The position numbers were made by a program, and so were the translations under genes. A stretch of DNA of 64,000 bases from Arthrobacter citreus. Its GTDB lineage: Bacteria > Actinomycetota > Actinomycetes > Actinomycetales > Micrococcaceae. The DNA lies in NCBI RefSeq assembly GCF_038405225.1, contig NZ_CP151657.1:1798001-1862000 (forward strand). Direction: 5' to 3'. Below are positions 1-64,000 of this stretch, one piece after another. Each line of letters opens with the position of its first letter. The stretch's first letter is position 1. The notes beneath the pieces were generated by a model. It had not been told where the DNA came from and made no database searches. It saw nothing but the letters and a program-made list of their open reading frames with translations.

Positions 1-238
1 TCTCCCCAACACGGCGCGGATCTGCACAACTGCTCTTATACTATCCGTTACATGCCGGTGTGACCTTAGACCATACCCGCGAGGCGCCGGGCACACCGGG
101 CCGGAACCCGCCTCGGCCCCCCACTCCGCCACCCGCCCCGGCCACCTACCCCGGCCACCTACCCAGCCACTCACTCGGAGCGCAGGCAGTGTCCGCAGTG
201 CGGTTGCACCCGTGGCCCGGGGCGCCGACGGCAGGGTC
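1..238. other. Window edge, no gene called
   Basis: I see no convincing gene here. The methyltransferase gene on the minus strand ends at 239. The stretch is C-rich, with the 12-base unit CGGCCACCTACC present twice at 139-150 and 152-163. A forward reading frame starting at 60 has a proline-rich, low-complexity product and runs into the opposite-strand methyltransferase, so I treat it as chance. Confidence 0.5.
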
Positions 239-1564
239 CTATTCGGCGGGCTTCTCCGAGGGGGTCAGGACCGCGAAGGACTCCATGTGGTGCGTGTGGG
301 GGTACAGGTCAAAGACCCGCAGCGAGTCCAGCTGCCAGCCGAGTTCCTGGAAGTAGGCCAGGTCGCGGGCGAAGGACGCCGGGTCGCAGGATACGTAGCC
401 GACGGCGCGGGGCGCGGCGGCATGGATCTGGCCCACTACGTCCTTCCCGGCGCCGACACGCGGCGGATCCAGCAGGACGACGTCGAGCCGGCCCTCGTAA
501 GCGGCCAGCGCCTTGTCCACCCGGCCCTGCAGGATTTCCACCTGCGGTGCGGCGAAGAGATTTTTGCGGGCGTCCCGGCTTGCCCCCGGGGAAGCCTCGA
601 CCGAAAGCACGCGTCCCTCTTCTCCTGCGGCGTCGGCCAGCGGCGCCGTGAACAGGCCGGCACCGGCGTACAGGTCGGCAATCTGTTCCCCGGGCTGGAC
701 GCGCAGTCCGTCCAGGACCGCTTCCACCAGGGTGCGGGGGGCGCTGCGGTGGATCTGCCAGAAACCGGCACCGGTCACCCGGTAGTCATGGCCGGCAACA
801 CTTTCCGAAACCCAGGTGCGTCCGCGCAGGCGGTTCAGCGTGCCGGATTCGGGTTCCCAGGACGCGATGGAAGTGCCGGACGGCAGGGCGGAGGCAATCC
901 GTCCGAGTGCCTTGGGGTGTGCTCCGTCGGCGGGAATCAGCAGGACCAGGGGCGCGCCGTTAACCGGCACGGCCACCTCGACCCGGGAAACACCGCTGAA
1001 GTCCACGTCCCACAGCTGGAGGTCGTTGACGGCTTCCACGGCCAGCGGCATGCGCTGGACCGGAATGAGCTCCTCGGAGCGGTGGGCGTGCATGGCCAGG
1101 CGGCCGCCCGGAGCCACGGAGAAGCTTGCGCGGGTCCGCCAGTGCAGGCCGTCGGCGCGCTCCTCAACTGCGGGCTCCACGGTGATTTTGCGTTCCACCT
1201 TGGCCAGGCGCAGCAGCTGCTCGGCGAAGATGTCCGCTTTGAGTTCACGCTGGGTGGCGAGGTCAATGTGGCCGAATTCGGCGCCTCCCACGGGCAGCCG
1301 TCCCCGGGATGCCGCGCGGAGCGCATCGGCCTCCGGCCAGAAGTGCTCCACCCGTCCCGGAGCGGGCTCCAGCACTTCGGTGACATCGGCGCGCCAGAAG
1401 CTGGCGCCGTCGGCCGCGTCCGTCAGGCGGGCACGGACGCGCTCACCCGGCAGGGCATGGCGGACAAAGACCACGCGCCCTTCGTGGCGGGCCACAAAAT
1501 GGCCGCCGTGGGCGGGCGCGCCGATGGTGAGTTCAATCTCGGATGGAGTGGTGTCGGTCGTCAT
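239..1564 (-). CDS. TRAM-domain class I SAM-dependent RNA (uracil-C5) methyltransferase
   Basis: Predicted to methylate C5 of a uridine in rRNA or tRNA using S-adenosylmethionine (TrmA/RlmCD/RumA family). The 441-residue product has an N-terminal TRAM RNA-binding domain (about residues 10-70), a central RNA-recognition region and a C-terminal Rossmann methyltransferase domain with LYAGAGLFTAPLA (SAM-binding loop), LLDPPRVGAGK and YVSCDP, where the cysteine is the expected nucleophile. No cysteine cluster for an Fe-S centre is seen near the N terminus, so it is closer to the Fe-S-free type than to RlmD. It is divergent from the trkA pair, as in many actinobacteria. The exact RNA target cannot be told from sequence. 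Confidence 0.9.
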   Translation of the reverse strand: MTTDTTPSEIELTIGAPAHGGHFVARHEGRVVFVRHALPGERVRARLTDAADGASFWRADVTEVLEPAPGRVEHFWPEADALRAASRGRLPVGGAEFGHIDLATQRELKADIFAEQLLRLAKVERKITVEPAVEERADGLHWRTRASFSVAPGGRLAMHAHRSEELIPVQRMPLAVEAVNDLQLWDVDFSGVSRVEVAVPVNGAPLVLLIPADGAHPKALGRIASALPSGTSIASWEPESGTLNRLRGRTWVSESVAGHDYRVTGAGFWQIHRSAPRTLVEAVLDGLRVQPGEQIADLYAGAGLFTAPLADAAGEEGRVLSVEASPGASRDARKNLFAAPQVEILQGRVDKALAAYEGRLDVVLLDPPRVGAGKDVVGQIHAAAPRAVGYVSCDPASFARDLAYFQELGWQLDSLRVFDLYPHTHHMESFAVLTPSEKPAE

Positions 1565-1702
1565 AGTGCCGGATACTTCCTGATGGAGCCTAAAAGACCA
1601 TCACACCATGCCCCGGCGCCGGTGCATATTCGCAGCACCGGCGGGGTCTATGCTGGCGCTTTGACTTTTTTCGTAATCGATCTTCAGGAACCGAGGTGGC
1701 AG

Positions 1703-2377
1703 GTGGCCCATTACGTCATCATGGGGTGCGGACGCGTGGGTGTGTCCCTGGCCCACACGCTGGACAATGCCGGGCATACGGTGGCCGTCATTGACCAGGA
1801 TGAGAGGGCCTTCCGGCGCCTGCGTTCCACCTTCGGCGGACGGAAGGTCACCGGCGTTGGCTTTGACCGGACCACCCTGACCGAAGCCGGAATCAAGGAG
1901 GCCTATGCCTTCGCCGCCGTTTCCTCAGGTGATAATTCCAACATCCTTGCCACGCGCGTAGCCAGGGAAACCTTCCATGTGCCCCACGTTGTGGCACGGA
2001 TTTATGATCCGGGCCGCGCCGAAATCTACCAGCGGCTCGGCATTCCCACGGTGGCGGCCGTCCGCTGGAGCGCGGACCAGGTGCTGCGCCGTATCCTGCC
2101 CGAGCAGAGCATCAACGGAGATTTCCGGGAATCCTCCGGCCGGCTCATTCTGGGCGAACTGTCACTCCATGAGGGCTGGCTCGGTTCAACGCTCAGCGGG
2201 ATTGAACAGGCGGCGCGGGTGCGCATTGCGTACGTGACCCGCTTCGGTGAGGGAACACTTCCGCGGCCGGACACCAGTTACCAGCAGGGCGATGTCCTGC
2301 ACGCGATGATGAACGTGGACCGGACGAGCGAAATCAGCCGCATCCTCTCCGCGCCGCCCCTTAAGGAGAATCAGTGA
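1703..2377 (+). CDS. trkA: TrkA-family potassium uptake regulatory subunit (first of pair)
   Basis: Cytosolic NAD(H)/ATP-binding regulatory subunit of a K+ uptake system. The product begins at a GTG (MAHYVIMGCGRVGVSL). The frame is open far upstream, but that extension is antisense to the methyltransferase and has no family similarity, so the GTG at 1703 next to a purine-rich GAGG is preferred. It carries a Rossmann GxGxxG (GCGRVG) at the N terminus, an acidic residue after the second strand (VIDQDE) and a C-terminal TrkA_C-like part (ILGELSLHEGWLGSTL). The length of 224 residues is normal for single-domain actinobacterial TrkA (CeoB type). It overlaps the next gene by 4 bases, so the two are probably translationally coupled. 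Confidence 0.9.
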   Translation: MAHYVIMGCGRVGVSLAHTLDNAGHTVAVIDQDERAFRRLRSTFGGRKVTGVGFDRTTLTEAGIKEAYAFAAVSSGDNSNILATRVARETFHVPHVVARIYDPGRAEIYQRLGIPTVAAVRWSADQVLRRILPEQSINGDFRESSGRLILGELSLHEGWLGSTLSGIEQAARVRIAYVTRFGEGTLPRPDTSYQQGDVLHAMMNVDRTSEISRILSAPPLKENQ

Positions 2378-3060
2378 AAGTCGTGATTGCCGGAGCCGGC
2401 AGCGTCGGATCTTCCATTGCCAAGGAGCTCCTCTCGCACGGCCACCATGTGCTCCTCATCGATGAGAAGCCCGAGGTGGAAGGCCGCAGCGAGCTGGTGG
2501 ATGCGCACTGGCTCATCGGGGACGCCTGCGAATTGACCACCCTGAAGGACGCCAATCTCGATGAGGCCGACGTCGTGGTCTCCGCGACTGGAGATGACAA
2601 GGTCAACCTGGTGGTGTCGCTGCTGGCCAAGAGCGAATTTGGCGTGGCCCGCACCGTGGGCCGGGTCAACAACCCCAAAAACGACTGGATGTTTGACGAC
2701 TCCTGGGGCGTTGACGTGGCGGTGAACACGCCGCGTCTCATGACGGCCCTGGTCGAAGAAGCGGTGGAGGTGGGCGACCTCGTCCGGCTGCTGACGCTGC
2801 AAAGCGGAGTGGCCTCCATGGTGGAGTTCACCGTCCCGGTCGATTCGCCGCTCACCGGCAGGACGCTGGGATCCATCAACTGGCCGATGGACGCCACGGT
2901 GACTGCCATCCTGCGCGACGACGCTCCCATTACCCCCAGCAACGACGACGTCATTGAACCCGGCGACGAGCTCTTCTTCATCTGCACCATTGCAGCCGAG
3001 GATGACCTGCGCGCGGTGCTGCTGCCCGAAAGCACCCAGCCGGCGCCCGACCGAGGTTAG
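2374..3060 (+). CDS. trkA: TrkA-family potassium uptake regulatory subunit (second of pair)
   Basis: Second RCK/KTN protein (CeoC type), 228 residues. It has the Rossmann motif GAGSVGSSIAKELL, then VLLIDEKPE, and a C-terminal TrkA_C domain (about residues 140-220). It starts at a GTG whose last two bases overlap the TGA of the preceding trkA, with AAGGAG just upstream. The two proteins presumably form one ring that gates a K+ transporter, but no transporter gene adjoins them. It ends one base before the stop codon of the convergent DUF3159 gene. Confidence 0.9.
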   Translation: MKVVIAGAGSVGSSIAKELLSHGHHVLLIDEKPEVEGRSELVDAHWLIGDACELTTLKDANLDEADVVVSATGDDKVNLVVSLLAKSEFGVARTVGRVNNPKNDWMFDDSWGVDVAVNTPRLMTALVEEAVEVGDLVRLLTLQSGVASMVEFTVPVDSPLTGRTLGSINWPMDATVTAILRDDAPITPSNDDVIEPGDELFFICTIAAEDDLRAVLLPESTQPAPDRG

Positions 3061-3061
3061 G

Positions 3062-3865
3062 TTAGGGGCGGCCCGGCTGCTCCGGCACCCCGGAGACGGG
3101 CAGCGGCCGGGAAACCATCCACGCCAGCCACAGGCCCAGCGCATACAGCGGGACCCCCATGGCCAGGCGCATGGTGCCCAGGGCGGCCACATTGTCCGCC
3201 AGGTAGAGCGGCAGCTGGACTCCGAGACGCAGGGCAAACACGGCGATGATGATCCATGTCGCCACCGAATAGGCCCGGATCCGTTTCCGGTCCGCGTGCC
3301 AGTCAAGGTTCTCGCCTCGGATAAAACCGAACAGCAGCCCGGCGACGGGCCAGCGCACGATGATGGAAACGATAAACGCCAGGATATAGCCGGCGTTGAG
3401 GAAGAAGCCGGGCAGGAAGAACTCCGTGCCGCTTCCGCTGCGCAGCGCCACGACCGCACAAATGACGACGCCGAGCACTCCGGTGAGGGACTGCATCAAC
3501 GGACGCTTTTGGACCAGGTTGGCCACGGAGAACACCGCCGCCGAGGCCACCGCCGCCCCAAGGGATACATACAGCCCTGAGGTCAGCGTGAAAATCAGGG
3601 TGAACAGCAGCCCGGGAACAATTGCCTCGGCAAGCCCTCGCACTCCCCCGACGGATTTCAAAACGTCGATTTGACCGTCGTCCCGGCGTTCCATTCCTGC
3701 CTTGGCCGCGTAGGCGCCGGCAACATCGCCGAACGTTGGCTGTTCAGGCTCGGGCGCAGCCGGCTGCTCGCGGGCTGCCGGGCCGCCGGACTCGAGGCTG
3801 TGCCCCGCAGCAGGGTTCACTGTCCGCGGGGAGTCGGGCAGCTCGCTGCCGGGTCGCTCACTCAT
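3062..3865 (-). CDS. DUF3159 family membrane protein
   Basis: Integral membrane protein of 267 residues with no assigned function. The first 60 or so residues are hydrophilic and Pro/Glu-rich, followed by several hydrophobic spans (for example LLFTLIFTLTSGLYVSL, AAVFSVANLV, YILAFIVSIIVRW, WIIIAVFALRLGVQL) typical of DUF3159. It overlaps the OB-fold gene upstream by 4 bases (3862-3865), so it is probably the last gene of an operon DUF3710 - OB-fold - DUF3159. The neighbourhood matches the conserved actinobacterial dut/trkA block. Confidence 0.85.
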   Translation of the reverse strand: MSERPGSELPDSPRTVNPAAGHSLESGGPAAREQPAAPEPEQPTFGDVAGAYAAKAGMERRDDGQIDVLKSVGGVRGLAEAIVPGLLFTLIFTLTSGLYVSLGAAVASAAVFSVANLVQKRPLMQSLTGVLGVVICAVVALRSGSGTEFFLPGFFLNAGYILAFIVSIIVRWPVAGLLFGFIRGENLDWHADRKRIRAYSVATWIIIAVFALRLGVQLPLYLADNVAALGTMRLAMGVPLYALGLWLAWMVSRPLPVSGVPEQPGRP

Positions 3866-4221
3866 GTTTCGTTCTCCGGACGTCCGATGATTTCGTAGCG
3901 TGGATTGTAAATGGTGGGGTAGCTGTCCACCGTGCTGACCATGCCTTCAAAAGCCAGGCGGGTGCCGGCAACCACGCCGGGAACCCGGCGCTGGCCCACC
4001 CACACGAGGCGCACCCGCGGGTGGGGTTCCCGGGAAGAAGCCTCGCGGTACGCCGCCTCCACGTCCTCCACCATGGCGGTGAACCGCGGCGGATCGTTGG
4101 CCGGAACCACAGTAATGGACTGCACGTAACCGCCGCTGTACACACGGCCGCGCTGGGGAATGGAGCTGACGGGAACCGGGTTTTCCCGGTTCCCCGGGGT
4201 CGCCGGTCGGTTGAGGGGCAC
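3862..4221 (-). CDS. OB-fold nucleic-acid-binding domain protein
   Basis: Small protein (119 residues) of the actinobacterial OB-fold family encoded between DUF3710 and DUF3159. Strand-rich segments such as VRLVWVGQRRVPGVVAGTRL and LAFEGMVSTVDSYPTIYNPR fit the five-stranded barrel, and the C-terminal NPRYEI is characteristic of the family. It ends inside the start of the DUF3159 gene and begins three bases after the DUF3710 stop, suggesting one transcript. Nucleic-acid binding is inferred from the fold only; the ligand is unknown. Confidence 0.8.
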   Translation of the reverse strand: MPLNRPATPGNRENPVPVSSIPQRGRVYSGGYVQSITVVPANDPPRFTAMVEDVEAAYREASSREPHPRVRLVWVGQRRVPGVVAGTRLAFEGMVSTVDSYPTIYNPRYEIIGRPENET

Positions 4222-4224
4222 TGA

Positions 4225-4956
4225 CTAGCCGATGGTCGTAATCTCGGGTCCGCGCTCCGGCGGAGCAGGCTTCGCCGCATCCGCGGCAGGCCGCGGCAGC
4301 GGGGATGCGTCGCGCGGAAGGCGCAGCTGCAGAAGGTCGCGTGGCGGCAGCGGCTGCTCGCCGCGGACCACGACGACGTTCCGGAAGACTTCTTCCAGTG
4401 GACCGGCTGCCTGGGGGTCCAGGGCCGCCGGGCCGCCGAACACTCCGCGCAGGAACCAGCGGGGGCCGTCCACGCCGACAAAGCGCGCCACGCGGTAGCC
4501 CTTGGACCCGTCCTGGGCCTGGGCCGGAACCTTGGCCAGCAGTTCGGTGCCAAACACGCCTTCAAGCTCGTCCACGGTGCCGCCCTGCGAACCGACGGAC
4601 TTGCCGATCTGGTCCCGGATGTCATCCCACAGCGTTTCCGAGCGCGGCGCGGCAAAGGCCTGCAGCTGCAGGCTGGAACCGTTCAGGTCCAGCGTCACTG
4701 CCACCACGCGCTGGGTCTTTTCTTCCACCTCAAGGCGAAGCTGGAGACCCTCGGCCGAGGCGATGCGCAGCGCACCGAGGTCCACGTAGCCTTCCTCGGA
4801 AGGCTTGTCCGCAGCATCCCAGGGGCCGGCCGCCGGAGCCGTGCCGCCGTCGTCGGCCGCCGTTCCGGCACCGGAGGCCGGCTCCGCGCCGTCCTGATCC
4901 TGTTCGCCCTGCTCGTGCTTGTCTTGCTTGTTCTTCCTCAGTCGCCCAAATGCCAT
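4225..4956 (-). CDS. DUF3710 domain-containing protein
   Basis: Conserved actinobacterial protein of unknown function, 243 residues. The N terminus is basic (MAFGRLRKNKQDK), followed by an acidic, Ala/Gly-rich linker and the DUF3710 core from about residue 55 (GYVDLGALRI ... LQLRLEVEEKTQRVVAVTL). The start at 4956 is preferred over a possible ATG seven codons upstream because a GAGAGG ribosome-binding site sits nine bases before it and the family begins with MxFGR. First gene of the DUF3710 / OB-fold / DUF3159 unit, just downstream of dut on the same strand. Confidence 0.85.
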   Translation of the reverse strand: MAFGRLRKNKQDKHEQGEQDQDGAEPASGAGTAADDGGTAPAAGPWDAADKPSEEGYVDLGALRIASAEGLQLRLEVEEKTQRVVAVTLDLNGSSLQLQAFAAPRSETLWDDIRDQIGKSVGSQGGTVDELEGVFGTELLAKVPAQAQDGSKGYRVARFVGVDGPRWFLRGVFGGPAALDPQAAGPLEEVFRNVVVVRGEQPLPPRDLLQLRLPRDASPLPRPAADAAKPAPPERGPEITTIG

Positions 4957-5016
4957 GACCGGGTTCCTCTCTCTCATAGGGAGGGCCGCACGCTGCTGAC
5001 CCCCCGGACAGCCGCT

Positions 5017-5487
5017 CTAGGCAGGCAGTGCAGTAAAACCGCCGGTGGAACCGAACCCGCCGCTGCCGCGGACGGAATCGGACAATTCATCCACCAGTTC
5101 AAAAGACGCCGTCTCCACCCGCTGGATCACCATCTGGGCAATCCGGTCACCCCGCAGAAGGGTGATCGGGCGGGACTTGTCGGTATTGAGCAGGGTAACG
5201 CTGATTTCGCCCCGGTAGCCGGCGTCGACCGTTCCCGGTGCGTTGACAACCGTCAAGCCGTGCTTTGTGGCCAGGCCGGAGCGCGGGTGAATGAACGCTG
5301 CGAAACCAAAGGGAAGGGCAAGGGCCACACCGGTGGGAACGAGCATCCGCTCCCCCGGCTCGAGCTCGACATCGATCCGGGTGCGGAGGTCCGCGCCTGC
5401 GTCGCCGGGATGCGCGTACGACGGCGGTTCCAGCCCGTCGTCGAGCATTTTCAGCTGCACGGTCATGGTGGGCTTTGATTCAAGCAC
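5017..5487 (-). CDS. dut: dUTP diphosphatase
   Basis: Hydrolyses dUTP to dUMP and pyrophosphate, keeping uracil out of DNA and feeding dTMP synthesis. All five motifs of trimeric dUTPases are readable: HPGDAGADLRT (1), PRSGLATKHG (2), GTVDAGYRGEI with the catalytic Asp (3), RGDRIAQMVIQ (4), and the glycine-rich RGSGGFGSTGG (5) at the C terminus. With the ATG at 5487 the product is 156 residues; a second ATG seven codons in (MTVQLKML, start 5466) would give a product closer to the usual family start, and I cannot decide between them. Confidence 0.95.
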   Translation of the reverse strand: MLESKPTMTVQLKMLDDGLEPPSYAHPGDAGADLRTRIDVELEPGERMLVPTGVALALPFGFAAFIHPRSGLATKHGLTVVNAPGTVDAGYRGEISVTLLNTDKSRPITLLRGDRIAQMVIQRVETASFELVDELSDSVRGSGGFGSTGGFTALPA

Positions 5488-5694
5488 CGGTGTCTCCGAC
5501 TTCCCTCGAGTGATCCTTTATCGCGTCCCGCGCCGCAGCCTGTTCAGGGGCGCGCAGGTGCCCCGGAAGGTTCCCGGGAATACCGCACCTCACTTTAGCG
5601 CGTTTTCCTGACGCTTCTCCGTACGCGGGGCAACCGCCTTTCCGCGGCCGATCCCCAAGATGAAATACCGGCCCAAAGGTGCCAAGCTGGTTAC

Positions 5695-6159
5695 ATGTCA
5701 TCCCCCTCTGCCCAGACTTCCCCCGAGACCGTGCTGTACTCCGAACGGCTTCTTCCGTCGTTTGGGATCTGGGCGCTTGTCCTCTTTGGCTCCTGCTCCT
5801 GCATCTTCGTCTTTATGCCGATCAGCATCGAAGCCGGAATCATTGCGGCCGTGGTCGCAGCCATCATCATCACCGCTCTGCTGCTGCTCAACACGCCCGT
5901 CATCCGCGTCACCCGGGACACGCTGCAGGTGGGCCGGGCACAAATCGAACGGCGGTTCGTGGGCGCGGTGGAGGGCTACCGCGGAGATGACGCCACGTTC
6001 CAGCGCGGCCGGGGCCTGAACGCCACCGCGTTCATGTGTTTCCGCGGCTGGATCACGCCGGTGGTCCGGATTGAAATCACCGATCCCGCCGACCGCACGC
6101 CGTACTGGCTCACGTCCACGCGCCATCCGGAAGACCTGGTCCGCGCGCTGAGCAGCTGA
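5695..6159 (+). CDS. DUF3093 domain-containing membrane protein
   Basis: Predicted small membrane protein of 154 residues, function unknown. Two adjacent hydrophobic spans occupy about residues 20-68 (LVLFGSCSCIFVFM and AAVVAAIIITALLLLNTPVI), and a cytoplasmic C-terminal part ends with the family motif WLTSTRHPEDLVRAL. It is transcribed away from dut and towards the convergent DUF4193 gene, the same arrangement as in other actinobacteria. Confidence 0.85.
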   Translation: MSSPSAQTSPETVLYSERLLPSFGIWALVLFGSCSCIFVFMPISIEAGIIAAVVAAIIITALLLLNTPVIRVTRDTLQVGRAQIERRFVGAVEGYRGDDATFQRGRGLNATAFMCFRGWITPVVRIEITDPADRTPYWLTSTRHPEDLVRALSS

Positions 6160-6246
6160 CGCCGGGCGGCTGGCCCGGCGTCAGCCCTCACGCTCCGGCG
6201 TCAGCCCTCAGGGTCCGGCGTCGTCAGCCTTCACACTCCGACGTCG

Positions 6247-6549
6247 TCAGCCTTCACAGTCGACGCAGTACGTCAGACCATCCTTCTCCAGGGCAATCTG
6301 TGAGCGGTGCCGGACCAGGAAGCATGAGGCGCAGGTGAACTCATCCGCCTGTGCCGGCAGCACCCGCACCAAAAGCTCCTCGCCGGAAAGGTCCGCCCCG
6401 GGGAGTTCGAAGCTGTCAGCGGTTTCGGTTTCATCTTCATCCACTACCGCCGACTGAGTGCCCGCAGTCCGCCGGGTCTTTAGTTCCTCAAGTGATTCTT
6501 CGCTGATGTCCTCGTCTGTCTTACGCGGCGCATCATAGTCAGTCGCCAT
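6247..6549 (-). CDS. DUF4193 domain-containing protein
   Basis: Small acidic protein of 100 residues conserved across actinobacteria, function unknown. It starts MATDYDAPRK, has an acidic middle (DEDISEESLEELK, VDEDETETADSFELP), and ends in a probable zinc-binding knuckle built from CASC and CVDC. The start at 6549 is chosen over an in-frame ATG five codons earlier because MATDYDAPR is the typical beginning of the family. Confidence 0.85.
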   Translation of the reverse strand: MATDYDAPRKTDEDISEESLEELKTRRTAGTQSAVVDEDETETADSFELPGADLSGEELLVRVLPAQADEFTCASCFLVRHRSQIALEKDGLTYCVDCEG

Positions 6550-6888
6550 AATTCGTACTCTCACCGTCCGGTCGAGTTGTGGTGGTTTGGTGAGCCGGAC
6601 CGGTAGCTAGACCGGCTTACTTCTTCGGCTTGGAGGTATCAACGCCACGGTGTTCCCTTTTGTGCCCGTAATCCACAGATTTTTGCTGAGGGCGGAGGAA
6701 ATAGCCACACCCGCCCGCACCCGGGCACCCCGCCCGGCCAAGGTCGTCCAACTGCAGGCGGTGTCCGGCCGAAAAATACGGCCCCCGGAACCAGCCGATC
6801 CGCGCCACACCCTTGCAAACAGTAGGCTTTCGGCCTTCCGGATGGCATTGTTTCCAGAAGGAATTGCTATCGGGTGGAGGATTGGTTC
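6550..6888. other. Intergenic region between DUF4193 and sepH
   Basis: A 339-base divergent region that must hold the promoters of DUF4193 and sepH. Apart from the small minus-strand reading frame listed separately at 6617-6808, I see no clear gene or strong dyad. The sepH side ends with a GTGGAGG ribosome-binding site about ten bases before its ATG. Confidence 0.5.
6617..6808 (-). CDS. Possible small protein of 63 residues, unrecognised
   Basis: An ATG-to-TAA frame upstream of DUF4193 and divergent from sepH. The product begins MARIGWFRGPYFSAGHR and ends HRGVDTSKPKK; it has two cysteines in a Gly-rich stretch and a basic C terminus. Third-position GC is raised but lower than in neighbouring genes. 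I do not recognise the family. It could be a real small gene or a chance frame in the promoter region. Confidence 0.3.
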   Translation of the reverse strand: MARIGWFRGPYFSAGHRLQLDDLGRAGCPGAGGCGYFLRPQQKSVDYGHKREHRGVDTSKPKK

Positions 6889-8313
6889 ATGCAGGATCTA
6901 CGTCTCGTGGGTGTCCATGAGGGTGGCGAGCATTTGCTGCTCAGCGGCAAGGGCGGGGAAACATTCCGGCTTCGCATGGATGAAGCGCTCAGGGTTGCGG
7001 TATCGCGCTCCGTGCACCGCTCCACCTCAGCACCGGAACGGCCCGAGGGCCCGGCCATGACTCCGCGCGACATCCAGGCACGGATCCGGTCCGGCGCCAG
7101 CGCAGAAGACGTTGCGGAAATCTCCGGCCTGGACCTCGCACACATCCGCCGCTACGAGGGACCGGTCCGCGCGGAACGCGAATACGTGGCACGCCAGGCC
7201 CAGGCAGTGGAGGTTGCCGCCCCGCTCTCGGCCACCCATGACGGCTACCGCAGCACCTTCGGCGACAGCCCGGTCAATCTGGGCGACATGGTCACCCACC
7301 GCCTCAAGGCCTTCGGAGTGGACCCCGACAGCGTCGAGTGGGATGCCTGGCGCCGCCCCGACTCAACGTGGGACGTTGTGGCACGCTTCGAACTGGGGAG
7401 CGATTCCCAGGTATCGGTCGGCGAGGAACCCCCGGCCCGCTGGACTTTCAGCCCCCTGCGCAAGAGCGTCTCCAACGCCAACCGCTGGGCCCAGCTGCTG
7501 AGCGAACTGGAACCCCTGGACTCCCCCGTGCCGTCCCGCCGGCTCACTGCCGTTGCAGACCGCGTTTTTGATTTTGAAGCCGTTGCCCCGGCCGAAGCCG
7601 ACGGCGCGGCCGCGGACGGCGATGAGGACACCGACAACCTGCTGGAGGTACTACGCTCGCGCCGCGGCCAGCGCCTCGGTGCCGACGAGGACGGCGATGA
7701 TGCGCTTGCGGCCATGCTGGCCAAGGGCAGCATCCCGGCGGCCCATCCCCGTGACGGACACACCGAACTCGATGACGCGGCGTCCACCCGCCCCCGCACC
7801 GGCCGCCTGTCACTGGCTCCGGCCAGCACCGATGAGTCGGAGGCGCCCGACGCCCCCGATTCACTGCGCCTGTCCGACGGCGTCAGCCCGGGAACGCGGG
7901 AGATCAGCGTGCTGGCGCGCCCATTCCGCCGCCGCGGTGACACGGCAGCAACACCAGGCGCAGACGCCGGCACCGGAACCGGCGAGGTTCCGGGCAGCGC
8001 AGTCGAAGAGACCGGCGCCAAGGCAGATGAGCACCAGCAGCCCGCGGCCGGCGACGAAGCCGACCCGGCCGCATCTGTTCCGGACAGCGGTTCCGCCGCG
8101 GGTGGCCGGAGCAAGGCCAAGCCCGCGGGCCGCAAGAACGGCCGGACCGATTTTCCCTGGGACCGCATGAACGCCGGCGGGCCCCGAAACGACGTGACCG
8201 GAGCTGACGCTGCGGCCAAGGGCGAAGATTCCGCTGACAAGCGGACCATCAAGCCCAAGCGTTCTTCGGTTCCCAGCTGGGATGAAATCGTGTTCGGGAC
8301 CAAGGGCGACTAG
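6889..8313 (+). CDS. sepH: Septation protein SepH
   Basis: Actinobacterial cell-division protein that binds FtsZ and promotes its assembly. The 474-residue product has the conserved N-terminal domain (MQDLRLVGVHEGGEHLLL) with a helix-turn-helix-like segment (MTPRDIQARIRSG-ASAEDVAEISGL, about residues 50-75) and a long, poorly conserved, Asp/Ala/Pro-rich C-terminal region ending in a basic tract and SWDEIVFGTKGD. An ATG five codons upstream exists; the start at 6889 matches the family and is well spaced from GTGGAGG. It is convergent with tdk. Confidence 0.9.
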   Translation: MQDLRLVGVHEGGEHLLLSGKGGETFRLRMDEALRVAVSRSVHRSTSAPERPEGPAMTPRDIQARIRSGASAEDVAEISGLDLAHIRRYEGPVRAEREYVARQAQAVEVAAPLSATHDGYRSTFGDSPVNLGDMVTHRLKAFGVDPDSVEWDAWRRPDSTWDVVARFELGSDSQVSVGEEPPARWTFSPLRKSVSNANRWAQLLSELEPLDSPVPSRRLTAVADRVFDFEAVAPAEADGAAADGDEDTDNLLEVLRSRRGQRLGADEDGDDALAAMLAKGSIPAAHPRDGHTELDDAASTRPRTGRLSLAPASTDESEAPDAPDSLRLSDGVSPGTREISVLARPFRRRGDTAATPGADAGTGTGEVPGSAVEETGAKADEHQQPAAGDEADPAASVPDSGSAAGGRSKAKPAGRKNGRTDFPWDRMNAGGPRNDVTGADAAAKGEDSADKRTIKPKRSSVPSWDEIVFGTKGD

Positions 8314-8320
8314 CAAAACA

Positions 8321-8355
8321 CTGGTCCTGCCGCGAAGTCGATCCGGCAGGATCAG
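8321..8355. terminator. Probable bidirectional terminator between sepH and tdk
   Basis: The arms CTGGTCCTGCCG (8321-8332) and CGGCAGGATCAG (8344-8355) form a stem of about 12 bases with one G-T pair and an 11-base loop, between two converging genes. The right arm overlaps the tdk stop codon. There is no clear T-run, so it may be a weak or actinobacterial U-poor terminator. Confidence 0.5.
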
Positions 8356-9104
8356 TAGTGTTTGTGCGGGTGCACGGCGCACACATCAAGCTCGGTAACC
8401 GGGCCCGGCGTCAGTCCGGCGATCGATTCCGCCTTGTAGGCGGTGACCCGGCGCATGTAGTGGCGGCGGCACAGGGTTTCATATCCCACCACCGGCGCAC
8501 TCTCCACGGCGTCCGCGGCAAACAGCGGCTCCGTCACGATGCCGGAGCTGGCCGGACCCGCGGCCGGAGCGTGCTTTCCCACGTCTCCGACCACCACCTG
8601 GTCCCCCTCCACCACCATGACGCCGTTGACCGTACGGGCGTTGTGGGTTGCCCTGCGGCCGCACCAGCACAGTGCACGCACCTGGAGCACTTCCATCCGG
8701 TCCGCCAGCTCAATGAGCCGCTGCGAACCGGGAAAGAGCCGGGTCCGAAAATCCGAGGTGATGCCAAAGGCAAACACGTCAACGCACAGCTCATCGACGA
8801 CACGGGCCAGCTGTTCCACCTGTTCGGCGGAGTAAAACTGCGCCTCGTCGCAGATGAGGTAGTCCACTGCGAATCCGGCTCCACGGCGGTCGGTCACTTC
8901 GTCCCAGAAATCGGTGCCGTCGGTGACTTCCACGGCGGGAGTGCGCAGGCCGAGCCGGGAGGAGATTACGGAATCCCCGGCACGGTCATTACGGCTGAAG
9001 AGAATACCTCCGCGGCCGCGGGCACTGTGGTTATAGTCCATCTGCAGCGCGAGCGTCGATTTGCCGCAGTCCATGGTTCCGGAAAAGAAGACGAGCTCAG
9101 CCAC
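8352..9104 (-). CDS. tdk: Thymidine kinase
   Basis: Phosphorylates thymidine to dTMP with ATP in pyrimidine salvage. The 250-residue product has the P-loop FSGTMDCGKSTLALQ near the N terminus, the Walker-B-like LICDEAQFY, and zinc-site cysteines in ALCWCGRRATHN and ETLCRRHYM. The C terminus is a little longer than in the classical type II enzyme. It starts two bases after the stop of the phosphodiesterase gene and is probably in one operon with it and the DUF5998 gene. Confidence 0.93.
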   Translation of the reverse strand: MAELVFFSGTMDCGKSTLALQMDYNHSARGRGGILFSRNDRAGDSVISSRLGLRTPAVEVTDGTDFWDEVTDRRGAGFAVDYLICDEAQFYSAEQVEQLARVVDELCVDVFAFGITSDFRTRLFPGSQRLIELADRMEVLQVRALCWCGRRATHNARTVNGVMVVEGDQVVVGDVGKHAPAAGPASSGIVTEPLFAADAVESAPVVGYETLCRRHYMRRVTAYKAESIAGLTPGPVTELDVCAVHPHKHY

Positions 9105-9106
9105 CG

Positions 9107-10369
9107 TTATTTCTTTCCTTTACCCTGCGAACCCGGACTGCGCCTGGGAGCCGGCGCCGCCAGCTGCAGCAGCGGAACTTCACGCTCCGCGCGTGTCAGC
9201 GACCCGTGCTGGCCCACCACTTCCAGCGACGAAGCTTTCATCCGGCGCAGGTCATAGAGGGCAATGGGCTCACGCGCCAGCACAAGTACGTCACCGATCC
9301 GCGGCAGCACCGACGGCGCAACCACCGGACCGAACCAGCCCGCTGCGATGGCTTCCTCCCGGGTGGCAACCCACACCTTGGCCCCATAGGCTGCGCGCCA
9401 TGCGGCGACCAGGGCTTCCCGGCCGCTGTCACCGGCGCGGGGCTCCATATACAGATGGATCATGCGCGGCTCACCGGCTGTGTGCCGTACCCCGGCAATC
9501 AGTGACGGGTCTTCGGAGAAGTCATACCGGTGTTCCGGAGCGATGTCGACCATGCCGTGGTCAGCGGTCAGCAGCAGCAGCGTGTCAGCGGGCAGGCGTC
9601 CTGCCAGCAGTTTCAGGGCACTGTCCAGCTCCTCGAGCTGATAGCCCCACTGCCCCGACTGGGCGCCGTGCTTGTGGCCGGCCTTGTCCAATTCGTTCCA
9701 GTACAGGTACATCAGCATCCGCGGCGAGCCGGCCAGGGCTTCTGCCGCTGCCGAGACCCGTGCGTGGACGCCGGTGGCCCCGATGAAGGTGCCGCCGCGC
9801 AGGGCGGCGCGGGTCATGGCCGAATCCGCGAACCGGGGCAGGCTGACCGACGCCACCGGAAGGTGCTCGGCCACCTGTTCCAGCACCGTGGGGTGCGGCT
9901 GCCAGCGCTGGGGATCGACGCCGGCGTCCCAGTTGCCGAGCATGTTGACGACTTTGTCCTGGTCCGGATCCAGGACGTCATATCCGACCATGCCGTGCTC
10001 TCCGGGCGGCAGCCCGGTGCCCAGCGAGGCCAGGGAGGCCGCCGTCGTGGTGGGAAAAGCAGCGGTCAGGACGCGGGCCGAGGGCAGGAAACCGCGCAGG
10101 AACGGAGCGTGCCCGCCGCGCTGCTTCAACAGGGACCAGCCCAGGCCGTCCACCATGACCACGCAGACGCGCTTGGCTGCGGGCAGGTTCAGGGAGTTCT
10201 CGAAGCCGGGCACGCCGAGTACCGCGGCGGAGCTGGTGAGGACTTCGGCCACGCTGCTGCGGCCATAGCCGGGGGCCGGAGGCAGCTTCTCCCCGGAGGC
10301 TGCACCGGACGGCGGAACTGCACCGGAGGGCGGAGTGGCGGCGGAACCTGTGCCGGAAGGCGAACTCAT
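9107..10369 (-). CDS. Alkaline-phosphatase-superfamily phosphodiesterase / nucleotide pyrophosphatase
   Basis: Metal-dependent hydrolase of the type I phosphodiesterase/nucleotide pyrophosphatase family, 420 residues. Visible motifs are VCVVMVDGLGWSLL (first metal-binding Asp), AAFPTTTAASLASLGTG (Thr nucleophile region), YLYWNELDKAGHKHG, and LLLTADHGMVDI (metal ligands). There is no convincing signal peptide, so it is likely cytoplasmic. It lies between DUF5998 (6 bases upstream) and tdk (2 bases downstream). The substrate is not predictable from sequence. Confidence 0.88.
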   Translation of the reverse strand: MSSPSGTGSAATPPSGAVPPSGAASGEKLPPAPGYGRSSVAEVLTSSAAVLGVPGFENSLNLPAAKRVCVVMVDGLGWSLLKQRGGHAPFLRGFLPSARVLTAAFPTTTAASLASLGTGLPPGEHGMVGYDVLDPDQDKVVNMLGNWDAGVDPQRWQPHPTVLEQVAEHLPVASVSLPRFADSAMTRAALRGGTFIGATGVHARVSAAAEALAGSPRMLMYLYWNELDKAGHKHGAQSGQWGYQLEELDSALKLLAGRLPADTLLLLTADHGMVDIAPEHRYDFSEDPSLIAGVRHTAGEPRMIHLYMEPRAGDSGREALVAAWRAAYGAKVWVATREEAIAAGWFGPVVAPSVLPRIGDVLVLAREPIALYDLRRMKASSLEVVGQHGSLTRAEREVPLLQLAAPAPRRSPGSQGKGKK

Positions 10370-10375
10370 GGCCCC

Positions 10376-11044
10376 TTACCGCTGGTGGTGGCTGCGGTTG
10401 AACCGGCTGCCGATGCCCGGCACGCGCCGGGCATCGCCGGATTCCATCGGGCGCAGGTTCAGGGTGTCGGTGTTCACCTTGCGCAGTGCCCGGGCGAAGT
10501 CCTTGGCGTTCTGCACGGCCTGGGCGCCGTCGGCTTCGGCGCTGACCCGGAGCACAATATCCTCCTGGGCAATGGTGCCGGTGTAGCCGTGGTCGGCGTC
10601 GCACTGCGGGTCGGCGCAGCCTGCCGGGCCCATGTCCAGGCGCTGGCCGCCGGACCAGGCGATGGCCAGGGTGAGTTCACGGGCCTGGTCCGAGGGCTTG
10701 TAGTCCTGCGGCTGGGCGTACATGTAGCCCAGGACCACGGAACGAATCTGCGTCACCGGCACGGACTCGGTGGAAACCTGCGCCATCATCTGCTCACCGG
10801 CGTCGTCCAGCTGCTGGTCGTCAACGTGGGTAATGACCAGCATGTCCTCGGTCAGCACCAGCACGGTGATGTGGCGGTGCACTTCGGTGCGCTCGAAGTG
10901 GGTTTCCAGATGGATGATGTGGGACAGCGGTTCACGGCCGTCGAGGGCATCGTGGACCACGTCGGCCAGGAGGGTGGGGTAAAAGCCGGCCCGCTCCATG
11001 GAAGCGTCCAGGCTGCGGCGTTCAGCGGAAAGTAACGGCGACAT
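10376..11044 (-). CDS. DUF5998 family protein
   Basis: Conserved actinobacterial protein of unknown function, 222 residues. Recognisable family stretches are RAGFYPTLLADVVHDALDG, ETHFERTEVHRHITVLVLT and LGYMYAQPQDY, plus a short CADPQCDADHGY segment that could bind a metal. It is the first gene of the likely three-gene operon DUF5998 - phosphodiesterase - tdk. Confidence 0.8.
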   Translation of the reverse strand: MSPLLSAERRSLDASMERAGFYPTLLADVVHDALDGREPLSHIIHLETHFERTEVHRHITVLVLTEDMLVITHVDDQQLDDAGEQMMAQVSTESVPVTQIRSVVLGYMYAQPQDYKPSDQARELTLAIAWSGGQRLDMGPAGCADPQCDADHGYTGTIAQEDIVLRVSAEADGAQAVQNAKDFARALRKVNTDTLNLRPMESGDARRVPGIGSRFNRSHHQR

Positions 11045-11104
11045 GCTTCCAGTTTCCCCCAGAGTGCGCCCCAGTACCTAAATGGCGCGCGGGAACAGCC
11101 AGAC

Positions 11105-13807
11105 TTAGTCCCGCATCGCCCTCCGTGCGCTGTCCGTCCGCTGCCGGGGATTGCCGAGCCGGACATCCGCGCTGAGCACCGTGACTCCGGTGGTGGACAC
11201 CAGCACGGGGTTGATTTCCAGCAGGGCAATCTCGGGGTGCTCGTCCTTGAGCAGGGCCAGCCGGGAAATCAGGTCCTCCAGGGCGGCCACGTTGGCCTTG
11301 GGCAGGCCCTGGTAGCCGAAGAGCTTTCCGGAGGCGCGCGGCGCCCGGACCAGATCGGCCACGTCGGTGTCCGTCAGCGGGGGAATACCGTGCGCCCAGT
11401 CATCCAGGAGGTTCACCGCATCTCCGGCCAGGCCAAAGGACAGCACCGGCCCCAGCAGCGGGTCTTCGATGGCCCGCACCATGCAGCCCTGCCCCGACGG
11501 CGCCATGGACTGCACCTCGAGTTCAAAGCTGCCGTAAGGTTCCAGCGACTGCTTCATCTGGGCGATGTTGGTGCGCAGCTCCTCCGGGGTGGAGATGTTC
11601 AGCCGCACGCCACCCAGGTCCAGGCGGTGCCGCAGGTGCTCGTCCATGGTCTTGATGACCACCGGCCAGCCGAGGGAGTCGGCCGCCGCAACCGCTTCGT
11701 CCTCCGTGGTGAAGGGCAGCGACGGCAGCAGCTCCACTCCGTAGAAGCCCAGCAGCCGGGCCGTCTCCGCGGAAGACAGCCGCATCAGGCCGTCACCGGT
11801 CACCCGTGACAGCAGCCCTTCGAGGAAGGCGCGCGCTCCGTCGGGATCGGTGCCGGCCGGCTCGATGAAATGCCCGTGGTCGCGGGCCGACCACTCCGTG
11901 TAACGGACCAGGGACGCGAGCGCCGCGACGGCGGCACCCGGGCTGGAGAAGCACGGCAGGCCGGGCTGGCGTCCGCCGCTGTCACCGGCACCGGCGCCGG
12001 AGGTCAGGAGTCCCTCCACCTGTGCACCCGGGTCCATGATCCCGGTAAAAGCCGCCACAACGGGCTTGCCGGTCTCCACCGCACATTCCTGCAGGCACTG
12101 TCCGATCTTCTCCATCGTCAGCCCCGGGGAAGGCAGCAGTGTGACGACGGCGGCGTGGATGGCGTCGTCGGCGAGCGTTTTGGTGACGGCGGCACGCAGC
12201 AGCGGCAGCGCAACGCTCATTCCCGTGTCCAGGACCAGGTCGGTCTGCAGGCTGCCCAGTTCCAGGTCCAGGCCGAGGGCTGCATCGGCAATCACGCGGC
12301 CCAGCGCATTATTGTTGCTGAACACGGCCAGCGAGCGGCCCGCCGGCAGCGGCTGGCTGACGGCAATCTGCGCGACGTCCATGAGCTGTTCATTGGTGTT
12401 GACCCGGATGACGCCGGACTGGCGGAGCATGGCGTCCAAGGCCCCGGCCGGCGCCTGCGTGGTCCGGACGGCATGGCCCGGGGGAAGCTTCAGGCCGGTA
12501 ACGTCGGATTTGGCGACGATCACCGGTTTGGAGGTGGCAAGCCGGCGGGCGATGCGGGAGAACTTGCGCGGGTTTCCCACGGACTCCAGGTACATCCCCA
12601 CTACCCGGGTGTCGGTGTCATCCTCCCAGTACTGCATGGCGTCGTTGCCGGACACATCGGCCCGGTTGCCGGCGGAAATCGTGGAGGACAGGCCCAGGCC
12701 GCGCCGCTGCGCCGCGGCGTAGAGCAGCACGCCGATGCCCGCGGACTGGCTGAACAGACCCAGTCCCCCACGCACCGGCATGGACGGGGCCATGGAGGCA
12801 TTCAGGGAAATGTCGGGGCGGGTGTTGATCAGGCCCAGCGACGCCGGACCCACCACGCGCATGCCGTTGGCACGGGCGTGGCGCACCAGGCGGCGCTGCC
12901 GGGCCAGGCCGCGTTCGCCGTCGTTGGCAAATCCGGCGGTGGCAACGAGCAGTTCCTTGACCCCGGCACGGGCGCATTCCTCGGCAACGGTGAGGACCTG
13001 GTCATACGGCACGGCAATGATGGCCAGCTGCACCTGCTCCGGCACGTCGCCAATCCGGGCGTGGGACACCATGCCGGCCAGTTCGAAGGCTTCAGGATTG
13101 ACGGCGTAGACCGATCCGGTGAAACCGCCCTCGATGATGTGCTCGAGCAGCTGGTATCCCACGGCTCCCCACTCGCGGCTGGCACCGATCACCGCGACCG
13201 ACGACGGCGAGAGCAGGTCCGCGACACTGCGGGCCTCCGCGCGGTGCTCGCGGGCTTCCATCACCGCCCGGGACTTGTCCGTGGGGTCGATGTTGAAGTC
13301 GAGGGCGATGACGCCGTCGTCGAAATGCCGGCGCACCTCGTAGCCGGCGTCAGCGAAGACGCCGATCATCTTACGGTTTTCGGGCAGCACCTCGGCGGAG
13401 AACCGGCGGATGCCGTTTTCGCGTGCCGCGGCGGCCAGGTGCTCCAGCAGGATGGATCCCAGGCCCCGGCCCTGGTGTCCGTCGGCAATGTTGAACGCCA
13501 CCTCGGCCTCGGTGGGATCGTCCAGGCGGTCGTAGCGGCCGATGCCGATGATTTCCGATCCGATGGTGATGACAAACGCCACCCGGTCCCGGTAATCGAC
13601 GTTGGTGAAGCGGGCCAGTTCCTTGTTGCTCAGTTTGGCCTTGTAGGTGAAGAACCGCAGGTAGATGGAGCTCTGCGACTGCTTCATGTGGAATTCCTGC
13701 AGGGCCGGCGCATCCTCAGGCGTGACCGGTCTGAGATGCCCGGTGCCGCCGTCCCGCAACACCACGTCAGCTTCCCAATATTCGGGGTAATGTCCCTGCT
13801 CCGCCAT
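11105..13807 (-). CDS. GNAT acetyltransferase fused to an NDP-forming acyl-CoA-synthetase-like module (Pat-like)
   Basis: Product of 900 residues. The N-terminal GNAT domain (about residues 15-165) contains the acetyl-CoA loop GHQGRGLGSILLEHL. It is followed by a CoA-binding Rossmann domain (about 180-300, VAVIGASREWGAVGYQLL), ligase-type domains, and a C-terminal ATP-grasp domain (about 680-880) ending in ALLEINPVLV. Proteins of this build act as protein lysine acetyltransferases that tune acetyl-CoA synthetase, the synthetase half serving as a regulatory module. In the segment where active synthetases carry a catalytic SHTG histidine, this one reads HAVRTTQAPAGALD, so synthetase activity is doubtful. 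The start at 13807 (MAEQGHYPEYW) excludes a long upstream extension that is antisense to parC. Confidence 0.85.
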   Translation of the reverse strand: MAEQGHYPEYWEADVVLRDGGTGHLRPVTPEDAPALQEFHMKQSQSSIYLRFFTYKAKLSNKELARFTNVDYRDRVAFVITIGSEIIGIGRYDRLDDPTEAEVAFNIADGHQGRGLGSILLEHLAAAARENGIRRFSAEVLPENRKMIGVFADAGYEVRRHFDDGVIALDFNIDPTDKSRAVMEAREHRAEARSVADLLSPSSVAVIGASREWGAVGYQLLEHIIEGGFTGSVYAVNPEAFELAGMVSHARIGDVPEQVQLAIIAVPYDQVLTVAEECARAGVKELLVATAGFANDGERGLARQRRLVRHARANGMRVVGPASLGLINTRPDISLNASMAPSMPVRGGLGLFSQSAGIGVLLYAAAQRRGLGLSSTISAGNRADVSGNDAMQYWEDDTDTRVVGMYLESVGNPRKFSRIARRLATSKPVIVAKSDVTGLKLPPGHAVRTTQAPAGALDAMLRQSGVIRVNTNEQLMDVAQIAVSQPLPAGRSLAVFSNNNALGRVIADAALGLDLELGSLQTDLVLDTGMSVALPLLRAAVTKTLADDAIHAAVVTLLPSPGLTMEKIGQCLQECAVETGKPVVAAFTGIMDPGAQVEGLLTSGAGAGDSGGRQPGLPCFSSPGAAVAALASLVRYTEWSARDHGHFIEPAGTDPDGARAFLEGLLSRVTGDGLMRLSSAETARLLGFYGVELLPSLPFTTEDEAVAAADSLGWPVVIKTMDEHLRHRLDLGGVRLNISTPEELRTNIAQMKQSLEPYGSFELEVQSMAPSGQGCMVRAIEDPLLGPVLSFGLAGDAVNLLDDWAHGIPPLTDTDVADLVRAPRASGKLFGYQGLPKANVAALEDLISRLALLKDEHPEIALLEINPVLVSTTGVTVLSADVRLGNPRQRTDSARRAMRD

Positions 13808-13918
13808 AGACTCAGAGTAGTGGGATTTTTTCTCCACTGCCTGCAGGGCGCTCCGGCCGCCGCGCCTCCGTCCCCTGCACCCCCGTTTACTCCCTAACTG
13901 CAAGGACCCGACAACAGC

Positions 13919-16444
13919 ATGGCCCGGCGCCAAACCGTCTCCAAGACAGCACCCGGCGAGATCATCGCCGAGAACATCATCGACATTGATGTCACCACCG
14001 AGATGGAAGGTTCCTTCCTCGAGTACGCGTACTCGGTGATCTATTCGCGCGCCCTCCCCGATGCCCGTGACGGGCTGAAGCCTGTCCAGCGGCGCATCCT
14101 GTACATGATGGCCGACATGGGGCTGCGGCCGGACCGCGGCCATGTGAAGTCCGCCCGTGTGGTCGGCGAGGTGATGGGCAAGCTCCATCCCCACGGCGAT
14201 TCCGCGATTTACGACGCCATGGTGCGCATGGCCCAGAGCTGGGCGCTGCGCCTGCCGCTGATCGACGGGCACGGAAACTTTGGCTCGCTCGACGACGGCC
14301 CCGCCGCGGCGCGGTACACCGAAGCCCGGCTGGCGGCTCCCGCGCTGACGCTGACGGATCATCTGGACGAAGACGTGGTGGACTTCGTTCCCAACTACGA
14401 CAACCAGCTGATGCAGCCCGAGGTGCTCCCCGCGGCCTTCCCCAACCTGCTCGTCAACGGCGCCACGGGCATTGCCGTGGGCATGGCCACGAACATGGCG
14501 CCGCACAACCTCGGCGAGGTGATTGCCGCCACCCAGCACCTGATCGCGAACCCCGACGCGTCGCTCGATGAGCTAATGCGGTTCATCCCAGGCCCCGACC
14601 TGCCCAGCGGCGGACGGATCGTGGGCCTGGACGGCATCCGCGATGCCTACGCCTCGGGGCGCGGATCCTTCAAAACCCGCGCCAAGGTGGAAGTGGAGCA
14701 GCTGACCGCCCGCCGCACCGGCCTGGTGGTCACCGAACTGCCGTACATGGTGGGCCCGGAAAAGGTCATCGAGAAAATCAAGGACGCGGTCACGTCCAAG
14801 AAACTGCAGGGCATCTCGGACATCGTGGACCTGACCGACCGCAGCCACGGCCTGCGCCTGGTGATTGAGCTCAAGAACGGGTTCAACCCCAACGCCGTGC
14901 TGGCCCAGCTGTACAAGTACACCCCCATGGAAGATTCCTTCGGGATCAACAACGTCACGCTCGTGGACGGCCAGCCCCGGACCCTCGGACTGGTGGAGCT
15001 GCTGCAGGTGTATGTGGCGCACCGCCTCGGCGTCGTCCGCCGGCGCACCGCATACCGGCTGCGCCGGAAGCAGGAGCGGCTGCACCTGGTCGAGGGCCTG
15101 CTGATCGCCATTGTGGACATTGACGAGGTCATCCAGATCATCCGCTCCTCGGATGAAACGGCCCAGGCCCGTGAACGCCTGATGGCCATTTACGACCTCA
15201 GCGAAATCCAGGCCAACCACATCCTGGAACTGCGGCTGCGCCAGCTCACCAAGTACTCACGCATCGAGCTGGAAAAGGAAAAGGACGAGCTGGAACTGGC
15301 CATCAAGGAACTCCAGGCCATCCTGGACTCCGAGCCGCGGCTGCGCGCCCTGGTGTCCGACGAACTCGGCGAGGTGGCCGCGAAGTACGCCACGCCGCGC
15401 CGAACCGTGCTGCTGGAATCCGAGGCCTCATCCCCGCTGAAGGGCGTGGCCGCGGCTCCCGCCGTCACCGGCAAGGGCGCCAAAGCTGCCCTGCCACTGG
15501 AAATCGCCGATGATCCGTGCTGGGTCATCCTGACAACGTCCGGGCAGCTGGCCCGCACCGCCAATCAGGAACCGCTCACCGAGGCGGGCCAGCGCGTGCG
15601 GCACGATGTGTTCCGTTCCGTGGTGAAAACGACGGCGCGCGGCGAGATCGGGGCGGTGACGTCGTCGGGCCGGATGGTCCGTGTCCAGGTCCTGGACATG
15701 CCTGCCCTGCCGCCCACGTCGGGCCTGCCCAACATGGCCGGCGGAGTGCCGGTCAAGGACTTCATGACGCTGTCCAAGGGTGAAAAGCTGGTCGGCCTGG
15801 TGCCGCTGAACGAGATCGTGGCCCTGGGCACGCGCAACGGCATTGTGAAGCGGGTGAACCCCGAGTATCCGCTGAACCGCGACGACTGGGAAGCGATCAC
15901 GCTCAAGCCCAAGGACGAAGTAGTGGGCGTGGGAGTGGCGCAGCAGGACACCGATGAGCTGGTGTTCATCACCGAACAGGCCCAGCTGCTCCGGTTCAGC
16001 GCATCGCTGGTCCGGCCGCAGGGCCGCACCGCGGGTGGTGTCGCCGGCATCAAGCTGGGCGCCGATGACCGGGTGCTGTTCTTTGGCGTGGTGGCGCAGA
16101 ATGACCCGGCGGCCGTGGTCGTCACCGTTTCCACCGGCAGCGAGACCATCCCGGGCACGCCCGGCGGTTCCGTGAAGGTGACCGAGTTTGCCGAGTATCC
16201 GGTCAAGGGCCGGGCCACGGGCGGGGTGCGCGCGCACCGGTTCCTCAAGGGCGAGGATGCCCTGGCAGTGGCGTGGGCCGGGCATGGTCCGGCGAAGGCC
16301 GCGGCCGCCAATGGCGTGGCGCGGGCACTGCCGACCGAACACGGGCGGCGGGACGGCTCCGGCATTCCGCTGACCAATGCGGTGGATCAGGTGGGGCCGA
16401 GCAACACCCCGGTTGAACCAGGCCAGGACCCGGCGGCGGGCTGA
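13919..16444 (+). CDS. parC: DNA topoisomerase IV subunit A
   Basis: Type IIA topoisomerase breakage-reunion subunit, partner of ParE encoded 17.5 kb away in this window. The 841-residue product has the winged-helix/tower region with [10 protein letters not shown], the quinolone-resistance region [11 protein letters not shown] (Ser95 and Asp99 are the usual sensitive-type residues), the catalytic tyrosine in AARYTEARL (Tyr133) and a C-terminal beta-pinwheel. GyrA-box conservation is poor in the C-terminal part, which favours ParC over GyrA. AAGGA lies about 12 bases before the ATG. Downstream lies the repeat cluster. Confidence 0.88.
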
Positions 16445-17212
16445 GTCCCGCGGCGCTGAGGTTCCTTGAATGTGCTGCGGTTCCTCGAAAGTGCCGGAGT
16501 TTCGGCGTGGAGCCCGCCGGGCATCCGGACCTTGAGTTCGTGGCCCGGGGGCTCCGCACCGGTTGGTGTCCCCGGATCGGTGCGGTACGCAAGCCAACGT
16601 GCAGATCAAGGGGCTCAAGAACGCGTCCTCGGGGACCTCGCCGATCTATCGTGCAGATCAAGGGCCTTCCGCAGATCTATCGTGCAGATAAGGGGCTCAA
16701 GAACGCGTTTCCGGGGCCCTAGACCCCATTATCTGCACGAAGGATATTCTGATCGCCCGTTATCTGCACGAAGGATCGACACACGGGGGCCAAACAGGTG
16801 CTGCGGCGTCTATCGTGCAGATAAGGGGCTCAAGAACGCGTTTCCGGGGCCCTAGTCCCCATTATCTGCACGAAGGATATTCTGATCGCCCGTTATCTGC
16901 ACGAAGGATCGGCACATGGGGGCCAAACAGGCGCTGCGGCGTCTCTCGTGCAGATCAAGGGCCTTCCGCAGATCTATCGTGCAGATAAGGGGCTCAAGAA
17001 GGCTTTTCCGGGGCCCTAGACCCCATTATCTGCACGAAGGATATTTTGATCGCCCGTTATCTGCACAAAGGATGCCTGACTCTCGTGGGCCCGCACCAAC
17101 CGGCCCGGGGTCCTTCCGTTTGGTGACCTGATCACGGCAGAGGCCGGGGGCCCTTTGGGGACCGCCCGGCCTCGTGTCGCGCCACTCTTCGCGCACCAAG
17201 GTTCGTGCGCGC
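16445..17212. other. Intergenic region between convergent parC and copA, filled with repeats
   Basis: A 768-base region with no credible gene. The short frames in it translate the repeats only. Positions 16598-17073 hold the palindromic repeat cluster. The flanks 16445-16597 and 17074-17212 look unique, and I find no clear terminator in them. Confidence 0.7.
16598..17073. repeat. Cluster of palindromic intergenic repeats, copy 1
   Basis: Twelve copies of a core TTATCTGCACGAAGGAT or its complement TCGTGCAGATMAGGGG occur here. Inverted arms form three near-identical 61-base hairpins at 16680-16740, 16813-16873 and 16977-17037, each with left arm TCGTGCAGATAAGGGG and right arm CCCCATTATCTGCACGA around a loop of about 28 bases. 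After each hairpin a further direct copy follows at a 31-base spacing (16760, 16893, 17057). The hairpin units repeat in tandem at about 133 bases, then 164 bases in the last interval because of an extra copy reading GTGCAGATCAAGGGCC. The same core occurs again at 40176-40426. Confidence 0.9.
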
Positions 17213-19648
17213 TCAGCTGGCAGGCACCGGAACCGTCTTGCCGAAGCGGCGCAGCCGCAGCGAGTTTCCGACCACCAGCACGGAGCTGGCGGCCATCGCG
17301 GCGCCGGCGATCATCGGATTCAGCAGGCCCAGGGCCGCAACCGGAATGCCGATCGCGTTGTAGAAGAAGGCCCAAAACAGGTTTGTCTTGATGGTGCGCA
17401 GCGTCCGCCGGGACAGTTCGATGGCGGTGGCCACCTGCCCGAGGTCGTTGCCCATGACGGTCAGGTCCGCCGCTTCAATGGCGACATCGGTGCCCGAGCC
17501 CATCGCAATGCCCAAGTCCGCCTGTGCCAGGGCCGGTGCATCATTCACGCCGTCTCCGGCCATGGCCACGGTGGCACCCTGCGCCTGGAACCGCTTGACG
17601 GCTTCCACTTTGCCCTCGGGGCGCACATCGGCGAGCACGTCCTCGGGGGCAATGCCCACGGCTTCCGCCACCCGGGCAGCCACCACGGCGTTGTCCCCGG
17701 TCAGCAGCACCGGCCGCAGGCCCAGGGCGCGCAGCCTGGTAATGGCGGCCACGGAACCGGGCTTGAGGTTGTCCTGCAGGCTGATGATTCCGGCGGCGTG
17801 TCCGTCCACCGCCACGAGGATCGCGGTGGAGCCGGCTTCCTGTTCGGTCCTGAGCATGTTCCGGGCGTCTTCCCCCAGCAAAATGCCGTTCTCTTCGAGC
17901 CAGCCCGGACGGCCGGCGACGACGGCGCGGCCCTCCACGGTGCCGCGGACGCCTCCGCCCGGTGCGGAGTCGAACTCCGTCACCGGAGCCAGGACCTGTC
18001 CGCCGGCATCATGTTCAGCGGCTGCCTTTGCTGCCGCGGCGATTGCGACGGCGATGGGGTGCTCCCCCGCCGCCTCAACCGACCCGGCGAGCCGGAGCAG
18101 CGCGGCCTCATCGCGGTCCGGATCAAAGGTTAGGGTCCGGACCACCGACAACCGTCCGTCGGTGACGGTGCCGGTCTTGTCCAGCACGATGGTGTCCACG
18201 GTCCGCGTATCCTCCAGCACCTGCGGGCCCTTGATCAGGATGCCCAGCTGGGCGCCTCGTCCGGTGCCGGTCAGCAGGCCCACGGGGGTGGCCAGGCCCA
18301 GGGCACACGGGCAGGCGATGACCAGCACCGCGACGGCGGCTGTGAAGGCCCCCTGCAGGTCGCCACTGAAGATCATCCACAGCACAAAGGTCAGCACCGC
18401 GATCCCCAGGACAATGGGGACGAAGACCGCGCTGATCCGGTCCGCGAGCCGGGCAATCGGTGCCTTGCCGGTTTGCGCGGCGCTCACCATCCGGCCCATC
18501 TGGGCCAGGGTGGTTTCGCTGCCGACCCGGGTGGCACGGACCAGCAACCGGCCGGAAGCGTTTACCGTGGCGCCGGTGACGGCGTCGCCGGGGCCCACCT
18601 CCACCGGCACTGACTCGCCGGTGATCAGCGATGCGTCGACTGCGGAGCGCCCTTCGGTGACCACGCCGTCGGCCGCGATCTTCTCACCGGGGCGGACGAC
18701 AATCATGTCCCCGACCTGCAGCTGGTCGGCCGGGACACGGACCTCGGACCCGTTGCGCAGCACGGTCGCGTCCTTGGCGCCCAAGCTGAGCAGCGCCTTC
18801 AGGGCATCACCCGCGCGGGCCTTTGCATTGGCCTCCAGATAGCGGCCCAGGAGCAGGAAGGTGACGACGACGGCGGCCACCTCGAAGTACAGGTTGGCGT
18901 GCCCGGAATCCGCTTCCGCCATGCCGGCCATGCCGGTGTGGGCGGTCAGCGACGGATCCGCGGCCAGGGTCACCAGCGAGAACAGATAGGAAGCGATCAC
19001 GCCGATGGACACAAGAGTGTCCATGGTCGAGGCGAAGTGCCGCGCGTTGATGGCCGCGGCGCGGTGGAACGGCCAGGCGGACCAGGTGACAACCGGCAGC
19101 GACAGCACCGCGGCAAACCAGCCCCAGTTGCTGAACTGCATGGCGGGCAGCATGGACACGAGGAACACCGGGACGGTCAGCACGGCAGCCAGGATCAGGC
19201 GGGGACGCAGGGCGGCGGCGGTTCCGCCGTGGGACATATGGTCTTCACCGCCGCCGTGGTCTTCACCGTGGCCGTGGTCCGAGCCCGTTCCGCCGTGGGC
19301 CAGATGGTCCGCGCCGGCGTCACCGTGCGTGCCGCCTGCCGGGCCGTCGCCATGTGTGGCGCCGGCATGGACTTCGTGTGGCGGGCGGAGGCGGGTGGAT
19401 CCCGCCGGCCGCACCACGCGTGCCTTGTAGCCGGCCGAATCAACGGTCCGCACAATCTCCTCGTCGCTCACGCCGTCGGGAACCGTCACCTGCGCGGATT
19501 CCAACGGAAGGTTGACGGTGGCCTCGACGCCGTCGAGCTTGCCGAGTTTGCGTTCCACCCGGCCGACACAGGAAGCGCAGGTCATCCCCTCAATCTTCAG
19601 GTTGATAACCCGCGGATGCGGCTGCTGAAGCAGATCTTCGGTACTCAT
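17213..19648 (-). CDS. copA: Copper-translocating P-type ATPase
   Basis: Inner-membrane P1B-type ATPase that exports Cu(I), 811 residues. The N-terminal heavy-metal-associated domain carries GMTCASC (Cys24, Cys27). A His/Gly/Asp-rich linker of about 50 residues follows. Then come the membrane helices with the ion-binding CPC motif ([15 protein letters not shown]), the phosphorylation site DKTGT, a TGD motif ([14 protein letters not shown]) and [10 protein letters not shown]. The start at 19648 is chosen for its GGAAGGACAG ribosome-binding site; an in-frame ATG 16 codons upstream lacks support. Last gene of csoR-copZ-copA, probably repressed by CsoR when copper is low. Confidence 0.95.
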
Positions 19649-19702
19649 AACTGCTGTCCTTCCGGGAAGTGCTGTGTGCGGTGCCGGGCGAAGCACCGGG
19701 GG

Positions 19703-19924
19703 TTAGGCCGAGGCTTCCACCACGAGGTAGCCGGCCTCGGCTACGGCTTCGCCGAGTTCGACGGGGGTGAGGGTGCGGCTGGAGGTGACGACGGCGGTCG
19801 AGACTCCGCCTGCGTTCAGGTCAACGTTGACGGACTCGACGCCGTCAAGGGCCTCGAGCTCCTCAGTGACGGATGCGACGCAGTGGCCGCAGGTCATGCC
19901 GGAGATGTTGAGTGTGGTTTCCAT
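19703..19924 (-). CDS. copZ: Copper chaperone, heavy-metal-associated domain protein
   Basis: Single HMA domain of 73 residues with the Cu(I)-binding motif MTCGHC (Cys12, Cys15) after the first strand, and the family's VESVNVDLNAGG. It would carry cytosolic Cu(I) to CopA. It lies between csoR and copA on the same strand, 54 bases upstream of copA. Confidence 0.93.
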   Translation of the reverse strand: METTLNISGMTCGHCVASVTEELEALDGVESVNVDLNAGGVSTAVVTSSRTLTPVELGEAVAEAGYLVVEASA

Positions 19925-20009
19925 GGGGTTCGCTCCTGGAAGGTTGTTGGGTGTGGTTTTGGCGGGCCGTTCGGCTCGTTTGATGCGGGGTGTTCAGCGC
20001 AGGAAACGT

Positions 20010-20405
20010 TCAGCGCAGGAGGCGGCCGATGGCGTCAGTGGCTTCCTGGACCTTGGCCTGAACCAGATCCGGGTTGCCCGTGGCGTCGGCCTCCCGCGCG
20101 GCATCCACCACGCAGTGGGACATGTGGTCCTGCACCAGTCCGAGGCTTACGGCATGCAGCGCCTTATTGATGGCTGCAACCTGGGTCAGGATGTCGATGC
20201 AGTACTTGTCGTCCTCCACCATGCGGGCAATCCCGCGGACCTGTCCCTCAATCCGGCGCAGCCGCTTGAGGTAGGCCTCCTTGTCGCTGGCGTATCCGTG
20301 CGCGCCGTCGTGCGGACCCGGTGAAGCGGCGGGAACCGGCACACCGTCGCCGGGCTGGTCCCGGTGGGCCTCTTCCGTGTGGACATGTTCCGTTGCTGCA
20401 CTCAT
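20010..20405 (-). CDS. csoR: Copper-sensing transcriptional repressor CsoR
   Basis: Four-helix DNA-binding repressor that releases DNA on binding Cu(I), 131 residues. The Cu(I) ligands are present with the right spacing: Cys69 (KYCIDIL), His94 and Cys98 (DHMSHCVV). The DNA-binding basic patch is at LKRLRRIEGQVRGI. The N terminus (about 38 residues, several His) is longer than in the mycobacterial protein. First gene of csoR-copZ-copA. Two operator palindromes lie 38-78 bases upstream of its start, so it is likely autoregulated. Confidence 0.95.
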   Translation of the reverse strand: MSAATEHVHTEEAHRDQPGDGVPVPAASPGPHDGAHGYASDKEAYLKRLRRIEGQVRGIARMVEDDKYCIDILTQVAAINKALHAVSLGLVQDHMSHCVVDAAREADATGNPDLVQAKVQEATDAIGRLLR

Positions 20406-20442
20406 GGCTGCTCTCCCTTGCTGGTCAATCTGCAGCCAACAT

Positions 20443-20459
20443 ATACCCCTATGGGGTAT
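20443..20459. promoter_or_regulatory. CsoR operator 1
   Basis: Perfect dyad ATACCCC-TAT-GGGGTAT, matching the known CsoR pattern of C- and G-runs inside TA, directly upstream of csoR. Confidence 0.85.
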
Positions 20460-20468
20460 GTCGTCAAG

Positions 20469-20483
20469 TACCCCCAGGGGGTA
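20469..20483. promoter_or_regulatory. CsoR operator 2
   Basis: Perfect dyad TACCCC-CAG-GGGGTA, ten bases from operator 1. The pair probably covers the promoter of csoR-copZ-copA. Confidence 0.85.
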
Positions 20484-20510
20484 TGTGGGACGACAGTTTG
20501 TCCGGCGGCG

Positions 20511-21203
20511 TTACTGCCAGGCCCACCCTGCCGCGGGCCTGCCGCGTCCGGACGGCGGAGCCGCTTCCGTAGTTTTGACGAGCCAGGGATTTTTCGCCAG
20601 GTCGCGGCCCAGATTGCCCGTTTGGGGTTCGGGCCGGCGGGCGGCCAACGCCAGCTCCCGGGCCAGACGCGCCGCTGACGCCGTGGTGAAACGCTCACCC
20701 AGCAGGGCCCGGCTCAGGTCCCGGTCGATCCAGAGTGCGTCAAGGACCGCTCCGGCCGTGCGCGCGATGATGGCGTCATGGTCAAAGGGCAGGCCCTGCA
20801 CCGCCGCCGCGCGCACGGCCGCCGCTCCCCCGCCGGCAGCGCGGTCCGTGCCTGCCCCGCCGCCCCGGGCGCTGGATTCGACTGAGTCACCCACTGCCGG
20901 ATCAAGGACAACGGCGTGCACGATGGACAGCGTGGGCCCGCGGGGGTCCCGGTCGGGGTTGTCGAAGACGCCGGCGCCGGTGATGCTCCGGATCGATTCC
21001 TCTTCGATTCCGGCCTTGGTTTTCAGCGCCCGGACGGCAGCCTCGGCCAGCCGCTCCTTCGGTGACAGCAGAACTCCGGGCAGAGCCGGCTCCCCCAAGA
21101 AGGGTTCGAAGATACGTTGTGCGAGGATCACCTCCAGGACACCGTCCCGGAACAGGAAGGGGACGGTGTCGATGGAAACAAGCGGCTGCTGCGGGAGGGT
21201 CAT
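20511..21203 (-). CDS. nrtR: NrtR-like Nudix-domain transcriptional regulator of NAD salvage
   Basis: Product of 230 residues with a Nudix fold (about residues 1-150) and a C-terminal winged helix (about 160-230; ERFTTASAARLARELAL ... GRGRPAAGW). The Nudix box aligns at GVLLSPKERLAEAAVRALKT but the REUxEE glutamates are replaced, so hydrolysis is unlikely. This is the signature of NrtR, which uses the fold to sense ADP-ribose-type ligands. It overlaps nadV by 4 bases (ATGA) as last gene of prs-nadV-nrtR, which fits a regulator of this operon. A residual possibility is an ordinary Nudix hydrolase. The middle contains a Gly/Ala-rich insertion. Confidence 0.72.
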   Translation of the reverse strand: MTLPQQPLVSIDTVPFLFRDGVLEVILAQRIFEPFLGEPALPGVLLSPKERLAEAAVRALKTKAGIEEESIRSITGAGVFDNPDRDPRGPTLSIVHAVVLDPAVGDSVESSARGGGAGTDRAAGGGAAAVRAAAVQGLPFDHDAIIARTAGAVLDALWIDRDLSRALLGERFTTASAARLARELALAARRPEPQTGNLGRDLAKNPWLVKTTEAAPPSGRGRPAAGWAWQ

Positions 21204-22747
21204 GAGGCGATGTTACCGAGCACCGTACGCACATCGGCAAAGGACTGGCGGCGGAGGAACTCCCCGTTGGCCCAAACCGGCTCCAGCAGGGATGCCGCCT
21301 CCTGCTCCGGCGTGGCCTTTTCGATGAGGACCAGTTCGCCGTCGTCGTCCCGGGTGACGGCCAAACGGCCGGTGGCCGAACGCTTGGAGCCGAACCCCTT
21401 GGCGGTGACCGGATCCTTGAACACGTTCCGGCCTGCGCCGTCGACCTCGATGTACGTGACCTTCACAGCGGAGGAAAAGGTGTCGCGGGTGACGTACTGG
21501 TAGGTGAACGATCCGGCGCCCAGGACGATGTTCTCGGAGGCGTACCCCGCCGCTTCCAGGCGTGCGGTGATGTCGGCGGCGCGCTCGGGGGTGATGGAAT
21601 CCCCGTACATCACGCGCACGTTGTTCAGGACCCGGTAGCCGGCGTCGTTGGGTGTGGAGCCAAATTCTGCGTCCAGGAGGGCGACGACGCCGAAGTGGGC
21701 GGGGTTTTCGGCCATGGTCGGAGCAGTATCCGGAACGGCGGCACCGGGGCGGGTGGAGGTGCCGCAGACGATGTCGGCCGGGTCTCCGGAGTCGGGACGG
21801 ATGACGACGTTGCCGTCACGGGCGGTGATGACGTCCTTGAGCTCCGGCAGGACGTGCTGCAGCACGTGCCACAGGTCGTAGCCGTCGGAAACCAGCGAAA
21901 TGTTGCCGGTGGGGTTGACCTCAAGGATGTGCCGGAAGGTTTCAGCCTCCCCCTCCTGGCCGCCGGCGCACATCACCGCGTGTTCGCTGGCTGGGATGGA
22001 GCCGAGGATCTGGCCGTTGTCCGCGCCGAAGGCGGAGTTGTAGTAGCGGCGGATAAAGTCGGCGGAGCCGAGGGAGTCCGAGCCCTTGAAGGAGAGCAGG
22101 TGGCCTGCGCCGGAGGCGGCAGCGGCTTCGATGCCTGACATGCCGCGGAAGGAGAAGTCGTGCAGCTGCCAGTCCACGAATGCGGCATCCGTGCCGGTCT
22201 TTACTGCGGCCGTATCCAGGATGCCGCGGTACTTGTCGGCAATGGAGGCGGCGGTGGAAGGCTGCCAAATGGAGGCACTCAGCGCGGTCTCGATGTAGTT
22301 CACGAGCCAGAAGAATTCCGGTTCGGTGGACTCGACGGTGACCGACGGGACCTGCAGGGGAACCCGGGTGCCTTCAGGCAGGGCACGGAAGATCAGCGGC
22401 AGGCAGCCGCGGCGGTGCAGGGCCCGAATGTGGCCGGTTCCGATGGTGTTCGGTCCCAGGATGTCATTGAGCCCGGCTTGGTATTCGGCGACGGCGGTGT
22501 CCTCGTCGGCGGCGAAAAACGGCGCGAAGGCTTCGATGCAGAACTTCTGCAGGAACGCCTGCAGGCCAAAGTGCACCACGTGGTCCACGCCCTCAAGGCG
22601 GGATCCCCGGTTGGTGAAGTTGGAGAGGACCTTGGTGGTGCCCCGGGGGTACATGTGGATGTGGCCGAGCTTGTAAGCGTCGGTCTGGAAGAGTGCCGCG
22701 GTGATGCTGGCGGTGGTCAGTTTGGTGGCGGGTGCGGTGGCGGTCAT
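21200..22747 (-). CDS. nadV: Nicotinamide phosphoribosyltransferase
   Basis: Condenses nicotinamide with PRPP to NMN, the first step of nicotinamide salvage. At 515 residues it has the usual NAMPT length. Recognisable segments are FQTDAYKLGHIHMYPRGTTKVLSNFTNR at the N terminus (shown here only as FQTDAYKLGH), DWQLHDFSFRGMSG, SEHAVMCAGG and VIRPDSGDP (phosphoribosyl-binding). It lies between prs and nrtR; Prs makes its cosubstrate PRPP. Probably controlled from the palindrome upstream of prs. Confidence 0.93.
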   Translation of the reverse strand: MTATAPATKLTTASITAALFQTDAYKLGHIHMYPRGTTKVLSNFTNRGSRLEGVDHVVHFGLQAFLQKFCIEAFAPFFAADEDTAVAEYQAGLNDILGPNTIGTGHIRALHRRGCLPLIFRALPEGTRVPLQVPSVTVESTEPEFFWLVNYIETALSASIWQPSTAASIADKYRGILDTAAVKTGTDAAFVDWQLHDFSFRGMSGIEAAAASGAGHLLSFKGSDSLGSADFIRRYYNSAFGADNGQILGSIPASEHAVMCAGGQEGEAETFRHILEVNPTGNISLVSDGYDLWHVLQHVLPELKDVITARDGNVVIRPDSGDPADIVCGTSTRPGAAVPDTAPTMAENPAHFGVVALLDAEFGSTPNDAGYRVLNNVRVMYGDSITPERAADITARLEAAGYASENIVLGAGSFTYQYVTRDTFSSAVKVTYIEVDGAGRNVFKDPVTAKGFGSKRSATGRLAVTRDDDGELVLIEKATPEQEAASLLEPVWANGEFLRRQSFADVRTVLGNIAS

Positions 22748-22774
22748 GACCTGTCCTTAGGGTGGGATGCGGAA

Positions 22775-22807
22775 ATTAGACGAGGTGGGACATTAGATGA
22801 GGTGGGA
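22775..22807. repeat. Short tandem duplication at the prs 3' end
   Basis: The 16-mer ATTAGAYGAGGTGGGA occurs twice (22775-22790 and 22792-22807). The second copy contains the prs stop codon, the first lies just after it. It looks like a local slippage event. Confidence 0.7.
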
Positions 22808-23608
22808 AATCAGGGGCGTGATGCAGGCACCGACGTCCGGATTGGCTGCGCCGGGGTGTGAGTCGGTGGTGAAGATGGTTCCGTAAGCCTGTGTGAGCTG
22901 TGCGGCGTTGCCGGAGAAGACGCCGTGGCTGACCCAGAGGTCCAAGCGGTCCGGCCCGAGGCCCGTTGCCGCGGCCAGTCCCATGAAGGTTCCACCGCCG
23001 TCGCAGATGTCATCCACCACCAGGAATCGGCCTTCTTCCGGCAGTTCCTCGCAGGTGAACCCGGACAGCTGGCCCGTGGTGAAGTCGCGGTGCTTGGCGG
23101 CATGGAACAGCGGCAGGCCCAGTGCTGCGGCGGTGACGGCCGTACGGGCCTTGGCTCCCTCATCCGGGCAAATGACGCCGGCGTAACGGGAGGTGGCTTT
23201 TTTCACTGCACGGGCGATCACGTTCTCAGCGCCCACCACCCGCAGGTTGTTGACCATGGCCGGCATGACGGGCGAGTGCGGGTCGAAGCAGACCACCTCG
23301 TCGGCGTTCATCGCGTTGATGAGGTTCGCGTAGACCCGGGCCCCGAAGGGATTGCCGCGGTCCTGGCGCGCACCGGGCAGGTACGGAATGAGGGCACTGA
23401 CCTGGTGGCCGCCCTGGTGGGCGTAGTCGATCCACATGGCCGCACTCATGTAGTCATTGGCATCAGCACCGGTGAGGTACAGGTACAGCGGGGTTTCATC
23501 CCGCGCACCGTCAGTCTTGATGTGGGCTTCCCCCGCCGGAAACCTCATGGCGGTGGCGGCCGAGCGGACGGTGAATCCCGGGGTTACCGAAGCGAATGTC
23601 GTGATCAT
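22793..23608 (-). CDS. prs: Short-type ribose-phosphate pyrophosphokinase
   Basis: Makes PRPP from ribose 5-phosphate and ATP. At 271 residues it is shorter than housekeeping Prs and resembles the forms found beside nadV. The PRPP-binding loop VVDDICDGGGTFMGL and the flexible-loop region ARQDRGNPFGARVYANL are present. The start at 23608 (MITTFASVTPG) is chosen over an ATG six codons upstream that would overlap the palindrome. First gene of prs-nadV-nrtR; it may be dedicated to NMN synthesis. Confidence 0.87.
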   Translation of the reverse strand: MITTFASVTPGFTVRSAATAMRFPAGEAHIKTDGARDETPLYLYLTGADANDYMSAAMWIDYAHQGGHQVSALIPYLPGARQDRGNPFGARVYANLINAMNADEVVCFDPHSPVMPAMVNNLRVVGAENVIARAVKKATSRYAGVICPDEGAKARTAVTAAALGLPLFHAAKHRDFTTGQLSGFTCEELPEEGRFLVVDDICDGGGTFMGLAAATGLGPDRLDLWVSHGVFSGNAAQLTQAYGTIFTTDSHPGAANPDVGACITPLISHLI

Positions 23609-23621
23609 GGATTCACGGTAA

Positions 23622-23653
23622 CACAAATAAACCTCATCTGAGGTTTATTTGTG
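23622..23653. promoter_or_regulatory. Perfect 32-bp palindrome upstream of prs, candidate NrtR operator
   Basis: Arms CACAAATAAACCTCA (23622-23636) and TGAGGTTTATTTGTG (23639-23653) are exact complements around a two-base centre. It lies 14 bases upstream of the prs start, in the region expected for the promoter. With an NrtR-like regulator in the same operon it is the natural candidate for its binding site, though the assignment is inference. Confidence 0.7.
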
Positions 23654-23747
23654 GGGAAGAATTCGGCGGTCCCTCGGGTGCGGGCTCGAACCGGCCCGCC
23701 GGGGCACGCCGGCTCCCGGGGACGTGCGTCTCACGTAGGCTTGAGGG

Positions 23748-24428
23748 GTGGGTACCAATCAGCTTTCAGCCGCTTCCGAGGACTACCTCAAGGTCATTTG
23801 GACCGCACAGGAATGGACCGACGCTCCAGTGACCGTTTCCGCCCTGTCCGCGCACGTGGGCAATTCGCCGTCGTCGGTCTCCGAGGCGGTTAAGAAGCTG
23901 ACGGCGCAGGGTCTGTTGACCCACGCCCGCTACGGTTCGATCACGCTCACGGAGGCCGGAACGCGTGAGGCCGTGGCCATGGTGCGCCGGCACCGGCTGA
24001 TCGAGACGTTCCTCGTGGAGTATCTGGATTACGGCTGGGATGAAGTCCATGACGAAGCCGAGCACTTGGAGCATGCGGTCTCCGACAAGATGGTGAACGC
24101 CCTGGACCGGCGGCTGGGCTATCCGGTCCGGGATCCGCACGGTGACCCGATTCCGTCCCGGGACGGCAGCTTTCCGCCACTGGCCGCCGTGCGGCTGAGC
24201 GCGTGCGAGGCCGGCACCTCCGCAACCATCGCGCGGGTCTCGGACACCGATCCGGAGCTGCTGCGCTACCTGGCCAATCTGGGGCTGCACCTGGATGTGC
24301 AGGTGCAGGTGCTGCAGCGCCAGGCCTACGCGGGCACGCTGACGCTGGCTGCCGCAGGCGAACGCCTGGAACTGGGCCTCCCCGCCGCCCAGTCGATCTG
24401 GGTCCTGCCCGGCGTTCCGGAAGCATAG
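23748..24428 (+). CDS. mntR: DtxR/MntR-family metal-dependent transcriptional regulator
   Basis: Metal-responsive repressor of 226 residues with an N-terminal winged helix (SEDYLKVIWTAQEW ... SVSEAVKKLTAQGLL) and a dimerisation/metal-binding domain (RRHRLIETFLVEYL, WDEVHDEAEHLEHAVSD). A C-terminal segment of about 70 residues is of FeoA/SH3 type. The motif set fits the manganese (MntR) branch better than iron-type IdeR, but this is a judgement. It starts with GTG. Divergent from prs; no target gene is adjacent. Confidence 0.85.
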   Translation: MGTNQLSAASEDYLKVIWTAQEWTDAPVTVSALSAHVGNSPSSVSEAVKKLTAQGLLTHARYGSITLTEAGTREAVAMVRRHRLIETFLVEYLDYGWDEVHDEAEHLEHAVSDKMVNALDRRLGYPVRDPHGDPIPSRDGSFPPLAAVRLSACEAGTSATIARVSDTDPELLRYLANLGLHLDVQVQVLQRQAYAGTLTLAAAGERLELGLPAAQSIWVLPGVPEA

Positions 24429-24438
24429 CGGGACCGGG

Positions 24439-25014
24439 ATGCACCCGGGCCGCCTGCAGCTGTGGTGGCTGCCTGTCGGAGCCGGCGGCCACGTGGTCAT
24501 ACACACCAGCCGCTGGTGGGAGCTTGTGCAGGCCCGGCGCCTCCACCGCCGGCCGCAGCCACTGTTCCACAGTGCCTTGATTGTCGACGCCGGCGATGTG
24601 GAGCACGTCATCGAAATGGCCCCGGCCTGGGGCCGAAATGATCCCGCCCGCCGAGTTGTCGCCACCGGGCCCGTCGGGCTGCGGCAGCTGGGCCGCTTCC
24701 GGCTGTTCCGCTATGAGGTCCGGTGCTGGCCGAACGGGATCCTGCCCGACCGGCGGTATGCCGCCGGCAGGCCGGTGGAGTTCGAACTGGCCCCTGGCGC
24801 TGCCTCCGCGCTGATCGACCGGGTTGCGGCAGTGCCGCGTTACGTGTGGGGGCAGCAGCTGCCAGGCTCCGGGGACATGTGGAACTCCAACTCCCTCACC
24901 TCCTGGCTGCTGCAGGGCGCCGGAATCGATGCCGCCGGCCTCCGTCCCCCGGGCGGCGGCCGGGCCCCGGGATGGGACGCGGGAATCACGGCGGCCAGGG
25001 GCGGGACGGATTAG
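24439..25014 (+). CDS. Uncharacterised protein, 191 residues
   Basis: I do not recognise a named family. The product is Trp/Arg/Gly-rich, with conserved-looking segments PLFHSALIVDAGDVEHVIEM, GPVGLRQLGRFRLFRYEVR and MWNSNSLTSWLLQGAGID. The layout (a His before a strand, then a WNSNS helix start) recalls permuted papain-like NlpC/P60 folds, but no catalytic cysteine is visible at the usual place, so this is speculation. No signal peptide. It follows mntR by 10 bases and could be co-transcribed. Its last four bases overlap the convergent GNAT gene. Confidence 0.7.
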   Translation: MHPGRLQLWWLPVGAGGHVVIHTSRWWELVQARRLHRRPQPLFHSALIVDAGDVEHVIEMAPAWGRNDPARRVVATGPVGLRQLGRFRLFRYEVRCWPNGILPDRRYAAGRPVEFELAPGAASALIDRVAAVPRYVWGQQLPGSGDMWNSNSLTSWLLQGAGIDAAGLRPPGGGRAPGWDAGITAARGGTD

Positions 25015-26009
25015 CCCTGCGGCAGAACCTGCAGGTCGAAAACGACTTCGCGGTAGGTCGGCGTGTAGCCAAGCCGCTCATACAGGCCCAGGGCGCCGGA
25101 GGGGTTTTCCGTGTCGACGCCGAGCCCGGCGCGTTCCATGCCCGAAGCCTTGTACCGGCGCATCGCCTCGCCGAGCATGGCCGGAGCCAGTCCCATACCG
25201 CGCCAGTTCCGGCGCACGCCGAGGAGTTCGGTGTAGCCCTCGGTGTAGCCGTGCATGTTTTTGCCGTCCGGATCGAAGGACGCGATGTTGTAGCCGGCAA
25301 TTTCACCGGATGCGGTGTCCACCACCGCGAAGGTCCAGTCCGGCCGAAAATGCGGATGCTCGACGTTATGCTGCCACCGCTCCGGGTCCCGCTCCTCACT
25401 GCCCCAGTGGTCCTGGAACACTTCGTTGTGCGCCTGCCGCAGCGCCTCGGAGATGTCCTGGTTGAAGGTCACGTATTCCATCCCCTCCGGGAGGGGAGCA
25501 TCGGGAATGCCGGCATCCAGCGGCCGGGTCATCTCGGTGAAGTAGCGCACAACCTTGGCCCCTGCCGCGTGGAACAGTGCCACGTGCGAGGCGTTGTCCT
25601 CCTCGGCCATGCAGCGCAGCAGGCCTGCCTCCGTGCCCGTCTCCAGCAGGCGCTCCCGGGACCGCTGCACCTGCCAGCGCAGCACCGCGGTGCCGATGCC
25701 GCGGCGGCGCCACTGCGGGTCCACTCCCCCGGAACCGTGGATCTTGTCCGACCCCTCGGTCCGGACAAGGCTGGCATACGCCCGGGGAATGCCGTCCCGA
25801 TCCAGGCCCAGCAGTGTGTCGCGCGCCGGGTTGTCGGAGCTGGAGGACAGGGTATGCTCCAGATCCGCGCGCTGCTCCACATAACCGGGCTTGTCCGCGG
25901 CCGCGATGCGGCGAATCAGCTCGAGCCAGCCGTCAATATCCTCGGCCGTGATGGCCCGCCAGCGCAGGCCGGTGGTCGGTGCGGGAACTTCAGGAGGTGT
26001 TGTCGTCAT
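25011..26009 (-). CDS. Double-domain GNAT N-acetyltransferase
   Basis: Protein of 332 residues with two GNAT domains. The first has the acetyl-CoA loop WRRRGIGTAVLRWQ (about residue 105), the second RNWRGMGLAPAMLGEAMRRY (about residue 265) followed by VDTENPSGALGLYERLGY. Tandem GNAT proteins include mycothiol synthase, but nothing nearby supports that role and the sequence reads more like the general tandem-GNAT group. The acceptor substrate is unknown. Confidence 0.82.
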   Translation of the reverse strand: MTTTPPEVPAPTTGLRWRAITAEDIDGWLELIRRIAAADKPGYVEQRADLEHTLSSSSDNPARDTLLGLDRDGIPRAYASLVRTEGSDKIHGSGGVDPQWRRRGIGTAVLRWQVQRSRERLLETGTEAGLLRCMAEEDNASHVALFHAAGAKVVRYFTEMTRPLDAGIPDAPLPEGMEYVTFNQDISEALRQAHNEVFQDHWGSEERDPERWQHNVEHPHFRPDWTFAVVDTASGEIAGYNIASFDPDGKNMHGYTEGYTELLGVRRNWRGMGLAPAMLGEAMRRYKASGMERAGLGVDTENPSGALGLYERLGYTPTYREVVFDLQVLPQG

Positions 26010-26043
26010 TTTTCCAGCCTAGAACACAGGCCCGGGGCGCTTC

Positions 26044-29000
26044 CTAACCCTGTGACGCAGCGCATACCGAGTGCCCGAGGGCCAGGCTCCGGTCACACCA
26101 CGCGGCGTCGGCCGGGTTGTGGGTGACAACGACGACGGACTTGCCGCGCAGGCCAGCCGTGAGGTCGGCCATCAGCTGCTCGCCGGCCTCGGCGTCCAGG
26201 TGGGCGGTGGGTTCGTCCAGGAGCACGACGTCGGCTTCGGTCAGGAGTGCGCGCGCGACGGCGAGCCGCTGGCGCTGTCCGCCGGAGAGGAAGTGGCCAC
26301 CGCCGCCCACGCGGGTGTCCAGGCCCTCCGGAAGCCCGGCGAGGAAGGGTCCCAGCCCCACGGCGTCGAGCGCTGCCGTCATTTCCGCATCGGTCGGCGC
26401 GTGCCGGCGGTCGCGGGCGAGCAGCAGGTTCCCGCGCAGCGTGGAGTCGAACAGGTGTGCCTCCTGCGGGCACCAGGCCATCCGCCGGGCCGCCGGCGGA
26501 AGGTCGGCGGCGGGAGCGCCGTTGATCCGGAAGGTGCCCTGCTGCGGCACCAGGAAGCCAAGCAGGACGCCCAGAAGTGTCGATTTTCCGCTGCCGGACG
26601 GCCCGGTGACGGCCAGCCAGCTGTCCGGGTACAGGTCCAGGTCCAGGTCCGTGAAGACCGGGGTTCCCTGGCCGGGATAGCTGTAGCTGACACCGCGCAG
26701 CTGGACTGTTTCCACGGGCTGCGCTGCGGAAGCCGTTTGCGTTTCCGGCGTTTCACCGTCCTGGGTTTCCAACGGCTCGACGTCGTCGGTTCCGAGGTCA
26801 GGCAGCACCTTGTCGCCCAGCGTGCGCCATGCCGTGAACTGCTGGATGGAACCGTTGACTGCCACGAAGGCTTCGATGAGGGCGAGCTGCATCAGGACAA
26901 CAACGGCGGCAACCGTGGCCGGCACTGAGTGCGCCACCGTCAGGATGTACAGCGATCCGAGCGAGCAGGCCAGCGCGGTCAGGGCATTGGCAAGGCCCTG
27001 GGCCCAGGCGCTGCGCCGTACTGCGGCGGAGGCGCGGGCATCCAGTTCCTGCTGCCCCGCAAAGACCTCCTCCGCGCTGCTGTTGGCCGTCAGGTCAGGA
27101 GCGGCGGAGAGCAGCCGGGCCATGGCGGACATGGACCGGGACTGCAGCCGCACGGTTGCCGCGCGTGCCGCGGCATCGGCACCGTGGGCCATCAGGGGAG
27201 CAATGACGAGGCCGACCACGCAGACGGCAATCTGCACCGGAAGCGCCTCGGGCAGCAGCAGGCCGGTCGCGATGCACGCGGCTACGGCCGTGAGGAACCC
27301 GGTCAACGGGGCAAAAACGACGCGCGGGGCAATATCCCGCAGTTCGTCGACGTCGCCGACCAGGCGCTCCAGGGCACCGCCGCCGCGGGCGAGGCGGCGC
27401 CAGCCTTCGGGGCGCTGCAGCAGCCCGTTCCAGAGCCGGATGCGGATGGAGTTGGTGGCGCGGAAGACGGCGTCGTGCAGCTGCAGCCGCTCAAGGTAAC
27501 GCAGGACGGAGCGGCCAATGCCGAAGAACCGGACACCGACGATCGCGGCGAGCAGCAGCAGGATGGGCGGCTGCTCGAAGGCGCGGACAATCAGCCAGCC
27601 GGACAGCGAGGTGAGAGCCACGGCAAAGAGCGTTGCTCCGGTGCCCAGCAACAGCGCCAGGAGGAACTGCCGGCTCCACGGGCGCAGGACCACGAGGTTC
27701 TTCCACAGGGGCTGGTGCTTCGGGTGGGTTTCGGTTTCCGCCAGCTCCTCCTGCCAGCGGACGGGGGCCGGTGCGGCGGAGTGCAGGGTGTCGGTGGTCG
27801 GGGCCGCCGGCGCGTCATGGCCGGAAGCCTGGCCGGGAACAGGGCCGGGAGTGGCCTCGGACGCGGTCTGCGCCGCAGCGGGACCGGAAGCGGACGGAAG
27901 CGTCTGCGGCAGGTCCGCACCGGCGTCGCGGTCTTCTGAGGACCACACCGGAATCACGCGGTCGGCGATGGAGGCCGCGGCCTGATCATGGGCCACCAGC
28001 AGGACGGTGACCGAACCGCGCAGGCTGTTCAGGGCCCGGATCACGGCGCCGGCACTGCTGGAGTCCAGATGAGCCGTGGGCTCGTCGGCGAGCAGCAGGC
28101 GCACCTGGGGCTGTGAGGCAACCCGGGCCAGGGCGCGGGCGACCGCGACGCGGCGCTGCTCCCCCGGGCTCAGGTCAGCCGTGCGGGTGTCCAGCAGGTG
28201 CAGGGCATCAATGGCGGTCAGCGCCTCCACGGCTGCCTGCCGGCCTTCTTCTCCGTTCAGCCCCGAGTACAGGGCAATCTCGGCTGCCGTGGTCTCTTCC
28301 ACCAGCACCGGGTGCTGGGGGATCCAGGCAATGCCGGCCCGCTCGACGCCGGTAACGGTGCCTTCGATCATGGTGTCGCCGCCGCTGCGGCGCAAGCCGG
28401 CGAGCGCCTCCAGCACTGAGGTCTTGCCGGTGCCGGACGCACCGGTCAGCGCGGCGATGCTGCCGGCGGGCACACTGAAACTCAGGTCAGCGACGGCAGG
28501 CTTCGGCCGTCCGGCATACCGGATGGTCAGCCCCGAAACGGTCACTGCGGTTCCCGCCGGGAAACCTGGACCGGCGGGCAGCGCGGCGGTTCCCGGCACC
28601 AGCGGCACCGCGGCGGGAGCATCGAGAACGGCGTTGGTCCGCTTCAGGGCCTCCAGGCCGTCTTCGCTGGCATGGTGTGCGGTGCCCAGATCGCGCAGCG
28701 GCTGATAGCACTCCGGTGCCAGGATCAGCGCCAGCAGGCCCAGCTCCAGGGACATGGATCCGTTGACCAGGCGCACGCCGATGACCACGGCAACCAGGGC
28801 CACCGAAATGGTGGCAATCAGTTCCAGCGCCAGGGATGACAGGAACGCCACGCGGAGGGTTTCCAGTGTGCGGGTGCGGTAGTTGTCGGCAACATCGCGC
28901 AGTGCCCGGGTCTGGGCGTGGGCACGGCCCAGGCCCACGAGGACCGGCAGGCCCCTGGCAAGCTCGAGCATGTTGTCGGAGAGCCGGTTCAGGGCGTCAA

Positions 29001-29544
29001 CGGCTGCCGCGGTCTTGTCGCCGGTGTGCAGGCCGATGAGGATCATGAACACCGGGATCAGCGGCACGGTCAGGACCACCACCAGCGCACTGAGCCAGTC
29101 CGCCGACAGGATACGCAGCCCCACCAGCAGGGGCACGACGGCGCAGGTCACCAGGGCGGGCAGGTACTTGGCGTAGTAGTTGTCCAGGCCGTCGAGTCCA
29201 CGGGTGATCAGCACGCTCAGCGCGCCGCTGCCCATGCCCGGCACGCTGCCGCCGTCGTCCAGCGCCCGGGATGTCAGCGATGCGCGCAGCTCCTCCTTGA
29301 CACCTGCCGCGGCGCGCTGCGAAACGGTGTCCGTCCCCCAGACGGCGAGTGAACGCAGCACGGCGCCGGCAATGCCATTGGCCAGTACCCACCGCCAGTC
29401 CGGTTCACCGGTGGCCAGTCCGGCCACGCCTGCGGCCACACCGGTGGCGAGCAGCACCAGGCCTGCGGCCTTGACCGCGGCCAGGAGTCCGAGGAGGTAC
29501 AGCGCGCGCCGGCTGGCGGCACTGACGGGAAGCACCGGTTTCAT
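26044..29544 (-). CDS. cydDC: Fused CydD-CydC thiol-reductant ABC exporter
   Basis: Exports glutathione or cysteine-type reductants to the outside, needed for assembly of cytochrome bd. One 1166-residue chain holds a CydD-like half (membrane domain about 1-320, ATPase with GASGTGKTSV near residue 370 and LSPGEQRRVAVARAL) and a CydC-like half (membrane domain about 610-880, ATPase with GPSGSGKSTL near residue 985 and LSGGQRQRLAVARALL). A Pro/Ala-rich linker joins them. The signature in the first half is LSPGE, not LSGGQ. It overlaps cydB by 4 bases. Fusions like this are known in actinobacteria. Confidence 0.92.
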   Translation of the reverse strand: MKPVLPVSAASRRALYLLGLLAAVKAAGLVLLATGVAAGVAGLATGEPDWRWVLANGIAGAVLRSLAVWGTDTVSQRAAAGVKEELRASLTSRALDDGGSVPGMGSGALSVLITRGLDGLDNYYAKYLPALVTCAVVPLLVGLRILSADWLSALVVVLTVPLIPVFMILIGLHTGDKTAAAVDALNRLSDNMLELARGLPVLVGLGRAHAQTRALRDVADNYRTRTLETLRVAFLSSLALELIATISVALVAVVIGVRLVNGSMSLELGLLALILAPECYQPLRDLGTAHHASEDGLEALKRTNAVLDAPAAVPLVPGTAALPAGPGFPAGTAVTVSGLTIRYAGRPKPAVADLSFSVPAGSIAALTGASGTGKTSVLEALAGLRRSGGDTMIEGTVTGVERAGIAWIPQHPVLVEETTAAEIALYSGLNGEEGRQAAVEALTAIDALHLLDTRTADLSPGEQRRVAVARALARVASQPQVRLLLADEPTAHLDSSSAGAVIRALNSLRGSVTVLLVAHDQAAASIADRVIPVWSSEDRDAGADLPQTLPSASGPAAAQTASEATPGPVPGQASGHDAPAAPTTDTLHSAAPAPVRWQEELAETETHPKHQPLWKNLVVLRPWSRQFLLALLLGTGATLFAVALTSLSGWLIVRAFEQPPILLLLAAIVGVRFFGIGRSVLRYLERLQLHDAVFRATNSIRIRLWNGLLQRPEGWRRLARGGGALERLVGDVDELRDIAPRVVFAPLTGFLTAVAACIATGLLLPEALPVQIAVCVVGLVIAPLMAHGADAAARAATVRLQSRSMSAMARLLSAAPDLTANSSAEEVFAGQQELDARASAAVRRSAWAQGLANALTALACSLGSLYILTVAHSVPATVAAVVVLMQLALIEAFVAVNGSIQQFTAWRTLGDKVLPDLGTDDVEPLETQDGETPETQTASAAQPVETVQLRGVSYSYPGQGTPVFTDLDLDLYPDSWLAVTGPSGSGKSTLLGVLLGFLVPQQGTFRINGAPAADLPPAARRMAWCPQEAHLFDSTLRGNLLLARDRRHAPTDAEMTAALDAVGLGPFLAGLPEGLDTRVGGGGHFLSGGQRQRLAVARALLTEADVVLLDEPTAHLDAEAGEQLMADLTAGLRGKSVVVVTHNPADAAWCDRSLALGHSVCAASQG

Positions 29545-30560
29545 TGGGCGTTCACCGTGTGGGCTGCCGGGATGGCTTCAGCCGTGATGCGCTTGCGGAA
29601 CACCCAGTAGGTCCAGCCCTGGTACAGCACCACCACGGGCAGGCCGAAGAGTGAGACCCAGGAGATCACGGTCAGTGTGTAGTCCGAAGACGATGCGTTG
29701 TCGACGGTCAGGCTCCAGGCCGGATCCAGTGTCGATGGCAGCACGTTCGGATACAGCGAGGCGAAAATGGTGAACACTCCGGCCACCAGGAACAGGCCCA
29801 TCCAGATGAAGCTCCAGCCGTCGCGTCCGCGGCGGGCCATGATCCAGGACAGTGCCACGGCCACCACGGCGAGCACCAGCGGAATCAGGGTCAGCGCCTT
29901 GCCGTTCTGCAGCTGCACCACAATGGCCCAGGCGGCCATGGGCAGCACGCCCAGGGGCAGCCAGCGGACGACTGCGCGGCGGGCCCGCACCTGGATGTCG
30001 CCGCGGGTCTTCAGGGCCAGGAACACGCAGGCGTGCACCAGGCAGAAGGCCACCACGGCCAGGCCGCCCAGGACGGCGTAGCCGTTGAACCACGCGAACG
30101 CACCGCCCACCCGGTCGCCGTTCTCGTTCAGCGGCAGGCCGGTGGTGGTTAGGGCCAGCGCGGCCCCCACACCGAAGGCGGAGACGAAGGAACCAAGCGC
30201 CATGGCCCAGTCCCAGCGGTTGCGCCAGCGGTCATCGTTGTGCTTGCCGCGGTACTCGATGGACACGGCCCGGAAGATCAGGCCCAGCAGGACGAAGACC
30301 AGCGGAAGGTACAGGGCCGAAAACAGTGCGGCGTACCAGAGCGGGAAGGTGGCAAAGGTCATGGCTCCGGCGGTGATGAGCCAGACCTCGTTGCCGTCCC
30401 AGACCGGGCCGATGGTGTTGAGCATGACCCGGCGGTCCTTCTCGCTGCGGCCCATGAGCTTCATGAGCATGCCGACACCGAGGTCGAATCCTTCCAGGAA
30501 CAGGTATCCGGTCCAGAGGAAGGCCAGGACGATGAACCAAAGGGTGGGTAGCGAAATCAC
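29541..30560 (-). CDS. cydB: Cytochrome bd oxidase subunit II
   Basis: Membrane subunit of the high-affinity quinol oxidase, 339 residues. It begins with the typical LPTLWFIVLAFLWTGYLFLEGFD (given here as LWFIVLAFLWTGYLFLEGF) and has FDLGVGML, GPVWDGNEVWLITAGAM and about eight hydrophobic spans. It is 36 bases downstream of cydA and overlaps cydDC, so cydA-cydB-cydDC is one operon. Confidence 0.95.
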   Translation of the reverse strand: MISLPTLWFIVLAFLWTGYLFLEGFDLGVGMLMKLMGRSEKDRRVMLNTIGPVWDGNEVWLITAGAMTFATFPLWYAALFSALYLPLVFVLLGLIFRAVSIEYRGKHNDDRWRNRWDWAMALGSFVSAFGVGAALALTTTGLPLNENGDRVGGAFAWFNGYAVLGGLAVVAFCLVHACVFLALKTRGDIQVRARRAVVRWLPLGVLPMAAWAIVVQLQNGKALTLIPLVLAVVAVALSWIMARRGRDGWSFIWMGLFLVAGVFTIFASLYPNVLPSTLDPAWSLTVDNASSSDYTLTVISWVSLFGLPVVVLYQGWTYWVFRKRITAEAIPAAHTVNAQ

Positions 30561-30596
30561 TTCTGTGCTCCAGACTGCTGAGTGGGCAAAGCCGGG

Positions 30597-32249
30597 TTAG
30601 TACGCAAAGCCGAGGACGTCGTCGGGCTGCTTGGTCTTGGTGCCTGTCCCGCCGCTGCCGTCGGAGCCGTCACTGCCGGATCCGTCGTCACCGCCGGCGG
30701 AATCCAAGCCGCCGGAGGAACCGCCGTCGTGCCCCTCACCGTGCAGGAGTTCGGGCATGGCCGAGGGAACACCACCCCGGGTGAACTTGAACAGCAGCCG
30801 CACTTCCACGATCAGCAGCGCCAGGTACACCAGGACGAAGGCTGCCAGCGAGAACAGCAGCTCGGCCCGCGAGACGCCCGGTGACACAGCCGAGGCGGTG
30901 AACATGAACACCTGGTCGATTCCGGTGAAGCTGGGGTTGGGTGCCACCACGAAGGGCTGGCGGCCCATTTCGGTGAAGATCCAGCCGGCGCTGTTGGCGC
31001 CGAAGGGTGCCAGGATGCCGAACACTGCCAGCCGCATGAGCCACTTGGACTGCGGCACGGTGCCCTTGCGGGTGACCCAGAGGGCCACGGCCGCGGCAGC
31101 TGCGGCAATGGCGCCAAAGCCGATCATGATGCGGAAACCCCAGTAGGTCACTGACATCACCGGCAGGTAGTCAATCTCGGTGCCGGCCTGCTCACCGTAC
31201 TTGGGGTCATCCGGAATGTGCGTGCCGTACGCCTCCTGGTACTCGGGGATCAGCGTGTTGACGCCCTTGACCTCGGTGTCGAAGTCGTTGTTCGCCAGGA
31301 AGGAGAGCAGCCCGGGGACCTCAATGACCGCGGTGACGTCGTCGCAGTTCTTCGCACCGACGTCGCCGATGGAGAGGATGGAGAAGGACGTGCCGTCATG
31401 GCATGCCGCTTCGGCGGCGGCCATCTTCATGGGCTGCTGGTCGAACATGAGCTTGCCCTGCAGGTCACCGGTGACGGCCGTGCCCGCGAAGGAAATCATG
31501 GCGACGACGGCGCCGATGCGCAGGGACTTGATCCAGACATTGTGGTCCGCCTTGTCGCGGCCAATCTCGGGGCGGGAACCAACGTTGACGGTGCCGTCCT
31601 CGTTCACGGTGTCGATGCCGTCCCGGCGCCGCTTCCAGAGGTGGTACCAGGCGATGCCCAGCAGGAACCCGCCGGCCACGGACAGGGCCGCGGTGATTTG
31701 GTGCGGGAAGGCCACCAGCAGCGTGTTGTTGGTCAGCACGGCCCAGATGTCGGTCAGCACCGGCCGGCCGTCAACCATTTCCACGCCAACGGGGTGCTGC
31801 ATCCAGGAGTTGGCCGCCAGGATGAAGTAGGCGGAGAGCACCGAGGCCAGCGTTGCGATCCAGATGGATGCCAGGTGTATTTTCTTCGGCAGCCGGTCCC
31901 AGCCGAAGATCCACAGGCCGAGGAACACGGACTCCGTGAAGAAGGCCAGGAGTGATTCCAGGGCCAGCGGGGCCCCGAACACGTCACCGACAAAGCGGCT
32001 GTATTCGCTCCAGGCCATGCCGAACTGGAATTCCTGCACCAAACCGGTGGCGACGCCCATGATGAAGTTGATCAGGAACAGCTTGCCCCAGAACTTGGTC
32101 ATCCGCAGGTATTCGTCTTTTCCCGTTCGGACCCACATCGTCTGGAGAGTGGCGACCACCAGCCCCAGGCCGATGGTCAGCGGCACCATGAGGAAGTGGT
32201 AGACAGTGGTGATGCCGAACTGCCAGCGGGCAATATCGAGTGCTTCCAA
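30597..32249 (-). CDS. cydA: Cytochrome bd oxidase subunit I
   Basis: Haem-carrying subunit that oxidises quinol and reduces O2 to water, 550 residues. Haem-ligand regions are readable: FGITTVYHFLMVP (haem d/b595 His) near the N terminus, a central His in the VAFPHQITAALSV region, and the family motif EMGRQPFVV. The Q-loop is of the short type. The C-terminal 45 or so residues after the last membrane helix are a Gly/Ser/Asp-rich tail not found in the E. coli protein, ending KQPDDVLGFAY. First gene of the cyd operon, divergent from blaI with two BlaI-type dyads between them. Confidence 0.95.
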   Translation of the reverse strand: MEALDIARWQFGITTVYHFLMVPLTIGLGLVVATLQTMWVRTGKDEYLRMTKFWGKLFLINFIMGVATGLVQEFQFGMAWSEYSRFVGDVFGAPLALESLLAFFTESVFLGLWIFGWDRLPKKIHLASIWIATLASVLSAYFILAANSWMQHPVGVEMVDGRPVLTDIWAVLTNNTLLVAFPHQITAALSVAGGFLLGIAWYHLWKRRRDGIDTVNEDGTVNVGSRPEIGRDKADHNVWIKSLRIGAVVAMISFAGTAVTGDLQGKLMFDQQPMKMAAAEAACHDGTSFSILSIGDVGAKNCDDVTAVIEVPGLLSFLANNDFDTEVKGVNTLIPEYQEAYGTHIPDDPKYGEQAGTEIDYLPVMSVTYWGFRIMIGFGAIAAAAAAVALWVTRKGTVPQSKWLMRLAVFGILAPFGANSAGWIFTEMGRQPFVVAPNPSFTGIDQVFMFTASAVSPGVSRAELLFSLAAFVLVYLALLIVEVRLLFKFTRGGVPSAMPELLHGEGHDGGSSGGLDSAGGDDGSGSDGSDGSGGTGTKTKQPDDVLGFAY

Positions 32250-32276
32250 GGGACGATTCCTTTACTCGGACCAGAA

Positions 32277-32293
32277 TTCTACAGAGCGTAGAA
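32277..32293. promoter_or_regulatory. Candidate BlaI operator A (cydA side)
   Basis: Dyad TTCTAC-AGAGC-GTAGAA, 28 bases upstream of the cydA start. Its arms are identical to those of operator B and to the site at 48391-48407. BlaI proteins of actinobacteria bind TAC/GTA dyads of this kind. Confidence 0.75.
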
Positions 32294-32333
32294 GTTCGTT
32301 CTTAATTTGATCGTAGAGCACTTGGGAAGAGTT

Positions 32334-32350
32334 TTCTACGTGATGTAGAA
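32334..32350. promoter_or_regulatory. Candidate BlaI operator B (blaI side)
   Basis: Dyad TTCTAC-GTGAT-GTAGAA, 120 bases upstream of the blaI start and 57 bases from operator A (start to start). A possible half site, CGTAGA, lies between them near 32312. Confidence 0.75.
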
Positions 32351-32469
32351 CCAACGCCGAAAAGCCTGTACATTAGACACACCACACCTCCTCTGTACCG
32401 GCCGGCAGTGCACGCCGTCCGCGGTGAGTGGAGGTTTTTGATTTGTGTGATGCGAAGGACGGAACACGG

Positions 32470-32847
32470 ATGGCCACCCTCGGCGAGCTGGAACGGGCAA
32501 CAATGGATCTCCTGTGGGAGTCTCCGGAGGCAGCCAGTGCGAATGAACTGCGTGAAAAACTGGCTCAGGCCAACCCCGGGGCAGGCACAGGATCCGGCAA
32601 GGGCCTGGCCGTAACCACCATCCTCACGGTGCTGTCACGGCTGGAAAAGAAGGGCCTGGTTGCACGGGAGCGGAACATCCGTCCGCACCGTTACCGTGCC
32701 GTCACCACCAAGGCCGAGCACACCGCCGAACTGATGCATGAGGTTCTCGGCTCGGTGAGCGACCGTGAAGCCGTGCTGGCCAGGTTCATCGGCTCCGTAT
32801 CAGTGACGGAAGCCGAGACGCTCCGGCGGCTCCTCGGCGGCGCCTGA
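32470..32847 (+). CDS. blaI: BlaI/MecI-family transcriptional repressor
   Basis: Winged-helix repressor of 125 residues (LGELERATMDLLWESPEAAS, VTTILTVLSRLEKKGLVARER, then a dimerisation helix region). In this family an M56 metallopeptidase inactivates the repressor, and one is encoded 30 bases downstream. The start at 32470 (MATLGELE) is chosen because it fits the family and follows GGACGGA; an ATG 14 codons upstream is possible. It is divergent from cydA, and the shared dyads suggest that it controls both itself and the cyd operon. Confidence 0.9.
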   Translation: MATLGELERATMDLLWESPEAASANELREKLAQANPGAGTGSGKGLAVTTILTVLSRLEKKGLVARERNIRPHRYRAVTTKAEHTAELMHEVLGSVSDREAVLARFIGSVSVTEAETLRRLLGGA

Positions 32848-32877
32848 TCCGGTAGCCCCGCCTACTTTTCCGCCGCG

Positions 32878-33852
32878 GTGTTCTGGGCCTCATATTGCCT
32901 AGCCGCGCTGGCCCTCGTGCTGGCGTGGCCGGTGCCCATTGCCCTCTCCCGGGCCAAATGGCCGGCGCGGTCCCCCTTCACCGCCATGGTGCTGTGGCAG
33001 GCGATCGCCCTCGCCGGTGGCCTGTCCATGATCGGGTCCATGCTGACCTGGGGCCTTGAGCCCATTGGGAACAATCTCGTCTCGGCGCTGCACGGGTTAT
33101 GGAACATCCTGCTGGACCGGGCACCGGCCACAACCTTGGGACTGGTGCATGTCTTCGCCCTCAGCGCCGCCCTGCTGCTGACCGTCCATCTGGTCTTCAC
33201 TCTGCTGCTGACGTACTACCGCATCCGCCGCGGCCGACGCCGACACCGTGGCATGCTGACCCTGCTGAGCTCCCCCTCAGCCACCCGGCCCGCCACGGTG
33301 GTTATTAACCACCCGACGCCGGTGGCCTACTGCCTGCCCGGCGGGGCGCGTTCGGTCACCGTCCTGTCGGACGGACTGCTGGAGATGCTGTCGGATGAGG
33401 AACTCTCCGCGGTTCTCATCCACGAAAAAGCCCATTTGTCCCAGCGGCACCATCTACTGCTGTGGGCCTTTGCCGCGTGGCGGGCGGCCCTGCCCTGGCT
33501 GCCGACCTCACAATTGGCCCAGCAGTCAGTGAATGAGCTCATTGAGATGCTGGCCGACGACGAGGCCCTGCGCGCCGTGGATCCAGAGACCCTGATTCGG
33601 GCCGTGGCGATTGTGGGAACCGGCGCGCAGCCTGCCGAAGGAGGCCTTCAGGGCGCCGCCGCAAAGGCCCAGGGCGCGTCCCTGCTGGCCAGCCCCGACG
33701 AGCAGGAACAGCTGGGCACCGTGCGTCGCCTGAGCCGGCTGCTGACGCCCCTGCCACCGCTGCCGGGCTGGCAGCGGTGGGCGGTGCTGGTGGTCTCCGT
33801 GCTCCTGCTGGCCGTCCCCACCGCCCTGCTGATTGCGCCGGGGATGCTGTAG
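32878..33852 (+). CDS. M56-family (BlaR1-like) membrane metallopeptidase without sensor domain
   Basis: Integral membrane zinc protease of 324 residues. There are about three N-terminal membrane spans (1-25, 35-55, 88-115), a cytoplasmic catalytic domain with HEKAH (His182, Glu183, His186) and ELIEMLADDEAL (third ligand), and a C-terminal span (about 300-322). BlaR1 proteins carry a penicillin-binding sensor domain after the last span; here the chain ends at once, so the signal is not read in that way. It starts with GTG and no obvious ribosome-binding site. In frame with blaI after its TGA, so likely co-translated. Confidence 0.88.
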   Translation: MFWASYCLAALALVLAWPVPIALSRAKWPARSPFTAMVLWQAIALAGGLSMIGSMLTWGLEPIGNNLVSALHGLWNILLDRAPATTLGLVHVFALSAALLLTVHLVFTLLLTYYRIRRGRRRHRGMLTLLSSPSATRPATVVINHPTPVAYCLPGGARSVTVLSDGLLEMLSDEELSAVLIHEKAHLSQRHHLLLWAFAAWRAALPWLPTSQLAQQSVNELIEMLADDEALRAVDPETLIRAVAIVGTGAQPAEGGLQGAAAKAQGASLLASPDEQEQLGTVRRLSRLLTPLPPLPGWQRWAVLVVSVLLLAVPTALLIAPGML

Positions 33853-33939
33853 CCGCGTTAGTCCCTGTTGCCGCTGCTCCGGCCACTCTTGCCGCTCAGG
33901 CGCTCCGGCCGACTGCTCCCGGCGCTCTGGCCGCTTGAG

Positions 33940-36051
33940 CTAGGCGTCGATGCGGTCCCGGTCCAGCATGGCCGCACCGGCCACGATGAAGTCCTTGCGC
34001 GGGGCCACGTCGCTGCCCATCAGCAGCTCGAAGGCACGCTCGGCGTCGGCCGCCTGGTCGATGCGCACGCGGCGCAGCGTGCGGTGGCGGGGATCCATGG
34101 TGGTTTCCGCCAGCTGATCCGCGTCCATTTCACCCAGGCCCTTGTACCGCTGGATGGGTTCCTTGTAGTTCTTCCCGTCCTTCTGCAGCTTGGCCAGCAG
34201 GACGTGCAGCTCCTTCTCGCTGTACGTGTAGATCATCTCGTTGGCCTTGGAGCCGTGGTTGATGACCTCCACCCGGTGCAGCGGCGGAACGGCCGCATAC
34301 ACCCGTCCGGCCTCGACCAGGGGGCGCATGTAGCGGAAGAACAGCGTCAGCAGCAGCGTGCGGATGTGCGCGCCGTCGACGTCGGCGTCCGTCATGAAGA
34401 TGACTTTGCCGTAGCGCGCGGCGTCGAGCTGGAAACTGCGTCCGGACCCGGCGCCCACCACCTGGATCAGGGCCGCGCACTCGGCGTTGGAGAGCATGTC
34501 CGCCACCGAGGCCTTCTGTACGTTCAGGATCTTGCCGCGGATCGGCAGCAGTGCCTGGTAGTCGGAGGAGCGGGCCAGCTTGGCGGTGCCGAGCGCGCTG
34601 TCACCCTCGACAATGAAGAGTTCGGAACGTTCGCTGTCATCGATCCGGCAGTCCGCCAGCTTGGCGGGCATGGACGATGTTTCCAGGGCGTTTTTGCGGC
34701 GCTGGGTTTCCTTGTGCTGGCGGGCGGAGATGCGGGATTTCATCTCCGAGACAACCTTTTCCAGCAGCAGCGCCGACTGGGCCTTGTCGGCGCGCGCGCT
34801 CGAGTTCAGCTTGGCGGTGATCTCCTTGTCCACCACCTTGGCCACGATCGCCCGGACAGCCGACGTGCCGAGGATTTCCTTGGTCTGGCCCTCGAACTGG
34901 GGTTCGGCAAGCCGGACGGTCAGGACTGCCGTAAGTCCGGCGAAGACATCGTCCTTTTCGATCTTGTCGCTGCCGGCCTTCAGTTTCCGGGCGTTGGCCT
35001 CGATCACCTTGCGGAAGGTCTTGAGCAGTGCCTGTTCAAATCCGGCCTGGTGCGTGCCGCCCTTGGGGGTGGAAATGATGTTGACGAAGCTGCGGATGTT
35101 CGTTTCGTAGCCAATGCCCCAGCGCAGTGCAATGTCCACCTCGCACTCGCGCTCAACTTCGGCGATCTTGCTGTGCCCGGAGTCATCAAGGACGGGAACG
35201 GATTCCTTGAACTTTCCGCTGCCCTGCAGCCGCCAGATATCCGTGACCGGAGCGTCGGCGGCCAGGAAATCGACGAATTCGGTGATGCCCCCGTCATGCT
35301 GGAAGACTTCCTCGATCGGTCCGGCCTCGCCGGGGGTGCCCGGCAGCCGCCGCTCGTCGCGCAGGGTGATCCGCAGGCCCGGAACCAGGAATGATGTCTG
35401 GCGGGCACGTGCCTGCAGCTCCGTGTAGGAGAACTTCGCATCGGGTGTGAAGATCTGCCGGTCCGCCCAGTACCGGATCCTGGTGCCGGTCACGCCACGC
35501 TTGGCCTTGCCGACAACTTCCAGCTTCGAGCTTTCCAGGAAGGGGGAGAACTTGGCGTCAGGGCTCGGCGACTTGCCGGTATCGGCAAAGTGGCCGGGTT
35601 CGCCGCGCCGGAAGTTCATCTGGTAGGTCTTGCCGGCCCGGTCCACCTGCACATCCAGGCGTGAGGACAGGGCGTTGACCACGGAGGCGCCGACGCCGTG
35701 CAGGCCGCCGGAAGCGGCGTAGGAGCCGCCGCCGAACTTGCCGCCGGCATGGAGCTTGGTGAAGACCACTTCCACGCCCGAGAGCCCCGTTTTCGGCTCG
35801 ATGTCCACGGGGATGCCGCGGCCGTCGTCGTGGATTTCAACTGACCCGTCCGGATGCAGGATGATCTTGATGCTTTGGCCGTATCCGGCCAGGGCTTCGT
35901 CCACGGAGTTGTCGATGATTTCCCACAGGCAGTGCATGAGTCCACGGGAGTCCGTGGATCCGATGTACATGCCCGGACGCTTACGGACGGCTTCTAGCCC
36001 TTCCAGGACGGAAAGGTGGCGGGCGTTGTACTCAGTGTTCGGGGGCGCCAC
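33940..36051 (-). CDS. parE: DNA topoisomerase IV subunit B
   Basis: ATPase subunit of topoisomerase IV, partner of ParC at 13.9-16.4 kb; 703 residues. GHKL ATPase motifs [24 protein letters not shown] and [16 protein letters not shown] are present, then the transducer and the TOPRIM domain with [17 protein letters not shown] and [17 protein letters not shown]. The length and the absence of a GyrB-specific insert support ParE. The neighbourhood (DUF7455 and sigA) is the usual actinobacterial one. Confidence 0.9.
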
Positions 36052-36314
36052 GTGTTTGAAACTCCTCAGGCCTTGGGACCGTTAGTCGGCAGCTCCGGTC
36101 GGCGGATCGCGGACCGGCTGCAGCCCGGAGACACCCGGACTACTTCCAAGGTTAATGCCCACCGGTGACACTGCCCGCCAGCGACTCAGTCCCAGTGAAT
36201 TACCTCACGGCCGAACGCCCGTTTGGTACGCGTAGAGCGAAAGGGGCGCCCGGGTGCGAAGACTGGGTCCGCAAAGATGGTTATATAAAGTATCAACACC
36301 CTTAGGAGGCTTTC

Positions 36315-36539
36315 ATGACAGCAGCAGTAGCTACTCGTGAACTGAATACGCTGGACCGCTGCGACCGCTGCGGCGCCCAGGCGTACGTACGTGCGGTACT
36401 GGAATCCTCGGGTGGGGAGCTGCTCTTCTGCGGCCACCATGCACGGGCGGTGGAGGCCAACCTCCGCCCCCTGACTTCGGAATGGCAGGACGAGACTTCC
36501 CGCCTGACGACGAAGGTTGCAGCAGTCCCCGCAGACTAG
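36315..36539 (+). CDS. DUF7455 family small zinc-ribbon-like protein
   Basis: Protein of 74 residues, function unknown, conserved near sigA/parE in actinobacteria. CDRCG (Cys16, Cys19) and FCGHH (Cys39, His41/42) probably bind one zinc. It has a strong ribosome-binding site, TAGGAGG, and an AT-rich TATATAAAGTATC stretch upstream that may hold its -10 element. It ends before a strong terminator. Confidence 0.85.
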   Translation: MTAAVATRELNTLDRCDRCGAQAYVRAVLESSGGELLFCGHHARAVEANLRPLTSEWQDETSRLTTKVAAVPAD

Positions 36540-36587
36540 CGCCGCGTCAGCGGCCAGCCCGAACATCCCGGGCAATTCCTACGCTTG

Positions 36588-36621
36588 AAAAGGCTCCTCC
36601 CACAGCGGGAGGAGCCTTTTT
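36588..36621 (+). terminator. Strong rho-independent terminator after the DUF7455 gene
   Basis: Perfect 14-base stem AAAAGGCTCCTCCC / GGGAGGAGCCTTTT with a 5-base loop, ending in a T-run. It may act in both directions. Confidence 0.93.
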
Positions 36622-36703
36622 CATGCCTGCCTCTTTTTCAGGGCCGGCTGGTTTTTATGCCTCCGTGGTTGGGGATGCACCCGGATCCAAAGCACGCATA
36701 ACG

Positions 36704-36742
36704 CAAAACGCCCCCGACCCGCGGCAGCGGGATCGGAGGCGT
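36704..36742 (-). terminator. Terminator after sigA
   Basis: Read on the minus strand, ACGCCTCCGATCCCGC pairs with GCGGGTCGGGGGCGT (one mismatch, one bulge), followed by TTTTGCGT. It lies about 40 bases after the sigA stop. Confidence 0.75.
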
Positions 36743-36780
36743 CAAGCAGACTCCTGCTGCGGCTTGCGGGCCGCTCAGTG

Positions 36781-38070
36781 TTAGTCCAGGTAGTCGCGCA
36801 GAACCTGTGAGCGTGACGGGTGGCGCAGCTTGGACATGGTCTTGGATTCGATCTGGCGGATCCGCTCACGGGTAACCCCGTAAACCTTTCCGATCTCGTC
36901 CAAGGTCTTGGGCTGGCCGTCCGTCAGGCCGAAGCGCATGGCGACGACGCCGGCTTCGCGCTCGGAGAGCGTGTCCAGCACCGAGTGCAACTGCTCCTGC
37001 AGCAGGGTGAAGCTCACGGCGTCAGCCGGAACAACAGCCTCTGAGTCTTCGATGAGGTCACCGAACTCGGAATCGCCGTCTTCACCCAGCGGGGTGTGCA
37101 GGGAGATCGGCTCGCGGCCGTACTTCTGCACCTCCACGACCTTCTCAGGGGTCATGTCGAGTTCCAGTGCCAGCTCTTCGGGCGCAGGCTCGCGGCCCAG
37201 GTCCTGAAGCATCTGGCGCTGGACGCGGGCCAGCTTGTTGATGACCTCGACCATGTGCACCGGGATACGGATGGTGCGGGCCTGGTCGGCCATGGCGCGG
37301 GTGATGGCCTGGCGGATCCACCAGGTTGCGTAGGTGGAGAACTTGAAGCCCTTCGTGTAGTCGAACTTCTCGACTGCACGGATCAGGCCCAGGTTTCCTT
37401 CCTGGATGAGGTCCAGGAACAGCATGCCGCGGCCGGTGTAACGCTTGGCCAGCGAGACCACGAGCCGGAGGTTGGCCTCCAGCAGGTGGTTCTTGGCACG
37501 CTTGCCGTCGTGGACGATGAACTCCAGCTCGCGCTTGAGCTTGGGGTCCATGTCCGGATCGGCTGCAAGCTTCTCCTCGGCGAAGAGGCCTGCTTCGATG
37601 CGCAGGGCAAGATCAACTTCCTGCTCTGCGTTCAGCAGGGCAACCTTGCCGATCTGCTTCAGGTAATCCTTGACCGGGTCCGCGGTGGCACCGGCGGAAA
37701 CGACCTGCTGGGCAGGGGCGTCGTCGTCGTCGGCATCCGAGTACACAAACCCTGAACCGGTCGGCGCTGCTTCAGGTGCGTCGGTGGCATCAAGGTCCGG
37801 CTCAGCGGGCTCGGAATCGGTCTGCTGCTCATCCTCTTCCGCAGCTGCAGGGGCCTTGGCCGACTTGGCTGTCTTGGCGGCGGTTTTGCGGCCGGCTGCA
37901 GTGGTGCCTGCCTTAGCGGCGGCAGGCTTCCGCACTGCAGGCTTGCGGACTGTCTTCACCGCGGTCTTTTCGCCGGCAGCGGGTTCCATCGGAGCCAAAG
38001 CTTCGTCTGCGGCAGTGCGCTTGCTTGCAGTGTCAGTCTCTTCGACTGCAGTTGTCTTTCTCGGCGACAC
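36781..38070 (-). CDS. sigA: Principal RNA polymerase sigma factor
   Basis: Housekeeping sigma-70, 429 residues. The first 120 residues are Ala/Lys-rich then acidic, as in actinobacterial SigA. Region 1.2 ([17 protein letters not shown]), region 2 ([45 protein letters not shown]), region 3, and region 4.2 ([20 protein letters not shown]) are all present. The start ATG at 38070 begins [12 protein letters not shown] 353-base upstream region separates it from the DUF4192 gene. Confidence 0.95.
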
Positions 38071-38423
38071 AGAAAACCTTTCATACGGCGGGCTGTGGAA
38101 TCGCCATTGGGGGCAACACCACTATGACCCTGTCAAGTCCGTGCTTGAATTCAAGCGATCCCTCCACTGCGGTGTCCCTAAGTGGAACACACGCGCGGCG
38201 GTTTCTGTTCCCTCTGCGTTAACCGCAAAAGGCCCAAAAGCGATACTTGATACACGAACCCGACCGGGTCTCGGTTCCCATTGTCTCACGATTTAGTGCA
38301 GCAGACAGCACTGCCGAGACCATTACCGGGCAGGAAGCAGTCGAGGGCACCGTTTCCGGGAACCTTTTCCCCGGGAGGGTGGATCCGGCGGCCTGTGCCT
38401 AGGTGCCGGCATCCACCGCATGC
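38071..38423. other. Intergenic region upstream of sigA
   Basis: A 353-base region expected to hold the sigA promoter(s) on the minus strand and the 3' flank of the DUF4192 gene. I see no gene, no strong hairpin and no unambiguous -35/-10 pair. A moderately AT-rich patch lies around 38215-38260. Confidence 0.5.
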
Positions 38424-40028
38424 TTAGGAGCGGGCTCCGCCTTGATGCCGCTCCGGCGCCGCTCTCCACGCGGTTCCGGCAGTCCGTGCCCATACCGGGA
38501 ACATGCCGGTGGCCAGGAGGTCCTCCAGCAGTTCAGCCAGCCGGTACCCCGGATATGCCTCCAAGCAGCGGCCCAGATAAACCTGCGCCCTGGATCCTCT
38601 TCCCCTGGCCCATTCAATCCAGGCCAGCAGGCTGAGCAGTGCCGCAGCCGCTTCGATGTCGACTTCCGCCCCGTTGTCGTCGTCTGCGGTTCCGGCTGCC
38701 CCAGTGGTTCCAGTGGTTCCGGCGGTTCCAGTGGTTCCAGCGGTTCCAGCAGCTGCAAGCAGTTCAGCGAACACGGCAAAGGCCGCATCCATACGGGACC
38801 AATCCGGCACGCCGGCATACTGGCCGATCAGCACCTCACGAAAGCACTGTTCCGGGTCTGGCACCTTCGGCCGGGAACGGCCGGAGGTCCCCCTGACGCG
38901 AACCGGGAGTGGGCTTGGGCCGCGCGGCGGGGCTGCATTCGGGCTGTGCAGCGGGGCTGCGCCCGTGCCTCGCCACGGAGCCGTGGCCGGGACCACGCCC
39001 GGCGGCAGCAGAGGCGCCCCTTCATCCCCCGAGAGAAGACCGCAGGCTTCTGCCCCGTCCAGGGCTCTTGCGCTGCCCAGAGCAGCCGCCACCAATAGGG
39101 TGTCGCGCACCGGACGGGCATGCAGGCTGGCCAGCAGGAAACCCGCCGCATCGGGATCCGTTCGCAGCAGCGGGCATCCCCTCCCCCGAGGCAACAGGTC
39201 AGACCGCTCAGGCCCGGCAGACCCATCGGATCGATCAGCTGGATCAGTCCCGTGTGACCCATCGAACCCGTCAGACCCGTCAAGAAGGAGCCCATCAGAC
39301 CCGTCAGGCCCGTCAGGAAGAAGCTCGTTAGACCATTGCCCGTTGACCTCCGCTGCCGCACTGTTCAAAAACTCGTCCCAGACCGCCAGCGTGCCCGCAA
39401 ACTGGGCACGCCGACACCACTTGCCCTTGAGCCGGCGGGTATAACGCGCTCGGTGCATCATCTGTTTACCGTCGCCCTCCCACACCGGCGGCAGATCCTG
39501 TGTCACCGCCTCCTCCAATGAAGAGGCGTAAGCACTGCCCCGGAAAACCATCTCCGCACTGAGGGTACTGTCCCCAATTTGGCTCAGGGGACGGCCCGGC
39601 CAAGGGCAGCAGCTGCTGTCCGAGCAGAAGTACTCCCGCCAGGCACTCTCCGAGACGAGCCAGCCGTCGCGGAGGGGCAGGCCTGCATCAGCAAGCTGCC
39701 GTCCAAGTTGGTCAACCAACTTGCGGTAGGGCGGAACGCCCGGCTTTGGCCACTTCCGGTCCGTGTACATCGCCATGAGCACTCCGTTTGCGGCCCGGTC
39801 CGAGCGCAGCAGTTCAGTGACCCGGGCAGCAAACTCCGAGTAGTCGAGCGCGGCTGCTGGCAAATCCAGCCGGAGAGTGGCGCCGAGGCGGGAGGAATCC
39901 ATGGTCATGAGCACCAGTGACTCCTGTGGCACAAAGCCCAAACTGTGGGGAATGAAAGCCAGGATGTCCACTGGCCCGCTCACGGGAAACGGATCGTGGG
40001 CATGTTGGCCGTTGGGAGAGTTCGTCAT
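38424..40028 (-). CDS. DUF4192 family protein with minisatellite-encoded insertions
   Basis: Actinobacterial protein of unknown function, 534 residues. The family core is clear at the N terminus (VDILAFIPHSLGFVPQESLV, LRLDLPAAALDYSEFAARV) and at the C terminus (AALLSLLAWIEWARGRGSRA, AYPGYRLAELLEDLL). Two low-complexity segments interrupt it: an Asp/Gly/Ser-rich one near residues 237-275 and a Thr/Gly/Ala-rich one near 425-446, both encoded by 9-base repeats. The start at 40028 (MTNSPNGQH) is a choice; an ATG 20 codons upstream is possible. The ribosome-binding site is weak. Confidence 0.8.
   Translation of the reverse strand: MTNSPNGQHAHDPFPVSGPVDILAFIPHSLGFVPQESLVLMTMDSSRLGATLRLDLPAAALDYSEFAARVTELLRSDRAANGVLMAMYTDRKWPKPGVPPYRKLVDQLGRQLADAGLPLRDGWLVSESAWREYFCSDSSCCPWPGRPLSQIGDSTLSAEMVFRGSAYASSLEEAVTQDLPPVWEGDGKQMMHRARYTRRLKGKWCRRAQFAGTLAVWDEFLNSAAAEVNGQWSNELLPDGPDGSDGLLLDGSDGFDGSHGTDPADRSDGSAGPERSDLLPRGRGCPLLRTDPDAAGFLLASLHARPVRDTLLVAAALGSARALDGAEACGLLSGDEGAPLLPPGVVPATAPWRGTGAAPLHSPNAAPPRGPSPLPVRVRGTSGRSRPKVPDPEQCFREVLIGQYAGVPDWSRMDAAFAVFAELLAAAGTAGTTGTAGTTGTTGAAGTADDDNGAEVDIEAAAALLSLLAWIEWARGRGSRAQVYLGRCLEAYPGYRLAELLEDLLATGMFPVWARTAGTAWRAAPERHQGGARS
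38689..38756. repeat. 9-bp tandem repeat inside the DUF4192 gene, first tract
   Basis: Imperfect repeats of GGTTCCAGY encoding a Thr-Gly-Thr/Ala tract in frame in the minus-strand gene. Nine bases is a multiple of three, so copy-number change would not break the frame. Confidence 0.85.
39200..39320. repeat. 9-bp-type tandem repeat inside the DUF4192 gene, second tract
   Basis: Degenerate repeats with units such as CCCGTCAGA and CCCATCAGA encode a run of DG(S/F/P)DG in the minus-strand gene. More diverged than the first tract. Confidence 0.75.
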
Positions 40029-40517
40029 GGATCGAGCTTCGGGCCCGCATGCCCACTCGCTCATCCGGCACCGGGAATCTGTGGACACTTGAGGGCTGCC
40101 CGCCCTCCGCTGAACGCCGTGGAGGACGGGTCAAATCATCTTCACGAGGGATCGGCCCGATGGCGTGAAGCCCGGTTATCTGCACGAAGGATGACCTTTA
40201 CGGGGCAAGTGGCCCGCAAACGGCTTCTATCGGACAGATCAAGGGCTTTGAGAATCTATCGTGCAGATCAGGGGCCTTCCGGGAATCCTTCGTGCAGAAA
40301 AGGGGCTCAAAAGAGCGATTCCGGGGCTCATGGTCCCGTTATCTGCACGATAGAAAGTTTGAAGCCCCGTTATCTGCACGAAGGATGGGTTCGACGGCGT
40401 GAAGCCCCGTTATCTGCACGAAGGATCGGCCCGACAGCGCGAATACCCCTTCATCCGCAGAATTTCATTGGCAGAAATGTGGCACAGGCACTACCTTCTG
40501 CCCTCCAAGTGGAACCG
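40029..40517. other. Intergenic region between the MFS gene and the DUF4192 gene
   Basis: A 489-base region without a credible gene. Its centre (40176-40426) is the second palindromic repeat cluster; the remainder looks unique. The DUF4192 promoter must lie in or beside it. Confidence 0.65.
40176..40426. repeat. Cluster of palindromic intergenic repeats, copy 2
   Basis: The core TTATCTGCACGAAGGAT is exact at 40176-40192, 40370-40386 and 40410-40426, and the variant TTATCTGCACGATAG starts at 40339. Inverted copies are TATCGTGCAGATCAGGGG at 40257 and ATCCTTCGTGCAGAAAAGG at 40285, with a decayed one at 40228 (TATCGGACAGATCAAGGG). The last two direct copies are 40 bases apart within a longer repeat containing GGCGTGAAGCCCCG. 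This cluster is more decayed than the one at 16598-17073 but uses the same core in both orientations. Confidence 0.9.
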
Positions 40518-41915
40518 CTAATTCGGTTCGCGGCCCGCGCCGCTCCCGGCGTCGTCACCGCCGTCATTTCCGGAGCCACGAACGGCCTGCCGGGACCGGC
40601 GCGCAGCCTGCTTCGCCTGGCGTTCACGGGCAATAGCTTCCCGCAGCGGCGGCAGCCGGACGCCGTCGTCGGCCATGCGCGCGCGAACCCTGCCCCTGGT
40701 GCGGAGGATTCCGGCAACACCCAGGGCCATGACAGCAAACTGCACCGCAAACGCAATACGGAACGAATCCAGCGCATACAGGTCTCCCCCGGAGAATCCG
40801 GTGGAGTTCAGCGCATCCAGCACCACTCCAATCAGGTACATGGAGACCAGGGAAGCGATGAAGCCGCCGATATTCACAATGCCCGTGGCGGTGCCCAAAC
40901 GGTGCCCGGGGTTGTAGGTCCGGGCAAAATCAAAGCCGATCATCGACCCCGGACCGCCAACGGCCAGCACCGCCACCAGCAGAGCGAGCAGCCACAGCGG
41001 AGCCGGACCGGGATACAGCAGCACCGCCAGCCAGGCGCCGGCCATGGCAGCGGCAATCAGCAGCACCATGGTGGACCGGCGCAGCGGGTGGCGCCCCACC
41101 CAGGAGCCCAGCCACGGACCGCAGACGACGGCCACCAGGACAAACAGCGTCATCAGGGCCGAGGCCCGGGATGATTCAACCCCTTCGGCGCTGACCAGGT
41201 ACGGGAAGCCCCACATCATGACAAAAACCGTGCCGGGGAACTGGATCGTGAAGTGGGTCCACATCCCCAACCTCGTTCCGGGCTGGCGCCATGCCTCGGC
41301 CAACGACGTGGCGGTTTGGCGCAGGGGAAGCAGCGGCGGCGCCTGCGAACCGGGCGGGCGGTTGCGCACCACCAGAAGGGTGAGCACAAGGACAAGCACG
41401 GACAGGGACGCCGCGGAAACAAAGGCGGTGTTCCAGCCGTATTTGTGCAGGACAAAGGCAAACGGAACGGCACTGACAATCTGCCCCAGCTGGCCCACAA
41501 TTCCGGTCCACTGGGTCAGGACGGGGATCTGCCGGCCGCTGAACCAGGCCGGCAGCAGCCGCAGGACACTGATAAACGTCAGGGCATCGCCGGCACCCAC
41601 CAGAGAACGGCCAAGGATGCCGCCGCCCACCGATTCAGCGGTGGCCAGTTGAAGCTGTCCGGCGATCATCAGGGCGGCACCGCCGGCAATCAGCAGCCGC
41701 GGACCGAACCGGTCCACGAGCACGCCGACGGGAATCTGCAGCCCGGCGTACACCAGCAGCTGCACCACCGTAAACACGGAAAGGATGGAGGCCGTGGCGT
41801 CAAAGCGGGCAGTCGCCTCCAGCCCGGCAACACCAAAAGTGGTGCGCTGGGTTACCGCGGCGAGATAGGCGAGGACACTGATCCCCCAGACAAGCCAGGC
41901 GCGGGAAGCCTTCAC
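40518..41915 (-). CDS. Major facilitator superfamily transporter
   Basis: Twelve-span membrane transporter of 465 residues. The loop 2-3 signature is present as GVLVDRFGPRLLIAGG, and helix 4/5 has GRSLVGAGDALTFISVLRLL. The C-terminal 50 or so residues are basic and hydrophilic. No substrate is suggested by the sequence. It follows the PAC2 gene by 18 bases on the same strand and may be co-transcribed with it. Confidence 0.85.
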   Translation of the reverse strand: MKASRAWLVWGISVLAYLAAVTQRTTFGVAGLEATARFDATASILSVFTVVQLLVYAGLQIPVGVLVDRFGPRLLIAGGAALMIAGQLQLATAESVGGGILGRSLVGAGDALTFISVLRLLPAWFSGRQIPVLTQWTGIVGQLGQIVSAVPFAFVLHKYGWNTAFVSAASLSVLVLVLTLLVVRNRPPGSQAPPLLPLRQTATSLAEAWRQPGTRLGMWTHFTIQFPGTVFVMMWGFPYLVSAEGVESSRASALMTLFVLVAVVCGPWLGSWVGRHPLRRSTMVLLIAAAMAGAWLAVLLYPGPAPLWLLALLVAVLAVGGPGSMIGFDFARTYNPGHRLGTATGIVNIGGFIASLVSMYLIGVVLDALNSTGFSGGDLYALDSFRIAFAVQFAVMALGVAGILRTRGRVRARMADDGVRLPPLREAIARERQAKQAARRSRQAVRGSGNDGGDDAGSGAGREPN

Positions 41916-41933
41916 CGGCGCGCCTCCGGAGAC

Positions 41934-42989
41934 TTACTCCCGGGGGTAGTCCCGCGGCCCTGTCCCGGACTCCCGGCCGGCCTGTCCCGTCGTGTCAGCG
42001 TTCCCACCAGTTTCTGTTTCCTCCGTTGTGCTTTCATGATCGGCCGGATGGTTCTCCGGCCACAGCGCCTCGGATTCCTCTTCCGCCTGCGGGCTGGCCA
42101 GATACGCTTCGACAGCTGCACCCAGCTCCTCGGCATTGGCAAGCTCGTCATTGTCCTTCACCAGCAATGAGCGGCGCACGTTGCTGTCCGTGTACTCGTC
42201 ATAGCGCTTTTCCAGCGTCGCCACCACGCCCTTGACTTCGGCGGATGCCTCCACCTGCTCGGCGATCTGGCGTTCGACGTCGCGGCCGGCTTCGCGGAGC
42301 CGGTCCGTGGGCAGCACCAGCGAAGCTGCGGCTCCCAGATACTCCAGACCCGCCACTGCGGCGGGAGGGAATTCGGCTTCGGCCAGGTAATGGGGCACGT
42401 GCATGGCATGCCCGACGACGTCGATTCCGGCCTGGGTGAGCCGCAGTTCCAGAATATGGCCGACGGCGGCCTGGATTTGCGCGCTCGGCCGCCAGGAGCT
42501 GATCCCGGCCATGAGGTCAGGCCGGTTGCCGTGGACCGTCACGCCCACGGGGCGGGTGTGCGGCACGGGCATGGGAATCGAATGGATCCAGCTCACCTGC
42601 TGCACGTCAAACGTCTTGGCCAGATGCACGACGGCGGCGGCAAACCGTTCCCACTGCACGTCCGGTTCAAAACCGGTCAGGAACAGGAAGGGCTCTCCCA
42701 ATCCGTCGTAAAGCCGGTACAGGTTGAGCAGCGGCGGCTCGTAGTCCGTTAAATGGTCTTCCACGAAGAAGATCTGGGGGCGGCGTGCCCGGTAGTCGAT
42801 GAGCTGGTCGGCGTCGAAAGTCGCCACGAGGTCATGGTCAAGCGTTTCCAGCAGCTCGTCGCGGATCTGGGACACAACGTGTCCCGCCTCAGCAAAGCCG
42901 GTGAAGCCCACCAGAAGCTGCAATCCGTTCAGGCCGGCGTCGCCGGCGACTTCCGGATTCAAGTTAAACAGGGTCAGCGGATCAAGCAT
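41934..42989 (-). CDS. PAC2 (proteasome assembly chaperone 2) family protein
   Basis: Protein of 351 residues. The family core spans about residues 20-290, with LLVGFTGFAEAGHVVSQI, FFVEDHLTDYEPP, WIHSIPMPVPHTRPVGVTVHG and VPHYLAEAEFPPAAVAGLEYL. The C-terminal 60 residues are acidic and disordered-looking. Actinobacteria of this group often have a 20S proteasome, but a role for the bacterial PAC2 proteins in its assembly is not established. Confidence 0.87.
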   Translation of the reverse strand: MLDPLTLFNLNPEVAGDAGLNGLQLLVGFTGFAEAGHVVSQIRDELLETLDHDLVATFDADQLIDYRARRPQIFFVEDHLTDYEPPLLNLYRLYDGLGEPFLFLTGFEPDVQWERFAAAVVHLAKTFDVQQVSWIHSIPMPVPHTRPVGVTVHGNRPDLMAGISSWRPSAQIQAAVGHILELRLTQAGIDVVGHAMHVPHYLAEAEFPPAAVAGLEYLGAAASLVLPTDRLREAGRDVERQIAEQVEASAEVKGVVATLEKRYDEYTDSNVRRSLLVKDNDELANAEELGAAVEAYLASPQAEEESEALWPENHPADHESTTEETETGGNADTTGQAGRESGTGPRDYPRE

Positions 42990-43297
42990 GTCTTCCCCTT
43001 CTGTGCTTCCATGTGCTTCGGTCTCCCGAGGTATGCGGAGTGTCCCCGCTTCGGTCTGCGGAGAAATCTCCGCCGGACGGCCGGGGCGGCGCAGGTGCGC
43101 GCTGTTTACTCAAGGGTAAACGCCGCCTGCCCCGCGTTTCATTCCCGTCCGCCGAGGGCGCACTCCCGCTTCGCAAACCTCGGCAGCGGCGGCAAGAGAC
43201 TACGATCTGTACAGAGGCGCCGCTCCGCACTATGCGGGACGCGGGGGAAACGCGGCACCAGCCAACCAATTCATGCAATAGGTAAGGATGAAACTTC
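42990..43297. other. Divergent intergenic region between the PAC2 gene and pepA
   Basis: A 308-base promoter region for both genes. It contains a small dyad, GTTTAC-TCAAGG-GTAAAC, at 43104-43121, which could be an operator but has only six-base arms. The pepA ribosome-binding site AAGGATG lies shortly before its GTG start. Confidence 0.5.
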
Positions 43298-44830
43298 GTG
43301 GTCAAAACGAACGAGCCAAATCTGTCGGTGGTCTCCCGGGACGTGCAGAAAGTACCGGCCCAGGCACTGGTGGTAGGGATTGGCCAGACTTCCGGCGGCC
43401 CCGTTCTGGTTGAGAGTCCGCTGAGCCCCAAGGCGGCTTCCGCCCTCGCCGCGTCACTGCCCCTGCTCGGCGTCACCGGTGCCGCCGACGAGGTGCACCG
43501 CCTGCCCGGGCTTCCCGAACTGGAAGCCCAGATGCTGGTCCTGGCCGGAGTCGGCAAGGTCACCGCCGGTGTTCCGCTCAGCGAAGAGGCACTGCGCCGC
43601 GCCGCGGGCTCGGCCGTACGGCAGCTCGCCGGCACCGAGTCCGTGGCCCTGGCCCTGCCGGCCGCGACCGTAGCCGACGCCGCCGCCGTCGCCGAGGGCG
43701 CCCTGTTCGGCGCCTACAGCTACTCCGAGCACCGCACCGACAAGGGCACCGCGCCCAAGGAGCCCGTCAGCAGCATCATCATTGTCACTCCCGCCGCCGA
43801 CGAGAAGGCGCTCAAGCCGGCACTGGAACGCGCCCGCATCCTGGGCCGCGCGGTAAATGCAACCCGGACGCTGGTCAACCAGCCCCCGAGCCACCTGTAC
43901 CCGGAAACCTTCGCCGCCGCCGCCAAGGACCTGGCCAAGCCCCTCTCGTCCAAGGTCAAGGTGACCGTCATGGACGAAAAGAAGCTGGAGCGTGACGGCT
44001 TCGGCGGACTGATGGGCGTGGGCAAGGGTTCATCCCGCCCGCCGCGCATGGTCAAGGTGGAATACGCGCCGCAGCGCGCCAAGGCCAAGCTGGCCCTGGT
44101 GGGCAAGGGCATCACCTTTGATTCCGGCGGACTCTCGCTGAAGCCTGCCGCGGGCATGCAGACCATGAAGTGCGACATGGGCGGAGCCGCCGTCGTCCTG
44201 AACGCACTGCTCGCCATCGCCGATCTGGGCCTGCCCGTGAAGGTCACGGCCTGGCTGTGCCTCGCCGAGAACATGCCCTCGGGCACCGCCCAGCGCCCGG
44301 GCGACGTCATGACGACCTACGGCGGCCGGACCGTCGAGGTGCTCAACACCGACGCCGAGGGACGCCTGGTCATGGCCGACGGCCTCGTCGCCGCATCCGA
44401 GGAAGCCCCCGACGTGCTGATCGACGTCGCCACCCTCACAGGCGCCCAGATGATCGCCCTGGGCAACCGGGTATCGGCTGTCATGGGCGAGGAGGGCGTG
44501 CGCGACGCCGTCAAGGCGGCCGCGGACCGCGCCGGAGAACTCTTCTGGCCGATGCCCATTCCGGAGGAACTGCGCGCCAGCCTGGATTCGCAGGTCGCTG
44601 ACATCGCCAACCACGGCGAACGGTTTGGCGGCATGATGACGGCCGCGACGTTCCTGCGCGAGTTTGTCGGCGAAGTTGACGGCGTCAAGATCCCCTGGGC
44701 CCACCTGGACATTGCCGGCCCCGCCTTCAACGAAGGCTCGCCGTACGGCTACACGCCCAAGGAGGGCACCGGCGTCGCCGTCCGCACGCTGGTGGCCTAC
44801 GCGGAAGACGTCGTCTCCCGCTCCGCCTAA
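43298..44830 (+). CDS. pepA: Leucyl aminopeptidase (M17)
   Basis: Cytosolic di-metal aminopeptidase that removes N-terminal residues from peptides; 510 residues, normal length. The N-terminal macro-type domain is followed by the catalytic domain with GKGITFDSGGLSLKP (metal and catalytic Lys), MKCDMGGAA and the M17 signature NTDAEGRLVMAD. It starts with GTG. It is followed by lpdA after a 204-base gap with a stem-loop. Confidence 0.95.
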   Translation: MVKTNEPNLSVVSRDVQKVPAQALVVGIGQTSGGPVLVESPLSPKAASALAASLPLLGVTGAADEVHRLPGLPELEAQMLVLAGVGKVTAGVPLSEEALRRAAGSAVRQLAGTESVALALPAATVADAAAVAEGALFGAYSYSEHRTDKGTAPKEPVSSIIIVTPAADEKALKPALERARILGRAVNATRTLVNQPPSHLYPETFAAAAKDLAKPLSSKVKVTVMDEKKLERDGFGGLMGVGKGSSRPPRMVKVEYAPQRAKAKLALVGKGITFDSGGLSLKPAAGMQTMKCDMGGAAVVLNALLAIADLGLPVKVTAWLCLAENMPSGTAQRPGDVMTTYGGRTVEVLNTDAEGRLVMADGLVAASEEAPDVLIDVATLTGAQMIALGNRVSAVMGEEGVRDAVKAAADRAGELFWPMPIPEELRASLDSQVADIANHGERFGGMMTAATFLREFVGEVDGVKIPWAHLDIAGPAFNEGSPYGYTPKEGTGVAVRTLVAYAEDVVSRSA

Positions 44831-44900
44831 GCCCGGCCTATAGCACCGGCCCCGTTCAGGGGCCACCGGTAACGACCGTTGTGACTGGTGTTTCTCGTTA

Positions 44901-44956
44901 CACTTCCCGCCGGCGGGCCTTCATCGAGTGGATGGAGTCCTGCCGGCGGGATAGTG
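44901..44956. other. Large stem-loop between pepA and lpdA
   Basis: Arms CACTTCCCGCCGGC (44901-44914) and GCCGGCGGGATAGTG (44942-44956) pair over about 14 bases with one bulge, with a 27-base loop. There is no T-run. It may be a U-poor terminator for pepA or a leader structure for lpdA. Confidence 0.45.
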
Positions 44957-45034
44957 TGAGAGACAATCACGACCGCCCAAATCACTAAAACGACGCGCCC
45001 ATGTGCGTCACCGATTACGCGAGGGAGCGTCCAA

Positions 45035-46417
45035 GTGGCCGAAAAGGCAACTGCGCAAGAATTCGACATCCTGATCCTCGGAGGAGGAAGCGGCGGTTAT
45101 GCCGCTGCCCTTCGCTCCGTGGAGCTGGGTTTCTCCGTAGGACTTATCGAAAAGGGAAAGCTCGGCGGCACCTGCCTCCACAACGGCTGCATTCCCACCA
45201 AGGCCCTGCTGCACTCGGCCGAAATCGCTGAGAACGCCAAGTCCGCTTCGAAGTACGGCATCAAGGCCACCTTCGATTCCGTGGACATGGTGGCGGTGAA
45301 CTCCTACAAGGACAACATCATTGCGGGCAAGTTCCGCGGCCTCCAGGGCCTGATCAAGTCCAAGGGCATCACCGTTATCGAGGGTGAAGGCAAGCTCACC
45401 AGCGAAAAGACCATCGAGGTCAACGGCGAAACCTACACGGGCGCCAACATCATCCTGGCCACCGGCTCCTACTCCCGTTCACTGCCGGGCCTGGAAATCG
45501 GCGGCAAGGTCATCACCTCCGACCAGGCGCTGAAGATGGACACCGTTCCCAAGAGCGCCATCATCCTCGGCGGCGGCGTCATCGGCGTGGAGTTCGCCTC
45601 GGTGTGGAACTCCTTCGGCGTGGACGTCACCATCATTGAAGGCCTGCCGTCGCTGGTCCCCAATGAAGACGCAGCGATCGTCAAGCAGCTCGAACGCGCG
45701 TACAAGAAGCGCGGCATCAAGTTCAGCACGGGCATCTTCTTCGACAACGTGAAGCAGAACGACGACGGCGTCGTCGTCACGCTCGCGGACGGCAAGACCT
45801 ACGAAGCGGACCTGATGCTCGTGGCCGTGGGCCGCGGCCCGGTCACCGCCAACCTGGGCTACGAAGAAGCGGGCCTGACCATGGACCGCGGCTTTGTCAT
45901 CACCAACGAGCGCCTGCACACCGGCGTGGGCAACGTGTACGCCGTTGGCGACATTGTTCCCGGCCTGCAGCTGGCCCACCGCGGCTTCCAGCAGGGCATT
46001 TTTGTGGCCGAGGAGATCGCCGGGCTTAAGCCGGTCATCGTCGAAGACGTCAACATCCCCAAGGTCACCTACTGCGAGCCGGAAATCGCTTCGGTGGGCC
46101 TGACTGAAAAGGCCGCCAAGGCCAAGCTGGGCGACGAGAACGTCCAGGTCCAGGAGTACAACCTGGCCGGCAACGGCAAGACCTCCATCCTGGGCTCCTC
46201 CGGCCTGATCAAGATGGTCCGCGAAAAGGACGGCCCCATTGTGGGTGTCCACATGATCGGCGGACGCATCGGTGAGCAGATCGGTGAGGCACAGCTGATC
46301 GTGAACTGGGAAGCATACCCGGAAGACCTGGCGAGCCTGCTGCACGCACACCCGACGCAGAACGAAGCCCTCGGCGAGGCTGCCATGGCCCTCGCCGGCA
46401 AGCCCCTGCACGGCTAG
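45035..46417 (+). CDS. lpdA: Dihydrolipoyl dehydrogenase (E3)
   Basis: FAD enzyme that reoxidises dihydrolipoamide on 2-oxoacid dehydrogenase complexes with NAD+; 460 residues. The FAD motif ILGGGSGGYAAALRS, the redox-active disulfide GGTCLHNGCIPTKALL, the NAD motif ILGGGVIGVEFASVW and the C-terminal His-Glu dyad HAHPTQNEALGEA are all present. It starts with GTG after GAGGGAG. Next to sucB, whose lipoyl groups it would serve. Confidence 0.96.
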   Translation: MAEKATAQEFDILILGGGSGGYAAALRSVELGFSVGLIEKGKLGGTCLHNGCIPTKALLHSAEIAENAKSASKYGIKATFDSVDMVAVNSYKDNIIAGKFRGLQGLIKSKGITVIEGEGKLTSEKTIEVNGETYTGANIILATGSYSRSLPGLEIGGKVITSDQALKMDTVPKSAIILGGGVIGVEFASVWNSFGVDVTIIEGLPSLVPNEDAAIVKQLERAYKKRGIKFSTGIFFDNVKQNDDGVVVTLADGKTYEADLMLVAVGRGPVTANLGYEEAGLTMDRGFVITNERLHTGVGNVYAVGDIVPGLQLAHRGFQQGIFVAEEIAGLKPVIVEDVNIPKVTYCEPEIASVGLTEKAAKAKLGDENVQVQEYNLAGNGKTSILGSSGLIKMVREKDGPIVGVHMIGGRIGEQIGEAQLIVNWEAYPEDLASLLHAHPTQNEALGEAAMALAGKPLHG

Positions 46418-46434
46418 ACCAAGAACCACCTGCT

Positions 46435-46469
46435 TAGTGCACCCGGCAGCCAACCCTCCGGGTGCACTA
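46435..46469. terminator. Perfect 12-bp stem-loop between lpdA and sucB
   Basis: TAGTGCACCCGG (46435-46446) and CCGGGTGCACTA (46458-46469) are exact complements with an 11-base loop, 17 bases after the lpdA stop. No T-run follows. It is probably a partial terminator or processing structure setting the lpdA to sucB ratio. Confidence 0.5.
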
Positions 46470-46537
46470 GGCTTCACACCACCAGCACCAGCGGTACGGC
46501 TGGTCAACAGATTCTAATAAGGAGAAACGGGGACAAT

Positions 46538-48310
46538 ATGTCTGAAACCGTGAACTTACCCGCCCTTGGTGAAAGCGTCACCGAAGGCACCGTTACCCGC
46601 TGGCTCAAGGCCGTGGGCGACAGCGTCGAGGTAGACGAGCCGCTGCTGGAAGTATCCACCGACAAGGTTGATACCGAGATCCCCTCCCCCGTTGCCGGCG
46701 TCATCGAGGAAATCCTCGTGGCCGAAGACGAAACAGCTGAAGTTGGCCAGGCGCTGGTGCGCATTGGCGATGGCTCCGGCTCCGCTGATGCGGCCCCCGC
46801 CGAGGAAGCCCCCGCCGAAGAGGCACCGGCTGAGGAAGCTCCGGCCGAAGAGGCTCCGGCAGCGCAGGAAGCTCCGGCACAGGAAGCTCCCGCTGCCGAG
46901 TCGTCCGACTCTGCTGAGGGCACTGAAGTGACCCTGCCCGCCCTGGGCGAGTCCGTCACCGAAGGCACCGTTACCCGCTGGCTGAAGGCCGTGGGCGACG
47001 ACGTCGAGGTTGACGAGCCCCTGCTCGAGGTATCCACCGACAAGGTTGACACCGAGATCCCCTCCCCCGTTGCCGGCAAGCTGCTGGAAATCCGCGTCAA
47101 TGAGGACGACACCGCCGAGGTTGGCGCTGTTCTGGCCGTCATCGGTTCCGGTGCCGCCGCTCCCGCGAAGGCCGAGCCGAAGGAAGCCGAGCCCGTAGCG
47201 GCAGCCTCCAACGACGAGCGCGAAGCTCCGGCAGCGGAGCCGAAGAAGGAAGAAGCGCCTGCCCCCAAGCAGGAGGAGAAGAAGCCTGAGCCCAAGGCCG
47301 AGGCTCCGAAGCAGGAAGCCCCGAAGCAGGAAGCTCCCGCGGCCTCCGAGTCTGAAGGCACCTATGTCACTCCGCTGGTGCGCAAGCTTGCCAACCAGCA
47401 CGGCGTGGACCTGTCCACGGTGAAGGGTTCCGGCGTCGCCGGCCGCATCCGCAAGCAGGATGTCCTTGAGGCTGCCGAAGCCAAGAAGGCTGCTGAGTCC
47501 AAGCCCGCCGCCGCACCGGCCGCTTCCCCGGCTTCCTCGTCCTCCGACAAGGCAGCTCCGGCACAGATCAGCGAAGCAAGCGCCAAGCTGCGCGGCACCA
47601 CGGTGAAGGCACCGCGGATCCGCCAGACGATCGCCCGCCGCATGGTCGAGTCGCTGCAGGTCTCGGCTCAGCTGACCCAGGTCCAGGAAGTGGACATGAC
47701 GCGCATCGCCAAGCTGCGCACCTCCGCCAAGGAGTCCTTCGCCGCCCAGAACGGCGCGAAGCTAACCTTCCTGCCGTTCATCGCCAAGGCCGTGACCGAA
47801 GCGCTGAAGCAGCACCCCAAGCTGAACGCTTCCTACGATTCGGACGCCCAGCAGATCACGTACCACGACGCCGAGCACCTGGCGATCGCCGTGGACACTG
47901 AAAAGGGCCTACTGGTACCGGTCATCAACGACGCCGGCGACCTGAACATCGCGGGCCTGGCCAAGCGCATCGGCGACGTCGGTTCGCGGACCAAGAACGG
48001 CAAGATCGGACCCGACGAGCTGTCCGGCGGAACCTTCACGATCACCAACATTGGTTCCGTTGGCGCACTCTTCGACACCCCGATCATCAACCAGCCGCAG
48101 GTGGGCATCCTGGGAACCGGTGCGATCGTCAAGCGTCCCGTCGTCCTGACCGACGCCGAGGGCAACGACACCATTGCCATCCGCTCCATGATGTACCTGT
48201 CCCTGTCCTACGACCACCGTCTCGTGGACGGCGCCGATGCGGGACGCTTCCTGCAGACGCTGAAGGCACGGCTTGAAGAAGGCAACTTCTCGGCGGACCT
48301 GGGCCTGTAA
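46538..48310 (+). CDS. sucB: Dihydrolipoamide succinyltransferase, E2 of 2-oxoglutarate dehydrogenase
   Basis: Core E2 enzyme of 590 residues. There are two near-identical lipoyl domains (about residues 2-78 and 130-205), each with the lipoylation site [11 protein letters not shown] (Lys43 and about Lys169), joined by an [11 protein letters not shown] linker. A second Ala/Pro/Glu/Lys-rich linker leads to the E1/E3-binding domain (about 272-310, [20 protein letters not shown]), and the catalytic domain (about 355-590) ends with [18 protein letters not shown]. Actinobacterial E2 of this type can serve both pyruvate and 2-oxoglutarate dehydrogenases. A good ribosome-binding site (AAGGAG) precedes the ATG. 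Confidence 0.93.
46541..47155 (+). repeat. Duplicated lipoyl-domain coding sequence in sucB
   Basis: Segments at about 46541-46771 and 46925-47155 encode nearly the same lipoyl domain and are very similar at DNA level (for example GTCACCGAAGGCACCGTTAC in both). This is an internal domain duplication. Confidence 0.85.
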
Positions 48311-48338
48311 CTTCAGGATCCGGTAGCCGTTTCGCCGC

Positions 48339-48371
48339 AGAGGGCGCTTTCCTTCGGGGAGGCGCCCTTTG
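48339..48371 (+). terminator. Terminator after sucB
   Basis: AGGGCGC (48341) pairs with GCGCCCT (48362) with further inner pairs around TTC, followed by a short T-run (TTTG). Confidence 0.65.
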
Positions 48372-48390
48372 TGCTGCCTGGACCACCCTT

Positions 48391-48407
48391 TTCTACCTGT
48401 TGTAGAA
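48391..48407 (+). promoter_or_regulatory. Candidate BlaI operator C on the promoter of the small membrane protein
   Basis: Dyad TTCTAC-CTGTT-GTAGAA with the same arms and the same 5-base spacer as the two sites beside cydA/blaI. Its right half overlaps a plausible -10 element, TAGAAT (48403-48408), 63 bases upstream of the gene start. Confidence 0.75.
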
Positions 48408-48470
48408 TAGTTACCTTTTGCCCCGCCCCTCCGGCACAGAATGCTGACGGGGTGTCGGTAAGCTGGAATT

Positions 48471-48818
48471 ATGGACTTCCTACAGAGCTTCCTTGTCTTC
48501 CTGCACATCCTTGGCGCAGCCATCATCGTTGGCATCTGGTTCGCGAGAATCAAGAACCCCACGGTGATGCCCGGCCAGTTCCACGCCGCACTGCTGCAGC
48601 TGGTCACCGGATTGCTGCTCGTTGGCCTGGCCGAAATGGATGACTACGACGTCAACCACATCAAGATCGCGGTCAAGCTGACTGTTGCCCTGGTCATTGC
48701 CGTGCTCGCCTTCATTGGCCAGCGCCGGTACAAGAAGGATCAGCCGGTCAGCGGACTGCTGGCCAACGGCGTCGGCATCCTGACGGTGCTGAACATCGCC
48801 CTCGCCACCATGTGGTAA
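48471..48818 (+). CDS. Small four-span membrane protein, unknown function
   Basis: Protein of 115 residues made of about four membrane helices (FLVFLHILGAAIIVGIWF, LLQLVTGLLLVGLAEM, IAVKLTVALVIAVLAFIG, LLANGVGILTVLNIALATMW) with short loops and the conserved-looking MDDYDVNHIK. The first helix recalls CopD/DUF2269-type membrane proteins with an intramembrane His, but I cannot assign a family. Its promoter carries a BlaI-type dyad shared with cydA/blaI, suggesting a link to respiration or envelope stress. Confidence 0.8.
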   Translation: MDFLQSFLVFLHILGAAIIVGIWFARIKNPTVMPGQFHAALLQLVTGLLLVGLAEMDDYDVNHIKIAVKLTVALVIAVLAFIGQRRYKKDQPVSGLLANGVGILTVLNIALATMW

Positions 48819-48968
48819 CAACCGCGTGAGAGCCGCTCCCGCGGACTGGCTCAGCGGAGCAGCCGCTCCGGCCGCTGCGGTAGATCCTGCCGCGCGACTC
48901 TGAATAGGATGGGATGAAGTGCCGGCAACTGCCGGCCTTCATCCCATCCGCTTTTTAAGGAGCCCCCC

Positions 48969-49397
48969 ATGGCTACAGTCCGCTCAGCCCACACCGTATG
49001 GAACGGCGATCTCTTCAACGGCAAGGGCGAGGTCACCCTCGACAGCTCCGGCCTGGGAACCTACGACGTCACGTGGAAGGCCCGCGCCGAGGAAGCCAAC
49101 GGCAAGACCAGCCCCGAGGAGCTCATTGCCGCGGCCCACTCCGCCTGCTTCTCCATGGCTTTCAGCAACGGCCTGGCCGAAGCCGGCAAGACCGCCGAGC
49201 GGATTGAAACGTCAGCTGACGTTACCTTCGTTCCCGGCACCGGCATCACCGAAAGCCTGCTCAAGGTGACCGCTGTTGTCCCGGGCCTCACCGCCGAGGA
49301 GTTCGAGGACATCGCCGAAGCCGCCAAGAGCGGCTGCCCGGTTTCCCAGGCCCTCGCCGGCATCAAGATCTCGCTGGAGGCGACGCTGGAATCCTAG
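48969..49397 (+). CDS. OsmC-family peroxiredoxin
   Basis: Hydroperoxide-reducing protein of 142 residues. Both reactive cysteines are present: AAHSACFSMAFSNGL (peroxidatic) and AKSGCPVSQAL (resolving). The start and length match the OsmC group rather than Ohr. A good ribosome-binding site (AAGGAG) precedes the ATG at 48969, and a terminator follows. Confidence 0.93.
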   Translation: MATVRSAHTVWNGDLFNGKGEVTLDSSGLGTYDVTWKARAEEANGKTSPEELIAAAHSACFSMAFSNGLAEAGKTAERIETSADVTFVPGTGITESLLKVTAVVPGLTAEEFEDIAEAAKSGCPVSQALAGIKISLEATLES

Positions 49398-49418
49398 GCA
49401 CCAGTTTGCCGTAGCAAA

Positions 49419-49450
49419 ACGGCCCCTGTCCCGTCCGGGGCAGGGGCCGA
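49419..49450. terminator. Terminator after the OsmC gene
   Basis: Stem CGGCCCCTG / CAGGGGCCG with inner pairing, preceded by AAAA and followed by AATTT. It probably also serves crcB coming from the other side. Confidence 0.8.
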
Positions 49451-49533
49451 ATTTGCATTTCGCTTTCCAAGGATCGGCATGGGATCCGGAGGTTGACCGA
49501 AATAGTCTCCGCTTCCGGTCCACCCGCCGAAGT

Positions 49534-49911
49534 TTATAGTGCCGCTCCCACCCCCAGGCCGATGAGGGCGGCCGCCACTGAGAGCACAAGCATCACAACG
49601 CCGCTGATGAACGACGCGCCAAAGCGGCCCTGCTTAATGAGCTGCACCGTCTCGTAACTTGCAGTACTGAAGGTTGTATAACCGCTCAGGAACCCGGCGC
49701 CTATGATGACGGAGAGGTCCGTCGGCTCCAGGCGCATGAATGTGAGTCCGGTGAGCAGTCCGAGCACAAGGGATCCGGAGACGTTGATGATTGTCGTTGC
49801 CCACGGGAACGTGGTCTTTAGTCGCGATCGGACAAGCCCGTCAATCACGAACCTCGCGACGGCGCCCAGCCCGCCGGCCAGCATCAGCACCAGAAAAATC
49901 AAGGGGGTCAT
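49534..49911 (-). CDS. crcB: CrcB/Fluc fluoride channel subunit
   Basis: Fluoride-exporting membrane channel of 125 residues with four spans. The family motif is present as [17 protein letters not shown], along with [17 protein letters not shown] N-terminal residues. It overlaps the second crcB gene by 4 bases; such pairs form heterodimeric channels. Confidence 0.92.
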
Positions 49912-50366
49912 GAAGAGGCCCCACGCCGGCTGTCATTCCGTCCACCCGGGCCACGGGTGCTGATTCTGCTCGCCACGGCAATGCCCGCCCAGGTGCTGCA
50001 GGCACCTGCAAGCACAGTTCCGAGTGCGTAGATCAGAGCTGCCCAGGGCAGAGAGTCGCGGAGGTACAGGGCAGTGTCGGTGGCCAGCGAACTATAGGTG
50101 GTGAACCCGCCGCAGAAGCCCGTCCCGAGCAGCAGCTTCAGCTTCCCGCCGGTCGGCGTGCTGCCCGTGCGGGTGATGGCCTCGTAGAGGCAGCCAAGCA
50201 GAAAGGCCCCAACCGCGTTAATGACCGGGATGGCCACGGAGATGTCACCCAAGTTCGGGATGACCAGTGCGAGGCCTTCTCGTCCGGCTACACCGGCGGC
50301 ACCGCCAACGAAAACGAGCGCCATCGGTACCCAGCGCACGTGTGCTGCGTGGCTGTTGGCGCTCAT
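49908..50366 (-). CDS. crcB: CrcB/Fluc fluoride channel subunit
   Basis: Second Fluc subunit, 152 residues. [17 protein letters not shown] is the channel motif; four membrane spans and [13 protein letters not shown] residues (here [14 protein letters not shown]) fit the family. The start at 50366 ([12 protein letters not shown]) gives a family-like length; the frame remains open upstream, but that stretch is Arg/Pro-rich and unlike CrcB. First gene of the crcB pair. Confidence 0.9.
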
Positions 50367-50516
50367 ACAGCGCTCCGGGGAAGGCCAGAGTTCGTACGGA
50401 CCACATGGGCCGGCATCAGGACGACCGGACGCAGCCGAAACCCGGCGGGGATGCCGGCGACCCACAGCTGACCAGCCCGGCACCGCGAGAACGGAGCCGG
50501 GCGGTCATCGTGTGCC

Positions 50517-53500
50517 CTAATGCCGGCTGTCCCGGTTTCCGGTTTCACCGGTTCCCGCGCGTACTGGTCCGGGCAGGATTGCTGCCTTCTCCCCCGCTCC
50601 CTCCGGCGGCTTCCCTTCCGGGTTTGATGTCTGCGGCCGCGCCGGCAGGGGCGCCGGCTGCAGCGACGGGTACCCGGCCAGAGCCGGCGGCTCGTCCGTC
50701 GGCAGCTCCGACAGCATTTCCTTCAGGATGCCCACGCCGTGCTCCAGCTGGGGGTCCTCGCCGGCAGCATAAGCGTGCGGTGGGAAGGGCACTTCGATGT
50801 CCGGGTCGACGCCGTAGTTTTCCACCGTCCAGCCGATGCCGCCGGTGACCCAGAAACCGTAACGGGGCTGGTTCACTCCGGTGCCGTCCACCAGCTTGAA
50901 CCGGCCGTCAATGCCCACCACGCCGCCCCAGGTCCGCATGCCCACCACGGGGCCGATGCCGCGCAGCTTGGCCACCTGGGTGATGATGTCGCCGTCGGAT
51001 CCGGCAAATTCATCGGTCAGGATCACCACGGGTCCGCGCGGAGCGTGCGCCGGGTAGGTGCTGGGCTGCTCGCCGCGTGCCAGTGTCCAGGCGGTGACCT
51101 TGCGGCCAATCAGTTCCGCCACCAGCTGGGAGGTGTGGCCGCCGCGGTTGCGCCGCACATCCACAATCAGTGCGTTGCGGGACGATTCCTGGTCCAGGTC
51201 GCGGTGCAGCTGTGACCAGCCGCTGGCCACCATGTCCGGAATGTGCAGATACCCGAAACCGCCGTTGGACGCTTCCCGGACTATCCTGCGGTTCGCCGCG
51301 ACCCAGTTCTGGTAGCGCAGGCGTTCCTCACTGCGCAGGGGCACGACGGCGATGCGGCGCTGGCTCGGCGCGCCGGCGCCGTCCCGCGGTGAACGGACAA
51401 TGGTCAGTTCCACGGTTCGCCCGGCCGCGTTGGAAAGCAGCGGGGCTGGCCCCTGGTCCACGGACACGGGCCGGCCGTCGACGGCGGCAATGACGTCACC
51501 GGGGTGCACGTCCGCCCCGGGAGCTGCCAGCGGCGAAACAGCCTGCGGATCGGACGACTCGGAGGACAGGATCCGCACGACTTCCCATCCGCCGGCACCG
51601 GGACGCAGGTCCGCGCCCAGGAATCCCTGGGCGCCGGCACCGGGTTCTGCCGCAGGTTTGGGCATGACGTATGCGTGGGAGGTGCCCAGCTCGCCGTGCA
51701 TCTCCCACAGCAGGTCCACCAGGTCATCATGCGAACCCAGGTTCTCCACCAGGGGACGGTACCGGGCGTGGATGCCCTCCCAGTCCAGTCCGCCCATGTC
51801 GGGCGCCCAGAAGAAGTCCCGCTGCAGCCGCCAGGCCTCATCAAATTCCTGGCCCCAGACCTTCACCGGTTCCAGCAGGACACGGATCCGGCTGAGGTCC
51901 ACGGTGACGTGCTCGGGTGAGTCGTTGTCGGCGCGGGACGACGACGGGACGGCATGCACCTGCTGTTCGTGGACGTAGACAACCTTCCGGCCGTCGCCGC
52001 TGATCTCGTAATCATCCAGCGCCGGCACCAGGACCGAAACGTCCTTTTTCTCCAGGTCAAAGCGTTCCAGCCGGCTTGCGGGCTGGCGGTCTCCGGCCGA
52101 AGCCCGGCCGTCCCCCGTGACGCCATAGCTGTCCGAGGCGAGCCACAGCAGGGCGCCGTCCGCGGCGGTGAGCTTTTCATAGCGGCCCTGGGGCACGGGC
52201 ACCGCAATGATTCGGTCGGAGATTCCCGCCTCGTCAACCACGGAGCGGGGACCGGTTGCCGCCGGTTCCGCCGCATCATCCGAGGCCACCGGCTGCTTTT
52301 CAGCCCGCGGGACGGGAAGCCCGTGGACGGAGGGACCGAAGGGGGATGGGGTGTCCGCGGCCAGGGCCACGAGGAAGGGCTTGGTCGATGACGGGAAGCT
52401 CAGGTCGAAGCGGTGGGTGTCGTAAACGGGGTCGAAACTGCGCTCGGACAGGAACGCCAGGTAACGTCCATCCACTGTGAAGGCCGGGGCATGGTCGCGG
52501 AACCGGCCGTCGGTCACATCGATGATGGCCGCTGCGGGGTCGTCGACACGAACCAGCCGGATCCGGGCGCGGGCGCCTTCTCCGGTGACGGGCTCCGCCC
52601 AGGTAAGCCACTGCGAGTCGGGTGAGAACGCAAGCTGGTCAACGGCTCCGTGGCCGGTGGTGGCAACACGCCGAAGGCTGCCCGTCTCCGGGTCCAGGAG
52701 GAAAACTTCTCCGTATTCGGTGGACACGGCCACGGCTGTTCCGTCGCTGGCTGCGGCGATCTGGGCCACGCGCGTCGGCTTGTCAAAGGGGATGCGCAGC
52801 GTCCGGGCGGACTTTTCGTCCCCGGCTGCGGGCGCTGCTTCTTCCTGTTTCCGCTGCTCCGCCTGCTCGCCGGCCGGCTCTGGAGCCTTCGCCGCTTCCG
52901 CCGGAACCGGCGCGGTAACGGCAGAAGCCGGAACCGGAGTGCCGGTAGCTGCGGAGACCGGGCGGGGCAGGTCCGGCTCGGGCTCTGCCGCTTTGGGTGC
53001 CGCAGCGGCCGCCGGCCGGGGAGCCTCCGCCACCGAGGAGGCGGGGACGGGGGCTGCGGGCAGATCCAGGTCGGCAAAGACGCTGCGGACATAAAGGGAT
53101 TCCTCGCCGCCCTGGTCCGCCACATACACGGCCCGTCCGCCGGTCAGCGGCCGGCCCAGGCGGGCGCGGACGGCGGAGTCAGCCTCGATGACGCGGGACG
53201 GACCGTCGCGGTGCGTCAGCCAGTGCAGCGTGCCGTGGGTTTCCACCACTGACGCTGTTCCTTCGGTGTCCGGCAGGACCGAAGCCAGATGGGCTCCGGC
53301 GTTCAGCTGCCGCGGACGGCGGCCGGTGCCCGCCGATCCCAGCGTGATGTCCAGGGGCCGGGCCTCGCCGTCCAGGGAGGGGAGCAGCCACAGGGTACCG
53401 GCGGATTCGAAGACGATCCGCTGGCCGTCCGTCGATGCATGGCGGACGTAATACTCGCCAAAGTCCGTGTGCCGGCGCAGGTCGGTCCCCTGCGGCGTCA

Positions 53501-54158
53501 CTGAATACAGGTTGCCGTAGCCCTCATGGTCGCTGAGGAAGACAACCCGGCCGTCGATCCACATCGGATCCGTCAGGTTCCCGTCCAGCTCCGGCACGAG
53601 ACGTTCAAATTCACCGTTGCCGTCGGCGTCGATCCACAGTTTGCCGGCGGTGCCGCCGCGGTAACGCTTCCACCAGGCCGGTTCGCGGGTCATCACGGAG
53701 CCGACGACGACGGGGCGTTCGTCGCCCACTGCGGGACCCTCGGCTACCGCATCAACCGGCCCGTAAGGCAGGGCCCGGGGAGCGGTTCCGTCCAGCGGCA
53801 CTTCATAGGCCCAGCGCAGCCGGAAATCCTCGTGTTCGAAAGGGCTGATGGCAATCACGTTGCCGGAGGCGCTGAAGCCCCGGACCCGGGTGCCCTGGTT
53901 GCCCCAGTACGTCAGCTGGCGGAAGTCTCCGCCCTCGGTATCCGCAGCCACCACCTCGGGGGCGCTGCCCTGCACCACGCTCCAGGCAATGGTGGAACCG
54001 TCAGGTGAAAACCGGGGATTTCGCGCCGGAAGCTGCATAGACGAGATCCGCCAGGCACGGCCGCCCGTCAGCGAGGCCACCCAGACGTCATCTTCCGCCA
54101 CAAAGGTAACGAGGTCGTCGTGCAGATCGGGAAACCGAAGATAGGGAGTTGAACTCAT
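50517..54158 (-). CDS. Tricorn-like S41 protease
   Basis: Large cytosolic peptidase of 1213 residues. The N-terminal beta-propellers span about residues 1-650, broken at 365-455 by a Pro/Ala/Glu-rich stretch. Then come the helical core domain with HGELGTSHAYV (catalytic His), a PDZ domain with VHPGDVIAAVDGRPVS, and the serine-protease domain with FAGSDGDIITQVAKL (nucleophile Ser) and RTWGGVVGI. It is a little longer than archaeal tricorn. It would trim peptides released by the proteasome or other proteases. The C-terminal 50 residues are Pro-rich. Confidence 0.9.
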   Translation of the reverse strand: MSSTPYLRFPDLHDDLVTFVAEDDVWVASLTGGRAWRISSMQLPARNPRFSPDGSTIAWSVVQGSAPEVVAADTEGGDFRQLTYWGNQGTRVRGFSASGNVIAISPFEHEDFRLRWAYEVPLDGTAPRALPYGPVDAVAEGPAVGDERPVVVGSVMTREPAWWKRYRGGTAGKLWIDADGNGEFERLVPELDGNLTDPMWIDGRVVFLSDHEGYGNLYSVTPQGTDLRRHTDFGEYYVRHASTDGQRIVFESAGTLWLLPSLDGEARPLDITLGSAGTGRRPRQLNAGAHLASVLPDTEGTASVVETHGTLHWLTHRDGPSRVIEADSAVRARLGRPLTGGRAVYVADQGGEESLYVRSVFADLDLPAAPVPASSVAEAPRPAAAAAPKAAEPEPDLPRPVSAATGTPVPASAVTAPVPAEAAKAPEPAGEQAEQRKQEEAAPAAGDEKSARTLRIPFDKPTRVAQIAAASDGTAVAVSTEYGEVFLLDPETGSLRRVATTGHGAVDQLAFSPDSQWLTWAEPVTGEGARARIRLVRVDDPAAAIIDVTDGRFRDHAPAFTVDGRYLAFLSERSFDPVYDTHRFDLSFPSSTKPFLVALAADTPSPFGPSVHGLPVPRAEKQPVASDDAAEPAATGPRSVVDEAGISDRIIAVPVPQGRYEKLTAADGALLWLASDSYGVTGDGRASAGDRQPASRLERFDLEKKDVSVLVPALDDYEISGDGRKVVYVHEQQVHAVPSSSRADNDSPEHVTVDLSRIRVLLEPVKVWGQEFDEAWRLQRDFFWAPDMGGLDWEGIHARYRPLVENLGSHDDLVDLLWEMHGELGTSHAYVMPKPAAEPGAGAQGFLGADLRPGAGGWEVVRILSSESSDPQAVSPLAAPGADVHPGDVIAAVDGRPVSVDQGPAPLLSNAAGRTVELTIVRSPRDGAGAPSQRRIAVVPLRSEERLRYQNWVAANRRIVREASNGGFGYLHIPDMVASGWSQLHRDLDQESSRNALIVDVRRNRGGHTSQLVAELIGRKVTAWTLARGEQPSTYPAHAPRGPVVILTDEFAGSDGDIITQVAKLRGIGPVVGMRTWGGVVGIDGRFKLVDGTGVNQPRYGFWVTGGIGWTVENYGVDPDIEVPFPPHAYAAGEDPQLEHGVGILKEMLSELPTDEPPALAGYPSLQPAPLPARPQTSNPEGKPPEGAGEKAAILPGPVRAGTGETGNRDSRH

Positions 54159-54237
54159 TCCCCGATCCTATCTTTCGGGCGGCCCCGGACGCCTCAGGGC
54201 GGGCCGGGACGGCGCGTGCAGGTCCCGCCTCTGCGGC

Positions 54238-55989
54238 TCACGCCGGAGCCGGGAGGATGTCCTCGATGCGCCATCCAGCCGGCGTGCGCACCATGATCAG
54301 GACGATGTCCTGGTGCGACAGGGCTGCCGTATTGCGCACCGTGCCTCCCCCGGCATCGCGCTCCGCGTACGCCGAGGTGGATACGGCTGCCGGCAGGCTG
54401 ACCCGTCCGGCTTCCCCCGGCAGCACCGGTCCGGCGGAGAGAATCTCCACGGACAGACCGGAGAGGAATGTTCCGGCTGCCGCCAGTTTGGCGATCTCCG
54501 CACGGTCCGTAATCATGGCGGAAGAGCCGGGAATGTTGACCCCGTCCAGAAGTTCCGCGTTGGCCGTGCTGAATGCACGGGCCCGCAGTTCTGCGAGCGC
54601 ACCGGCTGCGGCCACCGGGTCCTCTCCCCTCACCAGCGCTTGGAGTTTCGGTTCCGGTGTTTCCGTCAGCGGCCCCCGCGCCCCGGCGGTTTCCGCTCCC
54701 GCATCCGGTGGCGGATTCGCTGTTTGTTCACGTCCCCGGTCATGTTCCTGCGGTCCGGGAGTTCCGGGTGCCTTTTCGTTCTCCGGCTGGCCTCCTTCAC
54801 CCAATGCGCCTTCCCCCTGCTTCGGATCCCCCTCCGTTGTCCCGCCTTCTTCCGCTGCAGCATCCGGACCGGAGGATTCAGTGCCGCCTTTCCCCGGCAG
54901 CAGCTCGGGAGCCGCAACGGCCACGGCGCCCACCCCCATCGTGGCCGCCACCAGCAGTGCAGCCACGCTCAGCGGCACCCGGTTGCCGCGCCGCATCCCG
55001 CCGGAGATCCCGGGCCCGCTTCCCCCGGCTCCGCCCCGGCTTCTTCCCTCTGTAAGCGTTGACCACCGCCCCCTGTGCAGCCCGCGCACGGCCCTTCCCC
55101 GCTCGGTCCGGGCGCGGCGGCTGTCTGCTTCCGGCCCTGCACTGGGAACCGGCATGGCCAGATCCAGCGGTTCGGCAACCGCGGAGGCGAACACGAGCCG
55201 GACAAATTCCGCAGCGTCGGGACGGCGGTCCTGATCGTCGGCCAAACCTGCCTCAATAGCCTCAGCCAGAAGCGGCGGAACGGCTGGAAGCAGGGCCGAC
55301 AGCCGCGGGCGGTGCGTCCGAGGCGGCAGGGGATGCCCGGTCAGTGCCAGCCATCCCAAGGCCGCCAGAGCGTGCACGTCTCCTGCCGGGCCGGCGAAAG
55401 ACTGGCCGGTCGCCGCTTCCGGGCCGGTCCGGTCTGCAGCTCCGTGCCCGCCCGGCATACCCGTTGCAGAGCCGGTACCGAACAGCTGCGCGGTGCCGAG
55501 ATCACCGAGCAGCGGTTTCCCCTGCGCCGAAAAGAGGATGTTGCCGGGGGTTATCTGCCCGTGGGAAACCCCCTGCCCGTGCAGGTATGCCAGCGCCGAG
55601 CCGATGCCCACCAGGACGGTAACGGCCTCGCCGGCCGTCAACGGCCCACGCGCGGCAGCGATCCGGACCAAAGAGCCACCCTCGGCATATTCGCTCAGCA
55701 GCCCGGGCCCGTGGCTCGTCTCGAGCACCGTGAACAGCTGCAGCAGGTTTTCATGTTCAAACCGGGAGAGGATGTTCAGCTCGCGCCGCGTTTCAAAAGT
55801 TCCCGCCGGACCGTCCCCGGCCGCTGCCGGCGTCTTGAGGGCAAAGTGGGCGCCGTCGTGTCCGCGCACCGCCAGCCACACCCTGCCGGCCCGGCCCGAG
55901 CCCAGCAGCCGGCCGGCCCGGTACCCGGACTCGACCTCGGGTGGACGCTCGGCGGCGGGCACCGCTCCGGCCGCTCCATAGGATTCCAT
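54238..55989 (-). CDS. Membrane-anchored Ser/Thr kinase homologue, probable pseudokinase
   Basis: Protein of 583 residues. The N-terminal kinase fold (about 22-290) keeps the glycine-rich loop LGSGRAGRVW, the ATP lysine (FALK, Lys52), the helix-C Glu70 and the metal Asp in DLG (163-165). The catalytic HRD is HGQ (143-145), so the base Asp is missing; Asn150 is kept. A basic stretch precedes one membrane span (about 335-358, LSVAALLVAATMGVGAVAVA), then a Pro/Glu/Gly-rich linker and an extracytoplasmic domain (about 460-583). Likely a signalling scaffold rather than an active kinase. Divergent from lipB. Confidence 0.85.
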   Translation of the reverse strand: MESYGAAGAVPAAERPPEVESGYRAGRLLGSGRAGRVWLAVRGHDGAHFALKTPAAAGDGPAGTFETRRELNILSRFEHENLLQLFTVLETSHGPGLLSEYAEGGSLVRIAAARGPLTAGEAVTVLVGIGSALAYLHGQGVSHGQITPGNILFSAQGKPLLGDLGTAQLFGTGSATGMPGGHGAADRTGPEAATGQSFAGPAGDVHALAALGWLALTGHPLPPRTHRPRLSALLPAVPPLLAEAIEAGLADDQDRRPDAAEFVRLVFASAVAEPLDLAMPVPSAGPEADSRRARTERGRAVRGLHRGRWSTLTEGRSRGGAGGSGPGISGGMRRGNRVPLSVAALLVAATMGVGAVAVAAPELLPGKGGTESSGPDAAAEEGGTTEGDPKQGEGALGEGGQPENEKAPGTPGPQEHDRGREQTANPPPDAGAETAGARGPLTETPEPKLQALVRGEDPVAAAGALAELRARAFSTANAELLDGVNIPGSSAMITDRAEIAKLAAAGTFLSGLSVEILSAGPVLPGEAGRVSLPAAVSTSAYAERDAGGGTVRNTAALSHQDIVLIMVRTPAGWRIEDILPAPA

Positions 55990-56027
55990 GCATCTGTTCT
56001 AGACCGGATTCCGGCGTCGTGCAGAAG

Positions 56028-56036
56028 TTATCCACA
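56028..56036. promoter_or_regulatory. Single consensus DnaA-box sequence
   Basis: TTATCCACA matches the DnaA-box consensus and lies between the pseudokinase gene and lipB. A lone nine-base match may be chance. Confidence 0.3.
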
Positions 56037-56112
56037 GCCCGCTTCCAGCGGTTCAGTGAATGTGAGGTATCCCATAGTCGGAAGTTGGGTGCGGGCGGTC
56101 TAGGCTAGCCCC

Positions 56113-56829
56113 ATGGCTTTGGAGTTCCTGCGCGTCGGTTTCGCCCCGCACTACGTAAATTACCTGGATGGCTGGGACCGGCAGCGTTCCCTCCATGCTG
56201 AGGTGCTGGCCGGAACTGCACCGGATACCGTGCTGCTCCTTGAGCACTCCCCCGTGTACACCGCGGGCAAGCGCACCGAGGACCATGAGCGCCCCTTCGA
56301 CGGAACCCCGGTCATTCCGGTGGACCGCGGCGGCAAGCTCACCTGGCATGGCCCGGGCCAGTTGGTGGGCTACCCCATCCTCCGGCTCCCCGACCCCACA
56401 AAAGTTGCCGAATATGTCGAGATTCTCGAGGACGCGCTTATCAGCGTTTTGGATGACTACGGCATTAGTGGTGAACGCGTGGCCGGACGGTCCGGAGTCT
56501 GGGTCCGCAGTGGCGGCAGCGACCGCAAGATTGCCGCCATTGGCATCCGGGTCCACCACGGAGTCACCATGCACGGTTTTGCCCTGAACTGCAGCAACGA
56601 CCTTGCGCCGTACAGCCAAATCATTGCGTGTGGAATCGCCGACGCCGGAACCACCACCATCTCGGCCGAAACCGGCCGCAGCGTAACACCGAACGATCTG
56701 GTGGCCCGGGTGGAAGAAGAACTCTTCCGCCGCAGGGAACACCTTGTCCGCGAACACCCAGTTCCCACGGACACCGCCACTCCGGAACCAGGCGAAGCCG
56801 CCGGCCGGTCGAAAGGAGCCCTCCTATGA
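56113..56829 (+). CDS. lipB: Lipoyl(octanoyl) transferase
   Basis: Transfers octanoyl from acyl carrier protein to lipoyl-domain lysines, the first step of lipoate synthesis; 238 residues. The motifs [32 protein letters not shown] and [20 protein letters not shown] are typical; the catalytic Cys lies in IIACGI, where most members have PCGI. It overlaps lipA by 4 bases (ATGA). Confidence 0.95.
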
Positions 56830-57830
56830 CTCTTGCACCCGAAGGCCGCCGCCTGCTGCGCATCGAACAGCGCAACGTGGCCGTCCCCGTGGAACGCAAG
56901 CCCGAGTGGATCAAGGCGAAGGTCTCCATCGGCCCCGAGTACGTCCAGCTCAAGAGCCAGGTGCAGAAAGAGGGCCTTCACACCGTCTGTGAAGAGGCCG
57001 GCTGCCCCAACATCTTTGAATGCTGGGAGGACAAGGAGGCCACCTTCCTCATCGGCGGCTCTGAATGCACCCGCCGCTGCGACTTCTGCCAGATTGACAC
57101 CGGCAAGCCTTCCGCCGTCGACATTTTCGAACCGACCAAGGTGGCCAGGTCGGTGCAGAAGATGAACCTTCGCTACGCGACCGTCACCGGCGTCGCCCGC
57201 GATGATCTGGAGGACGAAGGGGTTTGGCTCTATGCCGAGACCATCCGCAAAATCCACGAGCTGAACCCGGGAACCGGCGTCGAAATCCTGATCCCCGATT
57301 TTTCCGGCAAGCCCGAGCACATTGAGGCCATCTGCGATGCGCGCCCCGAGGTCTTTGCGCACAACGTGGAGACCGTTCCGCGGCTGTTCAAGCGCATCCG
57401 TCCGGCCTTCCGGTACGAAAGATCGCTGGACGTCATCACGCAGGGACAGAAACTGGGGATGGTCACCAAGTCCAACCTGATCCTGGGGATGGGCGAAACC
57501 CGTGAGGAGATCTCCGGCGCACTGCGGGATCTGCGCGGCGCCGGCTGCGACCTGCTCACGATCACCCAGTACCTGCGGCCCAGCGAGCGGCATCTGCCGG
57601 TGGACCGGTGGGTCAAGCCGCAGGAATTTGTGGAGCTCAGCGAGGAGGCCACTGAACTGGGTTTCCTTGGGGTAATGAGCGGCCCCCTGGTGCGTTCCTC
57701 GTACCGGGCCGGCCGGCTTTGGGCGGGTGCCATGCGCAAAAAGGGCCTGGAGCTCCCGCCGCAGCTGGCACACATCGAGGATTCCGGCACCACCCTGCAG
57801 GAGGCATCCTCCATCCTCGCCCGCCGCTGA
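56826..57830 (+). CDS. lipA: Lipoyl synthase
   Basis: Radical-SAM enzyme that inserts two sulfurs into octanoyl groups, 334 residues. Both Fe-S clusters are readable: the auxiliary cluster from [12 protein letters not shown] and the radical-SAM cluster from CTRRCDFCQ. The start at 56826 overlaps the lipB stop; a longer frame reading upstream runs through lipB and is not coding. It serves the lipoyl domains of SucB. Confidence 0.96.
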
Positions 57831-58010
57831 CCACCACTGAAAGCACCATCCACCCCTGCCGGCCAACGGCCTCTGTCCACTCTGGCCGTTCCGGTGGGGG
57901 CGCCGGCGTACGCCCACCGCGAACCCGGACCGCGGAATGCCCCGGCCTTGGGCTTCGTCCGCGCCGGGCCGCACGGACCGGACGCTTGAATCACGTAGAA
58001 TTGAACCACT

Positions 58011-58763
58011 ATGGCCAACAGCACAGATTCCGACGCACCCAAGAGCGCCCGCCGCGGCCTCTTCTCCCGCAAGCCCAAAGCGGAGAAGAAGAAAAAAGGC
58101 CCGGGCCGCATGAAGCAGATTGCCGACGTCTTCAAGATGACGCGGCGCAACGACCCCAACCTGGTGTGGGTGATGCTGGGCGCGTTCCTGGGCATCATCG
58201 CCGTCGGGCTGATCATCGGTCTGCTGATCGACAACTGGATCACGATGCTCATCATCGCGGTTCCGCTGGCCCTGTTGGCCGCCGTGTTTATCCTGTCCCG
58301 CCGTGCCGAGCGGGCCGCCTTCACACAGATTGAGGGCCAGGCCGGCGCTTCCGGCGCCGCACTGAGCATCCTCCGCCGCGGCTGGATCCTGGAAGAGCAG
58401 CCGGTGGCCATCAACCCCCGCAGCCAGGAAGCCGTCTTCCGTGCCATCGGCCGCCCGGGCATCGTCCTGGTGACCGAGGGCGCCCCGGGCCGTGCCAAGG
58501 CCCTGGCCGACGGCGAACGCCGGCGAATGAACCGCATCGCCCCGAACGTTCCGGTCCACGTCATCCAGACCGGCAACGGCGACAACCTGACTCCCCTTTC
58601 CCAGGTGGCCAAGAAGGCCAAGAAGCTGCCTAAGGCCCTGACCAAGCAGGAGGTCCAGGCGGTCAACAAGCGTCTGGCCGCACTGGGCACGCGCCTGCCC
58701 ATCCCCAAGGGAATCGACCCGTACAAGGCACGCCCGGACCGCAAGGCTTCCCGCGGACGCTAA
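58011..58763 (+). CDS. DUF4191 domain-containing membrane protein
   Basis: Actinobacterial protein of 250 residues, function unknown. The N terminus is very basic, followed by two membrane spans (about 45-100, LVWVMLGAFLGIIAVGLIIG and MLIIAVPLALLAAVFIL) and a cytoplasmic domain with GWILEEQPVAINPRSQEAVF and a basic C terminus. Conserved downstream of lipA in this phylum. Confidence 0.87.
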   Translation: MANSTDSDAPKSARRGLFSRKPKAEKKKKGPGRMKQIADVFKMTRRNDPNLVWVMLGAFLGIIAVGLIIGLLIDNWITMLIIAVPLALLAAVFILSRRAERAAFTQIEGQAGASGAALSILRRGWILEEQPVAINPRSQEAVFRAIGRPGIVLVTEGAPGRAKALADGERRRMNRIAPNVPVHVIQTGNGDNLTPLSQVAKKAKKLPKALTKQEVQAVNKRLAALGTRLPIPKGIDPYKARPDRKASRGR

Positions 58764-58796
58764 CCTCTGAGCCGGCGCAGTGCCGGCTGAAGCATC

Positions 58797-58846
58797 AAAA
58801 AAGGACCCTTCCCGAACGTTGCCGCTTCGGAAAGGGTCCTTTTTTG
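58797..58846. terminator. Strong bidirectional terminator after the DUF4191 gene
   Basis: A long stem AAAAAAGGACCCTTCC-GAA / TTC-GGAAAGGGTCCTTTTTT with T-runs on both strands, between the converging DUF4191 and RDD genes. Confidence 0.93.
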
Positions 58847-58917
58847 ATTGCTGTTTCCCGGGCCCGCTGCCCCGGCCCTGAAAGAGCGGCGGCGCCCGGC
58901 CGCCGCCGTCGTCGTGC

Positions 58918-59364
58918 TTAGCGTTTGTGCTGGACCTTGACCAGGACGGTGCCCATGGCGCGGTCATGAAGGCCGCGCTGGTCGGTGTCGAAGACGACGG
59001 CGGGAATCACCAGGCACAGCAGCAGGCTCCGCACGAGGGCCGGGAGGAACCCGGCTGCCGTGCCGTCGAGGCGCTGTACCTGGAGGCTGAACACGCGGTG
59101 GCCAATGCTGTAACCGAGCAGGCCCACAAGCACTATCTGTTCGATCGCAAAGATCACCAGGGTGGCCGTGGACGACCACCCGAAGAAGGCGTAGGAAATC
59201 ACCGAGGCGATAGCCCAGTCGATAAGAATCGCGCCCAGCCGCGGACCAACCCGGCCGATGCTGCCGGGGCCGGTCTTGGGCCGGCCGAGGCGCTTGCCGG
59301 GCCATGAGTTTTCGTCGGACGGAGGGCCTTCCAGCCACGAGCCTAAGCTTCTTCTATCAACCAC
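58918..59364 (-). CDS. RDD-family membrane protein
   Basis: Membrane protein of 148 residues with about three spans. The RDD features are RLGAILIDWAIASVISYAFF (Arg and Asp in the first span) and the final HDRAMGTVLVKV. Function unknown; always near glnA and DUF4191 in related genomes. Divergent from glnA. Confidence 0.88.
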   Translation of the reverse strand: MVDRRSLGSWLEGPPSDENSWPGKRLGRPKTGPGSIGRVGPRLGAILIDWAIASVISYAFFGWSSTATLVIFAIEQIVLVGLLGYSIGHRVFSLQVQRLDGTAAGFLPALVRSLLLCLVIPAVVFDTDQRGLHDRAMGTVLVKVQHKR

Positions 59365-59459
59365 GGTTTAAGACTACCCGCCGTCAATGAAGCCGCGCTC
59401 CGCCCCTAAATGCTTCCACAGAGCCGTTAAGGCTAGGGTAGAGGAGAGACTTCGGTCGC

Positions 59460-59475
59460 GTAACTTGCCTGAAAC
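59460..59475 (+). promoter_or_regulatory. Candidate GlnR box upstream of glnA
   Basis: GTAAC-TTGCCT-GAAAC matches the GTnAC-N6-GAAAC pattern of actinobacterial GlnR sites exactly. It lies 138 bases before the glnA start. Confidence 0.55.
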
Positions 59476-59612
59476 ACCGCCGACACGGTCGAGAAATTTG
59501 CTCCCCCTACAGTTCTAAGGAGTTGACAGGGAAGCCGTTTCCGTCCATGGGCAGGTCAGGCCGGGACACCCGGAGTCATCCACCCAAATTGTGTAAAAGG
59601 AGCAAAGTACCG

Positions 59613-61037
59613 ATGTTCAAAACTGCGGACGAAGTCCTCAAGTTCATCGCTGACGAAGATGTTAAGTTCGTCGACATCCGATTCACCGACCTCCCCGGAG
59701 TGCAGCAGCACTTCAACGTACCGGCGAAGTCCGTAGATGCCGACTTCTTCATCAACGGCCAGCTTTTCGACGGCTCTTCCATCCGCGGATTCCAGGGCAT
59801 CGCAGAATCCGACATGCAGCTGATCCCGGACGTCACCACCGCGTTCCTGGATCCGTTCCGCATCGAGAAGACCCTGGCGCTGAACTTCTCCATCGTCAAC
59901 CCCCGCACGGGCGAGCCGTACCACCGCGACCCGCGCGGCGTTGCCGAGCGCGCCGAAGCGTACCTGGCTTCCACCGGTATCGCCGACACCGCGTACTTTG
60001 CCCCCGAGGCCGAGTTCTTCGTGTTCGACAACGTGCAGTACGAGTCCTCCCCGCAGGGCAGCTTCTACAAGGTGGACTCCATTGAGGCACCGTGGAACAG
60101 CGGCCGCGAGGAAGAGGGCGGAAACCTCGGCAACAAGACCCCGTTCAAGGGCGGCTACTTCCCCGTGGCTCCCGTGGACAAGCAGGCGGACCTGCGCGAC
60201 GCGATCTGCGTGGAGCTGGACAACGCCGGCCTCGAAGTTGAGCGCGCCCACCATGAGGTTGGCGGCGCCGGCCAGGCTGAGATCAACTACAAGTTCACCA
60301 CCATGACGCACGCGGCCGATGACCTGCTGAAGTTCAAGTACATCGTCAAGAACGTCTCGGACGCCTGGGGTAAGTCGGCCACCTTCATGCCGAAGCCCGT
60401 CTTCGGCGACAACGGCTCGGGCATGCACTGCCACCAGTCGCTGTGGAACGGCGCCACTCCCCTGTTCTACGACGAGAAGGGTTACGCCGGCCTGTCCGAC
60501 GTTGCCCGCTGGTACATTGGCGGCCTCCTGAAGCACGCTTCCGCCGTCATGGCCTTCACCAACCCGACGGTCAACTCCTACCGCCGCCTGGTCAAGGGCT
60601 TCGAAGCTCCGGTCAACATGGTGTACTCGCAGGGCAACCGCTCTGCCGGTATCCGTATCCCGATCACGGGCTCCAACCCCAAGGCCAAGCGCATCGAGTT
60701 CCGCGCTCCGGATGCTTCCTCGAACCCGTACCTGGCGTTCGCAGCCCAGCTGATGGCCGGCCTGGACGGGATCAAGAACCGCATCGAGCCCGCCGATCCG
60801 ATCGACAAGGACCTCTACGAGCTTCCCCCGGAAGAGGCCCTCGGCATCCAGCTGGCCCCCGGCTCCCTCGAAGAGGCCCTGGACGCCCTGGAGAACGACA
60901 ACGAGTTCCTCCAGGCCGGCGGCGTCTTCACCCAGGACCTGATCGACACCTGGATTGAGTACAAGCGCGAATACGAAATCAAGCCGCTGATGCTGCGCCC
61001 GAACCCGTACGAGTTCGAGCTGTACTACGGCTGCTAA
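59613..61037 (+). CDS. glnA: Glutamine synthetase type I
   Basis: Makes glutamine from glutamate, ammonia and ATP; 474 residues, a dodecameric [15 protein letters not shown] starts the protein after AAAGGAG; an upstream in-frame ATG is not supported. Signature FDGSSIRGF, the metal-site [25 protein letters not shown] and the adenylylation loop [11 protein letters not shown] (Tyr) are present, so it is of the GlnE-regulated beta subtype. Nitrogen regulation is suggested by the GlnR-like box. Confidence 0.96.
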
Positions 61038-61073
61038 GCCCTCAAAGGCAAGACAGCGGGTCCGCCCGCTGAC

Positions 61074-61122
61074 GAGCCCCGCACCGTTCGCCGAATTCCG
61101 GCGGATGGTGCGGGGCTCTTCT
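61074..61122 (+). terminator. Strong terminator after glnA
   Basis: GAGCCCCGCACCGTTCGCCG pairs with CGGCGGATGGTGCGGGGCTC around a short loop and is followed by a pyrimidine run with TTTT. Confidence 0.92.
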
Positions 61123-61199
61123 CTTTTGCCCGTTGCCGAGATGCCAGAAACGGCTGTTCCCAGCGTCCAGAAGGGCACCTTCTGCCATTTCGCGGCGGG

Positions 61200-61960
61200 T
61201 TAGGCGACCGTGCGCCGATACTTGGCGGCCGCAAGGAAATATCCCAGCAGCAGGATCGCGAGCAGCCAGGCGAGGGCCACCCAGATTCCGCTGCCGACTG
61301 GTTGCTGTTGGAACAGCGCCCGGACTGTGTCCACGATGGATGTTACGGGTTGGTTCTGCGCGAACCAGGCCACCGGGCCCGGCATCGAATCCGTGGGCAC
61401 AAACGCCGAACTGATGAACGGGAGAAAGATCAACGGGTAACTGAATGCACTGGCGCCGTCGATGGTCTTTGCCGAGAGCCCCGCGAGGACAGCGATCCAA
61501 GTCAGGGCCAGTGTAAACAGGACCAGGATTCCGATCACCGCAAGCCATGCGGTGACGGACGCGCCCGTACGGAAGCCCATGATCAGCGCCACTGCCAGAA
61601 CGACGGCGACGGCGGCCAGGTTCGCCGCCAGCGATGTGAACACATGTGCCCACAGCACGCTGGACCTGGCTATCGGCATGGAGGAGAAGCGTTCGAAAAT
61701 GCCGCCCTGCAGATCCATGAACAGCCGGAAGGAGGTATAGGCGACACCGGAGGCGATGGTGATCAGCAGGATGCCGGGCAGCATGTAGTCCAGATACGGC
61801 CCGCCGGATCCCGTGTTGATCGCACCGCCCAGGACATACACAAAGAGCAGCATGAGAGCCACGGGCGTGACTGCCGTGGTGATGATCGTGTCCGGGCTGC
61901 GCACGATGTGGCGCAGCGAACGCCCGGTCAGCACCCGCGTGTTACTGAAGACATGGGAGG

Positions 61961-61964
<4 letters not shown>
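61200..61964 (-). CDS. ABC-2 type transporter permease (DrrB-like)
   Basis: Membrane half of a two-gene exporter, 254 residues, six spans. Typical ABC-2 segments are DYMLPGILLITIASGVAYTSFR (given as DYMLPGILLITIAS), FSSMPIARSSVLWAH and PLIFLPFISSAFVP. It overlaps the ATPase gene by 4 bases. Last gene of padR-DUF1048-ATPase-permease. Likely exports a drug or lipid; the substrate is unknown. Confidence 0.9.
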
Positions 61965-62782
<818 letters not shown>

Positions 62783-62802
62783 GTCCCGGCCTTCCGCCGT
62801 GG

Positions 62803-63165
62803 TTACGCTTCCTCTGCGGCTTGGTCAATGGTTTCGTTCAGGCGCGTGCGCTCCTTGTTAATCCACTGGCCGTCCGTGTAGTTCCGAAGAAAGTCCTCGG
62901 CGAACTCGACCGGATCCTCTCCCACAATGCCGCGGATCGGAGTTCCGTCAGCAGCTGCTCCCTCGAACAAATCGGCCAGATCCTCGACCATCTGCAGGAA
63001 GACATCACCCTTGGCGATCGTTCCGGCGTACGTAATGTAGCGCTCGAGGCCGTCAATCGCCGTGCGGTAGCCCTGAGGCAACTGCTCTTTGCGGGCTTTG
63101 TACTGCCGCCAGCGCTTTTTGTCTTCGCTCGAGCCGATAACCTGCTCGATCCATTTTGCGGTCAT
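62803..63165 (-). CDS. DUF1048 family protein
   Basis: Helical cytosolic protein of 120 residues, commonly encoded between a PadR regulator and an ABC exporter. Segments GSSEDKKRWRQYKARKEQLP, LERYITYAGTI and EDPVEFAEDFLRNYTDGQWI fit the family. It overlaps padR by 4 bases. Function unknown. Confidence 0.87.
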   Translation of the reverse strand: MTAKWIEQVIGSSEDKKRWRQYKARKEQLPQGYRTAIDGLERYITYAGTIAKGDVFLQMVEDLADLFEGAAADGTPIRGIVGEDPVEFAEDFLRNYTDGQWINKERTRLNETIDQAAEEA

Positions 63166-63518
63166 GGTGACGTTCCTTCTTCCTCCGTGTTTTCCGCCAG
63201 CCGGCGGAGCTCCCTGATCCGTCCAGCCAGGAAGTCCCAGGATCCCCAGAAATCTTCGAGGTATGCCCCGCCCGCGGCATTCAGCGAGTAAACCTTGCGG
63301 GGCGGCCCCTTTTCCGACGGGACCTTTTCCACGTCCACAAGGCCGCGCTTCTCGATCCGGACCAGCAGCGCGTACACGGTGCCCTCCACGATGTCCGAGA
63401 ACCCCTGGTCGCGCAGCCGGGCGGTGATTTCGTAGCCGTACGCCGGCTGGACGGCCAGCAGTGCAAGGACGATGCCCTCGAGCGTTCCCTTGAGCATCTC
63501 GGTCATTTGCTTACCCAT
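63162..63518 (-). CDS. PadR-family transcriptional regulator
   Basis: Winged-helix repressor of 118 residues: MLKGTLEGIVLALLAVQPAYG at the start (shown as LKGTLEGIVLALLA), YEITARLRDQGFSDIVEGTVY as recognition region (YEITARLRDQGF), and the basic wing SEKGPPRKVYSL. Start at 63518 (MGKQMTEM); a second ATG four codons later is possible. First gene of its operon. A dyad 20 bases upstream is the likely operator. Confidence 0.92.
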   Translation of the reverse strand: MGKQMTEMLKGTLEGIVLALLAVQPAYGYEITARLRDQGFSDIVEGTVYALLVRIEKRGLVDVEKVPSEKGPPRKVYSLNAAGGAYLEDFWGSWDFLAGRIRELRRLAENTEEEGTSP

Positions 63519-63537
63519 GAACCAACCCTGCTACTCG

Positions 63538-63567
63538 GTGTTACTTAGTACTAGTAGATAGTAACAC
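63538..63567. promoter_or_regulatory. Candidate PadR operator
   Basis: Arms GTGTTACT (63538-63545) and AGTAACAC (63560-63567) are exact complements over a 14-base AT-rich centre that contains the smaller palindrome TAGTACTA. It is placed where the padR promoter should be. Confidence 0.65.
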
Positions 63568-63998
63568 TGAATAGCGGTGCGGCAAGAGCCCCTGGGAGTG
63601 GGCTGGACGGGCTTCCCTTCACGGAACCGGCGACCCGCCGGCAGGGCAGAGAGCAGCTGACAGGTCCCCTTACGGACGCTACTGTGATTCCCGCCGGCCA
63701 GCGGTGCAGCCAGGAGGTGCGTGCGTGGCTCAGTGAGAGGATCGGACCGGACTTCCATTTCGACGCCGCGATGCGGGAATTTTTCGCCGGAGCCGACGGC
63801 ACGCAAACCCTGTCGGGGGCAGTCGAACACTGGCACCGCACCCGGGATTCCATTCAGAAGGCCATTGGCAGCCAGTTCGAATACAACCGGTTTACCCGGG
63901 CCTGGCACACGGCCAATCCCCGGGGATCCAGGGATGACCTGCTGGCCGCGTGGCGCCTGTACCGCAGCCGTCCGGTTGACAAACGGGACCGGGCCTAA
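63558..63998 (+). pseudogene. 5'-truncated DUF6434 gene remnant
   Basis: The frame ending at 63998 encodes a DUF6434-type C-terminal domain (PAGQRCSQEVRAWLSERIGP, FHFDAAMREFFAGADGTQTL, QFEYNRFTRAWHTANPRGSR). The similarity continues upstream of the only available start (GTG at 63684) as LDGLPFTEPATRRQ, back to about 63603. Full-length relatives have an N-terminal SAP-like DNA-binding domain of about 55 residues, which is missing, and stop codons at 63546, 63552 and 63555 block further extension into the padR promoter. A 104-residue product from GTG 63684 may still be made, without a clear ribosome-binding site. Confidence 0.6.
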
Positions 63999-64000
63999 AA

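Follow-up and report, generated by a model that had tools for sequence, protein, structure and literature searches.

BlaI-type repressors are best known for the control of penicillin resistance. The locus analyzed here raises the question of what such a repressor controls when its gene lies back to back with those of a terminal oxidase. In a 64-kb stretch of the Arthrobacter citreus genome (64,000 nucleotides, in the following called the window), two exact TTCTAC-N5-GTAGAA dyads separate the divergent genes cydA-cydB-cydDC and blaI-protease. Both dyads had been reported, with correct positions, in an initial annotation of the window, which took them as a sign that BlaI and the protease switch electron transport towards the cytochrome bd branch.

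Genes, operators and promoter boxes of the cydA/blaI locus

On the minus strand, cydA (30597-32249, TTG start) encodes subunit I of cytochrome bd oxidase (PF01654, 508 bits) and cydB (29541-30560) encodes subunit II (PF02322; TIGR00203), while cydDC (26044-29544) codes for a fused ABC exporter of 1166 aa that scored above the cut-offs of both TIGR02857 (CydD) and TIGR02868 (CydC). On the plus strand, blaI (32470-32847) encodes a repressor of the BlaI/MecI family with 125 aa (PF03965, Penicillinase_R, 69 bits versus a cut-off of 22.6), and it is the sole PF03965 match of the whole genome. Profile matches of BlaI in the PDB comprised MecI and 2g9w (E 5.9e-41), the closest solved structure found; a table in PMC9045315 names 2g9w as BlaI Rv1846c. 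Among the named relatives listed, the closest BlaI was that of Arthrobacter gandavensis JCM 13316 with 97% identity.

The second gene on the plus strand (32878-33852) encodes a BlaR1-like membrane gluzincin protease (M48/M56) of 324 aa with an HEKAH zinc motif and four predicted TM helices. It had been annotated as an M56 protease; the HExxH motif with a downstream Glu in a membrane protein agrees with this, but the M56 profile of Pfam stayed short of its cut-off (26.1 bits, cut-off 31) and it was M48 that passed (40.2 bits, cut-off 20.3). Residues H182, E183, H186 and E223 were invariant across alignments of 12 and of 28 sequences, and E223 would be the third zinc ligand. When structures were compared, the top-ranked matches of the protease were S. 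aureus BlaR1. The last TM helix was placed at residues 295-313 by hydropathy and at 297-323 in the structural model, and the protein ends directly after it. Since the relatives, too, are short (307-342 aa at every one of the 80 named loci, which are the best of 427), there is no space for a penicillin-binding sensor domain, and none was detected in the protease by the Pfam scan.

These data bear on the possibility that the pair serves the response to beta-lactams or cell-wall stress and has a regulon that takes in respiration as well, with cell-wall damage as the inducer, as in BlaR1/BlaI. BlaI and the protease do resemble the bla/mec pair, and BlaI of M. tuberculosis is described as an established repressor of blaC in the available part of PMC12565901. 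The missing room for a sensor domain speaks against this explanation, and neither a beta-lactamase nor a PBP2a gene was present among the flanking genes scanned within the window, that is, the cyd side and neighbours encoding a GNAT acetyltransferase, a gyrase-B-type topoisomerase subunit, a sigma-70 factor, DUF4192 and OsmC, in line with the earlier statement that no beta-lactamase gene is nearby. Cell-wall genes were likewise absent from the operator-linked genes identified in the whole genome. Altogether, we regard a system responding mainly to cell-wall damage as unlikely.

The two putative BlaI-type operators of the gap, the cydA-proximal operator 1 (TTCTACAGAGCGTAGAA, 32277-32293) and operator 2 (TTCTACGTGATGTAGAA, 32334-32350), are both exact dyads. 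When up to two mismatches were allowed, the window contained three operator matches, compared with a mean of 0.21 and a maximum of 1 in 100 dinucleotide shuffles. Putative -10 boxes were read from the sequence for cydA (TACGAT, 32310-32315, minus strand) and for blaI (TACATT, 32369-32374, plus strand). Exactly 18 nt separates each end of operator 2 from the box on its side, so operator 2 would overlie the -35 regions of cydA and blaI alike. On the blaI side, TAnnnT was found 18 nt past the blaI-proximal operator in 72 of the 80 named relatives, which are the best of 427. On the cydA side it stood 21 or 22 nt ahead of the operator nearest to cydA in 68 of the 79 relatives counted from the same set, and in only 7 of 20 genomes of a wider family set at that offset. 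The overlap of the operators with the predicted promoter boxes fits repression by occlusion, for which it is the expected picture and not the proof.

The third match in the window, operator 3 (TTCTACCTGTTGTAGAA, 48391-48407), is again an exact dyad and stands 63 nt upstream of a gene (48471-48818, plus strand) encoding a protein of 115 aa with four predicted TM helices. This protein, a putative member of the BlaI regulon, had no match in Pfam or NCBIfam. A perfect operator was found ahead of its orthologue in 5 of the 12 other genomes of the genus that were searched.

Operator sites in the genome and their conservation

A genome-wide scan for the dyad had been proposed with the initial annotation, which overlooked the third site of the window and the wider set of targets. 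In the genome, a single contig of 3.88 Mb, the scan gave five perfect TTCTAC-N5-GTAGAA sites versus one for the reversed pattern. At looser settings the control was commoner, both with up to two mismatches (73 sites versus 125 for the reversed pattern) and for the exact core CTAC-N5-GTAG (15 places versus 143). Therefore, weight was placed only on perfect and near-perfect sites, on their position and on their conservation.

The five perfect sites and ten places with one mismatch correspond to 14 loci, because two of the perfect sites sit in one cydA/blaI gap. Genes at these loci were named by reading the neighbours and by Pfam and NCBIfam scans. Eight of these 14 loci precede operons for respiration, heme or the TCA cycle, namely cydA/blaI, hemQ-hemH, a ResA-like gene with ccdA-resB-ccsA (cytochrome c maturation), the ATP synthase operon, ctaE-qcrC-qcrA-qcrB, an ABC transporter operon with ctaA (heme A synthase) as its last gene, sucC-sucD, and a CopD-CtaG fusion. 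At three loci small membrane proteins of unassigned function (115, 139 and 95 aa) are encoded downstream, and three loci have no respiratory look, two of them being assigned by eye to a lipoprotein-like and an enolase-superfamily-like gene and the third being an intragenic site. The atp operator (TTCTATGTGCTGTAGAA, at 642923) belongs to an operon whose first gene encodes an ATP-synthase-associated protein of the Cg1360 family. We take Cg1360 and Rv1303 to be counterparts; the site thus stands at the operon of a Cg1360/Rv1303-like protein and atpB, as in a regulon of the mycobacterial type.

The exact core CTAC-N5-GTAG occurs 15 times; ten of these sites coincide with perfect or one-mismatch places (15 in total), one precedes ctaC-ctaD (two mismatches to the full pattern) and four are found elsewhere. 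By eye, the core sites 306484 and 973118 were assigned to the ends of a ribosomal protein gene and an aldo/keto-reductase-like gene, and those at 2537961 and 2538037 adjoin a GntR-like gene. Two-mismatch sites, which were inspected up to about 2.41 Mb of the genome, were dropped as a source of more targets, 30 of the 35 retrieved being intragenic in predicted genes. A two-mismatch site at 1266234, about 50 nt upstream of the start, makes ctaB a candidate for a further target.

Within the genus, 13 of 13 genomes searched, our own included, contained four to six perfect sites, compared with zero to two for the reversed control, and no perfect site was detected in the six genomes searched from other families. 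The perfect sites that recurred in the genus were those at cydA/blaI, at hemQ and at the genes of the 115-aa and 139-aa membrane proteins. In one genome of the genus a flavohemoglobin gene has a perfect site, and five other retrieved sites had no nameable neighbour.

At the family level, a BlaI match was present in 55 of 61 genomes, again including our own. In the 30 best-scoring family loci, at least one perfect operator was located upstream of blaI in all 30 and cydA was divergent in 25. The 80 named loci, which ranked best among 427 and came mainly from Arthrobacter and its close relatives, showed divergent cydA in 79 cases and the protease in every case. Three perfect operators were counted at 60 of these 80 loci, two at 19 and one at a single locus; in the base table made from them the arms are invariant by construction, since only perfect sites were gathered.

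Judged by copy number and match, the predicted strength of the operators is graded promoter by promoter. At cydA/blaI there are mostly two or three perfect copies and at hemQ usually one, which is perfect, while the atp sites mostly follow a TTCTAT variant and the ctaC sites mostly a CTCTAC/GTAGTA variant. Promoter anatomy differed as well. For atp, a TAnnnT beginning within the right arm was seen at 14 of 15 sites; the operator itself supplies five letters of this -10 hexamer, so only the conserved T is added. At ctaC, TAnnnT overlaps the left arm at 19 of 20 sites. For hemQ, no -10 position stood out (3 of 14 at best).

Operators in genomes with and without BlaI

We compared 30 family genomes, of which 22 had a clear BlaI (49-76% identity), six had no match and two had a distant, unlinked BlaI only (37-38%; G029 and G059). 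Operators were sought upstream of cydA, hemQ, atp, ctaC and ctaE, and these genes were located by protein search. An operator with up to two mismatches was found at 82 of 108 promoters in the BlaI-positive genomes versus 0 of 25 in the BlaI-less ones; the 82 include one doubtful atp site (G045, two mismatches, at -389, off the usual place), and the BlaI-less genomes come from three genera only and genomes are not independent, so Fisher values are optimistic. By the same criterion, a site turned up in 11 of the 1320 shuffled upstream windows of atp, hemQ and ctaE that served as a control, and at 5 of 175,985 downstream positions.

A perfect operator preceded cydA in 20 of 20 BlaI-positive genomes with this gene and in none of the three BlaI-less genomes with it; this test omitted G051, whose match spans 28 residues only, as well as the additional, remote CydA-like match in each of G025 and G026. 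For hemQ, a site with at most one mismatch was present in 14 of 22 BlaI-positive genomes (12 perfect) versus 0 of 8 others, and 8 of the 22 had no site. The corresponding figures for atp were 15 of 22 BlaI-positive family genomes versus 0 of 8. At ctaE, 9 of 22 BlaI-positive genomes had a site with at most one mismatch and 12 of 22 a site with at most two, versus 0 of 7 others; a best match with three mismatches was seen in seven more (six of them at -79 to -100), as well as, at other positions, in 2 of 5 BlaI-less genomes. The ctaC site, with up to two mismatches, was kept in 20 of 22 BlaI-positive genomes versus 0 of 7 others, and it is only because of this conservation that ctaC was retained among the targets. 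Thus, the tie of BlaI and its protease to cytochrome bd proposed in the initial annotation is borne out by the cydA operators and by the widespread synteny. The same cannot be said of the proposed switch towards the bd branch, as the same operator also occurs at genes of the bc1/aa3 branch, which competes with bd, and at those for ATP synthase, heme and the maturation of cytochrome c.

If BlaI nevertheless controlled just cydABDC and itself, electrons would be diverted to the bd branch. In line with this, no other locus has operators as strong as those at cydA/blaI, where two or three perfect copies are the rule, and the synteny is conserved. However, operators are also conserved at atp, hemQ, ctaC and ctaE in BlaI-positive, not in BlaI-less, genomes, and two BlaI-positive genomes in which cydA was not found (G030 and G043) retain operators at two and four of the other four promoters, respectively. 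Wiring to cytochrome bd alone was rejected on the basis of the operator conservation at these four promoters, and we consider it distinctly improbable. The genomes G030 and G043, having operators without cydA, and G022, in which cydA and blaI are on different contigs with perfect operators at both, point to action in trans.

The dyads could also be bound by another regulator, with blaI merely one of its targets. The assignment of the dyads to BlaI is read from the sequence, and the two genomes with a distant, unlinked BlaI retain a perfect cydA operator (2 of 2), these being the sole sites at the 10 promoters searched in them. Against another regulator, an operator was found at blaI in every family and named locus read, and the promoters of BlaI-less genomes gave 0 of 25. 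Additionally, the part of PMC8457756 available to us describes paired inverted-repeat motifs for two BlaI proteins of Clostridium thermocellum, one of which has the same 5-nt spacing as the repeat found here. Binding by a different regulator is therefore given very little credence.

Several observations count against a respiratory regulon of BlaI, namely the three non-respiratory loci and the three loci of small membrane proteins among the 14, the excess of the reversed pattern at loose settings, the gaps at hemQ, the three-mismatch ctaE matches in BlaI-less genomes, one genome (G034) with a site at cydA only, the cydA operators of the genomes with a distant BlaI, and the -10 boxes at atp and hemQ, which at atp are mostly operator letters and at hemQ did not stand out.

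Outside the family, a BlaI match was obtained in 37 of 99 genomes of the order, and in 26 newly read loci cydA was divergent from blaI in 21 and a perfect operator was present in nine. In the class, 116 of 197 genomes had a match at E 1e-10, and cydA was present at 12 of 24 newly read loci. Eight of 12 loci in one family (f36) have cydA, and three loci of this family contain perfect TTCTAC-N5-GTAGAA operators; CydA is of a different type in f36, with 27-31% identity across the region that aligns. At none of the eight f22 loci in this set was cydA present. Candidate palindromes with other spacers were listed by a script for distant families.

A further 40 class loci were hand-picked from the 116 matching genomes and read for 2.5 kb on each side, so that a remoter cydA would escape. 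Divergent cydA was seen at 17 of them (f38, 9 of 9; f45, 7 of 7; f47, 1 of 1), and in family f53 cydA was located downstream of the protease at both loci. No cydA was found near blaI at the 21 loci of this set from families f2, f17, f22, f31, f35, f37 and f50. In f22, which we tentatively take to be the mycobacterial family, BlaI did not adjoin cydA at any of nine loci, and no TTCTAC-N5-GTAGAA was present upstream of blaI. Altogether, linkage of blaI and the protease gene to cytochrome bd is widespread across the class without being universal, and the CydA proteins concerned are of more than one type.

Proposed control of respiration and comparison with known systems

We consider it probable that BlaI is the repressor of an oxidative-phosphorylation regulon and is released by the adjacent protease, the system being neither restricted to cytochrome bd nor primarily directed at beta-lactams. 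A BlaI dimer would bind TTCTAC-N5-GTAGAA operators over the promoter boxes of cydABDC and of its own blaI-protease operon, and single, often weaker operators would bring the operons for heme, cytochrome c maturation, bc1-aa3 oxidase and ATP synthase under its control. The membrane protease would be activated by a signal, probably of membrane or respiratory origin, and would then cleave BlaI and so inactivate it. Because the operator is shared with the competing bc1/aa3 branch and with atp, heme and maturation genes, release of BlaI should raise the entire respiratory chain. Given its two or three perfect operators, cydABDC may be the most tightly held of the targets.

More tentatively, and rather as a possibility than as an expectation, the repressor and the sensor-less protease may form a dedicated switch of oxidative phosphorylation across many families of the class. 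The protease might read the energetic state of the membrane (quinone redox, proton motive force or heme), and the graded operators might order the release, with ATP synthase followed by aa3/bc1, heme synthesis and lastly cytochrome bd. In that case, the beta-lactam systems would represent a specialised form that gained a sensor domain and a resistance output. If true, the 'penicillinase repressor' family would be a master regulator of respiration in many Actinomycetes and many annotations would change. Moreover, a regulator would be named for bd oxidase and ATP synthase, which is relevant to drugs that target respiration, and the signal of BlaR1-like proteases without a sensor domain would become directly testable.

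The staphylococcal and Bacillus BlaI-BlaR1 and MecI-MecR1 systems share with the Arthrobacter locus the repressor family, the position of the repressor gene beside that of a membrane protease and the paired operators, those of bla/mec being paired inverted repeats. Unlike these systems, Arthrobacter has a protease that lacks the penicillin-binding sensor domain, neither a beta-lactamase nor a PBP2a gene was found beside the pair, and the predicted target set is respiratory. HrrA of Corynebacterium controls heme and oxidase genes. Rex controls cytochrome bd in Streptomyces and Saccharopolyspora, as described in PMC4172946 and listed for PMC5355995. Regulators of the Rex/HrrA type resemble BlaI, as proposed here, in having cytochrome bd among their targets, but they belong to unrelated protein families and act without a membrane protease; Rex senses NADH/NAD+.

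For the mycobacterial system, the available text of PMC12565901 reports that BlaI of M. tuberculosis and M. smegmatis binds the Rv1303-atp and ftsQ promoters and reduces expression, and that BlaI knockdown did not raise ATP. Excerpts of further papers list M. tuberculosis BlaI as a regulator of the atp operon in a review (PMC5874750), count sigC and atpH in the BlaI regulon (PMC8265638) and describe blaR as required for growth of M. tuberculosis with heme or hemoglobin as iron source (PMC7058343). In a sigC mutant under copper limitation, the bd oxidase and ATP synthesis operons rise together (PMC7924339, where M. tuberculosis cydB is assigned to SenX3/RegX3), and in M. abscessus clofazimine raises cyd and ATP synthase genes jointly (PMC8765290). 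Both co-responses agree with shared control, BlaI not being implicated in the excerpts of these two papers.

The M. tuberculosis BlaI/BlaR pair (Rv1846c/Rv1845c) thus resembles the Arthrobacter pair in that BlaI acts at the atp operon there and is predicted to do so here. It differs in its targets, which in the text available from these sources are blaC, sigC, the atp genes and ftsQ. The open-access literature searched yielded no paper in which BlaI is said to control cytochrome bd, bc1-aa3 (cta/qcr) or heme genes; the primary regulon study, Sala et al. 2009, is outside this scope and may overlap. The action of M. tuberculosis BlaI at the ATP synthase operon has already been reported, and what appears to be new is the apparent link, suggested by the predicted operators, of BlaI to the bd, bc1-aa3 and heme genes.

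Operators upstream of cydA in genomes with a distant BlaI

Perfect candidate operators (no mismatch to the predicted BlaI-type dyad TTCTAC-N5-GTAGAA) were found upstream of cydA at loci L361 (genome G059) and L362 (G029). The sole BlaI of either genome is distant (37-38% identity) and unlinked. Despite the perfect sites at cydA, both genomes had no operators at the other four promoters scored (hemQ, atp, ctaC, ctaE).

Further candidate targets within the genus

One genome of the genus, G006, carries a perfect candidate operator (position 2001 of locus L089) about 80 nt upstream of a flavohemoglobin gene (L089:720-1919), the product of which combines a globin domain with FAD- and NAD-binding domains. 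This position suggests that the proposed BlaI-repressed gene set can extend to nitric oxide detoxification. Directly behind candidate operators lie genes for small membrane proteins of 139 aa (L106:2052-2471) and 95 aa (L115:1706-1993), each with two predicted helices; Pfam and NCBIfam scans of both proteins gave no matches. The 139-aa protein gene was seen repeatedly across the genus as a putative target. Perfect candidate operators were likewise present at loci L081, L086, L090, L102 and L104 from other genomes of the genus.

Gene neighbourhoods of blaI and a second CydA type

At two loci of family f53 (L417, L426), cydA lies on the same strand as blaI and the protease gene, downstream of both, i.e. 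the same three genes in another arrangement. In family f22 (L385, L429), blaI follows at short distance a gene resembling, by eye, type II NADH dehydrogenase, which reads like a respiratory neighbour of a different kind.

At three loci of family f36 (L382, L383, L395), blaI is divergent from a cydA of a different type (27-29% identity), and perfect candidate TTCTAC-N5-GTAGAA operators, the same as in Arthrobacter, are present. Judged from this arrangement and the shared predicted sites, BlaI is paired with more than one type of bd oxidase, the f36 type being one that we take to be CioA-like.
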